A stretch of DNA of 34,571 bases from Desulfurellales bacterium (GTDB lineage: Bacteria; Campylobacterota_A; Desulfurellia; Desulfurellales; Hippeaceae): NCBI GenBank assembly GCA_027035885.1, contig JALVTR010000085.1, positions 1-34,571 on the forward strand, given 5' to 3'. Position numbers and translations under genes: made by a program. Positions 1 to 34,571 of the stretch are shown in pieces. The notes beneath the pieces are model-generated. The model ran no database searches. It saw nothing but the letters and a program-made list of their open reading frames with translations, and was not told the origin of the DNA. The first letter of the stretch is position 1. Each line of letters starts with the position of its first letter.

Positions 1-80
1 CCGTAAACGGTGGGCTCGTCAAACCATCCTTTGCCCTCTAATTTGTAGGCTATAAATAAAAACAGTTCATTTCTCAGCAT
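1..80 (-). CDS. Partial small phage gene, N-terminal part, runs off left edge
   Basis: The first 26 codons of a minus-strand gene begin at the ATG complementary to 78-80. A GGAGG lies just upstream, inside the preceding gene, and the two genes overlap by 14 bases. The visible peptide starts MLRNELFLFIAYKLEGKGW and ends ...DEPTVY at the edge. I do not recognise the family. On a circular map it would continue into the fragment at 34350-34571, which reads as the C-terminal part of a small protein. The two pieces are out of frame by one base as given. The start is sure and the function unknown. Confidence 0.6.
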   Translation of the reverse strand, partial: MLRNELFLFIAYKLEGKGWFDEPTVY

Positions 81-240
81 TATAATCCTCCAGATAGTGA
101 ATTAGATCATCAGTCAAATAAATAATTCTCGCTAATTTTAGAAATAATTCCGAATCCCTGCCGCCATTTCTAAACAACAGCTCAAGGTCGGCTACCAAAA
201 CTGCCCTGTAATCATTCAAATCGTCTAAAAAAGATTCCAT
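67..240 (-). CDS. Small acidic helical protein, 57 aa, unknown function
   Basis: A 57-codon frame starts at the ATG complementary to 238-240 and is preceded by AGGAGG at good spacing. It has many Leu, Asp and Glu residues and is probably helical throughout (MESFLDDLNDYRAVLVADLE...). It sits between the DUF2829-like gene at 252 and the edge gene, in the same leftward operon. No motif is recognised. Confidence 0.6.
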   Translation of the reverse strand: MESFLDDLNDYRAVLVADLELLFRNGGRDSELFLKLARIIYLTDDLIHYLEDYNAEK

Positions 241-251
241 TCTAACCTCCT

Positions 252-653
252 TTATCCTATTATAGCCGGCGCTTCCTCGCGTTTAACAAGCTCGGCATAC
301 TCCCAATCCCATCCAGTAGTGTCCACGAATCTTTTGTGAACTTCGTCATAATCTTTAATAACAACAATATAAGATCCAGTTTCCCTGCTCGATGCTCTAC
401 ATAGAACGCCGTTAGGATATTTCTTTTTAAGGTCCCCCTCGTACCATTCCTCAACCCACTCCCAGTCGTCCGCCAAGAAGTCTTCGGGAATGAAACTATA
501 ACGGTGTAGTTCATCATCGCATTCTTTACATGAATTAATTCTTACAAACCCATACTGTTCATCCCATTTAATACAAAATGATCTACCCTTTCTTCTAAAT
601 GGTTTTCCGTTATACAGCCTTTCCTTGTCTTTCATAATCTCTGTTAAAGTCAT
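252..653 (-). CDS. Small phage protein with an ADDW motif, possibly Tad2/DUF2829-like
   Basis: This is a 133-aa protein. The ATG is 5 bases after AGGAGGTG. The first 70 residues run from MTLTEIMKDKERLYNGKPFR to a segment ending FLADDWEWVEE. That resembles the small phage domain that typically ends 'DLLADDWEVV', called DUF2829 or Tad2 (Thoeris anti-defence 2, which sequesters a cyclic ADP-ribose signal). A CKEC pair lies near residue 42. The C-terminal half is Trp-rich and not recognised. The resemblance is recalled from the motif and not tested; a plain hypothetical protein is equally possible. It follows the methylase gene in the operon. Confidence 0.5.
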   Translation of the reverse strand: MTLTEIMKDKERLYNGKPFRRKGRSFCIKWDEQYGFVRINSCKECDDELHRYSFIPEDFLADDWEWVEEWYEGDLKKKYPNGVLCRASSRETGSYIVVIKDYDEVHKRFVDTTGWDWEYAELVKREEAPAIIG

Positions 654-1528
654 TGAACACCTCCTGAATTAAAATAATTTTTTCCCTTTCTGCAAGCCAT
701 AATTAATCCAAATGCACTCAATCCGTCTCTGGTTAAATTTTTTAGTAAAATTCCAGTTCCTCGTGTTTTTCCAACGGCATTGCAAGCCACATCCCAGCAA
801 ATCTTTTGCCAACCGTTATCTTCCAACCGCTTGTAAATGCTATTGTCGTATCCAGAAAGCATAAACCGTTTTTTAGTTCGATTATCCAGTAAATACTGGA
901 TTAGTTTTTTGTGGTCATCAGTTTCCAACTCATGTTTGTAGCCGCCGTCTCGTCTTGTTTCAGGCAAGTAGGGCGGGTCCAGATAATAAAAGCTTTTGTC
1001 GTACTCCCAGTCATATTTCTCAAGCAAATCATACCAGTCAAGGTGTTCTATTTGAACTTGCATAACTCGTTGGTGAATTTGCGGCAAAAGTTCGATAATA
1101 GATAACCATCTGTTGCACTCTGATGGCATTTTACTGTTTATTTTATTAACCACATAACCCCAACCTTCACCAAAACTACCACCAAAACTCCACGTTGCCA
1201 CAACATACCACTCCCATGCTTTTTCAATCTCATCTTCTATGTTTTCCCAGTTTTCTTTGCACCAGTAATAAATCTCTCTTGAATACGGTGTCAAACAAAC
1301 CTTTCTATAAAACTTCTCAAACTTCTTTTCGTCTCTCAGCACCTTGAAAAAGTTCACCAATCCGCTGTCTAAGTCGTTATACACTTCAAAACCGCTTGGC
1401 TTTTTGGCAATCAGCAAGCTTGCGCCGCCGCCGAATACCTCGCAGTAATATATGTGTTCTGGAACATATTTTAGCAACTTTGGAACTAATTGTCCTTTGC
1501 CACCAAACCACTTAATAGGACTTCTCAT
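650..1528 (-). CDS. dam: DNA adenine methylase (D12/Dam class), C-terminus frameshifted
   Basis: This is an N6-adenine methyltransferase that would modify phage DNA, for example to evade host restriction. It shows motif X PIKWFGGKG (residues 4-12), the AdoMet-binding EVFGGGAS (30-37) and catalytic DPPY (184-187). After residue about 264 the frame reads LTRDGLSAFGLIMACRKG, which is not the usual Dam ending. The -1 frame reads ...QRRIECIWINYGLQKG and stops at TAA (669-671), just before the next gene's ribosome binding site. ECIWINY matches the expected R-T-E-x-x-W-I-N ending. The shift point lies at or near a T6 run on the plus strand (738-743), A6 in the mRNA, overlapping a possible slippery heptamer. 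Either a one-base homopolymer deletion or programmed -1 frameshifting explains it. The enzyme class is sure; the true C-terminus is probably the -1 frame. Confidence 0.9.
   Translation of the reverse strand: MRSPIKWFGGKGQLVPKLLKYVPEHIYYCEVFGGGASLLIAKKPSGFEVYNDLDSGLVNFFKVLRDEKKFEKFYRKVCLTPYSREIYYWCKENWENIEDEIEKAWEWYVVATWSFGGSFGEGWGYVVNKINSKMPSECNRWLSIIELLPQIHQRVMQVQIEHLDWYDLLEKYDWEYDKSFYYLDPPYLPETRRDGGYKHELETDDHKKLIQYLLDNRTKKRFMLSGYDNSIYKRLEDNGWQKICWDVACNAVGKTRGTGILLKNLTRDGLSAFGLIMACRKGKNYFNSGGVQ
734..740 (-). other. A AAT TTA heptamer: candidate -1 slippery site or homopolymer indel
   Basis: On the coding (minus) strand the frame is CTA AAA AAT TTA ACC. A-AAT-TTA is a canonical X-XXY-YYZ heptamer, the same as the Rous sarcoma virus gag-pol site. 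A -1 slip here leads directly into the frame that encodes the conserved Dam C-terminus. The same repair results from adding one A to the A6 run. I see no obvious strong stem-loop directly downstream, which favours the indel explanation. Confidence 0.45.
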
Positions 1529-1734
1529 ACTTCTTCTCCGAGTTCGTCTATTTTTTTATTTAGGTATTCTAATGCGTTCACTGCTAAATCCCTAACCTCT
1601 TTTAATCCGAACCATACGTATACATCGGATTTTTTCATATTCTTTGCCAACTCAACATCGGAGTCCAGTATTTCAATGCAGGTTTCAAGATCGTATTTTA
1701 TCTCCGTAAAATTTTTTCTGGCTTTAGTATCCAT
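1525..1734 (-). CDS. Small charged helical protein, 69 aa, unknown
   Basis: The 69-aa frame starts at the ATG preceded by GGAGG and overlaps the methylase start by an ATGA junction, so the two are translationally coupled. It begins MDTKARKNFTEIKYDLE and looks fully alpha-helical with alternating Lys and Glu/Asp. No known domain is recognised. Confidence 0.6.
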   Translation of the reverse strand: MDTKARKNFTEIKYDLETCIEILDSDVELAKNMKKSDVYVWFGLKEVRDLAVNALEYLNKKIDELGEEV

Positions 1735-1990
1735 TCAGAGCCTCCTCTATTGTGCTTAATGACACATTCCCAATAATATGGTCAACGACAGTGTCTCCTT
1801 TTTTAATCAGCAGCGTTGGAGTCGATTGAATATAAAACGCCCTTGCAAGATCCATGTATTCGTCCTTTTCGTCCACATTGAACACCTTTAGCCTTACATC
1901 GTCCATTTCGGATATGACCATTTCTACCTTTCTTCTCATCGGATCGCACCCTGGGCAATCGTTTGAAGTGAAAAGCCATAGTTCAATCAT
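1724..1990 (-). CDS. Thioredoxin/glutaredoxin-like protein with CPGC active site
   Basis: This 88-aa thioredoxin-fold protein is probably a cytoplasmic disulfide oxidoreductase. The redox motif CPGC is at residues 12-15 and the cis-proline strand (STPTLLI) at about 56-62, as in small thioredoxins and glutaredoxins. I chose the ATG at 1990 because GGGGG lies five bases upstream; an upstream in-frame ATG at 2029 has no ribosome binding site. It overlaps the next gene by 11 bases. Phage-encoded homologues often serve ribonucleotide reductase, but no such gene is in the window. Confidence 0.8.
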   Translation of the reverse strand: MIELWLFTSNDCPGCDPMRRKVEMVISEMDDVRLKVFNVDEKDEYMDLARAFYIQSTPTLLIKKGDTVVDHIIGNVSLSTIEEALNGY

Positions 1991-2003
1991 GTCAACCCCC
2001 TTG

Positions 2004-2285
2004 TCATCTATATATTTTGTGTTGTTCAACTATATCTATATCGTTGTTTGGCTTTACCCTAAATGTCCCTTTCCACCAAATATCGCCTTCTGGAGAATCA
2101 AAAACTTGAATATCAAAGCGGTATTCGTCTTTATCAGGCAGGTATTCAATATACTCGTGGTAAGGATCATAAATCCACTGTTTTTCTCTATATTTTTTCT
2201 TGCCTTCCGTTACCCATCGCCAGTAGTCGATTAGCTTTGACTTTAGATGACTTTTATTTCCGTATAAAGTAGATCCAAAACTCAT
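2004..2285 (-). CDS. Small Tyr/Trp-rich protein, 93 aa, unknown
   Basis: The frame follows a good GGGAGG site. The product is rich in Tyr, Trp and Asp (segments YRFDIQVFDSPEGDIWWKG and DPYHEYIEYL), suggesting a small beta-rich domain. No family is recognised. It is an early-operon accessory gene upstream of the thioredoxin-like gene. Confidence 0.55.
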   Translation of the reverse strand: MSFGSTLYGNKSHLKSKLIDYWRWVTEGKKKYREKQWIYDPYHEYIEYLPDKDEYRFDIQVFDSPEGDIWWKGTFRVKPNNDIDIVEQHKIYR

Positions 2286-2294
2286 AAAACCTCC

Positions 2295-2591
2295 CTAAAT
2301 ATAAATCCTATCCGCCATACAACTATCGAATGTCCAATAATCAATGTGCTCCTTAAATCCACAGTAAGGGCATTTAACAAATTCGCCGTCAATCCATTCG
2401 AACTCTTTGAACTTGGTGACGTTATACACTCTCCTCTGGTTTCTGCATGATTCGCAGGGGCAAACGCTTACCCTGCCGCAGTTAGGGCATGTAAGGTAAC
2501 CGCCAGCCATCTTGGTGTGTATTAATTTGTAACGCAAAAAGAACAGTATTTTTAGGTAAAGGCATTTCAACCTTTTATGTTTCTTTCTCAT
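2295..2591 (-). CDS. Zinc-ribbon protein, 98 aa
   Basis: The frame has an AAAGGAG site before the ATG and overlaps the upstream gene by ATGA. It contains a CPNC knuckle near residue 36, a CPCESC cluster near 44-49 and a CPYC knuckle near 74, so at least one zinc site is likely. A basic hydrophobic stretch precedes the first knuckle. It may bind nucleic acid or a host protein; the partner is unknown. Confidence 0.6.
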   Translation of the reverse strand: MRKKHKRLKCLYLKILFFLRYKLIHTKMAGGYLTCPNCGRVSVCPCESCRNQRRVYNVTKFKEFEWIDGEFVKCPYCGFKEHIDYWTFDSCMADRIYI

Positions 2592-2794
2592 GATTCGCTC
2601 CTTTTAATTCTTCTCGCCACTACCCTATCCCCTTCAATCGTTTCAAAAGCTGTTGGTGCTTCACTATCCGACCACTCGCAGTTTTCTTTTCTGCACGCCA
2701 ATAATATTCTGCCGTCAACCATAACTCCGCCAAATAGCAACTCATCGCATTTCTCGCAGATTTCGTTAGGCGTCATAACAAATATTTTATTCAT
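2588..2794 (-). CDS. Small zinc-binding protein, 68 aa
   Basis: The 68-aa frame has a CEKC pair at about residues 13-16 and a second pair in CRKENCEWSDSE near 34-39, consistent with a single treble-clef or ribbon zinc site. It is the second Cys-rich small gene in a row and overlaps both neighbours. The function is not known. Confidence 0.55.
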   Translation of the reverse strand: MNKIFVMTPNEICEKCDELLFGGVMVDGRILLACRKENCEWSDSEAPTAFETIEGDRVVARRIKRSES

Positions 2795-2993
2795 CGCAAT
2801 CTCCCGTTAAAACGGCATTTTTCATTAGCCAGCCTTTTTTGAATGCTCTAAACCATGAACCGCCCACGTCTTTGCCAAATAAAAGAATCCAGCCATCACC
2901 GTCCTTTTTAACGACTTCCGCTTTAATCAGTTTTCCTTTAAATTCAAACTGCAAACAATTCCCGCTTTTAAATAAAATATTTTCTGCATTCAT
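2787..2993 (-). CDS. Small beta-rich protein, 68 aa, unknown
   Basis: The frame begins MNAENILFKSGNCLQFEFKG. GAGGA lies about nine bases upstream of the ATG. Alternating hydrophobic and charged residues and several glycines suggest a small SH3-like barrel. It overlaps the following zinc gene by eight bases. No homologue is recognised. Confidence 0.5.
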   Translation of the reverse strand: MNAENILFKSGNCLQFEFKGKLIKAEVVKKDGDGWILLFGKDVGGSWFRAFKKGWLMKNAVLTGDCDE

Positions 2994-3005
2994 TTTAAGA
3001 TTTCC

Positions 3006-3227
3006 TCACGCTATCCAGTTTTCTTCCGCTATTTCAGAAAACTTTTCCATAAACGGGAAGTCGTTTCTTATTGCCAGTATCCACTCTAAAGCCTCAACAA
3101 TCGAATTATATTGTGCCACCAATTCATTGTAGTCCATGAAGTGATTTAGCTTCAATTTGTTTTTAAATAAAAACTCCCTCTTTCTAAGCGTGTCCAACGC
3201 TAATGTAATCTCTGCACGCTTTTTCAT
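3006..3227 (-). CDS. Small helical protein, 73 aa, unknown
   Basis: GGAGG precedes the ATG at good spacing. The protein begins with a basic helix (MKKRAEITLALDTLRKREFL) and continues in an amphipathic helix with little Gly or Pro. It lies just downstream of the transglycosylase gene. No function can be given. Confidence 0.55.
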   Translation of the reverse strand: MKKRAEITLALDTLRKREFLFKNKLKLNHFMDYNELVAQYNSIVEALEWILAIRNDFPFMEKFSEIAEENWIA

Positions 3228-3236
3228 TTTAGCCTC

Positions 3237-3839
3237 CTACTTTACGTCTAATGTCAGTTGTCCAAGAGTTTCCAGCACCCTTGAGCTGTATCTCCTGCTT
3301 CCGCCGCAATACATTTCCAGCGATTTAACAAGGTTGCCGTTGTTTATTTTGATTATATCCGCCAAAATAAACGCTCCAGCTCGTATGTTTACTTCAGGGT
3401 CGTATAAATCCCTAATATTGTTTATTATCCCCGCTTTCTTTAACTGCCTTATATGGTCTTTTGTGCAGTATATTTGCATTAAGCCTATTACAAGCGTTCT
3501 GCCAACTCTATTTGTCGCCGTGCTGTCAAAACTGCTTTCCCTTTGAATAATAGACGCTATGAGCAAAGGATACGGTTCTTTTAGGATAATGCCGGCATAC
3601 TCTTTAGCCTGCCTAAAACTGCACCTAAACGAATTATGGTAAATCCATTTAGCAAGCATTATACTATTAATTAACTTTTGCTTTTTATAGATTAGCTGTT
3701 TTTTTACCAACGTTTTTGTTTTAACAACAGTTATTACCTGTGGCTTGAGAGTATGCGTATAGATTATGTATCCAATAACTACTCCCACCAAAAAATAAAA
3801 CGCAAGCATAAAGATTTTAGACAATACGCTTTGATTCAT
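3237..3839 (-). CDS. Membrane-anchored lytic transglycosylase (SLT domain)
   Basis: This is a 200-aa peptidoglycan lytic transglycosylase. One N-terminal transmembrane segment spans residues 8-27 (FMLAFYFLVGVVIGYIIY) and is followed by a basic linker. The SLT/goose-lysozyme fold covers about 75-195: catalytic Glu101 in IIQRESSFD, then the family signature GLMQI at 119-123. Family members cleave the MurNAc-GlcNAc bond to 1,6-anhydroMurNAc. In T7-like phages this domain sits in the internal virion protein gp16; here it is a separate early-strand gene. It could be an endolysin with a signal anchor or an entry enzyme. Its start overlaps the upstream gene by ATGA. Confidence 0.85.
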   Translation of the reverse strand: MNQSVLSKIFMLAFYFLVGVVIGYIIYTHTLKPQVITVVKTKTLVKKQLIYKKQKLINSIMLAKWIYHNSFRCSFRQAKEYAGIILKEPYPLLIASIIQRESSFDSTATNRVGRTLVIGLMQIYCTKDHIRQLKKAGIINNIRDLYDPEVNIRAGAFILADIIKINNGNLVKSLEMYCGGSRRYSSRVLETLGQLTLDVK

Positions 3840-4177
3840 ATTTCACCCCACTTCTTTTTTGCTTGCATAAATCTGTAATAAAACTCGTCCGATGCAATGC
3901 CTCTTTTAATCACCCTTAAAATAGTGTCGTCGCTCATATCAAGATATTTGGCAAACTTAGACACAAGACGGTTCTTTTTTAGTTTAATTAAAAATCGCAT
4001 ATCTTTTTCAGGCAGCTTAATATTGCTTCGCAGTCCAAGGTTCTCAATTGAAAATCCGTTTCTATCCTCAATTTCCTTAAGTATTCTGTCTGCTTCGTAT
4101 TCTGGTATGCCGCATGACTGCATTGTTCTCCAATACAAATCAAGCGTCTTGTTTCTTTTTATTTGTCCTTTTGCCAT
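3836..4177 (-). CDS. Basic helical protein, 113 aa, possible DNA-binding
   Basis: AAAGGAG precedes the ATG. The protein is lysine-rich and mostly helical. Residues about 80-95 (MSDDTILRVIKRG) could form the recognition part of a helix-turn-helix, but the evidence is thin. It overlaps the transglycosylase by four bases and the upstream gene by 19, so it is part of the operon. Function unknown. Confidence 0.55.
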   Translation of the reverse strand: MAKGQIKRNKTLDLYWRTMQSCGIPEYEADRILKEIEDRNGFSIENLGLRSNIKLPEKDMRFLIKLKKNRLVSKFAKYLDMSDDTILRVIKRGIASDEFYYRFMQAKKKWGEI

Positions 4178-4377
4178 TTTGAATCTCCTTTCTGACTAAT
4201 AATTACTGTAACGTTTCCGCTTGCCGTAATTGACACGCCAGTATCGTAATAAAAAGTCCACGCTTGAAAATTTTGAGATGGAGTTATGATAGTGTCTAAC
4301 CCTTTTATCGGCAAGTTCTGTCCATTTACTTTTACTTCCACAACTTTTTTTGTATAATCAAGCTTAATTCCAACCAT
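4159..4377 (-). CDS. Small beta-sheet protein, 72 aa, unknown
   Basis: GGAGG precedes the ATG. The sequence is rich in Val, Thr, Ile and Gly with an alternating beta pattern (KKVVEVKVNGQNLPIKG; GNVTVIISQKG), suggesting a small all-beta domain of unknown role. It lies directly after the primase gene. Confidence 0.55.
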   Translation of the reverse strand: MVGIKLDYTKKVVEVKVNGQNLPIKGLDTIITPSQNFQAWTFYYDTGVSITASGNVTVIISQKGDSKWQKDK

Positions 4378-4379
4378 AA

Positions 4380-5186
4380 CTACCTCCTTTTGGAATGGTA
4401 TTTAAATAAAGCGTTCAACTCTCTTTGAGGCAAAGGAAAGTTTGAGGAATTTACCCAATTTTCAAGGTTTTGAGTAAGTTTTTCATAGTCTATCCCCTCG
4501 CTGTTGCCCCATAACAAAATATGTGCCACTGCATTGTTTCTATTGCCCTCGTAATACGTTCTCTCAAACTTTCTGTAAGCGTATGAAAAAAACTTGTCCT
4601 CGTCTCCGTCTATGACAAAATCTTTTGCCTTAATTTCCCTACAATACTGCTTAACCTGTGTTCTTTTGTCCGCTTTTTCCAAAAACTTCTCCCAGTCAAG
4701 CAGTTCTCCCTCTTTGTGAATGTAAACGATGCCGCAAGGATATCCCCTAAACTGCCTGCTGATGTCCCTACAAGCTGGGTCTGATCCAAAGAACCTGTTA
4801 ACCTCGTCCATCATTAGGCTAAACTCGTAGGCGGATAGGTTGAAGTAGGTTAGCAAAGGAAAGATGACTCTGTATCTATCGCATACCTTGCCGTTTTTAG
4901 GTTTCTGGTGAGACTTGGTAGTTCCAATCGCGTATTTGTAATCCTTAGCTATCTCCTTAAACTCCGCAATACTCAATCCTTCGTCAACATCTATGGCAAT
5001 CGTGTTTATGGTGTCCTTAATGTAGTTCTCTGATTTACGGTAATTGTGATGAAACCTTGCCAGAACCCATTTGCCTTTGGACCTTAACAGTTTCTCCGCA
5101 TGGTAAAAATCGGCTTCCGCAGGCTTAAAGTTGTTTACATACATCTCAGGGTTGGGATCGTAAGAACAAATAATGTTTATATCCAT
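4380..5186 (-). CDS. Archaeo-eukaryotic-type primase (AEP/Prim-Pol) with PriCT-like tail
   Basis: This 268-aa protein would synthesise primers for phage replication. AEP motif I is IAIDVDEG with metal ligands Asp66 and Asp68. Motif II is TTKSHQ, with His93. Then DRYRVIFP (103-110) and a third acidic site around Asp136 (FGSDPACRDISRQFRG) follow, as in phage bifunctional primase-polymerases. Residues about 212-265 (GNRNNAV...LLWGNSEGIDYEKL) resemble the PriCT-1 domain. It is short and lacks a fused helicase; the helicase-like ATPase is the next gene upstream and overlaps by ten bases. A few related AEPs also polymerise DNA, which could matter because no separate DNA polymerase is seen. Confidence 0.82.
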   Translation of the reverse strand: MDINIICSYDPNPEMYVNNFKPAEADFYHAEKLLRSKGKWVLARFHHNYRKSENYIKDTINTIAIDVDEGLSIAEFKEIAKDYKYAIGTTKSHQKPKNGKVCDRYRVIFPLLTYFNLSAYEFSLMMDEVNRFFGSDPACRDISRQFRGYPCGIVYIHKEGELLDWEKFLEKADKRTQVKQYCREIKAKDFVIDGDEDKFFSYAYRKFERTYYEGNRNNAVAHILLWGNSEGIDYEKLTQNLENWVNSSNFPLPQRELNALFKYHSKRR

Positions 5187-5956
5187 TTGTCCCTCTCTGG
5201 CATAACTTTTATTTCTGTTTCTATTTTGCCATCGCTAAGTTTTGAGAAATACTTAATCGCTCCCCAACTGTCTTTTTCCAGCTTCAAAACCCTAATCCCC
5301 TGCTGGTGTTTCACTAAGTCAACGTCTCCATTGGGCAGTTTGCAAGCGCTTAAGCTGTATCTGCATCTGCATTTGTTGTGAAAAGCAGTAGCGCCTCTAA
5401 ACGTATTGGCGTCTTTTTCGCCAAGACCTTTTCTGTTGTGATGAATAAGCAAAATAGCTATGCTGCAAATTTGGGCAATCCTAACTAAACTAAGCATAAA
5501 AATATCAGCTTGGCTATTGTCGTTTTCATTGCCTCCGTAGAATGACAAGAGAGGGTCCAGAACCAACATTTTAGCGTCAATGTCAATCACATGGTCGGAT
5601 ATTTTTTTTATCTCTTCGGTATTAGGCTTAAATACTCCTCTTTCGCTATAAGCCAATTGAACTGCGTCTCTCATGACTAAGTAGATATGCTTCATGTTTT
5701 TTTTCTGAGCCATGCCAGCGTAAACAAGCTCGTCAAAAGCTGTTCTCACTTGCCCGGCAGAATCCTCAGTCGTCCATATTAAGCTGTTTGACCCTTCAAT
5801 CGATGCAAGTTTGTCCGCAAGCAGAAAAGAGAGTCGGCTCTTGCCTTGACCTCCGTCACTGTTCAATATCGTAACTGCTCCTACAGGTAAAGGGATAAAT
5901 CCAGTCAAAATAAAGTTAGATTTTACGGGATCAATTCTATCCAAGCGTTCAATCAT
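5177..5956 (-). CDS. RepA-like RecA-fold ATPase/helicase (AAA_25)
   Basis: This 259-aa ATPase is of the RepA/AAA_25 type, probably the hexameric replicative helicase or loader that works with the primase. Walker A is DGGQGKS (34-40), Walker B MLVLD (130-134) and the sensor-like strand LLIHHNRKG (169-177). The RGATAFHNKCR stretch near 188-198 corresponds to the arginine-bearing region of the family. Its start overlaps the initiator gene by ATGA and its end overlaps the primase, so the three are coupled. Length is normal for the family. Confidence 0.85.
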   Translation of the reverse strand: MIERLDRIDPVKSNFILTGFIPLPVGAVTILNSDGGQGKSRLSFLLADKLASIEGSNSLIWTTEDSAGQVRTAFDELVYAGMAQKKNMKHIYLVMRDAVQLAYSERGVFKPNTEEIKKISDHVIDIDAKMLVLDPLLSFYGGNENDNSQADIFMLSLVRIAQICSIAILLIHHNRKGLGEKDANTFRGATAFHNKCRCRYSLSACKLPNGDVDLVKHQQGIRVLKLEKDSWGAIKYFSKLSDGKIETEIKVMPERDKWI

Positions 5957-6957
5957 AATGCCACCTCGTCAATGTTCAACGCCCTATGTTCCATGTCCTT
6001 TGCCTCGTTAAGGTAACTATCGCAGTGGCTCGCGGCAAACAACGTTTCTGGTCGCAAAAAACGCTTCATTTCCGGGTCCCTCAACCACTGTTGTGTTTTA
6101 ACGTCAATAACTTGTTTTAACTCATCTACTGTAAAACCTTCAGCTAACCTTGCTATAATGTATCTCTGAGTAGCTTTAGTTGTGTATTTAAACTTTTTGC
6201 CGGTCATAGAATTGAGATGGTCTATAACTTGCTTAACTTCAGATGTGTAATCAGTGGTCTTCTTTTTCCTGTGCTGCGAAAGCGAACTACTGGAGTCAAT
6301 ATCCTCGTGTAGCGTAGCGGTAGAGGATATTGTTGTTTCAGTAGTGTTTGTCCCTTTGTCATACTCAAGGGTATCCCTTTGTCTTACAATAGGATACCCT
6401 TTTGTCTTACAATAGGATATCTTTTCTATTTCAGTAGAAGAAGTTTTCGTTGATCCTTCAAGCGAGGTCGATATACCGCTTGTCGGTATATCGTTACCGA
6501 AGCTTGAGGTATCAACGAAAGGGTGGTGGGTGGGGTTAGTAAGGGCGTTATTGTGCGCTCCGCGAGATAATTCTTTTTTCTTTTTTACTATATCTTTATT
6601 ACTATATTCTTTATTACTAAGGGTGTCATAGTTTTCCGACATTCGTTTATCCGACATCCGATTTTCCGACAATGGTTTTTCGTATAAAATGTGATTATAT
6701 CCATTCCATTTTCCTTTCTCGTCTTTTAATGCAACCCTTGTAAGGAGTCTATGTTTTTCCAATTCTCTAATAGCTTCTCTAATAGCCGATTTACCCTCTT
6801 TCATTTGTTTTGATATTCGTTCAATACTAAATCGCCATCCATCTGGTTTGCTTTGCATATAAACCCATAATCCTTTTGCTTTCAAGGATAATTTTGGGTT
6901 GTTTAGAATTTCTGTTGGTATTTGTCCATACCTGCGTGCAATAAAAAGTTTACTCAT
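5953..6957 (-). CDS. Replication initiator-like protein: winged helix plus phage C-terminal domain (TIGR02220/PF09524)
   Basis: This is a 334-aa protein. Residues 1-95 form a winged-helix domain (...LSLKAKGLWVYMQSKPDGW...). Residues about 98-112 hold a five-residue repeat (SENRM-SDKRM-SENYD). Residues about 115-240 are a Ser/Thr-rich low-complexity linker. Residues about 245-325 match the conserved phage C-terminal domain (VIDHLNSMTGKKFKYT ... LRPETLFAA). Such proteins sit in phage replication modules and are likened to DnaD or lambda O. The DNA encoding the linker carries iterons and inverted repeats (6297-6520), so the gene probably contains the origin it binds. GGAGG precedes the ATG. Confidence 0.82.
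   Translation of the reverse strand: MSKLFIARRYGQIPTEILNNPKLSLKAKGLWVYMQSKPDGWRFSIERISKQMKEGKSAIREAIRELEKHRLLTRVALKDEKGKWNGYNHILYEKPLSENRMSDKRMSENYDTLSNKEYSNKDIVKKKKELSRGAHNNALTNPTHHPFVDTSSFGNDIPTSGISTSLEGSTKTSSTEIEKISYCKTKGYPIVRQRDTLEYDKGTNTTETTISSTATLHEDIDSSSSLSQHRKKKTTDYTSEVKQVIDHLNSMTGKKFKYTTKATQRYIIARLAEGFTVDELKQVIDVKTQQWLRDPEMKRFLRPETLFAASHCDSYLNEAKDMEHRALNIDEVAL
6297..6332. repeat. Inverted repeat IR1 in the initiator gene
   Basis: The perfect 10-bp arms CAATATCCTC (6297-6306) and GAGGATATTG (6323-6332) are separated by 16 bases. This is the outermost of three inverted repeats in the linker-coding segment. It has no role in protein structure that I can see, so a DNA- or RNA-level function is likely. 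Confidence 0.75.
6355..6423. repeat. Three tandem 23-bp iterons
   Basis: Copies begin with TTTGTC at 6355, 6378 and 6401, an exact 23-bp period. Copies 2 and 3 share 19 identical bases (6378-6396 and 6401-6419); copy 1 is degenerate. Because 23 is not a multiple of three, each copy is translated in a different frame. The conservation is therefore in DNA, not protein, as expected for initiator-binding iterons of a replication origin. Confidence 0.75.
6367..6401. repeat. Inverted repeat IR2 spanning two iterons
   Basis: The perfect 10-bp arms AAGGGTATCC (6367-6376) and GGATACCCTT (6392-6401) flank a 15-base loop. The arms coincide with the ends of iterons 1 and 2, so the iterons are also arranged as a palindrome. 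Confidence 0.75.
6445..6520. repeat. Large nested inverted repeat IR3 (76 bp)
   Basis: The outer 10-bp arms TTTCGTTGAT (6445-6454) and ATCAACGAAA (6511-6520), middle 6-bp arms TCAAGC (6458-6463) and GCTTGA (6502-6507), and inner 10-bp arms CGATATACCG (6469-6478) and CGGTATATCG (6484-6493) are nested around a 5-base loop. The element could extrude as a cruciform or fold in single strands, like a phage or plasmid primase-recognition or origin hairpin. Confidence 0.8.
6571..6620. other. AT-rich tract beside the iterons, candidate unwinding element
   Basis: About 50 bases consist almost wholly of A and T, with a tandem 'TTTATTACTATA'-like repeat around 6594-6617, immediately beside the inverted repeats and still within the initiator gene. 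Many origins pair iterons with such an easily melted tract. Assignment is by position only. Confidence 0.45.
6635..6670. repeat. 15-bp in-frame direct repeats (TCCGAC at 6635, 6650, 6665)
   Basis: Three TCCGAC boxes recur with a period of exactly 15 bases. Here the period is a multiple of three and encodes a five-residue protein repeat (SENRM/SDKRM/SENYD), so selection could act on protein, DNA or both. Confidence 0.55.
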
Positions 6958-7070
6958 ACAAGCCTCCTACTTGTGCTTTAATTTGAATAGTTTAAATATA
7001 AAATCGGTGAATTTGTAATGATTTGGGTAACATAACCCTTGACAAAAGGTGAAAATAGACTTAAGATTCA

Positions 7071-7247
7071 TTAGTCGTCTTCTTGGTTGATTTCATCAAC
7101 CAGAACGCTGACGGTTATCCAATGTAACCCAAGGGCGTTTGCGCAATCCCTTTTAGTTGCTCTTGGGTTCTTCTCAAAAAAATCCCTTACCATTTTTTTG
7201 TGCATTTCCTTTCTTGCCGTTCTTCCATCCACTGGCCTAATCTTCAT
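7071..7247 (-). CDS. Small helix-turn-helix DNA-binding protein, 58 aa
   Basis: The frame has GGAGGTG six bases before its ATG and its own promoter at 7281-7308. The 58-aa product begins MKIRPVDGRTARKEMHKK. Residues about 30-52 (ATKRDCANALGLHWITVSVL) form a clear helix-turn-helix with the pattern of resolvase or AsnC-like HTHs. It is probably a regulator of phage transcription, or a partner of the initiator gene that follows 114 bases downstream. The start is well supported. The target is unknown; a shared ATAAGTAT box near three promoters is one candidate. Confidence 0.7.
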   Translation of the reverse strand: MKIRPVDGRTARKEMHKKMVRDFFEKNPRATKRDCANALGLHWITVSVLVDEINQEDD

Positions 7248-7280
7248 CTTACACCTCCCACATTTAATTTCTTACTAATA

Positions 7281-7308
7281 AGTATATGTATTTTTTTTAA
7301 AAAGTCAA
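7281..7308 (-). promoter_or_regulatory. Minus-strand promoter for the HTH/replication operon
   Basis: The -35 TTGACT (7303-7308) and -10 TATACT (7281-7286) are separated by 16 bases, reading leftward. Start of transcription would be near 7274, about 27 bases before the HTH gene. A- and T-rich runs lie upstream. It should drive 7247 down to the replication genes. Confidence 0.7.
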
Positions 7309-7409
7309 GGTTAAAAATCATTTTTTTGTTATTTTTTTTATTTGCTCTCTATGCTTCGTTTTATGCTTTCTACGCTTAAAGTCATTTGAATTCGATGAAT
7401 TAGTCGAGA

Positions 7410-7438
7410 TAAGCCCGTATCGTGGCTCTACGGGCTTA
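7410..7438. repeat. Strong 10-bp stem-loop downstream of 7471-7854
   Basis: The arms TAAGCCCGTA (7410-7419) and TACGGGCTTA (7429-7438) pair perfectly around a 9-base loop. Neither strand has a following T-run, so it is not a classical intrinsic terminator. It could stabilise the 3' end of the upstream transcript, act with Rho, or bind a protein. Confidence 0.6.
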
Positions 7439-7470
7439 AAACAAGGCATACAGAATGTTTGAGACATTTC

Positions 7471-7854
7471 TTAAGACTTCTTTTTCCTAAAGTTCATTAA
7501 TCCAACTATAAAAACACTGTTGATAGTAAGTTTACACATAGGCAACCATGCCCTATAAAGTTGAATATATCTATCCCAATGTTGTTCTGGAGATAGATAC
7601 ATTTTTAAGTAAACGCTTTTTGGTGTTTTTCTGATAACTTGAAGCACGTTTTGACAAAAGAATGCTTTTTCGTTGTCGCTTTTTTTTCTCTCCAGAATAT
7701 CCAGTCCTCTCTCAAAAATTCTGTGTGTGTTGTATGTCGAATCCAACCATCCGTATTGTTTTCGTAAAGACTGTATTTGTTGATACATCTTTTCTGTAAC
7801 TCTCAATAGCTTTTCCATTGAAAGTTCTTTTCTAAGCGGATTGGGTCTTCTCAT
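7471..7854 (-). CDS. Hypothetical protein, 127 aa
   Basis: GGAGGG precedes the ATG. The product is basic and largely helical (MRRPNPLRKELSMEKLLRVTE...) with a Trp/Tyr-rich C-terminal part. No family is recognised. Last gene of the ERF operon, nine bases after the OB-fold gene. Confidence 0.6.
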   Translation of the reverse strand: MRRPNPLRKELSMEKLLRVTEKMYQQIQSLRKQYGWLDSTYNTHRIFERGLDILERKKSDNEKAFFCQNVLQVIRKTPKSVYLKMYLSPEQHWDRYIQLYRAWLPMCKLTINSVFIVGLMNFRKKKS

Positions 7855-7862
7855 ATGCCCTC

Positions 7863-8141
7863 CTAAAATGGATTGTCGCTTGGTTCTTCGCCAAACACTT
7901 GAAGCACTTTTCGAACTGTTACCTTTGGATACCCCTTGTAAAACTCAAACACTCCCTCCACATGGATTATACCCACTAAGTTTTTAATAAAGTCTGGATT
8001 CCAAACAATGCATGATAATTTCCCTTGATCGTCTAAGTCTTTTAGATAGAACGTTGCGTATTTTTTACCGTTTTTGCTTGTGTTCTCTTTGACATCTGTT
8101 ACTTCGCCAGTAAAAGTGATAAGATTAAAAGATTCTTTCAT
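7863..8141 (-). CDS. OB-fold single-strand nucleic-acid-binding protein
   Basis: This 92-aa protein has the layout of a small OB-fold: ITFTGEVTDVKENTSKNGKK (strand, loop), YATFYLKD, LSCIVWNP, VEGVFEFYKGYPKVTVRKV. This is the pattern of the SSB/tRNA-anticodon-type OB domain. It likely coats single-stranded DNA during recombination or replication, working with the ERF annealing protein and nuclease of the same operon. Its start overlaps the nuclease gene by 17 bases. It is shorter than bacterial SSB, and its acidic tail (EEPSDNPF) is like the SSB C-terminal interaction peptide. Confidence 0.75.
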   Translation of the reverse strand: MKESFNLITFTGEVTDVKENTSKNGKKYATFYLKDLDDQGKLSCIVWNPDFIKNLVGIIHVEGVFEFYKGYPKVTVRKVLQVFGEEPSDNPF

Positions 8142-9315
8142 CGAAAACCCCCTTTAAATTTTTGTAGTCTATTTTTACTATTTTGCCATTAGCATGTTTT
8201 TCTCTATTGTAAGCTATATAATCGGGCATTAGAGGAACGGCATAGAGTAACTCTAATATATCGTTTTTTAGGTTTTCTGATTGCAGGTAGTCTATATATA
8301 AGACTATTTCTCTTTGGAATCCGACTGTTCTCACAAATGCGTAGCCGTTTGATAGCTTGTAAAATTCGCAGTTTTTTTTGTAAGTATTAAACTGCATATC
8401 GTTTAGCTTTAATTCATTTCTGTATGTATCAGGGTTTGCTTGCATAAAAACCTCCTTATACTGCGGGTTAAGCCTTATTGGACAAATAGAGGAAGCATCG
8501 CAGTAGTCCACGCACTTGCTTACGGACGGTCTTTCCTCAACGTAATGCTTGCCGTCCTTTGGCATGTTTTCTATTGCGTCCTCAAGAGAGTCGTATAGCT
8601 TGATTGCCGATTTTCTGCCCTGTTTCATAACGGCAAACTTTTCATCGTTTGCGAGCCGTTCCTTTTTGGTGCAGAAAACTTTTGTTGTCAGATCCTCATC
8701 GCTCAACGACTGCATAAACAGGTGTCTTTTAATGCGGTCCAAAACATATTCCTCTATTTTTTTGTTGTCCCACGCTGGTATTTTGACCTCTTTGAACGCT
8801 ATTTGCGGATAATCCTTGTTTCTTTTAGCCTCCTGCAAGGTGTAATCGTCTATAAATGCCCATACCAATAAATCTGGTTCAAAAGGTTTGTAAAGAAATT
8901 CGGTAAGCCATTTGTATAAATTTAGCTGCGTTTCCCAATCACTATAGTCTTTAAAAATAAATTTCCAATGCTTGGTTGTTTTGTAGTCAACGATTTTATC
9001 TTCTAACAGAATGTCGGCAACTCCCCTAATTGTGTATTCAACGCCGTTGTATTCGATTTTTCGCTCAACAAACTGTTCGGTTAGTAGCTGAGGCGTTTTC
9101 TGCTGAAAATAATTGTGAAGAAGATTACCCTTGAATCGGCTTAACAGTGCAGAATAGTCTATGACTACATCAAAGCGCCTCAGCAATTCCCTTTTTTGAG
9201 GCGCTCCGATTAAATCTGTAACGCTGAATGCGTTTTCCGTGTATTTTTTTTCGTAAGGAACTAAAACATTGACGATTTCCTCTGGAATATTAAAATTATT
9301 GGTATATTTAATCAT
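8125..9315 (-). CDS. RecB/Cas4-family PD-(D/E)XK nuclease with possible Fe-S cysteines
   Basis: This 396-aa nuclease probably resects DNA ends to feed the ERF annealing protein. RecB-family motifs occur in order: GNLLH (63-67), Glu84, GVAD (98-101), DYKT (110-113) and QLNLY (130-134). Four cysteines at 215, 268, 272 and 278 (the last three spaced C-x3-C-x5-C) recall the 4Fe-4S staple of AddB and Cas4, though the first Cys is placed differently. Residues about 290-396 form an extra domain I do not recognise. GGGGAG precedes the ATG. Confidence 0.82.
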   Translation of the reverse strand: MIKYTNNFNIPEEIVNVLVPYEKKYTENAFSVTDLIGAPQKRELLRRFDVVIDYSALLSRFKGNLLHNYFQQKTPQLLTEQFVERKIEYNGVEYTIRGVADILLEDKIVDYKTTKHWKFIFKDYSDWETQLNLYKWLTEFLYKPFEPDLLVWAFIDDYTLQEAKRNKDYPQIAFKEVKIPAWDNKKIEEYVLDRIKRHLFMQSLSDEDLTTKVFCTKKERLANDEKFAVMKQGRKSAIKLYDSLEDAIENMPKDGKHYVEERPSVSKCVDYCDASSICPIRLNPQYKEVFMQANPDTYRNELKLNDMQFNTYKKNCEFYKLSNGYAFVRTVGFQREIVLYIDYLQSENLKNDILELLYAVPLMPDYIAYNREKHANGKIVKIDYKNLKGVFDERIF

Positions 9316-9841
9316 CGCTTCTCCCCTCTGGATAGTTTTTTTCCTCGATTATCCATTTTTTACCACATGCTGGGCAGTATTCCATTACGACTGTTTTGTA
9401 GTGATGGCACACTGGAGCGCCGATTTTTTCTCTCACAAACTGTTTTATCTGGTTTTCGGTTGAATGTTCTGATATTTCGAGCAGTTCTTTTTTGTCTTCT
9501 GGTTGAGGAAGTTTTTTTAGCGATTCTCCCACCAAAATTAGCTTGTTTAGAGATAGGTTTGTGTTCATAATGTTTTTAATGTTTATGTCTTTGTCTTTTA
9601 GGTAAAGTTTAGCCGCTCTCATGTGCCTTTGTGCTGTGTATTTGGATATCCCCACTTCCTGTAGGTAGTCTTCAAACTTGTTGATATGGTTGCCGTATAG
9701 CCTATATTTTTCGTTTTCTTTTGCTTGAAGTAGCAGAATGCCTAATTTTAAGTGAGAGGCAACGATGGTGTCCTTGATTTCCATGATTTCCTGAGTGATT
9801 TTCCAAATTTCGTTGATTTCTTTTTCCCTAACTTCGTTCAT
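9308..9841 (-). CDS. DUF3102-like phage protein with C-terminal zinc motif
   Basis: This is a 177-aa protein. Residues about 25-100 follow the DUF3102 pattern (LGILLLQAKEN ... FEDYLQEVGISKYTAQRHMRAA), a domain common in phage and plasmid recombination or partition regions. Residues about 144-162 (CHHYKTVVMEYCPACGKKW) form a likely zinc ribbon. The biochemical role of the family is not established. It lies between ERF and the nuclease with short overlaps, so a recombination role is the best guess. Confidence 0.65.
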   Translation of the reverse strand: MNEVREKEINEIWKITQEIMEIKDTIVASHLKLGILLLQAKENEKYRLYGNHINKFEDYLQEVGISKYTAQRHMRAAKLYLKDKDINIKNIMNTNLSLNKLILVGESLKKLPQPEDKKELLEISEHSTENQIKQFVREKIGAPVCHHYKTVVMEYCPACGKKWIIEEKNYPEGRSDD

Positions 9842-10492
9842 TTAACCTCCTATTTTCTTTACATATTTGTTTGATTTGTCAGAGAATACAAAACCTTCTT
9901 TTAACAGTCGCGCCTCAGTTAGTTCATCTACATCTGAGGTAACGCCTACCCATGTTGATCCTTTGTAAAGCTTTTCCTCGTATGTGAGTTTGAGTTTTTT
10001 AAGCAGGTTGATTATTTCGTCATGCTCTTTTCGCTGCTTGTCTTCTGCTTTTTGCGTAGCTTTTGGTTGTGTTTTCGTTTGCGGCGGATTTTTGGGTGTG
10101 TTTTTTTCGGCGGCATCCGTGTCTTCCTCAGATGAGATGCCTGCTATTGCCGAGATAGCGTAACGCCTTGCGTATGTTATTCCAGCTCCAGCGTTCTGTG
10201 CGTCATTAGTTCCTTTCAATGAAATTGAAGGGATAATCGTTAAATACTCGATCCATTCTCCTGAAGTGTGGATAAGTAGCGTTTTGACTGATATTCCTTT
10301 TTCCGTTGCGGTAACTTCCTGTGTAAAACTTAGGCCGTGTTTTGAGAACACGGTTCGGACTTCGGCTAATACACTTGACAAATCGGCGTATTTGTAGCCG
10401 TAAGCCTCTTTTGTTTTAATTGTGTCCTTAATCTCGCCTTGTGCTGAACCAAGTGCTGACGCCAACTCCGAAATTTTCTCACTTCGTTTCAT
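9842..10492 (-). CDS. erf: ERF-family single-strand annealing recombinase
   Basis: This 216-aa protein is of the ERF superfamily, a phage recombinase that anneals complementary strands. It contains YKYADL (33-38) followed by GLSFTQEV, and the hallmark GAGITYARRYAI at 102-113. A low-complexity Lys/Pro/Thr linker (about 128-155) and a small C-terminal domain follow, as is usual. First gene of the leftward operon, with AAGGAGG before its ATG and a near-consensus promoter 30 bases upstream. It would circularise or repair phage DNA. Confidence 0.88.
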   Translation of the reverse strand: MKRSEKISELASALGSAQGEIKDTIKTKEAYGYKYADLSSVLAEVRTVFSKHGLSFTQEVTATEKGISVKTLLIHTSGEWIEYLTIIPSISLKGTNDAQNAGAGITYARRYAISAIAGISSEEDTDAAEKNTPKNPPQTKTQPKATQKAEDKQRKEHDEIINLLKKLKLTYEEKLYKGSTWVGVTSDVDELTEARLLKEGFVFSDKSNKYVKKIGG

Positions 10493-10522
10493 ACAAACCT
10501 CCTTAAACTTCTTAATACTTAT

Positions 10523-10550
10523 ATTTTAATCCAAAAAAATAAAATGTCAA
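10523..10550 (-). promoter_or_regulatory. Early leftward promoter upstream of the ERF gene
   Basis: The -35 TTGACA (10545-10550) and -10 TAAAAT (10523-10528) have a 16-base spacer and read leftward; transcription would start near 10516, about 24 bases before the ERF start codon. An ATAAGTAT box overlaps the start site. Confidence 0.75.
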
Positions 10551-10568
10551 GTATAAAATAGGTAAAGA

Positions 10569-10606
10569 GGAAATAAAAAAAGCGGACTCCGTTAAGAATC
10601 CGCTTT
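10569..10606 (-). terminator. Rho-independent terminator ending the 10.6-10.9 kb RNA
   Basis: The arms AAAGCGGA (10579-10586) and TCCGCTTT (10599-10606) pair perfectly around a 12-base loop. On the minus strand they are followed by a T-rich run (TTTTTTATTT). The orientation terminates leftward transcripts coming from about 10902, upstream of the ERF promoter. Confidence 0.85.
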
Positions 10607-10719
10607 GACGTATAGCCCCGGTGAAGGCAAAGGGCCGAACAGCTTTGCCTTACCTACGTCATCTATAGTATATGCATTTTATTTTAAATTTCAAGTGTCC
10701 GTGTAAGATTTTGATTTGG

Positions 10720-10782
10720 ACATGGTGGCGCCTGTCAGCCAAAACAGAATATTTTGGCCCAGGCCACCCCACATGGTGGCGC
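10720..10782 (-). repeat. Duplicated 12-mer competing for one partner: possible bistable hairpin
   Basis: The 12-mer ACATGGTGGCGC occurs at 10720-10731 and 10771-10782. GGTGGC in either copy (10724-10729 or 10775-10780) can pair with the single GCCACC at 10763-10768. One option gives a compact 6-bp hairpin with a 6-base loop. The other gives a longer stem that also contains the 7-bp helix 10738-10744/10752-10758. The two are mutually exclusive. Confidence 0.7.
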
Positions 10783-10908
10783 TCTTTCACCGGGGCTATT
10801 TATTTTTTCTCGCTCCCCCTGTTCGGCCACGAGACGTTCGGTTAGGATGATATGCGTGGTGCAGTTACCTTGTGAGTGGAATCGAAAACAACTCCAAGGC
10901 CTAATAAT

Positions 10909-10936
10909 ACAATATTCCAAAATTGGATTTTGTCAA
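10909..10936 (-). promoter_or_regulatory. Leftward promoter of the structured RNA
   Basis: The -35 TTGACA (10931-10936) and -10 TATTGT (10909-10914) have a 16-base spacer. The start would be near 10902. The spacer contains a small inverted repeat, TCCAA-AA-TTGGA. It is back to back with the late promoter. Confidence 0.65.
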
Positions 10937-10940
10937 GTGT

Positions 10941-10960
10941 GATAATTCATAAAAATTATC
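10941..10960. promoter_or_regulatory. Palindrome between back-to-back promoters, candidate operator
   Basis: The arms GATAATT (10941-10947) and AATTATC (10954-10960) pair around six bases. The element lies between the divergent -35 boxes at 10931-10936 and 10968-10973, so a bound protein could regulate both the RNA and the late operon. It is AT-rich, so chance cannot be excluded. Confidence 0.45.
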
Positions 10961-10967
10961 TTATTAC

Positions 10968-10995
10968 TTGACTTTTTAAGAATAAGTATTATAAT
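10968..10995 (+). promoter_or_regulatory. Late rightward promoter
   Basis: The -35 TTGACT (10968-10973) and a perfect -10 TATAAT (10990-10995) have a 16-base spacer. Predicted start near 11002 coincides with the first base of the first late gene's ATG, so the transcript may be leaderless. An ATAAGTAT box overlaps the spacer and -10. Confidence 0.78.
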
Positions 10996-11001
10996 TTAAA
11001 T

Positions 11002-11301
11002 ATGGAAGTTAGTATTAGCAAAAAAATATACGACTGGATAGACAAAAAAGGTGAGGCAGCCGATAAAATGGTTAGAGATTATAATGAAAGAAGGCAGAAT
11101 ATCGCTAATTTTAACGCACAGATGAGTGTTGAAGAAGAAAAAATGTTGCGAAAAATGTCTTCTTCCGAACGTGCTAAATATTTAAAAGCTAAAAAAGAGA
11201 TTTCTCTTACACCGGGTTTTAAATCTACAAAAGAGATGGAAGCAATGGGGGTAAAAGTAAATTTATTGCCAATTTACGAAAAGTTTAGGAATATGAAATG
11301 A
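11002..11301 (+). CDS. First late gene, 99-aa basic helical protein, possibly leaderless
   Basis: The 99-aa frame starts at 11002 without any Shine-Dalgarno sequence; the promoter's -10 ends six bases upstream. A shorter start at 11068, with AAGGTGAGG eleven bases before it, is possible. The protein is Lys/Glu-rich and helical, then has a segment LTPGFKSTKEMEAMGVK. It overlaps the portal start by ATGA. The position before the portal could suit a head-assembly or small terminase role, but nothing in the sequence proves it. Confidence 0.6.
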   Translation: MEVSISKKIYDWIDKKGEAADKMVRDYNERRQNIANFNAQMSVEEEKMLRKMSSSERAKYLKAKKEISLTPGFKSTKEMEAMGVKVNLLPIYEKFRNMK

Positions 11302-12878
11302 AGATTGATTACGATTTAGTCAATCAATGCTTTTTCAACCGAGACAAAAGGTTGAGAAAGTATCGAGTTTATCGTAATCTTTATTATCGTGGCACTTCCG
11401 ATGGTTCTCCTGCTAAAATCAACCGTATATTTGGTGAAGTAAATGATATAGCGGCGATGATATATTCGCCTGATAATATAATTCTTGAACTGGTTACTGA
11501 GAACGAAATTAGCGATTTACAGCAGAAGATAGCCGACAAACTACAGGAAAAAGTTAAAAATAATTTTTTCAATAAACGGCTTGACAATATCACCAGCCAA
11601 GTTGTTACGAACGCCTTAATTGACGGCACAAGGTTTATTAAAATAATCTGGACCGGCAATGGCGTTGATTACAGGGAAATAGCACCTGAGAACATTGGCG
11701 TTGTTTATGAAGGATTGCCAATAGAGAACATTAATCAAGTTTTTACGCATAGAACATATCTTACGGAAAGACAGGTTGAACATTTTTACCCAAAAACATA
11801 TAGAAAAATAAAAAAGCAAAGCACGACTGCAACGGAAAGCCAAGATTCTTTAGCTGGCTTGGTGTTGAGCCAAACACAGGCAGCCGAAACTCCAAGCCGA
11901 GACGCTTTTGAGCTTACGCCAAAAGCCGCGATGCCTGTTTATCAATCCGATGAGCTTTATTATTACGATTACGATACTTCTACGTGGCACAGAGCTTTGT
12001 TTATTGAGAAACAGCTTGTAAACATTAAAGACACTGGACTTAAGTTTCACCCATTTTTTACCATTTGTCCAATACCAAAGGGCAGTTCGATTTACGGAAT
12101 GAGCATAATAGAACTGTTGAAAACCATACAGCACTATAGAATGCAGAGGATTGACGAGATAGATCAAGCTATTCCAGCATTATTAGATCCGCCTTTGATT
12201 GCACAGGGGTATTCGCTGGATAGGGATAGGTTAGAAGCGGACAAAGAAAATTTATCAACACCGGGTGGCATATTCATTATTGACGGACAGGGCATAAAAA
12301 TTGATCCATACCTACCAAAACTTGATATTCCTTTAGCTATGGAAATGATTGGTTATTATGACGAGCAAACAACGTATATAACAGGCTTGAACGAAATTAT
12401 GATGGGCAAGCCTACCAAGAACGTTAGAAGCGAAGGATACGCCAACATGCTTGCCGAGTTTGCGTCAGCACCTTTGAAACGGCAGGCCCATAGAATTGAA
12501 AGCCAGTTTGAGGAAGTGTTTACGACAACAGCCGAACTATTCCAAATAAACGATGACACCACTTACAAAACAAGGGTAAACAACACGGATTACAGCTTTA
12601 TTTTGAGCGAGTTAACAGCGGATTACCGGGTTGAGATATATGCACACACGGCAAGTCCAATAACAACGACAAATAATATTAACTTGATACTAAAGTTAGC
12701 GCAAGCCGATATTATCCCTCCTGATATTTTGGTTTACATTTTGCCTCTACCCTATAAAAACAGGATTGAAAAGCACATCAAGACTATGCAGATACAGAAA
12801 GCTAAAGCTGAGGCGCTTGGTGCGGTGCAGGAAGCAAAAAAACGCACCGAAAAAAAGAAAGGAGGGGAACATGGCTAA
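11298..12878 (+). CDS. Portal protein
   Basis: This 526-aa protein would form the ring at the capsid vertex through which DNA is packaged and ejected. It begins with the usual helical region (RDKRLRKYRVYRNLYYRG), continues with a beta-rich wing (IWTGNGVDYREIAPENIGVV) and has the typical portal segment MGKPTKNVRSEGYANMLAEF followed by a long helix with RQAHRIESQFEEVF at about residue 365-415. The C-terminus is Lys/Glu-rich. Length and gene position, first large late gene, suit a podovirus head-tail connector. Overlaps the preceding gene by ATGA. Confidence 0.85.
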   Translation: MKIDYDLVNQCFFNRDKRLRKYRVYRNLYYRGTSDGSPAKINRIFGEVNDIAAMIYSPDNIILELVTENEISDLQQKIADKLQEKVKNNFFNKRLDNITSQVVTNALIDGTRFIKIIWTGNGVDYREIAPENIGVVYEGLPIENINQVFTHRTYLTERQVEHFYPKTYRKIKKQSTTATESQDSLAGLVLSQTQAAETPSRDAFELTPKAAMPVYQSDELYYYDYDTSTWHRALFIEKQLVNIKDTGLKFHPFFTICPIPKGSSIYGMSIIELLKTIQHYRMQRIDEIDQAIPALLDPPLIAQGYSLDRDRLEADKENLSTPGGIFIIDGQGIKIDPYLPKLDIPLAMEMIGYYDEQTTYITGLNEIMMGKPTKNVRSEGYANMLAEFASAPLKRQAHRIESQFEEVFTTTAELFQINDDTTYKTRVNNTDYSFILSELTADYRVEIYAHTASPITTTNNINLILKLAQADIIPPDILVYILPLPYKNRIEKHIKTMQIQKAKAEALGAVQEAKKRTEKKKGGEHG

Positions 12879-12897
12879 GAGAAAAAGGAAGAAATAA
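12871..12897 (+). CDS. Eight-codon basic minigene MAKRKRKK
   Basis: A strong GGAGGGG stands at 12862-12868 just before ATG at 12871, which overlaps the last codons of the portal gene in another frame. It reads M-A-K-R-K-R-K-K and stops at TAA. A terminator hairpin begins nine bases later. It may be a leader-type peptide, a coupling device or chance; eight lysine/arginine-rich residues are unlikely to fold. Confidence 0.35.
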   Translation: MAKRKRKK

Positions 12898-12906
12898 CAC
12901 ACCGAA

Positions 12907-12940
12907 GCCCCTCTATTTAGCGGAGGGGCAACTTTTATTT
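12907..12940 (+). terminator. Intrinsic terminator/attenuator after the portal gene
   Basis: The perfect 7-bp GC-rich arms GCCCCTC (12907-12913) and GAGGGGC (12923-12929) have a 9-base loop and are followed by AACTTTTATTT. The T-run is broken and offset, so partial read-through into the rest of the late operon is likely. Confidence 0.6.
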
Positions 12941-12951
12941 AAGGAGGGAAA

Positions 12952-13428
12952 ATGGATTTAAGGGAAATTTTACCTGATAGTGGACAAGAGCAACCAACTA
13001 TACCGCCAACAGGAGCGGAAGACGCAGGATTAGGGCAAATAAAGCCAGCCGCAGAGGGAGTTATTCAAAAGCTAATGGAAAGCACGGGCGGCGAGGGAAT
13101 TAAAAAGCTAAGCAATACGGTTCTTGCGTTGATAGTAAAAGTGCTTGAGAGCCTTTTGGTTGCATATGGCACGAATTCGGACGAGGGCGAGACAATAATG
13201 AGGGCTATAAAAAGCCTGAGTAAGTTTACTAAAGGGATACAGGTTAGCGACTTGCAGACGGCATTGAAGTCAATCGTAAGTTCACTGCCGCAGAATATGC
13301 AGAGTATAACGCCAAATGGCATAATAGAGGCATTAGGGCAACCTAAAGAGGAACAACCTCAACCTATGCCTACTACGCCAGCCGCGGGAGGGCTGGAAAA
13401 TTTACTAAAGGAGGGAACAAATGGCTAA
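12952..13428 (+). CDS. Hypothetical late protein, 158 aa
   Basis: AAGGAGGG precedes the ATG. Ends are Pro/Gly/Gln-rich and disordered (QEQPTIPPTGAED; QPKEEQPQPMPTTPAAGG); the middle, about 40-115, is helical (KLSNTVLALIVKVLESLLVA). A role as a minor head or assembly protein is plausible from its place between portal and fibres. No family is recognised. Confidence 0.6.
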   Translation: MDLREILPDSGQEQPTIPPTGAEDAGLGQIKPAAEGVIQKLMESTGGEGIKKLSNTVLALIVKVLESLLVAYGTNSDEGETIMRAIKSLSKFTKGIQVSDLQTALKSIVSSLPQNMQSITPNGIIEALGQPKEEQPQPMPTTPAAGGLENLLKEGTNG

Positions 13429-13558
13429 GAATGAAGAGAAATTTAAGGATTTTAATCTGGACTTAAAGTTTGATCCAAACTATGCCGCCGCCAAGAACGC
13501 TGCCGATGAATTTAACTTCGAGAAGTCTTGGCAAGACGTCCATAAGAAAGGTAGATAA
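13421..13558 (+). CDS. Small hypothetical protein, 45 aa
   Basis: The ATG follows AAAGGAGGG and lies inside the end of the previous gene; the stop TAATG overlaps the start of the first fibre gene. The product (MAKNEEKFKDFNLDLKFDPN...) is charged and has an Ala-rich centre. The tight coupling on both sides supports a real gene. Function unknown. Confidence 0.6.
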   Translation: MAKNEEKFKDFNLDLKFDPNYAAAKNAADEFNFEKSWQDVHKKGR

Positions 13559-14241
13559 TGGCTAACCCAGCAGTCCCTGTTGTTTTTGCCAACATAGACC
13601 CCAGCACGTTGGCAACCAGAACAATAGGGACTAACAATGTTCCAGCCATAAACTTACAGAACTTAGACGATGATTTTAGCACTATATTGGCATTGTTTAC
13701 CGTTGACACTACCGTGCCGCCTTCTCCGCAGGTAGGAGCTTTGTTTTTCAACAGTAACGACACTACTTTTCAGGTTTTTGACGGATCGGTGTGGAGAGGA
13801 ATTAATGCTGACAAAACAGACGGTTTTGACGCATCTCAAACGCCAACAGCAAATACTATACCTGTAGCTGATGCCAATGCTCATTTGAACACATGGATAG
13901 CTCAAGGTGATGCTTCTGGTTTAGATGCTGATTTAGTGAGAGGGTTGCCTGCTGATTTTACAAGCTCTCTTATAGGCAATGGCTATCAAAAACTACCAAG
14001 TGGATTGATTATTCAATGGGGTTCTGTTAGTGTGTCGGTTTCTGCTAACACTGCTACTCAATGGGGTTGGACTTTGCCAATTGCATTTCCAAATGCTTGT
14101 CTTCAGGCATTTAGTTCGGCAGGAAATGATGTTACTGCATCAAGCACTACGGAAGTACTAACAACAACATCTATAACTGGATATTGTTATTTTGGTGCTA
14201 ATGCAACGCTTGTAATTAGAGTTTTTGCCATAGGCTATTAA
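13558..14241 (+). CDS. Tail fibre protein 1 (gp53-like C-terminal domain)
   Basis: This is a 227-aa fibre protein. The N-terminal half carries a shaft segment [20 protein letters not shown] (about 71-90). The C-terminal 90 residues start [14 protein letters not shown], continue [13 protein letters not shown] and end FAIGY, the pattern of the gp53-like receptor-binding domain. It would bind the host surface. It is paralogous to the next gene. The start overlaps the upstream stop (TAATG). It is short for a fibre, so it may trimerise as a tip on another fibre. Confidence 0.8.
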   Translation: MANPAVPVVFANIDPSTLATRTIGTNNVPAINLQNLDDDFSTILALFTVDTTVPPSPQVGALFFNSNDTTFQVFDGSVWRGINADKTDGFDASQTPTANTIPVADANAHLNTWIAQGDASGLDADLVRGLPADFTSSLIGNGYQKLPSGLIIQWGSVSVSVSANTATQWGWTLPIAFPNACLQAFSSAGNDVTASSTTEVLTTTSITGYCYFGANATLVIRVFAIGY

Positions 14242-14940
14242 GGAGGAATGAATGTACGCACGAATTGATTATACGATTTCGCCTACCGCACCAAAGAAAA
14301 ATGCACTTTATCTTGATACCGAGACACAAAGTTTTAAGCTTTTTGATGGGTCAGTGTGGAGAGGCATTAATGCAGACAAGTTAGATGGTATAGACAGCAC
14401 TCAATTCCAACGCAACGATACTGCTGACTTGAACATAGGAGTTTATGCTTCTGCTGGTGATGGAGCAAAACGAGTAACAAGATACATAGGATTAATAACA
14501 GATACTAAACCTGGACTTGTTTTATTTGCTAAAAAGTATGATGGGAGTAATTATTTACCTAAACAAGGGTTTATTGGAAAGGTTATAATATCAAGAGGAT
14601 ATGCTGCTGCATACAATTATACCGAAGAGTATAACGTTGTATGTGCTTCTGCTTATGCTTCCACTAAACTATTTATAAGCGGTAACTATTCTAATGCTTA
14701 TCTTGTTGAAGTTACTTACAATAATGAGCAATGGTATGGATTTTATAGCCCTGCGAAATCATCCAGAGCGGTCTGGATAGATGGATTTTTATATACTACT
14801 CAAGACCCAATTTTCATAGCTGATGCTTCTTCTTATACAGTTACTAAAGTTGATGGAAATGACTTCTATGTTAATCAAAATGTAGTTTGGAATAACGGTA
14901 ACACTCCTGTTAGCAAAGCGACTAATGGCTATCAAAAACT
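13978..14940 (+). repeat. Homologous blocks shared by the two fibre genes
   Basis: The 17-mer AATGGCTATCAAAAACT is identical at 13978-13994 and 14924-14940. The following 35 bases encoding [11 protein letters not shown], and the FPNAC and IAIGY segments, are also near-identical, with silent differences. The duplicated blocks could recombine to swap or delete fibre domains. Confidence 0.7.
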
Positions 14941-15181
14941 GCCAAGCGGGTTGATTATACAGTGGGGATATGGATATGTATCGGCTACTTCAACGGCGAC
15001 TATAACTTTTCCAATAGCATTTCCAAATGCTTGTTTGAATGTTGTTGCAACTGACGTTAATGCTCAATATGAATATAATACGGATGTAGGATCGTTAACT
15101 ACTACAACTTTTACTGCTTTAAACGGCAACTCCAATAGCACGTATGCTCATAATTTTTATTGGATAGCCATAGGTTATTAA
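14252..15181 (+). CDS. Tail fibre protein 2 (gp53-like C-terminal domain)
   Basis: This 309-aa fibre protein is built like its upstream paralogue: shaft motif [20 protein letters not shown], then a unique Tyr/Ser/Asn-rich central region (about 60-225) absent from fibre 1, then the domain [14 protein letters not shown] ... [13 protein letters not shown] ... WIAIGY. The central insert probably gives different receptor binding. The start at 14252 was chosen over ATG at 14248, which leads to an early stop. AAGGAGG is shared. Confidence 0.8.
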
Positions 15182-15193
15182 GGAGGGTTTTAA

Positions 15194-15790
15194 ATGAAGT
15201 ATGTAAATTATGACGAAAAAACAGGTAAAATTTTAGGTTACTACGATAAAGAAATCAACGGCAAATGGGTTGAGCCACAATACGATGATAAGGGTAATCT
15301 CGTAAAGGAAGGTTACTGGGATCTATCCTCTATACCTAAACCTTTCATTGAAATTACGGATGAGCAATGGCAAGAGGCTATCGATAACGGCTATAACTAC
15401 ATTGACGTTGAAACTAAAACGCTCTCTTATAAAGACTTTCGAACATTGGACGAGTTGAAGCAAGCCAAGAAAAATGAAATTAAAGCCTCTTACCAGAAAG
15501 CATTGCAACAACCTATCCAATACGCCGTTAGTGGCACTCCTTACACGTTCCAAGCCGATGAGCAATCGCAGGACATACTTACAAAGGTTATTGTAGGCGC
15601 ACCTTCTAATTTTACAACAAATTGGCTGGATATTAACAACAAGCCGGTTCAGATGACTTTAGACGATTTGAAAGGGTTGGCAGAAGATATTTTGCAAAGG
15701 GGAGAGCAATTGTTCCAAAAGAAAGTTCAGTTAAAAGAGCAAATAACGCAGGTAACCGCTAAAGATCAACTGGAGAAAATAGTGTGGTAA
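15194..15790 (+). CDS. Tail fibre assembly-type protein (DUF4376-like)
   Basis: The 198-aa protein begins with a short beta domain (MKYVNYDEKTGKILGYYDKE) and ends with a helical region (about 90-198) resembling DUF4376: ELKQAKKNEIKASYQ ... YTFQADEQSQDIL ... MTLDDLKGLAEDI. Such proteins follow tail fibre genes and are thought to help fibre folding or form a fibre tip. GGAGGG precedes the ATG. Position directly after the two fibres supports the role. Confidence 0.7.
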   Translation: MKYVNYDEKTGKILGYYDKEINGKWVEPQYDDKGNLVKEGYWDLSSIPKPFIEITDEQWQEAIDNGYNYIDVETKTLSYKDFRTLDELKQAKKNEIKASYQKALQQPIQYAVSGTPYTFQADEQSQDILTKVIVGAPSNFTTNWLDINNKPVQMTLDDLKGLAEDILQRGEQLFQKKVQLKEQITQVTAKDQLEKIVW

Positions 15791-16323
15791 CACTTTACGT
15801 TCTCGCCTACAAAGGCAAAGGATTTATAGACAGACTAATTAATTGGTATGAGTGGGGTAAATATGGGCATGTTATGCTGAGCTTTTCTCTTGAGCCGGTG
15901 GTGGGTAATACTTATATTTATGAAAGTGCTGGTTTGCCTTTGTTTCAAGCTGGAGCGAGAGAAGGTTATTTAAGGGATTTACATCCTGATTACGGCGAGA
16001 ACGACTTGGATTTTTACTCAATTAAAGCATTAGACACAACAGCAGATAGGATTAGAGATTGGTGCGAAAGCAAATCGGGCAAATGCGGGTATGATTATTT
16101 TGCTTTGCTTGGATATATTTTGAGAGACAAGTATCTTGATTCCAAGAACAGGTATGTGTGCAGTGAGTATATATTCAAAGCGTTTGAGCAAGCTGGAGTG
16201 AGGTTATTAAACAACTACAAGGCATATCAGGTTACGCCGAGCATGTTGTGTTCATCGCCGTTGCTAAAAAAGATAGAAAGGAGGGATTATGGCGCCGCCA
16301 AAAAAAAGAGCAACAAAAAGTAG
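15784..16323 (+). CDS. Permuted NlpC/P60-like cysteine hydrolase (YiiX/C92-like)
   Basis: This 179-aa protein starts at GTG (15784), preceded by GGAGA. It shows a His in YGHVMLSF (about residues 27-34) and a later Cys in RYVCSEYIFKAFEQAGV (about 122-138), the order seen in circularly permuted papain-fold hydrolases (YiiX/PF05708). These act on peptidoglycan peptides or amide/thioester bonds. In a virion gene block it may help penetration or process a protein. The Lys-rich tail overlaps the next gene by 35 bases. Confidence 0.65.
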   Translation: MVTLYVLAYKGKGFIDRLINWYEWGKYGHVMLSFSLEPVVGNTYIYESAGLPLFQAGAREGYLRDLHPDYGENDLDFYSIKALDTTADRIRDWCESKSGKCGYDYFALLGYILRDKYLDSKNRYVCSEYIFKAFEQAGVRLLNNYKAYQVTPSMLCSSPLLKKIERRDYGAAKKKSNKK

Positions 16324-16555
16324 GGCAAAGTCAAAGGCTAAGAAAACAGGGGATTTTTATGGTGAACCGATAAAAAAGGGACAGCTTCACAAAGATATGG
16401 GTGTTCCTAAGGGAAAGAAAATTCCTTTGAGCGAGATTAATGCAAAGTTGAAAAAGCTGAAGGCTAAAAAGCATAAGACCAAAGCTGATATTACGGAGGA
16501 AAGGAGACTTGTTTTTGCAAAGAACGCAAAGACAAAGTGGAAGAAAAAGAAATAG
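16289..16555 (+). CDS. Lysine-rich small protein, 88 aa, probable nucleic-acid binding
   Basis: GGAGGG precedes the ATG, which lies inside the end of the hydrolase gene. The product has a very high Lys content (MAPPKKRATKSRAKSKAKK...) and a segment HKDMGVPKGKKIPLSEINAK of a kind seen in small basic phage proteins. It likely binds DNA or neutralises charge in the head. The exact role is unknown. Confidence 0.65.
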   Translation: MAPPKKRATKSRAKSKAKKTGDFYGEPIKKGQLHKDMGVPKGKKIPLSEINAKLKKLKAKKHKTKADITEERRLVFAKNAKTKWKKKK

Positions 16556-16564
16556 GAGGTAGTT

Positions 16565-17119
16565 ATGGACGAGCCTTTGTTCACTCAGGAAGAGTTAGAG
16601 CTGATGGACGAAAAAACAAGAGAGAAGGTTACAAGGATTTTGCAGGATTATAATTCAACGGTGGAACAGTTAAATTCCACAACTGAGGGGATTAGAAAGA
16701 TTTATTCTAATCCGCAGGCTAAAAGGAAGTTTGCTGAGGCGTTGAGAGACGCAGGTTTGGAGACAGAAATACCCCAAGATCCAATTGATAACTACGTTGC
16801 GCCGCTTGAGAGTAAAGTGAGCGAGCTGGAGACGGAATTGGCAAAAACAAGGGAAAGACAGCGGGTGGAGAAAGCATTGGCAGATTACGGTATTTCGCCT
16901 GAGGAATTCGAAAAGGTAATTAAGTTTCAACAGGAATACGCCATAGCCGACAATACAAAAGCTATTGAGCTTTACGCAAAGCAAAAGAGGGAATCGGAAG
17001 CTGAGCAGTCGGCACCGGAAATGGATTATTACGATAACTTTAAAAACGGAGAGGAATTGCTGGATTACGACAAAGCCAGACAGAAAGCAATTGAAGATTT
17101 AAAACAAATTTTGAAATAA
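16565..17119 (+). CDS. Scaffolding protein
   Basis: This 184-aa acidic, almost wholly helical protein has a coiled-coil at about 75-105 (LESKVSELETELAKTRERQ) and a charged C-terminal helix (DKARQKAIEDLKQILK), as in capsid scaffolds. It lies two genes upstream of the major capsid gene, the normal scaffold position. It would direct procapsid assembly and then leave. AGGAGG precedes the ATG. Assignment rests on composition and place, not on a motif. Confidence 0.7.
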   Translation: MDEPLFTQEELELMDEKTREKVTRILQDYNSTVEQLNSTTEGIRKIYSNPQAKRKFAEALRDAGLETEIPQDPIDNYVAPLESKVSELETELAKTRERQRVEKALADYGISPEEFEKVIKFQQEYAIADNTKAIELYAKQKRESEAEQSAPEMDYYDNFKNGEELLDYDKARQKAIEDLKQILK

Positions 17120-17131
17120 AAGGAGGAGAGC

Positions 17132-17440
17132 ATGGCAATTTCAAAACCTATTGGAGCAGGCAAATACACAACGGGGTTAGACCTAAATGTATTTGAAGAG
17201 TCTGTTACCAAAACAGTTGCTTCATCGGCGAGCTTTACCTTACCGAGTGGCACATTATTGGTATCACCGGGGGGAACTGGAAAAATTCAGTTAAACACAA
17301 GCACTACAAGCACCGCTAATTGGGTGGACATAACAGCCGCAGGGAACGGCACACTTATCCAAAGCGATGGACAGAGTGCAAGGGTTTTAAACACGAGTGG
17401 ATCGGCAACCACAACAGTAACTTACGTTAAACTAAAGTAA
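17132..17440 (+). CDS. Capsid decoration/head fibre-like protein, 102 aa
   Basis: This small Thr/Ser/Gly-rich all-beta protein (residues 35-100: SFTLPSGTLLVSPGGTGK ... VTYVKLK) is encoded between scaffold and capsid. That is where decoration proteins are commonly found; they bind the outside of the expanded head and stabilise it. GGAGG precedes the ATG. No signature residue is available. Confidence 0.6.
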   Translation: MAISKPIGAGKYTTGLDLNVFEESVTKTVASSASFTLPSGTLLVSPGGTGKIQLNTSTTSTANWVDITAAGNGTLIQSDGQSARVLNTSGSATTTVTYVKLK

Positions 17441-17452
17441 TAGGAGGGAACT

Positions 17453-18484
17453 ATGCCATTAGTAGGAACGGGCATATATCCAAATAACGCACAGTATGCC
17501 CAAGAGATAATTAACGTTACTTATAGAAACATTCTGCCTACAATAGTTATGCAGAATCTTTACAAAGCGAGACCATTTTTAAAGTATTTGATGAAAAACG
17601 CAAGCAAACGAGGGGAAGGTGGTTTTTCGCCAATTGAGCAACCAGTTCAGTTAACACCTTATACCAACAACGGAACTTATATGGACTGGAGCGGTTCATT
17701 TAATATCCCAGATGTTGAGCAACACGCACAGGTTGCAGTCTTTAATCCATCGAACTACATTGAGCCTATGAGTTTTCTTTACACTCAGCTTTCGTTGGCG
17801 AGAGGAGAGGGTGCTGCTTGGAGTGCTATTGACTTAATTTCTTTGGCAATGAAGAACGCAACAGAGAATATGTTTTCTGCCGTAAGCGATGCTTTTCTTG
17901 GCAGTAGAGGAACAAATGAACTGGCATTTTGGGGAATTCAAGATGTTGTTGATAATGGTTCAACAACCGCTGTTTACGGTAATATAGACAGAACCACTTA
18001 TCCAAATTGGGGTGCTTTTGCATATGCAGATTCGCAGACGAGTTTACCAGCTTATCAACAAGTTCAGTATTACCTTTATCAATTCATGCAGGACAGTGCC
18101 GCACCTTTACCGACAATGGGCATTTGTAACTTCAATGTCTTTTTCAACATAGCTAAGTCATTTACTGGAATTGAGCAAATGATTACCACAGAGCTTGATA
18201 AAATAGCAACCAAGAGAGGATACGCAACAGATGCTTTGATGGTGAGCGGAGTTCCTATTGTTGTGGACCCCGGCATAAGCACGAGCGACAATACGATTTA
18301 CTTTGTCAATATGGATCATATTAATTTTGTTTACAATCCTGATTTCCATTTGAAAGTGTTAGAGCCTCAGAATAGAGCCGTTGTTGGCCAGTATGCTTAC
18401 GTAACCGCCGCTAATTTCAGCGGACAGTTAGTATGCGATTTGCCAAGCTCTAACTTTAAAATTACGGGATTCCCAACAAGTTAA
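17453..18484 (+). CDS. Major capsid protein
   Basis: This 343-aa protein is of a size typical for an HK97-fold capsid subunit. It begins with a helix region (YAQEIINVTYRNILPTI), has a mixed central part, an A-domain-like segment MVSGVPIVVDPGI (about 259-271) and a C-terminal stretch DHINFVYNPDFHLKVL. The position after scaffold and decoration genes and before the adaptor is decisive. TAGGAGGG precedes the ATG. No protease gene is seen nearby, as is usual for podoviruses that use a separate scaffold. Confidence 0.8.
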   Translation: MPLVGTGIYPNNAQYAQEIINVTYRNILPTIVMQNLYKARPFLKYLMKNASKRGEGGFSPIEQPVQLTPYTNNGTYMDWSGSFNIPDVEQHAQVAVFNPSNYIEPMSFLYTQLSLARGEGAAWSAIDLISLAMKNATENMFSAVSDAFLGSRGTNELAFWGIQDVVDNGSTTAVYGNIDRTTYPNWGAFAYADSQTSLPAYQQVQYYLYQFMQDSAAPLPTMGICNFNVFFNIAKSFTGIEQMITTELDKIATKRGYATDALMVSGVPIVVDPGISTSDNTIYFVNMDHINFVYNPDFHLKVLEPQNRAVVGQYAYVTAANFSGQLVCDLPSSNFKITGFPTS

Positions 18485-18508
18485 AAATTAATATTGTAGG
18501 AGGTTTAT

Positions 18509-18814
18509 ATGTGGGTATATTCACAATATAGAACAAACATAAGCTTAAAATGGGATAACAAGGAATATCTTATAACAAATGGAATAAACGAAATACCAGA
18601 ATCAGTTGCAACTGCCTATTTTTTCTACAATTTACCTGAGAGTCAAACCAATGAACGCATGATGAGCAAAACAATTCTTGTGTATAAGCAGAGATGGGGC
18701 AGGCAATCTGATACTGATAAGAAGTTTGTGGATTTTATTACGTCTTTTAAACTTGCAACAACGAGAGAGGATTTAGAAAAAGAGATAAAGGCAAAGCCGA
18801 ATGCAAATAAGTGA
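18509..18814 (+). CDS. Hypothetical head-completion protein, 101 aa
   Basis: GGAGG precedes the ATG. The protein begins MWVYSQYRTNISLKWDNKEY and ends in a charged helix. It lies between capsid and adaptor genes, where small head-completion genes occur. No family is recognised. Overlaps the next gene by 14 bases. Confidence 0.6.
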   Translation: MWVYSQYRTNISLKWDNKEYLITNGINEIPESVATAYFFYNLPESQTNERMMSKTILVYKQRWGRQSDTDKKFVDFITSFKLATTREDLEKEIKAKPNANK

Positions 18815-19373
18815 TTTATTGACTTTTTTGTCAGATAATATAGCCACTATATCATCTATCCCAGAATCACAGCAGGTTTCGGCTATAAATCGGGCGAGAA
18901 GGACAATGTGTTCACACGGCATTTTAAGAGGTTTATATACTTTTACGATGACGCAGGGAACGGATACCTACGCATATACTCAGGTAACAGGAGTAACGGT
19001 TTATTCTGTTGAAAAAGTGTGGCTAACCATTAATGCTATACAAATACCGCTTGAGAGGATAAGCAAAAATAAAGTTTTCTTGAAGAAGTTTAATTCAATT
19101 CCCATGCAGTATTATCTCTACAAAAGCCAAGTTGTTTATTATCCGATTCCATCGGCGGCTTACGAAAGCACGTGGCAATACACTTATTACCCATTTGATT
19201 TGGACACTTCTACGAATACCACCGATACCATACCTGACATTTATCTAAATACGATTGGGTTTTTAGCGTGCAAATATCTTGCCATAACGGACACAAATCC
19301 GCAATTGGCACAGTATTTCGACGCGTTGTATAGAGAATCTTATTCACAATTGCCGAAAGGAGACATTACGTAA
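18801..19373 (+). CDS. Head-tail adaptor (tail tubular A/gp4-gp11-like)
   Basis: This 190-aa protein has the pattern of podovirus adaptors: an N-terminal helix with AINRARRTMCSHG (about 27-40), a beta region (YTFTMTQGTDTYAYTQVTGV) including YYPIPSAAYESTW, and a C-terminal helix LACKYLAITDTNPQLAQYF. It would attach to the portal and receive the nozzle. The ribosome binding site is weak; translation is probably coupled to the preceding gene. Confidence 0.75.
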   Translation: MQISDLLTFLSDNIATISSIPESQQVSAINRARRTMCSHGILRGLYTFTMTQGTDTYAYTQVTGVTVYSVEKVWLTINAIQIPLERISKNKVFLKKFNSIPMQYYLYKSQVVYYPIPSAAYESTWQYTYYPFDLDTSTNTTDTIPDIYLNTIGFLACKYLAITDTNPQLAQYFDALYRESYSQLPKGDIT

Positions 19374-20938
19374 TGGCTGAGCCGCAAGTTAGCACTTTTC
19401 ATCTACAAAAGAAGTCTCCGTTCCATAAATTTACGCTAACTATAAACGGTCTTGGCACAATGAACAACACAATGCCTCCAAACGCAATAGAGGATAATCA
19501 AGGACAGGTAATTTACAATATGTGTCCATTGTCTCCGCAGTTAAAGCAAAAGGTAAGCGGTCTTACGCTTGTTGCCAGCGTATCATTGCCGATAATTAAA
19601 CTTGTAAACGACTACTGGAACGGTGCAGTGAGAATGTTTGTGATTCTAAATGACGGTTCATGCGGCACTATTGACAGCACAGGGAATTACACGCAAGTAG
19701 GAGGAGTAGGCACATTTTCTACTCATGCGGACGAAATAGACACGGCTATTTGGCAGTCTCAATATCTTTTGATTGTAGATGCGAACAAAGGATATTTTAG
19801 CTTTGACGGAACTACATTGACAAGTATTGACTCTACAATCAAGGGAACAGCAATTTTAATATGGCAGGGAAGAGTTTTTATAGCAAACAACAGGGTTCTA
19901 CAGTATTCGGCGGCGCTAAAATACAACGATTTTGCAACGGCCGATGGCGGCGGAGAGTTTACCATAAGCCTATCCGACTTGAAGGAGAAGATTGTTAAAA
20001 TCGTCCCTTATATGGACAGTTTATACATTATTGGCGATCATTCCATATTGGCATACACGGGAACAACAATCAGTTCAGACCCTACCAAATGGTATCAGAT
20101 GGAACTTTTCAACACACTTGGAAGCGAATACAACCAGAATGTGATTAACTTTAACAACACGATTTATCTTTTGAACGAATACGGTATTTGGGCCATAGCC
20201 TCAACGCAGAGCCAGAAAGAGGATTATCTTTTTGACATGAGCAAAGTGCAGGTAAGGAACAAAAGGGCGGACTTTATAATGATGAATAATTTAACCTTTT
20301 ACTTACTGCCTGTTTATATCACAAGCGAGATTGACTACAAAGCAAGAAACATTTTGCTTGCTTATTGCATAGACACAAAGGAGTTTTTCTATTTTGATTG
20401 GGGTATTGACATAGCTGGAGTATGGGCGACAAGGACAACAAGCAATCACGAAATCTACATTTATTCTGGAACTGATATCTATAAAATAGACGATAATTCC
20501 ACGCAGGAAGTAACGGTTGTTATACGAACCAAACAGTTTGATTTTGGATTCCCATTTATTTGGAAAACAATTAGATATTTGCTTTTTAATATAATTATTT
20601 TAAGTTCTGTTCCTTCTTTTTCCTTACGAGTTACTACCATAAACCAAACAGGGAGAAATGCTACTAACGGAACGGACATGGCTAATCAGAATATATATGT
20701 GAACAATGCAGTTATAGCTGAGAATCCCTCATATACGGACGCCATAATATTTACGAATAGTTACAATACAGCAATCGTTTTGTCATCGACATTAAACTTA
20801 ACGCAAGCTATAAGCAACATATTTTATTTTAATCAAAGCGGATTGGCATTCTTTTTTGACATTAGGGAAACTTCGAACAGCAAATGGCAGTTGATTAACA
20901 TTTATCTTGAAGGCGTAATAGGGAGAGCGTTGAGATGA
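19373..20938 (+). CDS. Beta-propeller tail nozzle protein (P22 gp10/T7 gp12-like)
   Basis: This 521-aa, almost all-beta protein has repeated blade-like strands (WNGAVRMFVILNDGS; IWQGRVFIANNRVLQYSA; YMDSLYIIGDHSILAYTG; NNTIYLLNEYGIWAIAS). This matches the packaged-DNA-stabilising or tail tubular B proteins that close the tail and hold DNA in place. It lies directly after the adaptor with an ATG overlap. GGAG precedes the start. Confidence 0.8.
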   Translation: MAEPQVSTFHLQKKSPFHKFTLTINGLGTMNNTMPPNAIEDNQGQVIYNMCPLSPQLKQKVSGLTLVASVSLPIIKLVNDYWNGAVRMFVILNDGSCGTIDSTGNYTQVGGVGTFSTHADEIDTAIWQSQYLLIVDANKGYFSFDGTTLTSIDSTIKGTAILIWQGRVFIANNRVLQYSAALKYNDFATADGGGEFTISLSDLKEKIVKIVPYMDSLYIIGDHSILAYTGTTISSDPTKWYQMELFNTLGSEYNQNVINFNNTIYLLNEYGIWAIASTQSQKEDYLFDMSKVQVRNKRADFIMMNNLTFYLLPVYITSEIDYKARNILLAYCIDTKEFFYFDWGIDIAGVWATRTTSNHEIYIYSGTDIYKIDDNSTQEVTVVIRTKQFDFGFPFIWKTIRYLLFNIIILSSVPSFSLRVTTINQTGRNATNGTDMANQNIYVNNAVIAENPSYTDAIIFTNSYNTAIVLSSTLNLTQAISNIFYFNQSGLAFFFDIRETSNSKWQLINIYLEGVIGRALR

Positions 20939-21399
20939 GTCTCAATATTCCTTATGTTGGAGTCGGTTATCATGTAAACAAGCATTTCGATAAGCAGCAA
21001 CAAATTGGTTATGTTCAATCGTGGCAGATGAATCATTACCGCCAGCACGCAATGTTTTTTATGTTTTTAAGTTCTCTCGAGTCAGCAGTTAACAACAAGG
21101 AATATAAAATTAACTTGCATTTGTTAACTTGGAACGTTCAGGATGCTGGAGCTTTTAACAATTTTATCTACCATGATAATTTTCAGCACGAACAGTTTTA
21201 TGATTGGATAAATGAGCTTGGTGCGGATTTAGCAAACTACAACAAACCGCCGATTGTAGTTTACGCAAAGTTAAATCCTATGTTAAGGGTGAACGAGTTA
21301 AATATGGAAACCTACAATAAGTTTTTCTTGCAGGAGCAAGAAACTCATAAACTAATTATCATAGGCATTAGGCAGCTTTACAGTGCCTATGGATTGTAA
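20935..21399 (+). CDS. Hypothetical virion protein, 154 aa
   Basis: The start overlaps the nozzle stop by ATGA. The product is Tyr/His/Asn-rich, mixed alpha and beta (QSWQMNHYRQHAMFFMF; VVYAKLNPMLRV). In the T7 plan the equivalent slot holds gp13. No domain is recognised. Confidence 0.6.
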   Translation: MSLNIPYVGVGYHVNKHFDKQQQIGYVQSWQMNHYRQHAMFFMFLSSLESAVNNKEYKINLHLLTWNVQDAGAFNNFIYHDNFQHEQFYDWINELGADLANYNKPPIVVYAKLNPMLRVNELNMETYNKFFLQEQETHKLIIIGIRQLYSAYGL

Positions 21400-21410
21400 A
21401 GGAGGGTAAA

Positions 21411-22202
21411 ATGGGCGGAGCAGTGGCAATAATAGGCGAGGTTGTGAGTGCGTTGAGCGGCGCTTTTGGAATTGGCGAACAATTGTTTGGCCATCATCAT
21501 GCAATTAGCATTCCTACTATTAAGCCATTTACTATTCCACAAGGAGACTTAGAGGCAATAAATAATCAGATAGCAAAGAACACACAGTTATCGGATACAG
21601 CAAGACAAGCGGCACAGCAGAGCATTGATTTATACAACAAGGGTCAATTGTCGGGAGCTTATGCGGGCGAGTATCAAAGGCAATTGCAACAGAGAAAGAA
21701 CGAGCTTATGGCTATGCTTGCAGGACAGGGATTTACGCCTCAAAGCACGCAGTATCAAACTCAAATGCAGAACCTTGCATTATGGGCGGCAAATCTTAAA
21801 TCGCAGATGCTACAGCAACAGTTAAGAAGCGGATTGGCAATGGCGGGATTATCAAACAACGCAATTAACAATTATTTAACAAAATGGAAAGCCGAGTCGG
21901 CGGCTAAAATGGGAGCGGCAGAAACAGCGGCTAACGCCATGAATACAAATCTTGCCAAACAACAGTATGAAGCTAATCAAGGTTCGGCTATAAGTTCTTT
22001 AGCTCAATCTATTCCAAAAGAGGCACAGAACTTAGCTAATCTTTACAACACACTTAAACCAGTTCACGGGCATACGATTAGCGCCGAGCAAGAGATAAAG
22101 GCAAATCCAAGTATTACACTGTTGTCGGATTTTAACCCAAATAAATCGGCAAAAGCGCCTTCTGCGAGCGGATTCAATTTAGCCGACTTAAATTTGGAGT
22201 AG
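21411..22202 (+). CDS. Internal virion/ejection protein (T7 gp14-like by position), 263 aa
   Basis: The N-terminus is a Gly/Ala-rich hydrophobic segment (MGGAVAIIGEVVSALSGAFG) followed by long Gln/Ala-rich helices (about 70-190), a composition typical of phage ejection proteins that form a channel in the host envelope. It is the first of four such genes, ahead of the 1232-aa protein. GGAGGG precedes the ATG. Role inferred from composition and order. Confidence 0.6.
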   Translation: MGGAVAIIGEVVSALSGAFGIGEQLFGHHHAISIPTIKPFTIPQGDLEAINNQIAKNTQLSDTARQAAQQSIDLYNKGQLSGAYAGEYQRQLQQRKNELMAMLAGQGFTPQSTQYQTQMQNLALWAANLKSQMLQQQLRSGLAMAGLSNNAINNYLTKWKAESAAKMGAAETAANAMNTNLAKQQYEANQGSAISSLAQSIPKEAQNLANLYNTLKPVHGHTISAEQEIKANPSITLLSDFNPNKSAKAPSASGFNLADLNLE

Positions 22203-22211
22203 GAGGCAGAA

Positions 22212-23108
22212 ATGGCTATATCGTCTATTTACAATCCAACAATAAGTCCTTTTGCCGTGCAAAAAATAAAACCAAGTTCTTCACAAACTAACTTAAACAA
22301 TAATTCGAATAATCAAAAGATGTTTCCAAGCCAGCAGTTTGCTTCAAACTATAGACATCTGGAACAGGATATGGGCAATAGGTTTGGATATACCAATGTT
22401 GAGTCAGATATTCAAAAGTTATTTAATACACCGGTGCCGGATTATATGAAAAAAGCCTATGCACAAATCCAGCAGAAAGGATTGAGTGCGTTAGCTAAAA
22501 AGAAAGCACCAGCTAAAATACCTACAGCTAATTTAGAGGGATATAAATTTGTAACAGCACAGTCGCATATGGGGAAAGAGTTTGTTCCTCAGTCAGTAAA
22601 GGATTTTAACGCTAAGGTGCAATCTGAGAACGCAAACATACAAGGTAAGTTTCAAAAGGCAAAAGAAGGTATACAAAAAGAACTTGAACAGCTTACAAAT
22701 CCACAAGTTTTAAGGTCCACTTTTTTGAGTTATGCTAAGAACACGTTAGATGGTGTTTTAAAACAGCTTGGTGAAAAGTTTGGGTTTAATTATACAAAAC
22801 CATACGAATCGTTGGAAAAAACATATGACTCAAATCAAAAGTTCCAGCAAAGCATGAATAATTTGTTTACCAATTATTTACATTTGAATTGGGATGTAGA
22901 GCCTACTCTTAATCAATTAGTTCAAGAACAAACGTATCAAGCTAACCAAACGGCAGAAGCTATTAAGAAACAACAAGAGGAAGTAGCTAAAGAACATGCT
23001 AAAGAATATGCTACCAATTTAGAAGAAGGCAATTACGGCTTATCGCATGTTCAACCTTCGGGAGGTTATGATTGGCAAAACAAACCACAGACAATAGCTG
23101 GACACTAA
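22212..23108 (+). CDS. Probable internal virion protein, 298 aa
   Basis: Asn/Gln/Lys-rich and mainly helical. The N-terminal 50 residues look disordered (SSQTNLNNNSNNQKMF). Long amphipathic helices from about 140 to 270 include EEVAKEHAKEYATNLEE. GGAGG precedes the ATG. No family is recognised; placed with ejection proteins by position. Confidence 0.55.
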   Translation: MAISSIYNPTISPFAVQKIKPSSSQTNLNNNSNNQKMFPSQQFASNYRHLEQDMGNRFGYTNVESDIQKLFNTPVPDYMKKAYAQIQQKGLSALAKKKAPAKIPTANLEGYKFVTAQSHMGKEFVPQSVKDFNAKVQSENANIQGKFQKAKEGIQKELEQLTNPQVLRSTFLSYAKNTLDGVLKQLGEKFGFNYTKPYESLEKTYDSNQKFQQSMNNLFTNYLHLNWDVEPTLNQLVQEQTYQANQTAEAIKKQQEEVAKEHAKEYATNLEEGNYGLSHVQPSGGYDWQNKPQTIAGH

Positions 23109-23118
23109 GGAGGCTATC

Positions 23119-24438
23119 ATGCCCACACCTTTTAGTGGGGTTGGAATAAACCCTAAAGAGATTACAAAAAAACCGCCTAAGAGCATTAGGCAACCTAAGA
23201 ATATATCGCCTAATTCTGGCACATGGGGATTAGGCAAGGACATAAACGGTTTTTTTCATAGCATAGCAACGGCGAAACCAAAAGGCATAAATAAAATTGG
23301 TGCAGAAATTTATAACGGTAAATTTCCTCAAGTAAAGAAAACCGTAAATGAGCCCGGTATAGTTCCCTATCCTACTTTAGACAAATACGCTATTCCATCT
23401 ACGCCTATATTGCCTAAAGCTACTCAACCTCAGATAAAGGCTAAAACTTCTCCACAGCAAAAAGTGCCTCAACAGCACGTTGTTAGGCAACCAAAAGTTG
23501 AGAGAACCATAGATAGAGCCAACAATGCCTTATCTGGCATTATGCAACAGATAAACGGTCTTGAGCAAATGTGGGGACACGATATAAGGCAATACGGCGA
23601 GCTAACAAAACAGAGCTTAAAAAAGATTACAAACACATTATCCACCGTGTCAAAACATTTAAATGATATATATGACAAATACAGTCAAATCGCTAACAAA
23701 GCATTAAACGAGTCAACGGCCACACCGCCTAAACCACCTGTATTGCAACAAAGCGTTGATATTACCAAAGGAGCAATGCCTTACGTAACCGGCCTAATAG
23801 CGTTGATGACCATGCACGAGCCAGACAGTGCAGATGATTACGCGAATATTTTATCTGGTGTGATACACTATCAACGCACATTGCAGTTGCAGAACTACAA
23901 AGCAGCCGTTGAGAGATGGAATAACTTTTTGAAAGAGGAGGCGTACAAAACAAAAACGGAGTTAGACAAATATCAAACGGCAATGGAGTCTATGCTTACA
24001 GGTTCAAAAGTTGAAGAAAACCTTGCAAAATTGAATATCACAAAAGAGCAGTTGCCGCTGAGCTATCTGGCGCAGAAGCTACAGTTGCTAAGCGAGAATA
24101 TGAAATATGCACAAAAGTTAATGGAACTTGTAAACATGATGGATTACAGAAATCATATGGTGGCTTATAGAGACAACCTTATTCAGGTTTTACGTTCAGG
24201 GACGGCAATAAAAGCTGAGCAGTTAAAGAGAAATATTGTTAACTCATTATCTTCATTGTCTAAGTTAAATGCACAGGTATCGGCTAATCCATTAGTGCCT
24301 GCAAGCGTTAAAGAGCAGATAAACCAGCAGTTGGAGAATTTAAAAACTAAATTAGGAACAATGATGCCTACAGATAATTCCTTAACGCCTACAGACATAT
24401 TTGCTACCGAACAGGCGGGAGGATTAAATGCCCAATAG
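23119..24438 (+). CDS. Probable internal virion protein (gp15-like by position), 439 aa
   Basis: The N-terminal 130 residues are Pro/Lys-rich and unstructured (KPPKSIRQPKNISPNSG). From about 135 to 410 it is helical with coiled-coil character (SLKKITNTLSTVSKHLND; EQINQQLENLKTKLG). AAGGAGG precedes the ATG; it overlaps the next gene by eleven bases. Equivalent in place to T7 gp15, but shorter. Confidence 0.55.
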   Translation: MPTPFSGVGINPKEITKKPPKSIRQPKNISPNSGTWGLGKDINGFFHSIATAKPKGINKIGAEIYNGKFPQVKKTVNEPGIVPYPTLDKYAIPSTPILPKATQPQIKAKTSPQQKVPQQHVVRQPKVERTIDRANNALSGIMQQINGLEQMWGHDIRQYGELTKQSLKKITNTLSTVSKHLNDIYDKYSQIANKALNESTATPPKPPVLQQSVDITKGAMPYVTGLIALMTMHEPDSADDYANILSGVIHYQRTLQLQNYKAAVERWNNFLKEEAYKTKTELDKYQTAMESMLTGSKVEENLAKLNITKEQLPLSYLAQKLQLLSENMKYAQKLMELVNMMDYRNHMVAYRDNLIQVLRSGTAIKAEQLKRNIVNSLSSLSKLNAQVSANPLVPASVKEQINQQLENLKTKLGTMMPTDNSLTPTDIFATEQAGGLNAQ

Positions 24439-27400
24439 CATTTTCAATCCTAAAATGCCGTTGGAAGCTAAGCATTTGTTTGAGCCTGATGTGTTTAAGG
24501 AAAAACTGCCGTATAAGATACCCAAGCCTACTCCTATGGATAAAATGGTTTCTACCGTTTACAGCGATTGGAACAAGGCGAAGGAAGGCAATATAGGCAA
24601 AATCCTTAAAATGCCTTTGGATGTAATGAATGTAGGTGTTATGACAGCTTCCAATAGTATTAGAAACCTGCTTCCAAAAGGTATAATTAGGGACGCATAC
24701 GATTACATAGCGCCAAATAATTTGCCTCAGCTTGCCATGCTTGGCATGTTCGGTCCCACAGATGACGCCGTTGCATCCGTTGCGGAAAAGACAATCGAGC
24801 CTGTTGCCGAGAAGTTAGCGGGTGAGTTGGGAGAGACAATGCCGGCTAAAATATTTAAAAATATAGTTTGGAACAGCATAAAAAAGGGAGTTGGTTTTGG
24901 TGCGGTAAGCGGAGCTGGAACGGCTATGAGCAATGTTATCTACAATAGACCGTTTACCCAAGATGTTGGTAACGCCGCTTTACTTGGCGGTGCGGTTGGC
25001 ATGGCTATTAACCCTGCCAGTATGCTTTACACGCATACGGTGGGGACGGCGTATAAAGGACTGACCAAATATGCCACCAAAGGAATAAAAGAAGCGTATA
25101 AATTGCTGCCTGACAGTTTAAAGGATGTTCTAAAGGTTACCCACTTTAAAACAGGCAATCTTGTAAATGTTCTCCATAGCGTAACGAACAGCAAGGATAA
25201 AGAGGAGATATCAAGCGTTCTTATGCATTCGCAGGCTTATAAGTTTTTTGCAAGAGCCGAAGCTCAAACTACCGTTCACACATTAGAGACGCACTATGAG
25301 CCGTTGCTTGCCAAGATAGGCGAGCAGTTGGGAACTACGCCAGCGGGAGCGTTTGAGGTTTTGACTGAAAAGGGATTATGGACAACAGAGGACATACCGA
25401 ACACGCTTGCACAGTTAGGCATACGAGCCGATCCAGATAGGGTTGAGGGATTGAAGGACTTGCAGGCATACATGAAAAGCGTTTATTTAAGCCCTATAGC
25501 CAGCGATGCAAAGATTAATCATGCATACATAGGAAGCTACTTGAATGAGAACAATAGGGAAAAGTATTTAAACTCAAGAGCAGGCAAAAGGTTGATATCC
25601 GAGCTTCAGAAACGACCGCAGGATTTAGACAGGGAGTTGAAGGCATACAAAAAGGAAATAGACAGTATAGATGCTATCAAAAAGAAAACGGTAAATGATT
25701 TTATAGACGCATTTAAGAGAGCGAATCCCGACATTCCTAAGGAAACAATCGAGGTTGCCCGAGAGGATTTGTTGACTTCGCCTGATGCTAAATCGCTTCG
25801 AGACAAAATGAACTACTACACTTCTCTTGTTGGCAGGGACGAGAAGATCGAAGCCAACCTTGCCAAGCTTGGATACGACGCGGTGCACAAGTTAGACCAG
25901 AAGCTTGATGAGATAAAAACGAGCCAGCAGAGAACCATAGAGAAATACTCAAAACGGATTGACACGCTTTTAAACCGACTCCAAACAGCTACAGAGAAAG
26001 AAACGGCAGTGCCGTTCGAGCATTACCTTAGCCGTTCTAAAAGCGCAATGACGGCATTAATGCCGAGAAAAGTTGAGGCTGAATATTTTGATACAATGAG
26101 AGGCAAAAAACTTGATTGGAACGATGTTGCAGATATGCTTTCAAGGAGCTTTAGCCATCAGGATACGGTGTTAAGCCTGCTGAGAACCGCCGATATTCTG
26201 AACCGCGCGCCGCTTCCAAAAGAGTATTGGTATTTTACGATTATGACCGACTATCCAGCATATTTTGATACAAAAGAAAAGCAGGAAGCGCTTAAGAACA
26301 TTTTGTCTAAACTGCCGCAGGTGGTTTACGACAAAGACGAGGCAGTGGGCCAGATTAGCCAAGTTCTTGGAGGCAACAAAGCGCAGGCGGAAAAGATATT
26401 CAACGAAATATACCAGCACAGCTTCGCTAACCTTAAAGCCGAAATGCCGCCCGATGTTGAGTTAAACATGCCCAGAATCGGCACATTCTACTTTGATAGG
26501 ACGACAAAGAATCTCTTTAATGCCGTTATAGGGAGGCGAGAGATAGAGGGCGGTTTAATGGAAATGCTAAATAAAGCACTGACAGCTTCCAAAAGGCTTA
26601 TGCTTTCATTTTCACTGTTTCATTTCAAGACCGAGGAGTTCTCAGCGTTATATGCCGAGCAGCCTATGGTGTTTAGAGAAATGATTATGAACGACAAGGA
26701 TTTCTTTAAGCTGAGAAAAGAGTTGTTAGAAAATTATGTTATTCCGCTTGAGAACAGGATGAGACAGGAGGGGTTAAAATTCAATGCTAACTTTAGCCGT
26801 GAGATATCATTTGCCAAGTTCAATGAGATTAAGAATATACCGTTGCTTGGCAAAGCGCTGGATTGGGTGGACACAAGGTTATGGGATAGACTCTACACTA
26901 TGAACAAACTACTTGGAGTCAAAAAGGTTGCAGAGGACGTGGCAAACGGCAGGTTGTCTTTGGTTGGAGCACAGGAAGCATTGAATGAGCTGAACATATT
27001 TTTTGGTGGGTTAAATGAGCTGAATGTTTACGCAACGCCGTTGTTTAGAAGCCTATTAAGGGTTACCTTCTTTGCCCCAGATTGGGAGCTGGCTCTTATA
27101 AAACAGCTTGGTTATGCCGTAACCGGCAAGAACTACGATTACGTGAGGTATTTTGCTAATATACTGGGTTATAACTTTGTAATCAACCAGTTGATAGCCC
27201 AATTTGCAGGCAAACAGCATAGATGGGATATTGACTTTTTAGACCGCATGATGAACGACCCGAGCTTTTTATTCCAAACAACGGTTAGAATAGGCAATCA
27301 CGATTACATTTGGGACAGTGCGGGTTTTGAGTTTGAGATGCTAAAGACATTCTATAGACCCCTAAAAGCGTTGTATCAGCACGGCATAAACGGTTTTGTT

Positions 27401-28126
27401 CCAGAGGCGTTGTATGCCTACCAATCGAAAAGTTCTCCATTAGTAAAATTTATTACTGATATGTATAAGGTGGCTTCCGAGCCGAGCAAGAATCCGCCAA
27501 CCTTATTTTTCAATATGTTTCTGCCTCTCTCAACAAGCGATTTAAAGCCTAACCAAACGCCGAGCGAAGCGTTTAATGTAATGCTTATCAACAATCTTGG
27601 CATGAGAGCGAGCGAGTTGAAGATAGGCCAGTCGGTTATAAACGCCGTAACTACTCCAGAGGAACTGCTGCCAGACGAAGTTAACCGCATAGTAACGCAG
27701 ATAAAGCGGTTTCACATAACGCCGATAACGGTGGGATACGCCATAGCTTACGAGGAAGATCCATTTTTTATCAACGACTTAGCACAGGAATACGCTAAAT
27801 TCTACGATTATGCGTATAAGGAGCATCAACCTGAGAAAGCAAGGGAAGTGGCTATGAATATAATTTCACAGATAAAGCAGTTTGCCGAGAAATGGAAAAA
27901 GAAGATTCAAAACGGCACGATGTATCAAGAGTATGTGAACGGATTATGTCAGTATTATAGTATGGACTGTAATAAAGCAGATGCACGTATGCCCGTAATG
28001 GGCAAAAAGATGATGGACAACTTCGGCATTTTATACGCCTATGCTTCGCCTGAAGCGTTAATCGATTCGTTGTGGAAGATTACCCAGATGAGGGCAAGAA
28101 CCGTTTACAGGAGAAAGTTTTATTAG
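24428..28126 (+). CDS. Large internal virion/ejection protein, 1232 aa (gp16-like by position and size)
   Basis: The longest gene of the window. Residues about 150-205 form a Gly/Ala-rich hydrophobic region (GVGFGAVSGAGTAMSN; AALLGGAVGMAINPAS) that could insert in membrane. Charged coiled-coil stretches lie around 395-540. Helical regions with Trp/Tyr follow to a C-terminus that ends RMRARTVYRRKFY-like. T7 gp16 is 1318 aa and carries an N-terminal transglycosylase; I see no such domain here, and the phage encodes one separately at 3237-3839. It would be ejected to build the channel for DNA entry. GGGAGG precedes the ATG. Confidence 0.65.
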   Translation: MPNSIFNPKMPLEAKHLFEPDVFKEKLPYKIPKPTPMDKMVSTVYSDWNKAKEGNIGKILKMPLDVMNVGVMTASNSIRNLLPKGIIRDAYDYIAPNNLPQLAMLGMFGPTDDAVASVAEKTIEPVAEKLAGELGETMPAKIFKNIVWNSIKKGVGFGAVSGAGTAMSNVIYNRPFTQDVGNAALLGGAVGMAINPASMLYTHTVGTAYKGLTKYATKGIKEAYKLLPDSLKDVLKVTHFKTGNLVNVLHSVTNSKDKEEISSVLMHSQAYKFFARAEAQTTVHTLETHYEPLLAKIGEQLGTTPAGAFEVLTEKGLWTTEDIPNTLAQLGIRADPDRVEGLKDLQAYMKSVYLSPIASDAKINHAYIGSYLNENNREKYLNSRAGKRLISELQKRPQDLDRELKAYKKEIDSIDAIKKKTVNDFIDAFKRANPDIPKETIEVAREDLLTSPDAKSLRDKMNYYTSLVGRDEKIEANLAKLGYDAVHKLDQKLDEIKTSQQRTIEKYSKRIDTLLNRLQTATEKETAVPFEHYLSRSKSAMTALMPRKVEAEYFDTMRGKKLDWNDVADMLSRSFSHQDTVLSLLRTADILNRAPLPKEYWYFTIMTDYPAYFDTKEKQEALKNILSKLPQVVYDKDEAVGQISQVLGGNKAQAEKIFNEIYQHSFANLKAEMPPDVELNMPRIGTFYFDRTTKNLFNAVIGRREIEGGLMEMLNKALTASKRLMLSFSLFHFKTEEFSALYAEQPMVFREMIMNDKDFFKLRKELLENYVIPLENRMRQEGLKFNANFSREISFAKFNEIKNIPLLGKALDWVDTRLWDRLYTMNKLLGVKKVAEDVANGRLSLVGAQEALNELNIFFGGLNELNVYATPLFRSLLRVTFFAPDWELALIKQLGYAVTGKNYDYVRYFANILGYNFVINQLIAQFAGKQHRWDIDFLDRMMNDPSFLFQTTVRIGNHDYIWDSAGFEFEMLKTFYRPLKALYQHGINGFVPEALYAYQSKSSPLVKFITDMYKVASEPSKNPPTLFFNMFLPLSTSDLKPNQTPSEAFNVMLINNLGMRASELKIGQSVINAVTTPEELLPDEVNRIVTQIKRFHITPITVGYAIAYEEDPFFINDLAQEYAKFYDYAYKEHQPEKAREVAMNIISQIKQFAEKWKKKIQNGTMYQEYVNGLCQYYSMDCNKADARMPVMGKKMMDNFGILYAYASPEALIDSLWKITQMRARTVYRRKFY

Positions 28127-28135
28127 GAGGTGGTT

Positions 28136-28369
28136 ATGAAAAAGGACAGTATGATGAAAAAGCTTGAGAAACTGGTGGACGATCTGTTAACCAATGTTGA
28201 CACTATTGAGCCAGACGAACTGTTAAAGAAGCAAACGGTTGCAAAAATCGGGCTTGAGTTTGTATCTATGAAAAACAAGATGGCGTTGGCAGATGAGGAA
28301 GGTAGTTTTTTTAGAGACTTAGAGGATGACGCAGAACATTTAGAGGAAATTAAAAAGGGAGGTTTCTAA
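28136..28369 (+). CDS. Small acidic helical protein, 77 aa, possible small terminase subunit
   Basis: I start at ATG 28136, six bases after TTAGGAGG; a GTG at 28130 overlaps the site itself. The protein (MKKDSMMKKLEKLVDDLL...) is acidic and helical. Size and position between the ejection genes and the lysis genes fit the T7 gp18 small terminase slot, but sequence similarity is not visible to me. Confidence 0.5.
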   Translation: MKKDSMMKKLEKLVDDLLTNVDTIEPDELLKKQTVAKIGLEFVSMKNKMALADEEGSFFRDLEDDAEHLEEIKKGGF

Positions 28370-28611
28370 TGGACGATTTAGAAAGGGAGCAGGAGCAATC
28401 CAGCGATATGTATAGCGGCAATATGCTCTTGATGAGTAAGATAAAACAGCAGTTGATGCACAAGATATTTATCTATGCCGTAATAGCTTTTGTTTTTATA
28501 GCCAACACGCTTATATTCACTTACGTAATGTTTAATACCAGCGTTATAAAGCTCATATCCGCAACCGTGTTTTTCGTTCTCTCTTTAGTGTTTTTAAAGC
28601 TAAAAACATGA
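28369..28611 (+). CDS. Holin candidate with two transmembrane segments, 80 aa
   Basis: A charged N-terminus of about 30 residues is followed by two hydrophobic helices (IFIYAVIAFVFIANTLIFTYV and LISATVFFVLSLVFL) and a short basic tail. This is a class II holin-like layout. The stop overlaps the previous ORF of the lysis block by ATGA. GGGAGG precedes the ATG. Confidence 0.6.
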   Translation: MDDLEREQEQSSDMYSGNMLLMSKIKQQLMHKIFIYAVIAFVFIANTLIFTYVMFNTSVIKLISATVFFVLSLVFLKLKT

Positions 28612-28622
28612 AAGGAGAATCA

Positions 28623-28841
28623 ATGCAGGAGAAACATGTTAGAGACGAGTTTAAAAGCGTATGGGATTCTATAAGGCAATTAAAAGACGATTTAAACAAG
28701 TTTGCTATCAAGCTGGAACATACCAGCACATCGGTTGAGGCGTTGGATAAAAAAATTGACCGCATGGTGGTTATTTCTACAACAATATTGGTGATTGTAA
28801 CGGCATCCTTGATAATAAGGCTGATAATGGAGTTGCACTAA
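28623..28841 (+). CDS. XhlA-like membrane protein, 72 aa
   Basis: I start at ATG 28623, with AAAGGAG five bases before, rather than 28608, which has no site. The N-terminal 50 residues form a coiled-coil (FKSVWDSIRQLKDDLNKFA ... LDKKIDRM) and the C-terminus is one transmembrane helix (VVISTTILVIVTASLIIRLI). The layout matches the XhlA/BhlA family of holin-associated proteins. Confidence 0.6.
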   Translation: MQEKHVRDEFKSVWDSIRQLKDDLNKFAIKLEHTSTSVEALDKKIDRMVVISTTILVIVTASLIIRLIMELH

Positions 28842-29188
28842 TGGAAGTAAGCGATGTTAAAAAATATGTGAAGTGGAAATATAAGTTAGGAACGCCTGCT
28901 GATATTGACAACAAAACAAGAGAACTATACAGACGCATTATTCGCCCAGTGCATCTGGATCGGTTGCCAAATTCAATAGGTATTTTGTTGCTTGATACAG
29001 CTATTGAATATGGCGTAGGGAATATAGCTATAGTTGCCGCTGATGTTGACGTAACGGCAGTCAATATGTGTCGCCAGATGGTAAGTTGCATTGCGGTTAG
29101 AAGTAAGATTGAGGGTAATAGGAATGATAAAGAAATATTAGATTATATAATTAGATATGTTAAAGGAGGCACACATGAAAAAATCTGA
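28841..29188 (+). CDS. GH108-muramidase-like protein lacking the catalytic N-terminus, 115 aa
   Basis: Residues about 18-60 (TPADIDNKTRELYRRIIRP; VHLDRLPNSIGILLLDTAIEYGVGN) follow the second half of phage N-acetylmuramidases of family GH108 ('...EIYYKNYW..LD.LP..vA..lfDfaVN.GvgrA'). The family's catalytic Glu in the N-terminal E-G-G-Y motif is missing; only about 15 residues precede this region. The product may be inactive, a remnant, or have lost its N-terminal gene part. It sits beside the holin candidates, the right place for an endolysin. GGAG precedes the start. Confidence 0.55.
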   Translation: MEVSDVKKYVKWKYKLGTPADIDNKTRELYRRIIRPVHLDRLPNSIGILLLDTAIEYGVGNIAIVAADVDVTAVNMCRQMVSCIAVRSKIEGNRNDKEILDYIIRYVKGGTHEKI

Positions 29189-29360
29189 GAAATTCGAGCG
29201 TATGGACATTTACAGCAGAGAAAAGGAACGCAAAACTCTTGAAAGGGTTTTAAACGGCATAGACCCAGGGTGGCAGGCAAGGTTTTTGGGAAACACAAAG
29301 GATATATGGGAATTGAGAGTTCAAACAAGAAAAGAATTTGAAAAGGGGTGGTATGTATGA
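29175..29360 (+). CDS. Small charged protein, 61 aa, unknown
   Basis: ATG 29175 follows AAAGGAGG at correct spacing and lies within the end of the preceding gene; an ORF start at 29157 has no site. The product is Lys/Arg/Glu-rich (MKKSEKFERMDIYSREKERK...) with Trp in two places. Overlaps the lipoprotein gene by ATGA. Confidence 0.55.
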   Translation: MKKSEKFERMDIYSREKERKTLERVLNGIDPGWQARFLGNTKDIWELRVQTRKEFEKGWYV

Positions 29361-29749
29361 GAATGACATGGTATAGGTGGAGAGAGAACATTTATTATGC
29401 TATCTTGTTTGCGTTCGTAATAATTTTTATGATAGCATTGTCAAGTTGCTCTAATAACAACATTTTACCGAAGCCTAAAACTACGATGCAAAGAATTGCT
29501 TATGCGAACGGAGCATTGACAGCTATCAATCGAACTACAACAGCTCTCTTGGCAAACAAAAAGATAAGCGTAAAAACAGCGGTATATGTGTATCAATCTA
29601 CAACAGGATTGGCAAAGCAGTTAGACTTGCTTCAAAAAGAGATAGAGAATCATCAGCCTATTAAGAATGTAAACGCTATTTTAACGCATGTAGAGACAGC
29701 TATACAGACATTGCAGGCAGACTTACAACATGACACGGGAGGCAAATAA
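29357..29749 (+). CDS. Lipoprotein, 130 aa, possible spanin
   Basis: ATG 29357 follows GGGGTGG and makes an ATGA overlap with the preceding stop; a GTG at 29348 lies on the site. A signal peptide (YYAILFAFVIIFMIALSSC) ends in the lipobox LSSC, so Cys about residue 32 would be lipidated. The mature part is helical (ALTAINRTTTALLANKK; LDLLQKEIENH). Location in the lysis region suggests an outer-membrane spanin subunit or an exclusion lipoprotein. A lipobox spanin implies a diderm host, but this is an inference. Confidence 0.6.
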   Translation: MRMTWYRWRENIYYAILFAFVIIFMIALSSCSNNNILPKPKTTMQRIAYANGALTAINRTTTALLANKKISVKTAVYVYQSTTGLAKQLDLLQKEIENHQPIKNVNAILTHVETAIQTLQADLQHDTGGK

Positions 29750-29967
29750 TGGAAGAGTTATTATTAGTATTGATTCAGCTTGAGAAAATAGGAGCAGTAA
29801 TGGTTAGCGCGATTAATGCCGTAAACCTTGTTGCTTCTACAATTAGAAAAGCGCAAGAGGAACACAGAGGATTAACGCCAGATGAGACGGAAAAGATTAA
29901 ACAAGCGAGGATAGAAAGTGAAAACGCGTTAAAAGCTGCTATTGAAGAACAAGGAGGGACAGTATGA
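29749..29967 (+). CDS. Small helical protein, 72 aa
   Basis: GGGAGG precedes the ATG. The first 35 residues are hydrophobic and amphipathic (LLLVLIQLEKIGAVMVSAINA), the rest is charged (EKIKQARIESENALKAAIEEQ). It may be a membrane-associated lysis accessory. Overlaps the next gene by ATGA. Confidence 0.5.
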   Translation: MEELLLVLIQLEKIGAVMVSAINAVNLVASTIRKAQEEHRGLTPDETEKIKQARIESENALKAAIEEQGGTV

Positions 29968-30347
29968 TAAAACACAATAAAACTACAAGCACAGGGATTG
30001 CTGGTCTTGTTGTTGCCGTTGCTTCACTTGTTGGCATAGCCGTTCACCCTTCTACGCAGATGGTAATATCAAACGGCTTAGTGGCAGTGTTAGCCGTGGC
30101 ACATGCAGTCTTAGGCTATTTCGCGCCTGATGCCGACAAGGTGCTTGAGGAGATAAAATCAGAAGCGCCAGCGGCTATAACAAGCGTGGACGAAGTCTTG
30201 CAGGTTGCCAAAAAGGTAATAGACAAGCAACAAGTTAGCGTGCAGGAAATGCAGAATACTGTTCAGAACCTTAATAATCTACGTGAGATGCAGGAAAAAC
30301 TTAGACAGCAAATTGAGCAAATACTTGTTAAGCCAAAACAGGGATAG
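29964..30347 (+). CDS. Holin-like membrane protein, 127 aa
   Basis: Two hydrophobic segments (GIAGLVVAVASLVGIAV at about 11-27 and VISNGLVAVLAVAHAVLGYF at 34-53) are followed by a long charged helical tail (about 60-127). The hairpin of two small-residue-rich helices is holin-like. AAGGAGG precedes the ATG. A second holin or an antiholin, given the other candidate at 28369. Confidence 0.55.
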   Translation: MIKHNKTTSTGIAGLVVAVASLVGIAVHPSTQMVISNGLVAVLAVAHAVLGYFAPDADKVLEEIKSEAPAAITSVDEVLQVAKKVIDKQQVSVQEMQNTVQNLNNLREMQEKLRQQIEQILVKPKQG

Positions 30348-30350
30348 TTT

Positions 30351-32180
30351 ATGTTCAAATTTGAGCCTTTGGTTGCGATGCCCGAAAAAACAAGAATATA
30401 CGAACGGCTGAAAAAGAACAAAACAGCCAAAACTTTCTTGGAGTGGGCGTCGCATATTACCATAGAGTCAAAAGACAAAGGCGTAATGTATTTTAATCCA
30501 AACACTTGGTTTTATTCACAATGGTTAGTAGTGGACGCTTTATTTAGAGATGAGACTCATGAATTAGTTGTTTTAAAACCGCGACAAATGGGCATAACAA
30601 CGATAATCAACGCATTTGACCTGTTTTACGCCTTTTATCACAAACACTTGTTAGGTGCTTTGGTTGCCGCGGACTACAAAATAGCGGCGGAAATGAGAAC
30701 AAGAATATCCGCTATGTATAGAGTGCTTCCGCATAGGTTTAAACAGCAGAAAGACAAAGACAACGCCTTTATGTTTAGCTTTAAAAACGGCAGTAAGCTG
30801 AAATACCTTTATCCTACTACCAGAAGCACCGAAACAAGCAAAATGGGGCGTTCTGGAAGCACAAACTACGCACATTTAACAGAAGTAGCCTATTTTAGCA
30901 ATTTAGAAGAATACAACAGCTTTGTCAGCACATTAAGTCAGGAGTATCCGCATAGAAAGTATATATACGAATCTACGGCAAACGGATTTAATCATTTTTA
31001 CGATATGTATCAAACGGCTGAGGAATCGCCAAGCCAGACGGCGATATTCCTTGGTTGGTGGACTAAGGAAACATACCAGACGCACAACAAAAAGGATTTG
31101 CAGTTGTATGGCTACGCACCGTCAAGCGAGGAGCAGGACAGGATAGAGGAGGTTAAGAAGAGATATGGTTGGGAAATCAGCATATATCAGCTTGCGTGGT
31201 ATAGAAAAGAATTTAAGGAAAAGATTGTATCGCAGTCATCGTTGACCAAGGAAGACTACATGCTTCAGGAGTTCCCTTGGTTGCCTGAGGATGCGTTTAG
31301 AGTTTCTGGAAAAAACTTTTTCAAGTCAAAAGAAATAGCCGAGAACTTAGAAATGGTTGCCAAACACACGCCAAAAAGATACCAGCCGTATTTGGCAATC
31401 ACTCCCGAAGAAATGAAGTTTGAGCCTTACAAATACGGCACAATTTCGGTATGGGAAGAATACCAAGAAGGCAATACATACGTGGTTGGTATAGACTCAA
31501 GCTACGGGGCAAGCGAGGAACGAGACAATTCGGTGTTCACAATTTACAAGTGCTATCAGGACAAAGCTTATCAGGTGGTTGAGTTTGCCGACAACAGGCT
31601 GAATATCTACCAATTTGCGTGGTTGGCAATGATATTTACGGGCATGTATAGGGCAAATTACATCTTAGAGGTAAACGGCGTTGGGCAAGCAATACTGCAG
31701 GAAATACGGCAGTTGAGGGCATTGATTATGCGCAACCCAGACAAATACTCAAATACTCCGTTAGGCGACTATGTGAACATGATAAAAAGCGAGTATGTGT
31801 TTAAAAGGATAGACAGCCTTTACGGCGGCGCGGCTTGGCATTGGGTGTCAACGACGGAGCAGAAAGAATATATGTTGTATCAATTCCAAGCGTTGTGGGA
31901 GTCAAAAGAGATCATAATTATGAGCAAAGCGCTGCTTGAAGAAATGATGCATGTAGTTCAGAACCAAAACGGCATAAACGCAAGAGCGGGCAAGCATGAT
32001 GATAGAGTGATGGCTTCGGCGATGGCAATTGAGTTCTGGTATAAACATTTTGTGAGGCGATTGCCTACGGAAGAAAACTTTTTAGCATCAAAAAACAAAC
32101 AAACGCAGAAAACAAGCGAGGAAAAGCAGTTTGCCGACTATTTAAACAGGAGGTGGTTTGGTGCAAGCAATCACAGATAG
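30351..32180 (+). CDS. terL: Terminase large subunit
   Basis: This 609-aa DNA packaging motor has ATPase and nuclease domains. Walker A is KPRQMGITT (76-84), Walker B with catalytic Glu in AHLTEVAYF (174-182, Glu178), and the coupling motif ESTANG (207-212). The RNase H-like nuclease has Asp382 in VGIDSSYG, Glu440 in YILEVNGVG and the Asp pair 550-551 in KHDDRVMASA. It pumps DNA through the portal and cuts it. The gene is near the end of the late unit, as in T7, not beside the portal. The ribosome binding site is modest (AGGGATAG). Confidence 0.93.
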   Translation: MFKFEPLVAMPEKTRIYERLKKNKTAKTFLEWASHITIESKDKGVMYFNPNTWFYSQWLVVDALFRDETHELVVLKPRQMGITTIINAFDLFYAFYHKHLLGALVAADYKIAAEMRTRISAMYRVLPHRFKQQKDKDNAFMFSFKNGSKLKYLYPTTRSTETSKMGRSGSTNYAHLTEVAYFSNLEEYNSFVSTLSQEYPHRKYIYESTANGFNHFYDMYQTAEESPSQTAIFLGWWTKETYQTHNKKDLQLYGYAPSSEEQDRIEEVKKRYGWEISIYQLAWYRKEFKEKIVSQSSLTKEDYMLQEFPWLPEDAFRVSGKNFFKSKEIAENLEMVAKHTPKRYQPYLAITPEEMKFEPYKYGTISVWEEYQEGNTYVVGIDSSYGASEERDNSVFTIYKCYQDKAYQVVEFADNRLNIYQFAWLAMIFTGMYRANYILEVNGVGQAILQEIRQLRALIMRNPDKYSNTPLGDYVNMIKSEYVFKRIDSLYGGAAWHWVSTTEQKEYMLYQFQALWESKEIIIMSKALLEEMMHVVQNQNGINARAGKHDDRVMASAMAIEFWYKHFVRRLPTEENFLASKNKQTQKTSEEKQFADYLNRRWFGASNHR

Positions 32181-32985
32181 TATGATAAATGCACATGAGG
32201 AAAAGCTAAACCTACAGGAAGCAAATGAGCATTTAGCTAAAGCGGAGCTTTTGGACGCGCAGCAGGCGAAGGAATACATAGATTATTTGCTTGATTGGGG
32301 CTTACCGTGGGCAGCTTTAGAAAAGTTAGCAGGTTCGATAGTAAAATATGCATACAAAACAAACGATTACAAGCCGAGAACGCTTGCTTTGCTCACTTAC
32401 CTAAAACTGCACAATCAAGAGTTGCTGGAGTTAGTAAGCTATAAAAGAGCCACGAAGGACTTTATACGCTATGTTTACGCCAAAAAAGCAAGCAGAATGC
32501 CCATAGCGTTGCTGGCGACTTACCACAGCCCTATTGTGTATTACAAAGACTTGGCGGACAATTACAGTGCGTTTAGGAAGATAAGCCATGCCGAGCTTTT
32601 GAAGCGAACTATGATGTATGAAGCTATAGCTAAGGATAGAATCGCTTTTTTTTACTACTATCACCACATGGATCACATGCTGCCAGCGTCTAACTTTGCG
32701 ATTGAGAAGTTTCTGGAAATAGGCCGTATTAGAATGAGAAGGTTCTATTGGGATAAAATGCACCAGATTGTTTTGGCGTGGAGAGCTTTACGATGGGAAA
32801 TGAAGCAGGGGTTGGGATGTGTAATTGGAAGTTTGCCGACACGTAAGGAGGTCGATAATGCAATGTTCGGAAGAGGACGTTCGAAAAGCGTTGAATATGC
32901 TCAAGGCAATGACGGCAACACAGGCAAAGTTGTTTCGGATCAATTATGGAACAGTCTTAAAGCTAAAGTCGGGCAAAAAGGTTAA
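32161..32985 (+). CDS. Hypothetical protein after TerL, 274 aa
   Basis: GTG 32161 follows AGGAGGTGG; TTG 32158 and ATG 32182 are alternatives. The protein is helical and rich in Tyr, Lys and Ala (LLDWGLPWAALEKLAGSI; RIAFFYYYHHMDHML). The last 43 residues, after VDNAMFGRG, are low-complexity and overlap an out-of-frame gene with a better ribosome binding site, so the functional end may be earlier. No family is recognised. Confidence 0.6.
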   Translation: MQAITDSMINAHEEKLNLQEANEHLAKAELLDAQQAKEYIDYLLDWGLPWAALEKLAGSIVKYAYKTNDYKPRTLALLTYLKLHNQELLELVSYKRATKDFIRYVYAKKASRMPIALLATYHSPIVYYKDLADNYSAFRKISHAELLKRTMMYEAIAKDRIAFFYYYHHMDHMLPASNFAIEKFLEIGRIRMRRFYWDKMHQIVLAWRALRWEMKQGLGCVIGSLPTRKEVDNAMFGRGRSKSVEYAQGNDGNTGKVVSDQLWNSLKAKVGQKG

Positions 32986-33037
32986 AATACAATGCAAGAC
33001 GGTAAAAAAGTTACTTGGCAAGAACTTGAAAAAGTAA
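32858..33037 (+). CDS. Small basic protein, 59 aa, overlapping gene
   Basis: ATG 32858 follows a consensus AAGGAGGT at 32846-32853. The product MQCSEEDVRKALNMLKAMT... ends in a lysine-rich beta/helix segment (KLKSGKKVKIQCKTVKKLL). It overlaps the preceding gene by 128 bases in another frame, and the next by 46 bases. Protein-like composition and the strong site argue that it is real. Confidence 0.6.
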   Translation: MQCSEEDVRKALNMLKAMTATQAKLFRINYGTVLKLKSGKKVKIQCKTVKKLLGKNLKK

Positions 33038-33612
33038 GGCGAACATACCCAAAACGACCTGCCGACTTTGAGAAACTGCCGATACCAGTAATAATAGTTC
33101 ACGGCATAATTTACAAGATTACGCCGTTTTATTACTACTTCAGCGGCGGCGAAGGATTGTTTAGAATGCGAAAATCACACGCGCAAAGGAAGCACGAGTT
33201 AGGCGATGAAATATGGGCGATATTTCGACCGCAGTTCTTTCCAAATACATGGAAAGCGACGGTAATGGAACTGGACCCGAGATTCCAAGAATCCTTGGTA
33301 GATTATTATGTGTCATCAATGAAAAAACCGATTGACAAATTAGCGGTGGTGGCGTTCACTATCCAGCGATGGATCGCCAAAAGAAATTATGCAAACCATT
33401 TTAAGGGGGTTGATAATGACCGAGTTAGAAAAACGCCAGAAGATTACGAGAAACTTGCCGACCAGACAGCAAATCAAGAGGATACGCTCGGAGATGGACA
33501 AATTGTGGAGCTACCTAATACTTCACGACCAAAAAGGGAACAGAAAAACTTGCCAATGGTGCGGCAAACGACCGGCGCAACACGCCCACCACATAATAAG
33601 CAGACGCTATAA
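32992..33612 (+). CDS. Hypothetical protein, up to 206 aa
   Basis: ATG 32992 is in frame with and seven bases after the stop of the 274-aa gene. Residues 1-142 look like a folded protein (LPIPVIIVHGIIYKITPFYY; ELGDEIWAIFRPQFFPN). The last 64 residues after FKGVDNDR are polar and unstructured and overlap the HNH gene by 197 bases in another frame. The tail may be a by-product of a lost stop codon. No family is recognised. Confidence 0.5.
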   Translation: MQDGKKVTWQELEKVRRTYPKRPADFEKLPIPVIIVHGIIYKITPFYYYFSGGEGLFRMRKSHAQRKHELGDEIWAIFRPQFFPNTWKATVMELDPRFQESLVDYYVSSMKKPIDKLAVVAFTIQRWIAKRNYANHFKGVDNDRVRKTPEDYEKLADQTANQEDTLGDGQIVELPNTSRPKREQKNLPMVRQTTGATRPPHNKQTL

Positions 33613-33853
33613 CAACACCAGATGGGATTTAGAGAACGGAATAGCATTATGCCAAGCGTGCCATTACAAAATACATAACTATGTAGAAGAGGGGTTACAG
33701 TTCATTTTCGGCGAAATAGGCGAGGACAAGTATTGGGAACTGTTCAGGAAGGTAAAGGACGATAATTTTGCCGTTCAGGCGTATGAATACGATAGGTTAT
33801 TGGAAAAGCTTAGAAAAAAGAAAACCGCTCTTGAGGCGATAAATGCCCCTTAG
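33416..33853 (+). CDS. HNH endonuclease, 145 aa
   Basis: ATG 33416 follows AAGGGGG at good spacing; an in-frame ATG at 33389 has no site. The HNH core (about 45-80) shows CQWCGKRPAQHAHHIISRR, then Asn in LENGIALCQACHYKIH: two CxxC zinc knuckles, the His-His catalytic pair, Asn and final His. Phage HNH proteins next to terminase can assist cos cleavage and packaging, or be free homing enzymes. It is the last gene of the late unit. Confidence 0.85.
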   Translation: MTELEKRQKITRNLPTRQQIKRIRSEMDKLWSYLILHDQKGNRKTCQWCGKRPAQHAHHIISRRYNNTRWDLENGIALCQACHYKIHNYVEEGLQFIFGEIGEDKYWELFRKVKDDNFAVQAYEYDRLLEKLRKKKTALEAINAP

Positions 33854-33859
33854 GCGGTT
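33823..33859. terminator. Hairpin at the convergence of the two transcription units
   Basis: The arms AACCGC (33823-33828) and GCGGTT (33854-33859), with an inner GGC/GCC pair, span the end of the HNH gene. It lies between the rightward late unit and the leftward genes at 33878. No clean T-run follows on either strand, so terminator activity is only a guess. Confidence 0.35.
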
Positions 33860-33877
33860 GATATGCCAATTTAGATA

Positions 33878-34066
33878 TCAAAATAATTTTTCATACAGCC
33901 AGCAATTTACTGGTATTTCTGTAATAACACGATTTATAACCTTATTAAACCAATAGATTCCTCTTTCCAAAAGTTTGTTGTTAGAATGAGCCTTCAGCCT
34001 GCAATACTTTTGCTTAAGTTGTTCTGCAATTTCAAGTTCTTTTTGGGTAATTTTTGCCATTTTCAT
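33878..34066 (-). CDS. Small protein, 62 aa, unknown
   Basis: The ATG is preceded by GGAGGTGTGAG. The product begins MKMAKITQKELEIAEQLKQK, a basic helix, then a Trp/Asn-rich tail. The leader TGGAGGTGTGAGATG is nearly the same as that of the next gene, suggesting recent shuffling of small genes. It is the last gene of the leftward unit. Confidence 0.55.
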   Translation of the reverse strand: MKMAKITQKELEIAEQLKQKYCRLKAHSNNKLLERGIYWFNKVINRVITEIPVNCWLYEKLF

Positions 34067-34067
34067 C

Positions 34068-34262
34068 TCACACCTCCAACATGGTTTCTATTTTTTCTAT
34101 ATCTTCTGCGTCTAAAAACCTATCAACCAACCATTTACCACCTATTTTTTGGTTTCTGCAAAAATAACCATATTTATCTTTGTAGAGAACCCTTGTTTTA
34201 TCTTTTGTTTTAACAAAAATGTCCCCGTTTTTACCTATAATGACATCTACGATTTTAGCCAT
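34068..34262 (-). CDS. Small beta-rich protein, 64 aa, unknown
   Basis: I start at ATG 34262, preceded by GGAGGTGTGAG; the longer frame from 34301 has no site. The product (MAKIVDVIIGKNGDIFVKTK...) has alternating strands and a C-terminal acidic helix (DAEDIEKIETMLEV). Function unknown. It ends one base before the start region of the next gene. Confidence 0.55.
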   Translation of the reverse strand: MAKIVDVIIGKNGDIFVKTKDKTRVLYKDKYGYFCRNQKIGGKWLVDRFLDAEDIEKIETMLEV

Positions 34263-34334
34263 CTCACACCTCCATAAATTTTTTTGCCAGTTAGGCGTCA
34301 AAAGAAGGGGGGCGAGCTATACCACTCCATTTCC

Positions 34335-34346
34335 CTTGCATGCAAG
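34335..34346. promoter_or_regulatory. Perfect 12-bp palindrome CTTGCATGCAAG
   Basis: A perfect dyad lies in the 87-base gap between the stop of the edge gene and the start of 34262. It could be an operator, but no promoter is obvious beside it. Confidence 0.35.
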
Positions 34347-34349
34347 CCG

Positions 34350-34571
34350 TTAGATCGCCATTTCTTTCTCGCCCTTGTTCAGGGCATTTTCTATTAATTT
34401 CTCTTGTTCGATAATTTTTTGTAGAAGTCTTTTCCATTTAGATTCGGGTTTGGTTTCCCAATCTCCAAAGATTTCCCTTAATCCTGAGATATAACCCCTT
34501 TCAGCTATGTAAGTCAAAGGATTGTGCCAATAATAATCATTTTTATATAAATTCCCATCCCCCCTAAAAAT
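34350..34571 (-). CDS. Partial small phage gene, C-terminal part, enters from right edge
   Basis: A 73-codon frame is open from the edge to TAA (34350-34352). It reads ...RGDGNLYKNDYYWHNPLT ... and ends with a Lys/Glu-rich helix (IIEQEKLIENALNKGEKEM). It has no start of its own in the window that fits. On a circular map it follows the fragment at 1-80. The combined protein would be about 100 aa. Reading straight across the junction is out of frame by one base; one more G in the G6 run at 34559-34564 would join them. Confidence 0.55.
   Translation of the reverse strand: MFRGDGNLYKNDYYWHNPLTYIAERGYISGLREIFGDWETKPESKWKRLLQKIIEQEKLIENALNKGEKEMAI

Follow-up and report, generated by a model that had tools for sequence, protein, structure and literature searches.

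Antisense RNA serves some viruses as a switch, and the locus considered here raises the question of whether a phage carries such a device in the non-coding stretch between its divergent early/replication and late operons, or whether that stretch encodes a single structured RNA. The window analyzed is a whole contig of 34,571 bp (C85), part of a 1.95-Mb genome assembly, and it carries tailed-phage genes in two divergent blocks. A preliminary description of the sequence had proposed a phage-encoded structural or regulatory RNA, bracketed by a promoter and a terminator and folded through complementary hairpin loops into a pseudoknot or kissing-loop complex. We found support for a structured or regulatory RNA that the phage encodes between a dedicated promoter and terminator, whereas the single-molecule part of that proposal is not the best reading. 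The best explanation, to which we give about an even chance, is that the minus strand encodes two tandem RNAs, A and B, with RNA B acting as an antisense regulator of RNA A.

The argument starts from two perfect complementarities that can be read directly from the DNA, a 14-bp pair (windows b and b') and a 10-bp pair (windows a and a'), which exceed all others in the region in length. Both had been reported earlier, and we confirmed that they are exact, correctly placed, and in crossing order on the minus strand. No other perfect inverted repeat (arms ≤400 nt) across the 34.6-kb window is as long as the 14-bp pair; by contrast, about 20 other 10-bp pairs occur there, so a single 10-bp match is unremarkable. 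Among dinucleotide shuffles of the region, 0 of 3,000 contained a pair of ≥14 bp, and 5 of 3,000 contained two pairs that reached 10 bp. The 10-nt loop that forms window a', described earlier, is framed by a 9-bp AAGGCAAAG/CTTTGCCTT stem, and ViennaRNA predicts three weak pairs inside this loop at 37°C (0.6 kcal/mol) and an open loop at 70°C. The region folds better than its shuffles on the minus strand (z = −3.97) and on the plus strand (z = −3.88); because folding is similar on both, energy does not pick the strand, and the terminator and promoters do.

The minus-strand promoter and terminator said to bracket the region are both consensus matches. Between them we found a further promoter-like site (10694–10667), missing from the preliminary description and sharing its N16 class with the operon promoters. 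The pattern TTGACW-N16-TANNNT has five sites in the window against 0.9 expected, four of them in two non-coding hubs (7308−, 10550−, 10936−, and 10968+) and the fifth inside a coding region, and TTGANW-N16-TATAMT has three (7308−, 10968+, and 10694−) against 0.26 expected. In local shuffles, a site like the internal one arose in 9 of 20,000 with the strict pattern and in 225 of 20,000 with a looser one, counts to be read with the facts that the strict pattern was chosen post hoc, after the sites had been seen, and that AT-rich linkers yield promoter-like strings. The GC profile shows islands of 51% and 53% with an AT-rich gap of 21% between them, and the internal site predicts a start at ~10661, where the TGACGTA/TACGTCA helix that closes the downstream hairpin has its first base pair. 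It is the internal promoter-like site, the GC gap, and the coincidence of this start with the closing helix of RNA B that suggest two RNAs (Table 1).

Table 1. Features of the locus and its flanking gene blocks (positions in the window)
Feature	Position	Strand	Description
Left gene block		−	Erf-like annealing protein, exonuclease, replication initiator (Rep), primase
Right gene block		+	Portal, major head protein, tail fibres, terminase
Leftward early/replication operon promoter	10523..10550	−	TTGACA-N16-TAAAAT, just beyond the terminator
Intrinsic terminator	10579..10606	−	Strong; 12-bp stem, T-run
RNA B (predicted)	~10661–10572	−	~90 nt; two-part hairpin, then terminator
Window b' of RNA B	10612..10625	−	TTCACCGGGGCTAT, mostly in 3' internal loop 10613–10623
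Window a' of RNA B	10633..10642	−	CTGTTCGGCC, apical loop
Internal promoter of RNA B (predicted)	10667..10694	−	TTGAAA-N16-TATACT, in 21% GC linker
RNA A (putative)	~10901 to at least 10700	−	~200 nt, 51% GC; 5' end placed from the promoter
Possible 27-aa ORF	10691..10774	−	Weak; starts 11 nt past window b
Strong central hairpin of RNA A	10724..10768	−	Predicted fold
Window b of RNA A	10786..10799	−	ATAGCCCCGGTGAA
Window a of RNA A	10819..10828	−	GGCCGAACAG, loop of TCTCG/CGAGA hairpin (10830–10834 / 10808–10812)
RNA A promoter	10909..10936	−	TTGACA-N16-TATTGT, 10/12 consensus
Rightward late operon promoter	10968..10995	+	TTGACT-N16-TATAAT

In the predicted fold of RNA B, the two stems of its hairpin are TGACGTA/TACGTCA (10655–10661 / 10606–10612) and AAGGCAAAG/CTTTGCCTT (10643–10651 / 10624–10632), and windows a' and b' are each exactly complementary to their counterpart in RNA A. 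Both RNA B windows are predicted to be open or affordable to open, which argues for an antisense pair: opening a' would cost ~0.6–1.2 kcal/mol and a' and b' together ~10, and freeing the two target windows of RNA A another ~10 kcal/mol. Set against predicted duplex energies of −18.0 and −26.1 kcal/mol, these values give, by our own sum, a net of about −23 kcal/mol for the A:B complex before initiation and topology. The best target of a' and b' across the window is the RNA A strand, which outranks even the trivial complementary strand of the locus, and beyond the locus the genome holds no second copy of window b at ≤1 mismatch. Transcription of RNA A may continue into RNA B. Its central hairpin is flanked by a 12-nt direct repeat (GCGCCACCATGT on the minus strand; 10771–10782 and 10720–10731) that allows competing pairings with GGTGGC.

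In the mechanism we propose, RNA A would start near 10901 and RNA B near 10661 from its own promoter, with the shared terminator ending RNA B. The two RNAs would meet first through loop a' of RNA B and loop a of RNA A, after which b' would form a stable duplex with window b. Such pairing would silence or remodel RNA A and, through it, may influence a regulatory choice where the early/replication operon begins, by read-through of the terminator or by translation of a tiny leader ORF past window b. Some features sit poorly with this scheme: windows a-b and a'-b' run in the same order, so the two duplexes cannot make one continuous antisense helix; RNA A is without a convincing ORF; and the terminator and a new promoter separate RNA A from the early operon.

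The same evidence can be read as one ~330-nt structured RNA, which we consider somewhat unlikely. On this view the 14-bp helix would close a multibranch domain within one molecule, the AT-rich stretch would be a mere linker, and a:a' would add either an H-type pseudoknot or a kissing contact between molecules. At 37, 55, and 70°C alike, the minimum-free-energy structure predicted for the full transcript contains the 14-bp helix; the minus strand folds better than its shuffles (z = −3.97), and the unit as a whole lies between promoter and terminator. However, the internal promoter-like site and the GC gap split that unit, favoring antisense pairing in trans over the one-molecule pseudoknot or oligomer of the preliminary description. 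Geometry points the same way: by our own estimate, once the 9-bp B stem and the 14-bp helix have both formed, loop a' and the base of hairpin a are ~23 bp apart, and the linker of ~8 nt seems too short for a kiss in cis. A pseudoknot obtained by opening the B stem would sacrifice a good helix. We prefer pairing in trans because, as long as the B stem stays closed, a 10-bp kiss inside one molecule looks sterically unlikely. The analogy drawn earlier to phi29 pRNA, ROOL, and GOLLD gained no positive evidence: GOLLD, ROOL, and OLE have in common with the locus a non-coding RNA with potential kissing loops, but the locus is much shorter than GOLLD, ROOL, or OLE and has nothing that suggests oligomerization (PMC12286853), the Rfam models of the three gave no match, and a GOLLD/ROOL-like cage is without support. 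That the RNA looks undescribed did hold, in that no Rfam family matched the window or the region above threshold; the L20 leader and GA-cis models were rejected with scores far below gathering.

A type I toxin-antitoxin system, in which RNA A would be the mRNA of a 27-aa hydrophobic peptide and RNA B an antitoxin acting upstream of its start codon, appears improbable. The ORF starts right past window b and stops at promoter B, and its codon score resembles that of small phage genes; that score is 0.16 per codon, not decisive at such a length, and an irrelevant 33-aa ORF on the opposite strand scores equally. A well-placed Shine-Dalgarno sequence is missing, and the peptide is just mildly hydrophobic and gave no Pfam match. 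We likewise see little chance that the locus acts as DNA, as a replication or packaging site of GC-rich hairpins at a divergent promoter hub, or that the complementarity is accidental, even though the locus sits where operons diverge, the plus strand folds nearly as well, and the 10-bp match on its own is within chance; the 14-bp pair, unseen in 3,000 shuffles, argues against this, as do the placement of terminator and promoters all on one strand and a region with no iterated origin-like repeats of at least 22 nt.

For the antisense pair, the design matches that of P1/P7 C4 and P4 CI. In P1/P7 C4 RNA, the a' loop pairs upstream and the b' loop pairs at the ribosome site (PMC5320573). RNA B resembles it as a short (~77–90 nt) phage RNA with windows a' and b' and an a target upstream of the b target (PMC5320573), and in the present locus two loop windows indeed face two targets, with a upstream of b. 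In C4, b lies over the ribosome-binding site; here the 27-aa ORF begins 11 nt downstream of b, and its Shine-Dalgarno sequence is poor. RNA B also differs in lying downstream of its target and having a predicted promoter of its own, whereas C4 is processed from a precursor, with RNase P acting at the P1 hairpin. The C4 covariance model (RF01695) returned no match at the gathering threshold or at E ≤ 10, and membership in that family was rejected on this ground. In P4, CI RNA pairs with targets on either side of it, one upstream and one downstream, and the premature termination that follows blocks the replication genes (PMC4825925). The likeness here is a small RNA that lies in a non-coding region before the replication operon, has a terminator, and is complementary to a site farther upstream on its own transcript (PMC4825925). 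The differences are the predicted promoter of RNA B, a second promoter past the terminator, and the second target: no GC-containing partner of at least 10 bp resembling seqC was found downstream, and with that target absent, we rejected membership in the P4 CI family. At most, then, the locus would work like C4 or CI, and we file it under neither.

DNA searches for a homologue of the RNA in its own and 60 other genomes, phages, and plasmids gave just short chance or promoter-like matches. Scanning viral contigs for the a'-gap-b' pattern produced 27 matches, with flanking stems common to none of them, and two exact-pattern scans produced zero. Relatives of the phage were sought through portal, Erf, and MCP searches, which gave none, and through a terminase (TerL) alignment, which gave 80 loci; the terminase is up to 41% identical to that of an uncultivated viral contig located in this alignment, the best value in it, and 35% identical to that of Hydrogenobaculum phage 1. 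The nearest syntenic relative, G061, has a portal of 41% and a head protein of 42% identity, and a small gene before the portal is weakly similar in the two phages. Its divergent region contains two back-to-back promoter-like sites in only ~160 bp, with the RNA absent, suggesting that the RNA was either gained in the present lineage or lost in that of G061. The searched collections hold no homologue, and a single sequence, which offers no covariation to read, limits every functional claim made here.

PHROG scans recognized no integrase or repressor on the contig, and a lysogeny switch is therefore not indicated; a search for tRNA and tmRNA found none, and the assembly yielded no 16S sequence. 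The first late gene begins 7 nt past the −10 box (10990–11002), and the late mRNA may thus be leaderless. Two adjacent tail-fibre genes share a duplicated C-terminal segment (13978–14100 / 14924–15034) with 79–93% DNA identity. Within the replication initiator gene lies a palindromic element of ~40 nt (6460–6501; CGATATACCG...CGGTATATCG) that shares 90–93% identity with stretches of G007 and G002, two same-genus genomes. A CRISPR-spacer origin of the short ~40-nt matches in related genomes was rejected, as no repeat array surrounds them. The early genes at 661–2813 (a Dam-like methylase, a thioredoxin-like protein, and small ORFs) have 72–75% DNA identity to two plasmid-like contigs (C69 and C108) of one same-genus genome, suggesting exchange within that host group; the related contigs in G002 have only early genes in common with the phage and are plasmid-like in appearance. 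The last 180 nt of the contig (34392–34571) are 93% identical to the start of another contig of the same assembly (C29), whose ORFs have a conjugation-related look.

A more far-reaching interpretation, which we regard as rather unlikely, is that the locus is a phage antisense switch, related to neither C4 nor CI, that evolved independently in a poorly studied bacterial lineage. In it, a small RNA would bind the RNA encoded just upstream by two same-order windows, with the pairs forming in cis as a pseudoknot or in trans, and would couple read-through from promoter A to self-repression. If the antisense pair is real, it would be a further, sequence-unrelated instance of the C4/CI design, in which a tiny RNA reads two windows of a neighbouring transcript, and it would suggest that phages reinvent this design at the point where early and late operons diverge.
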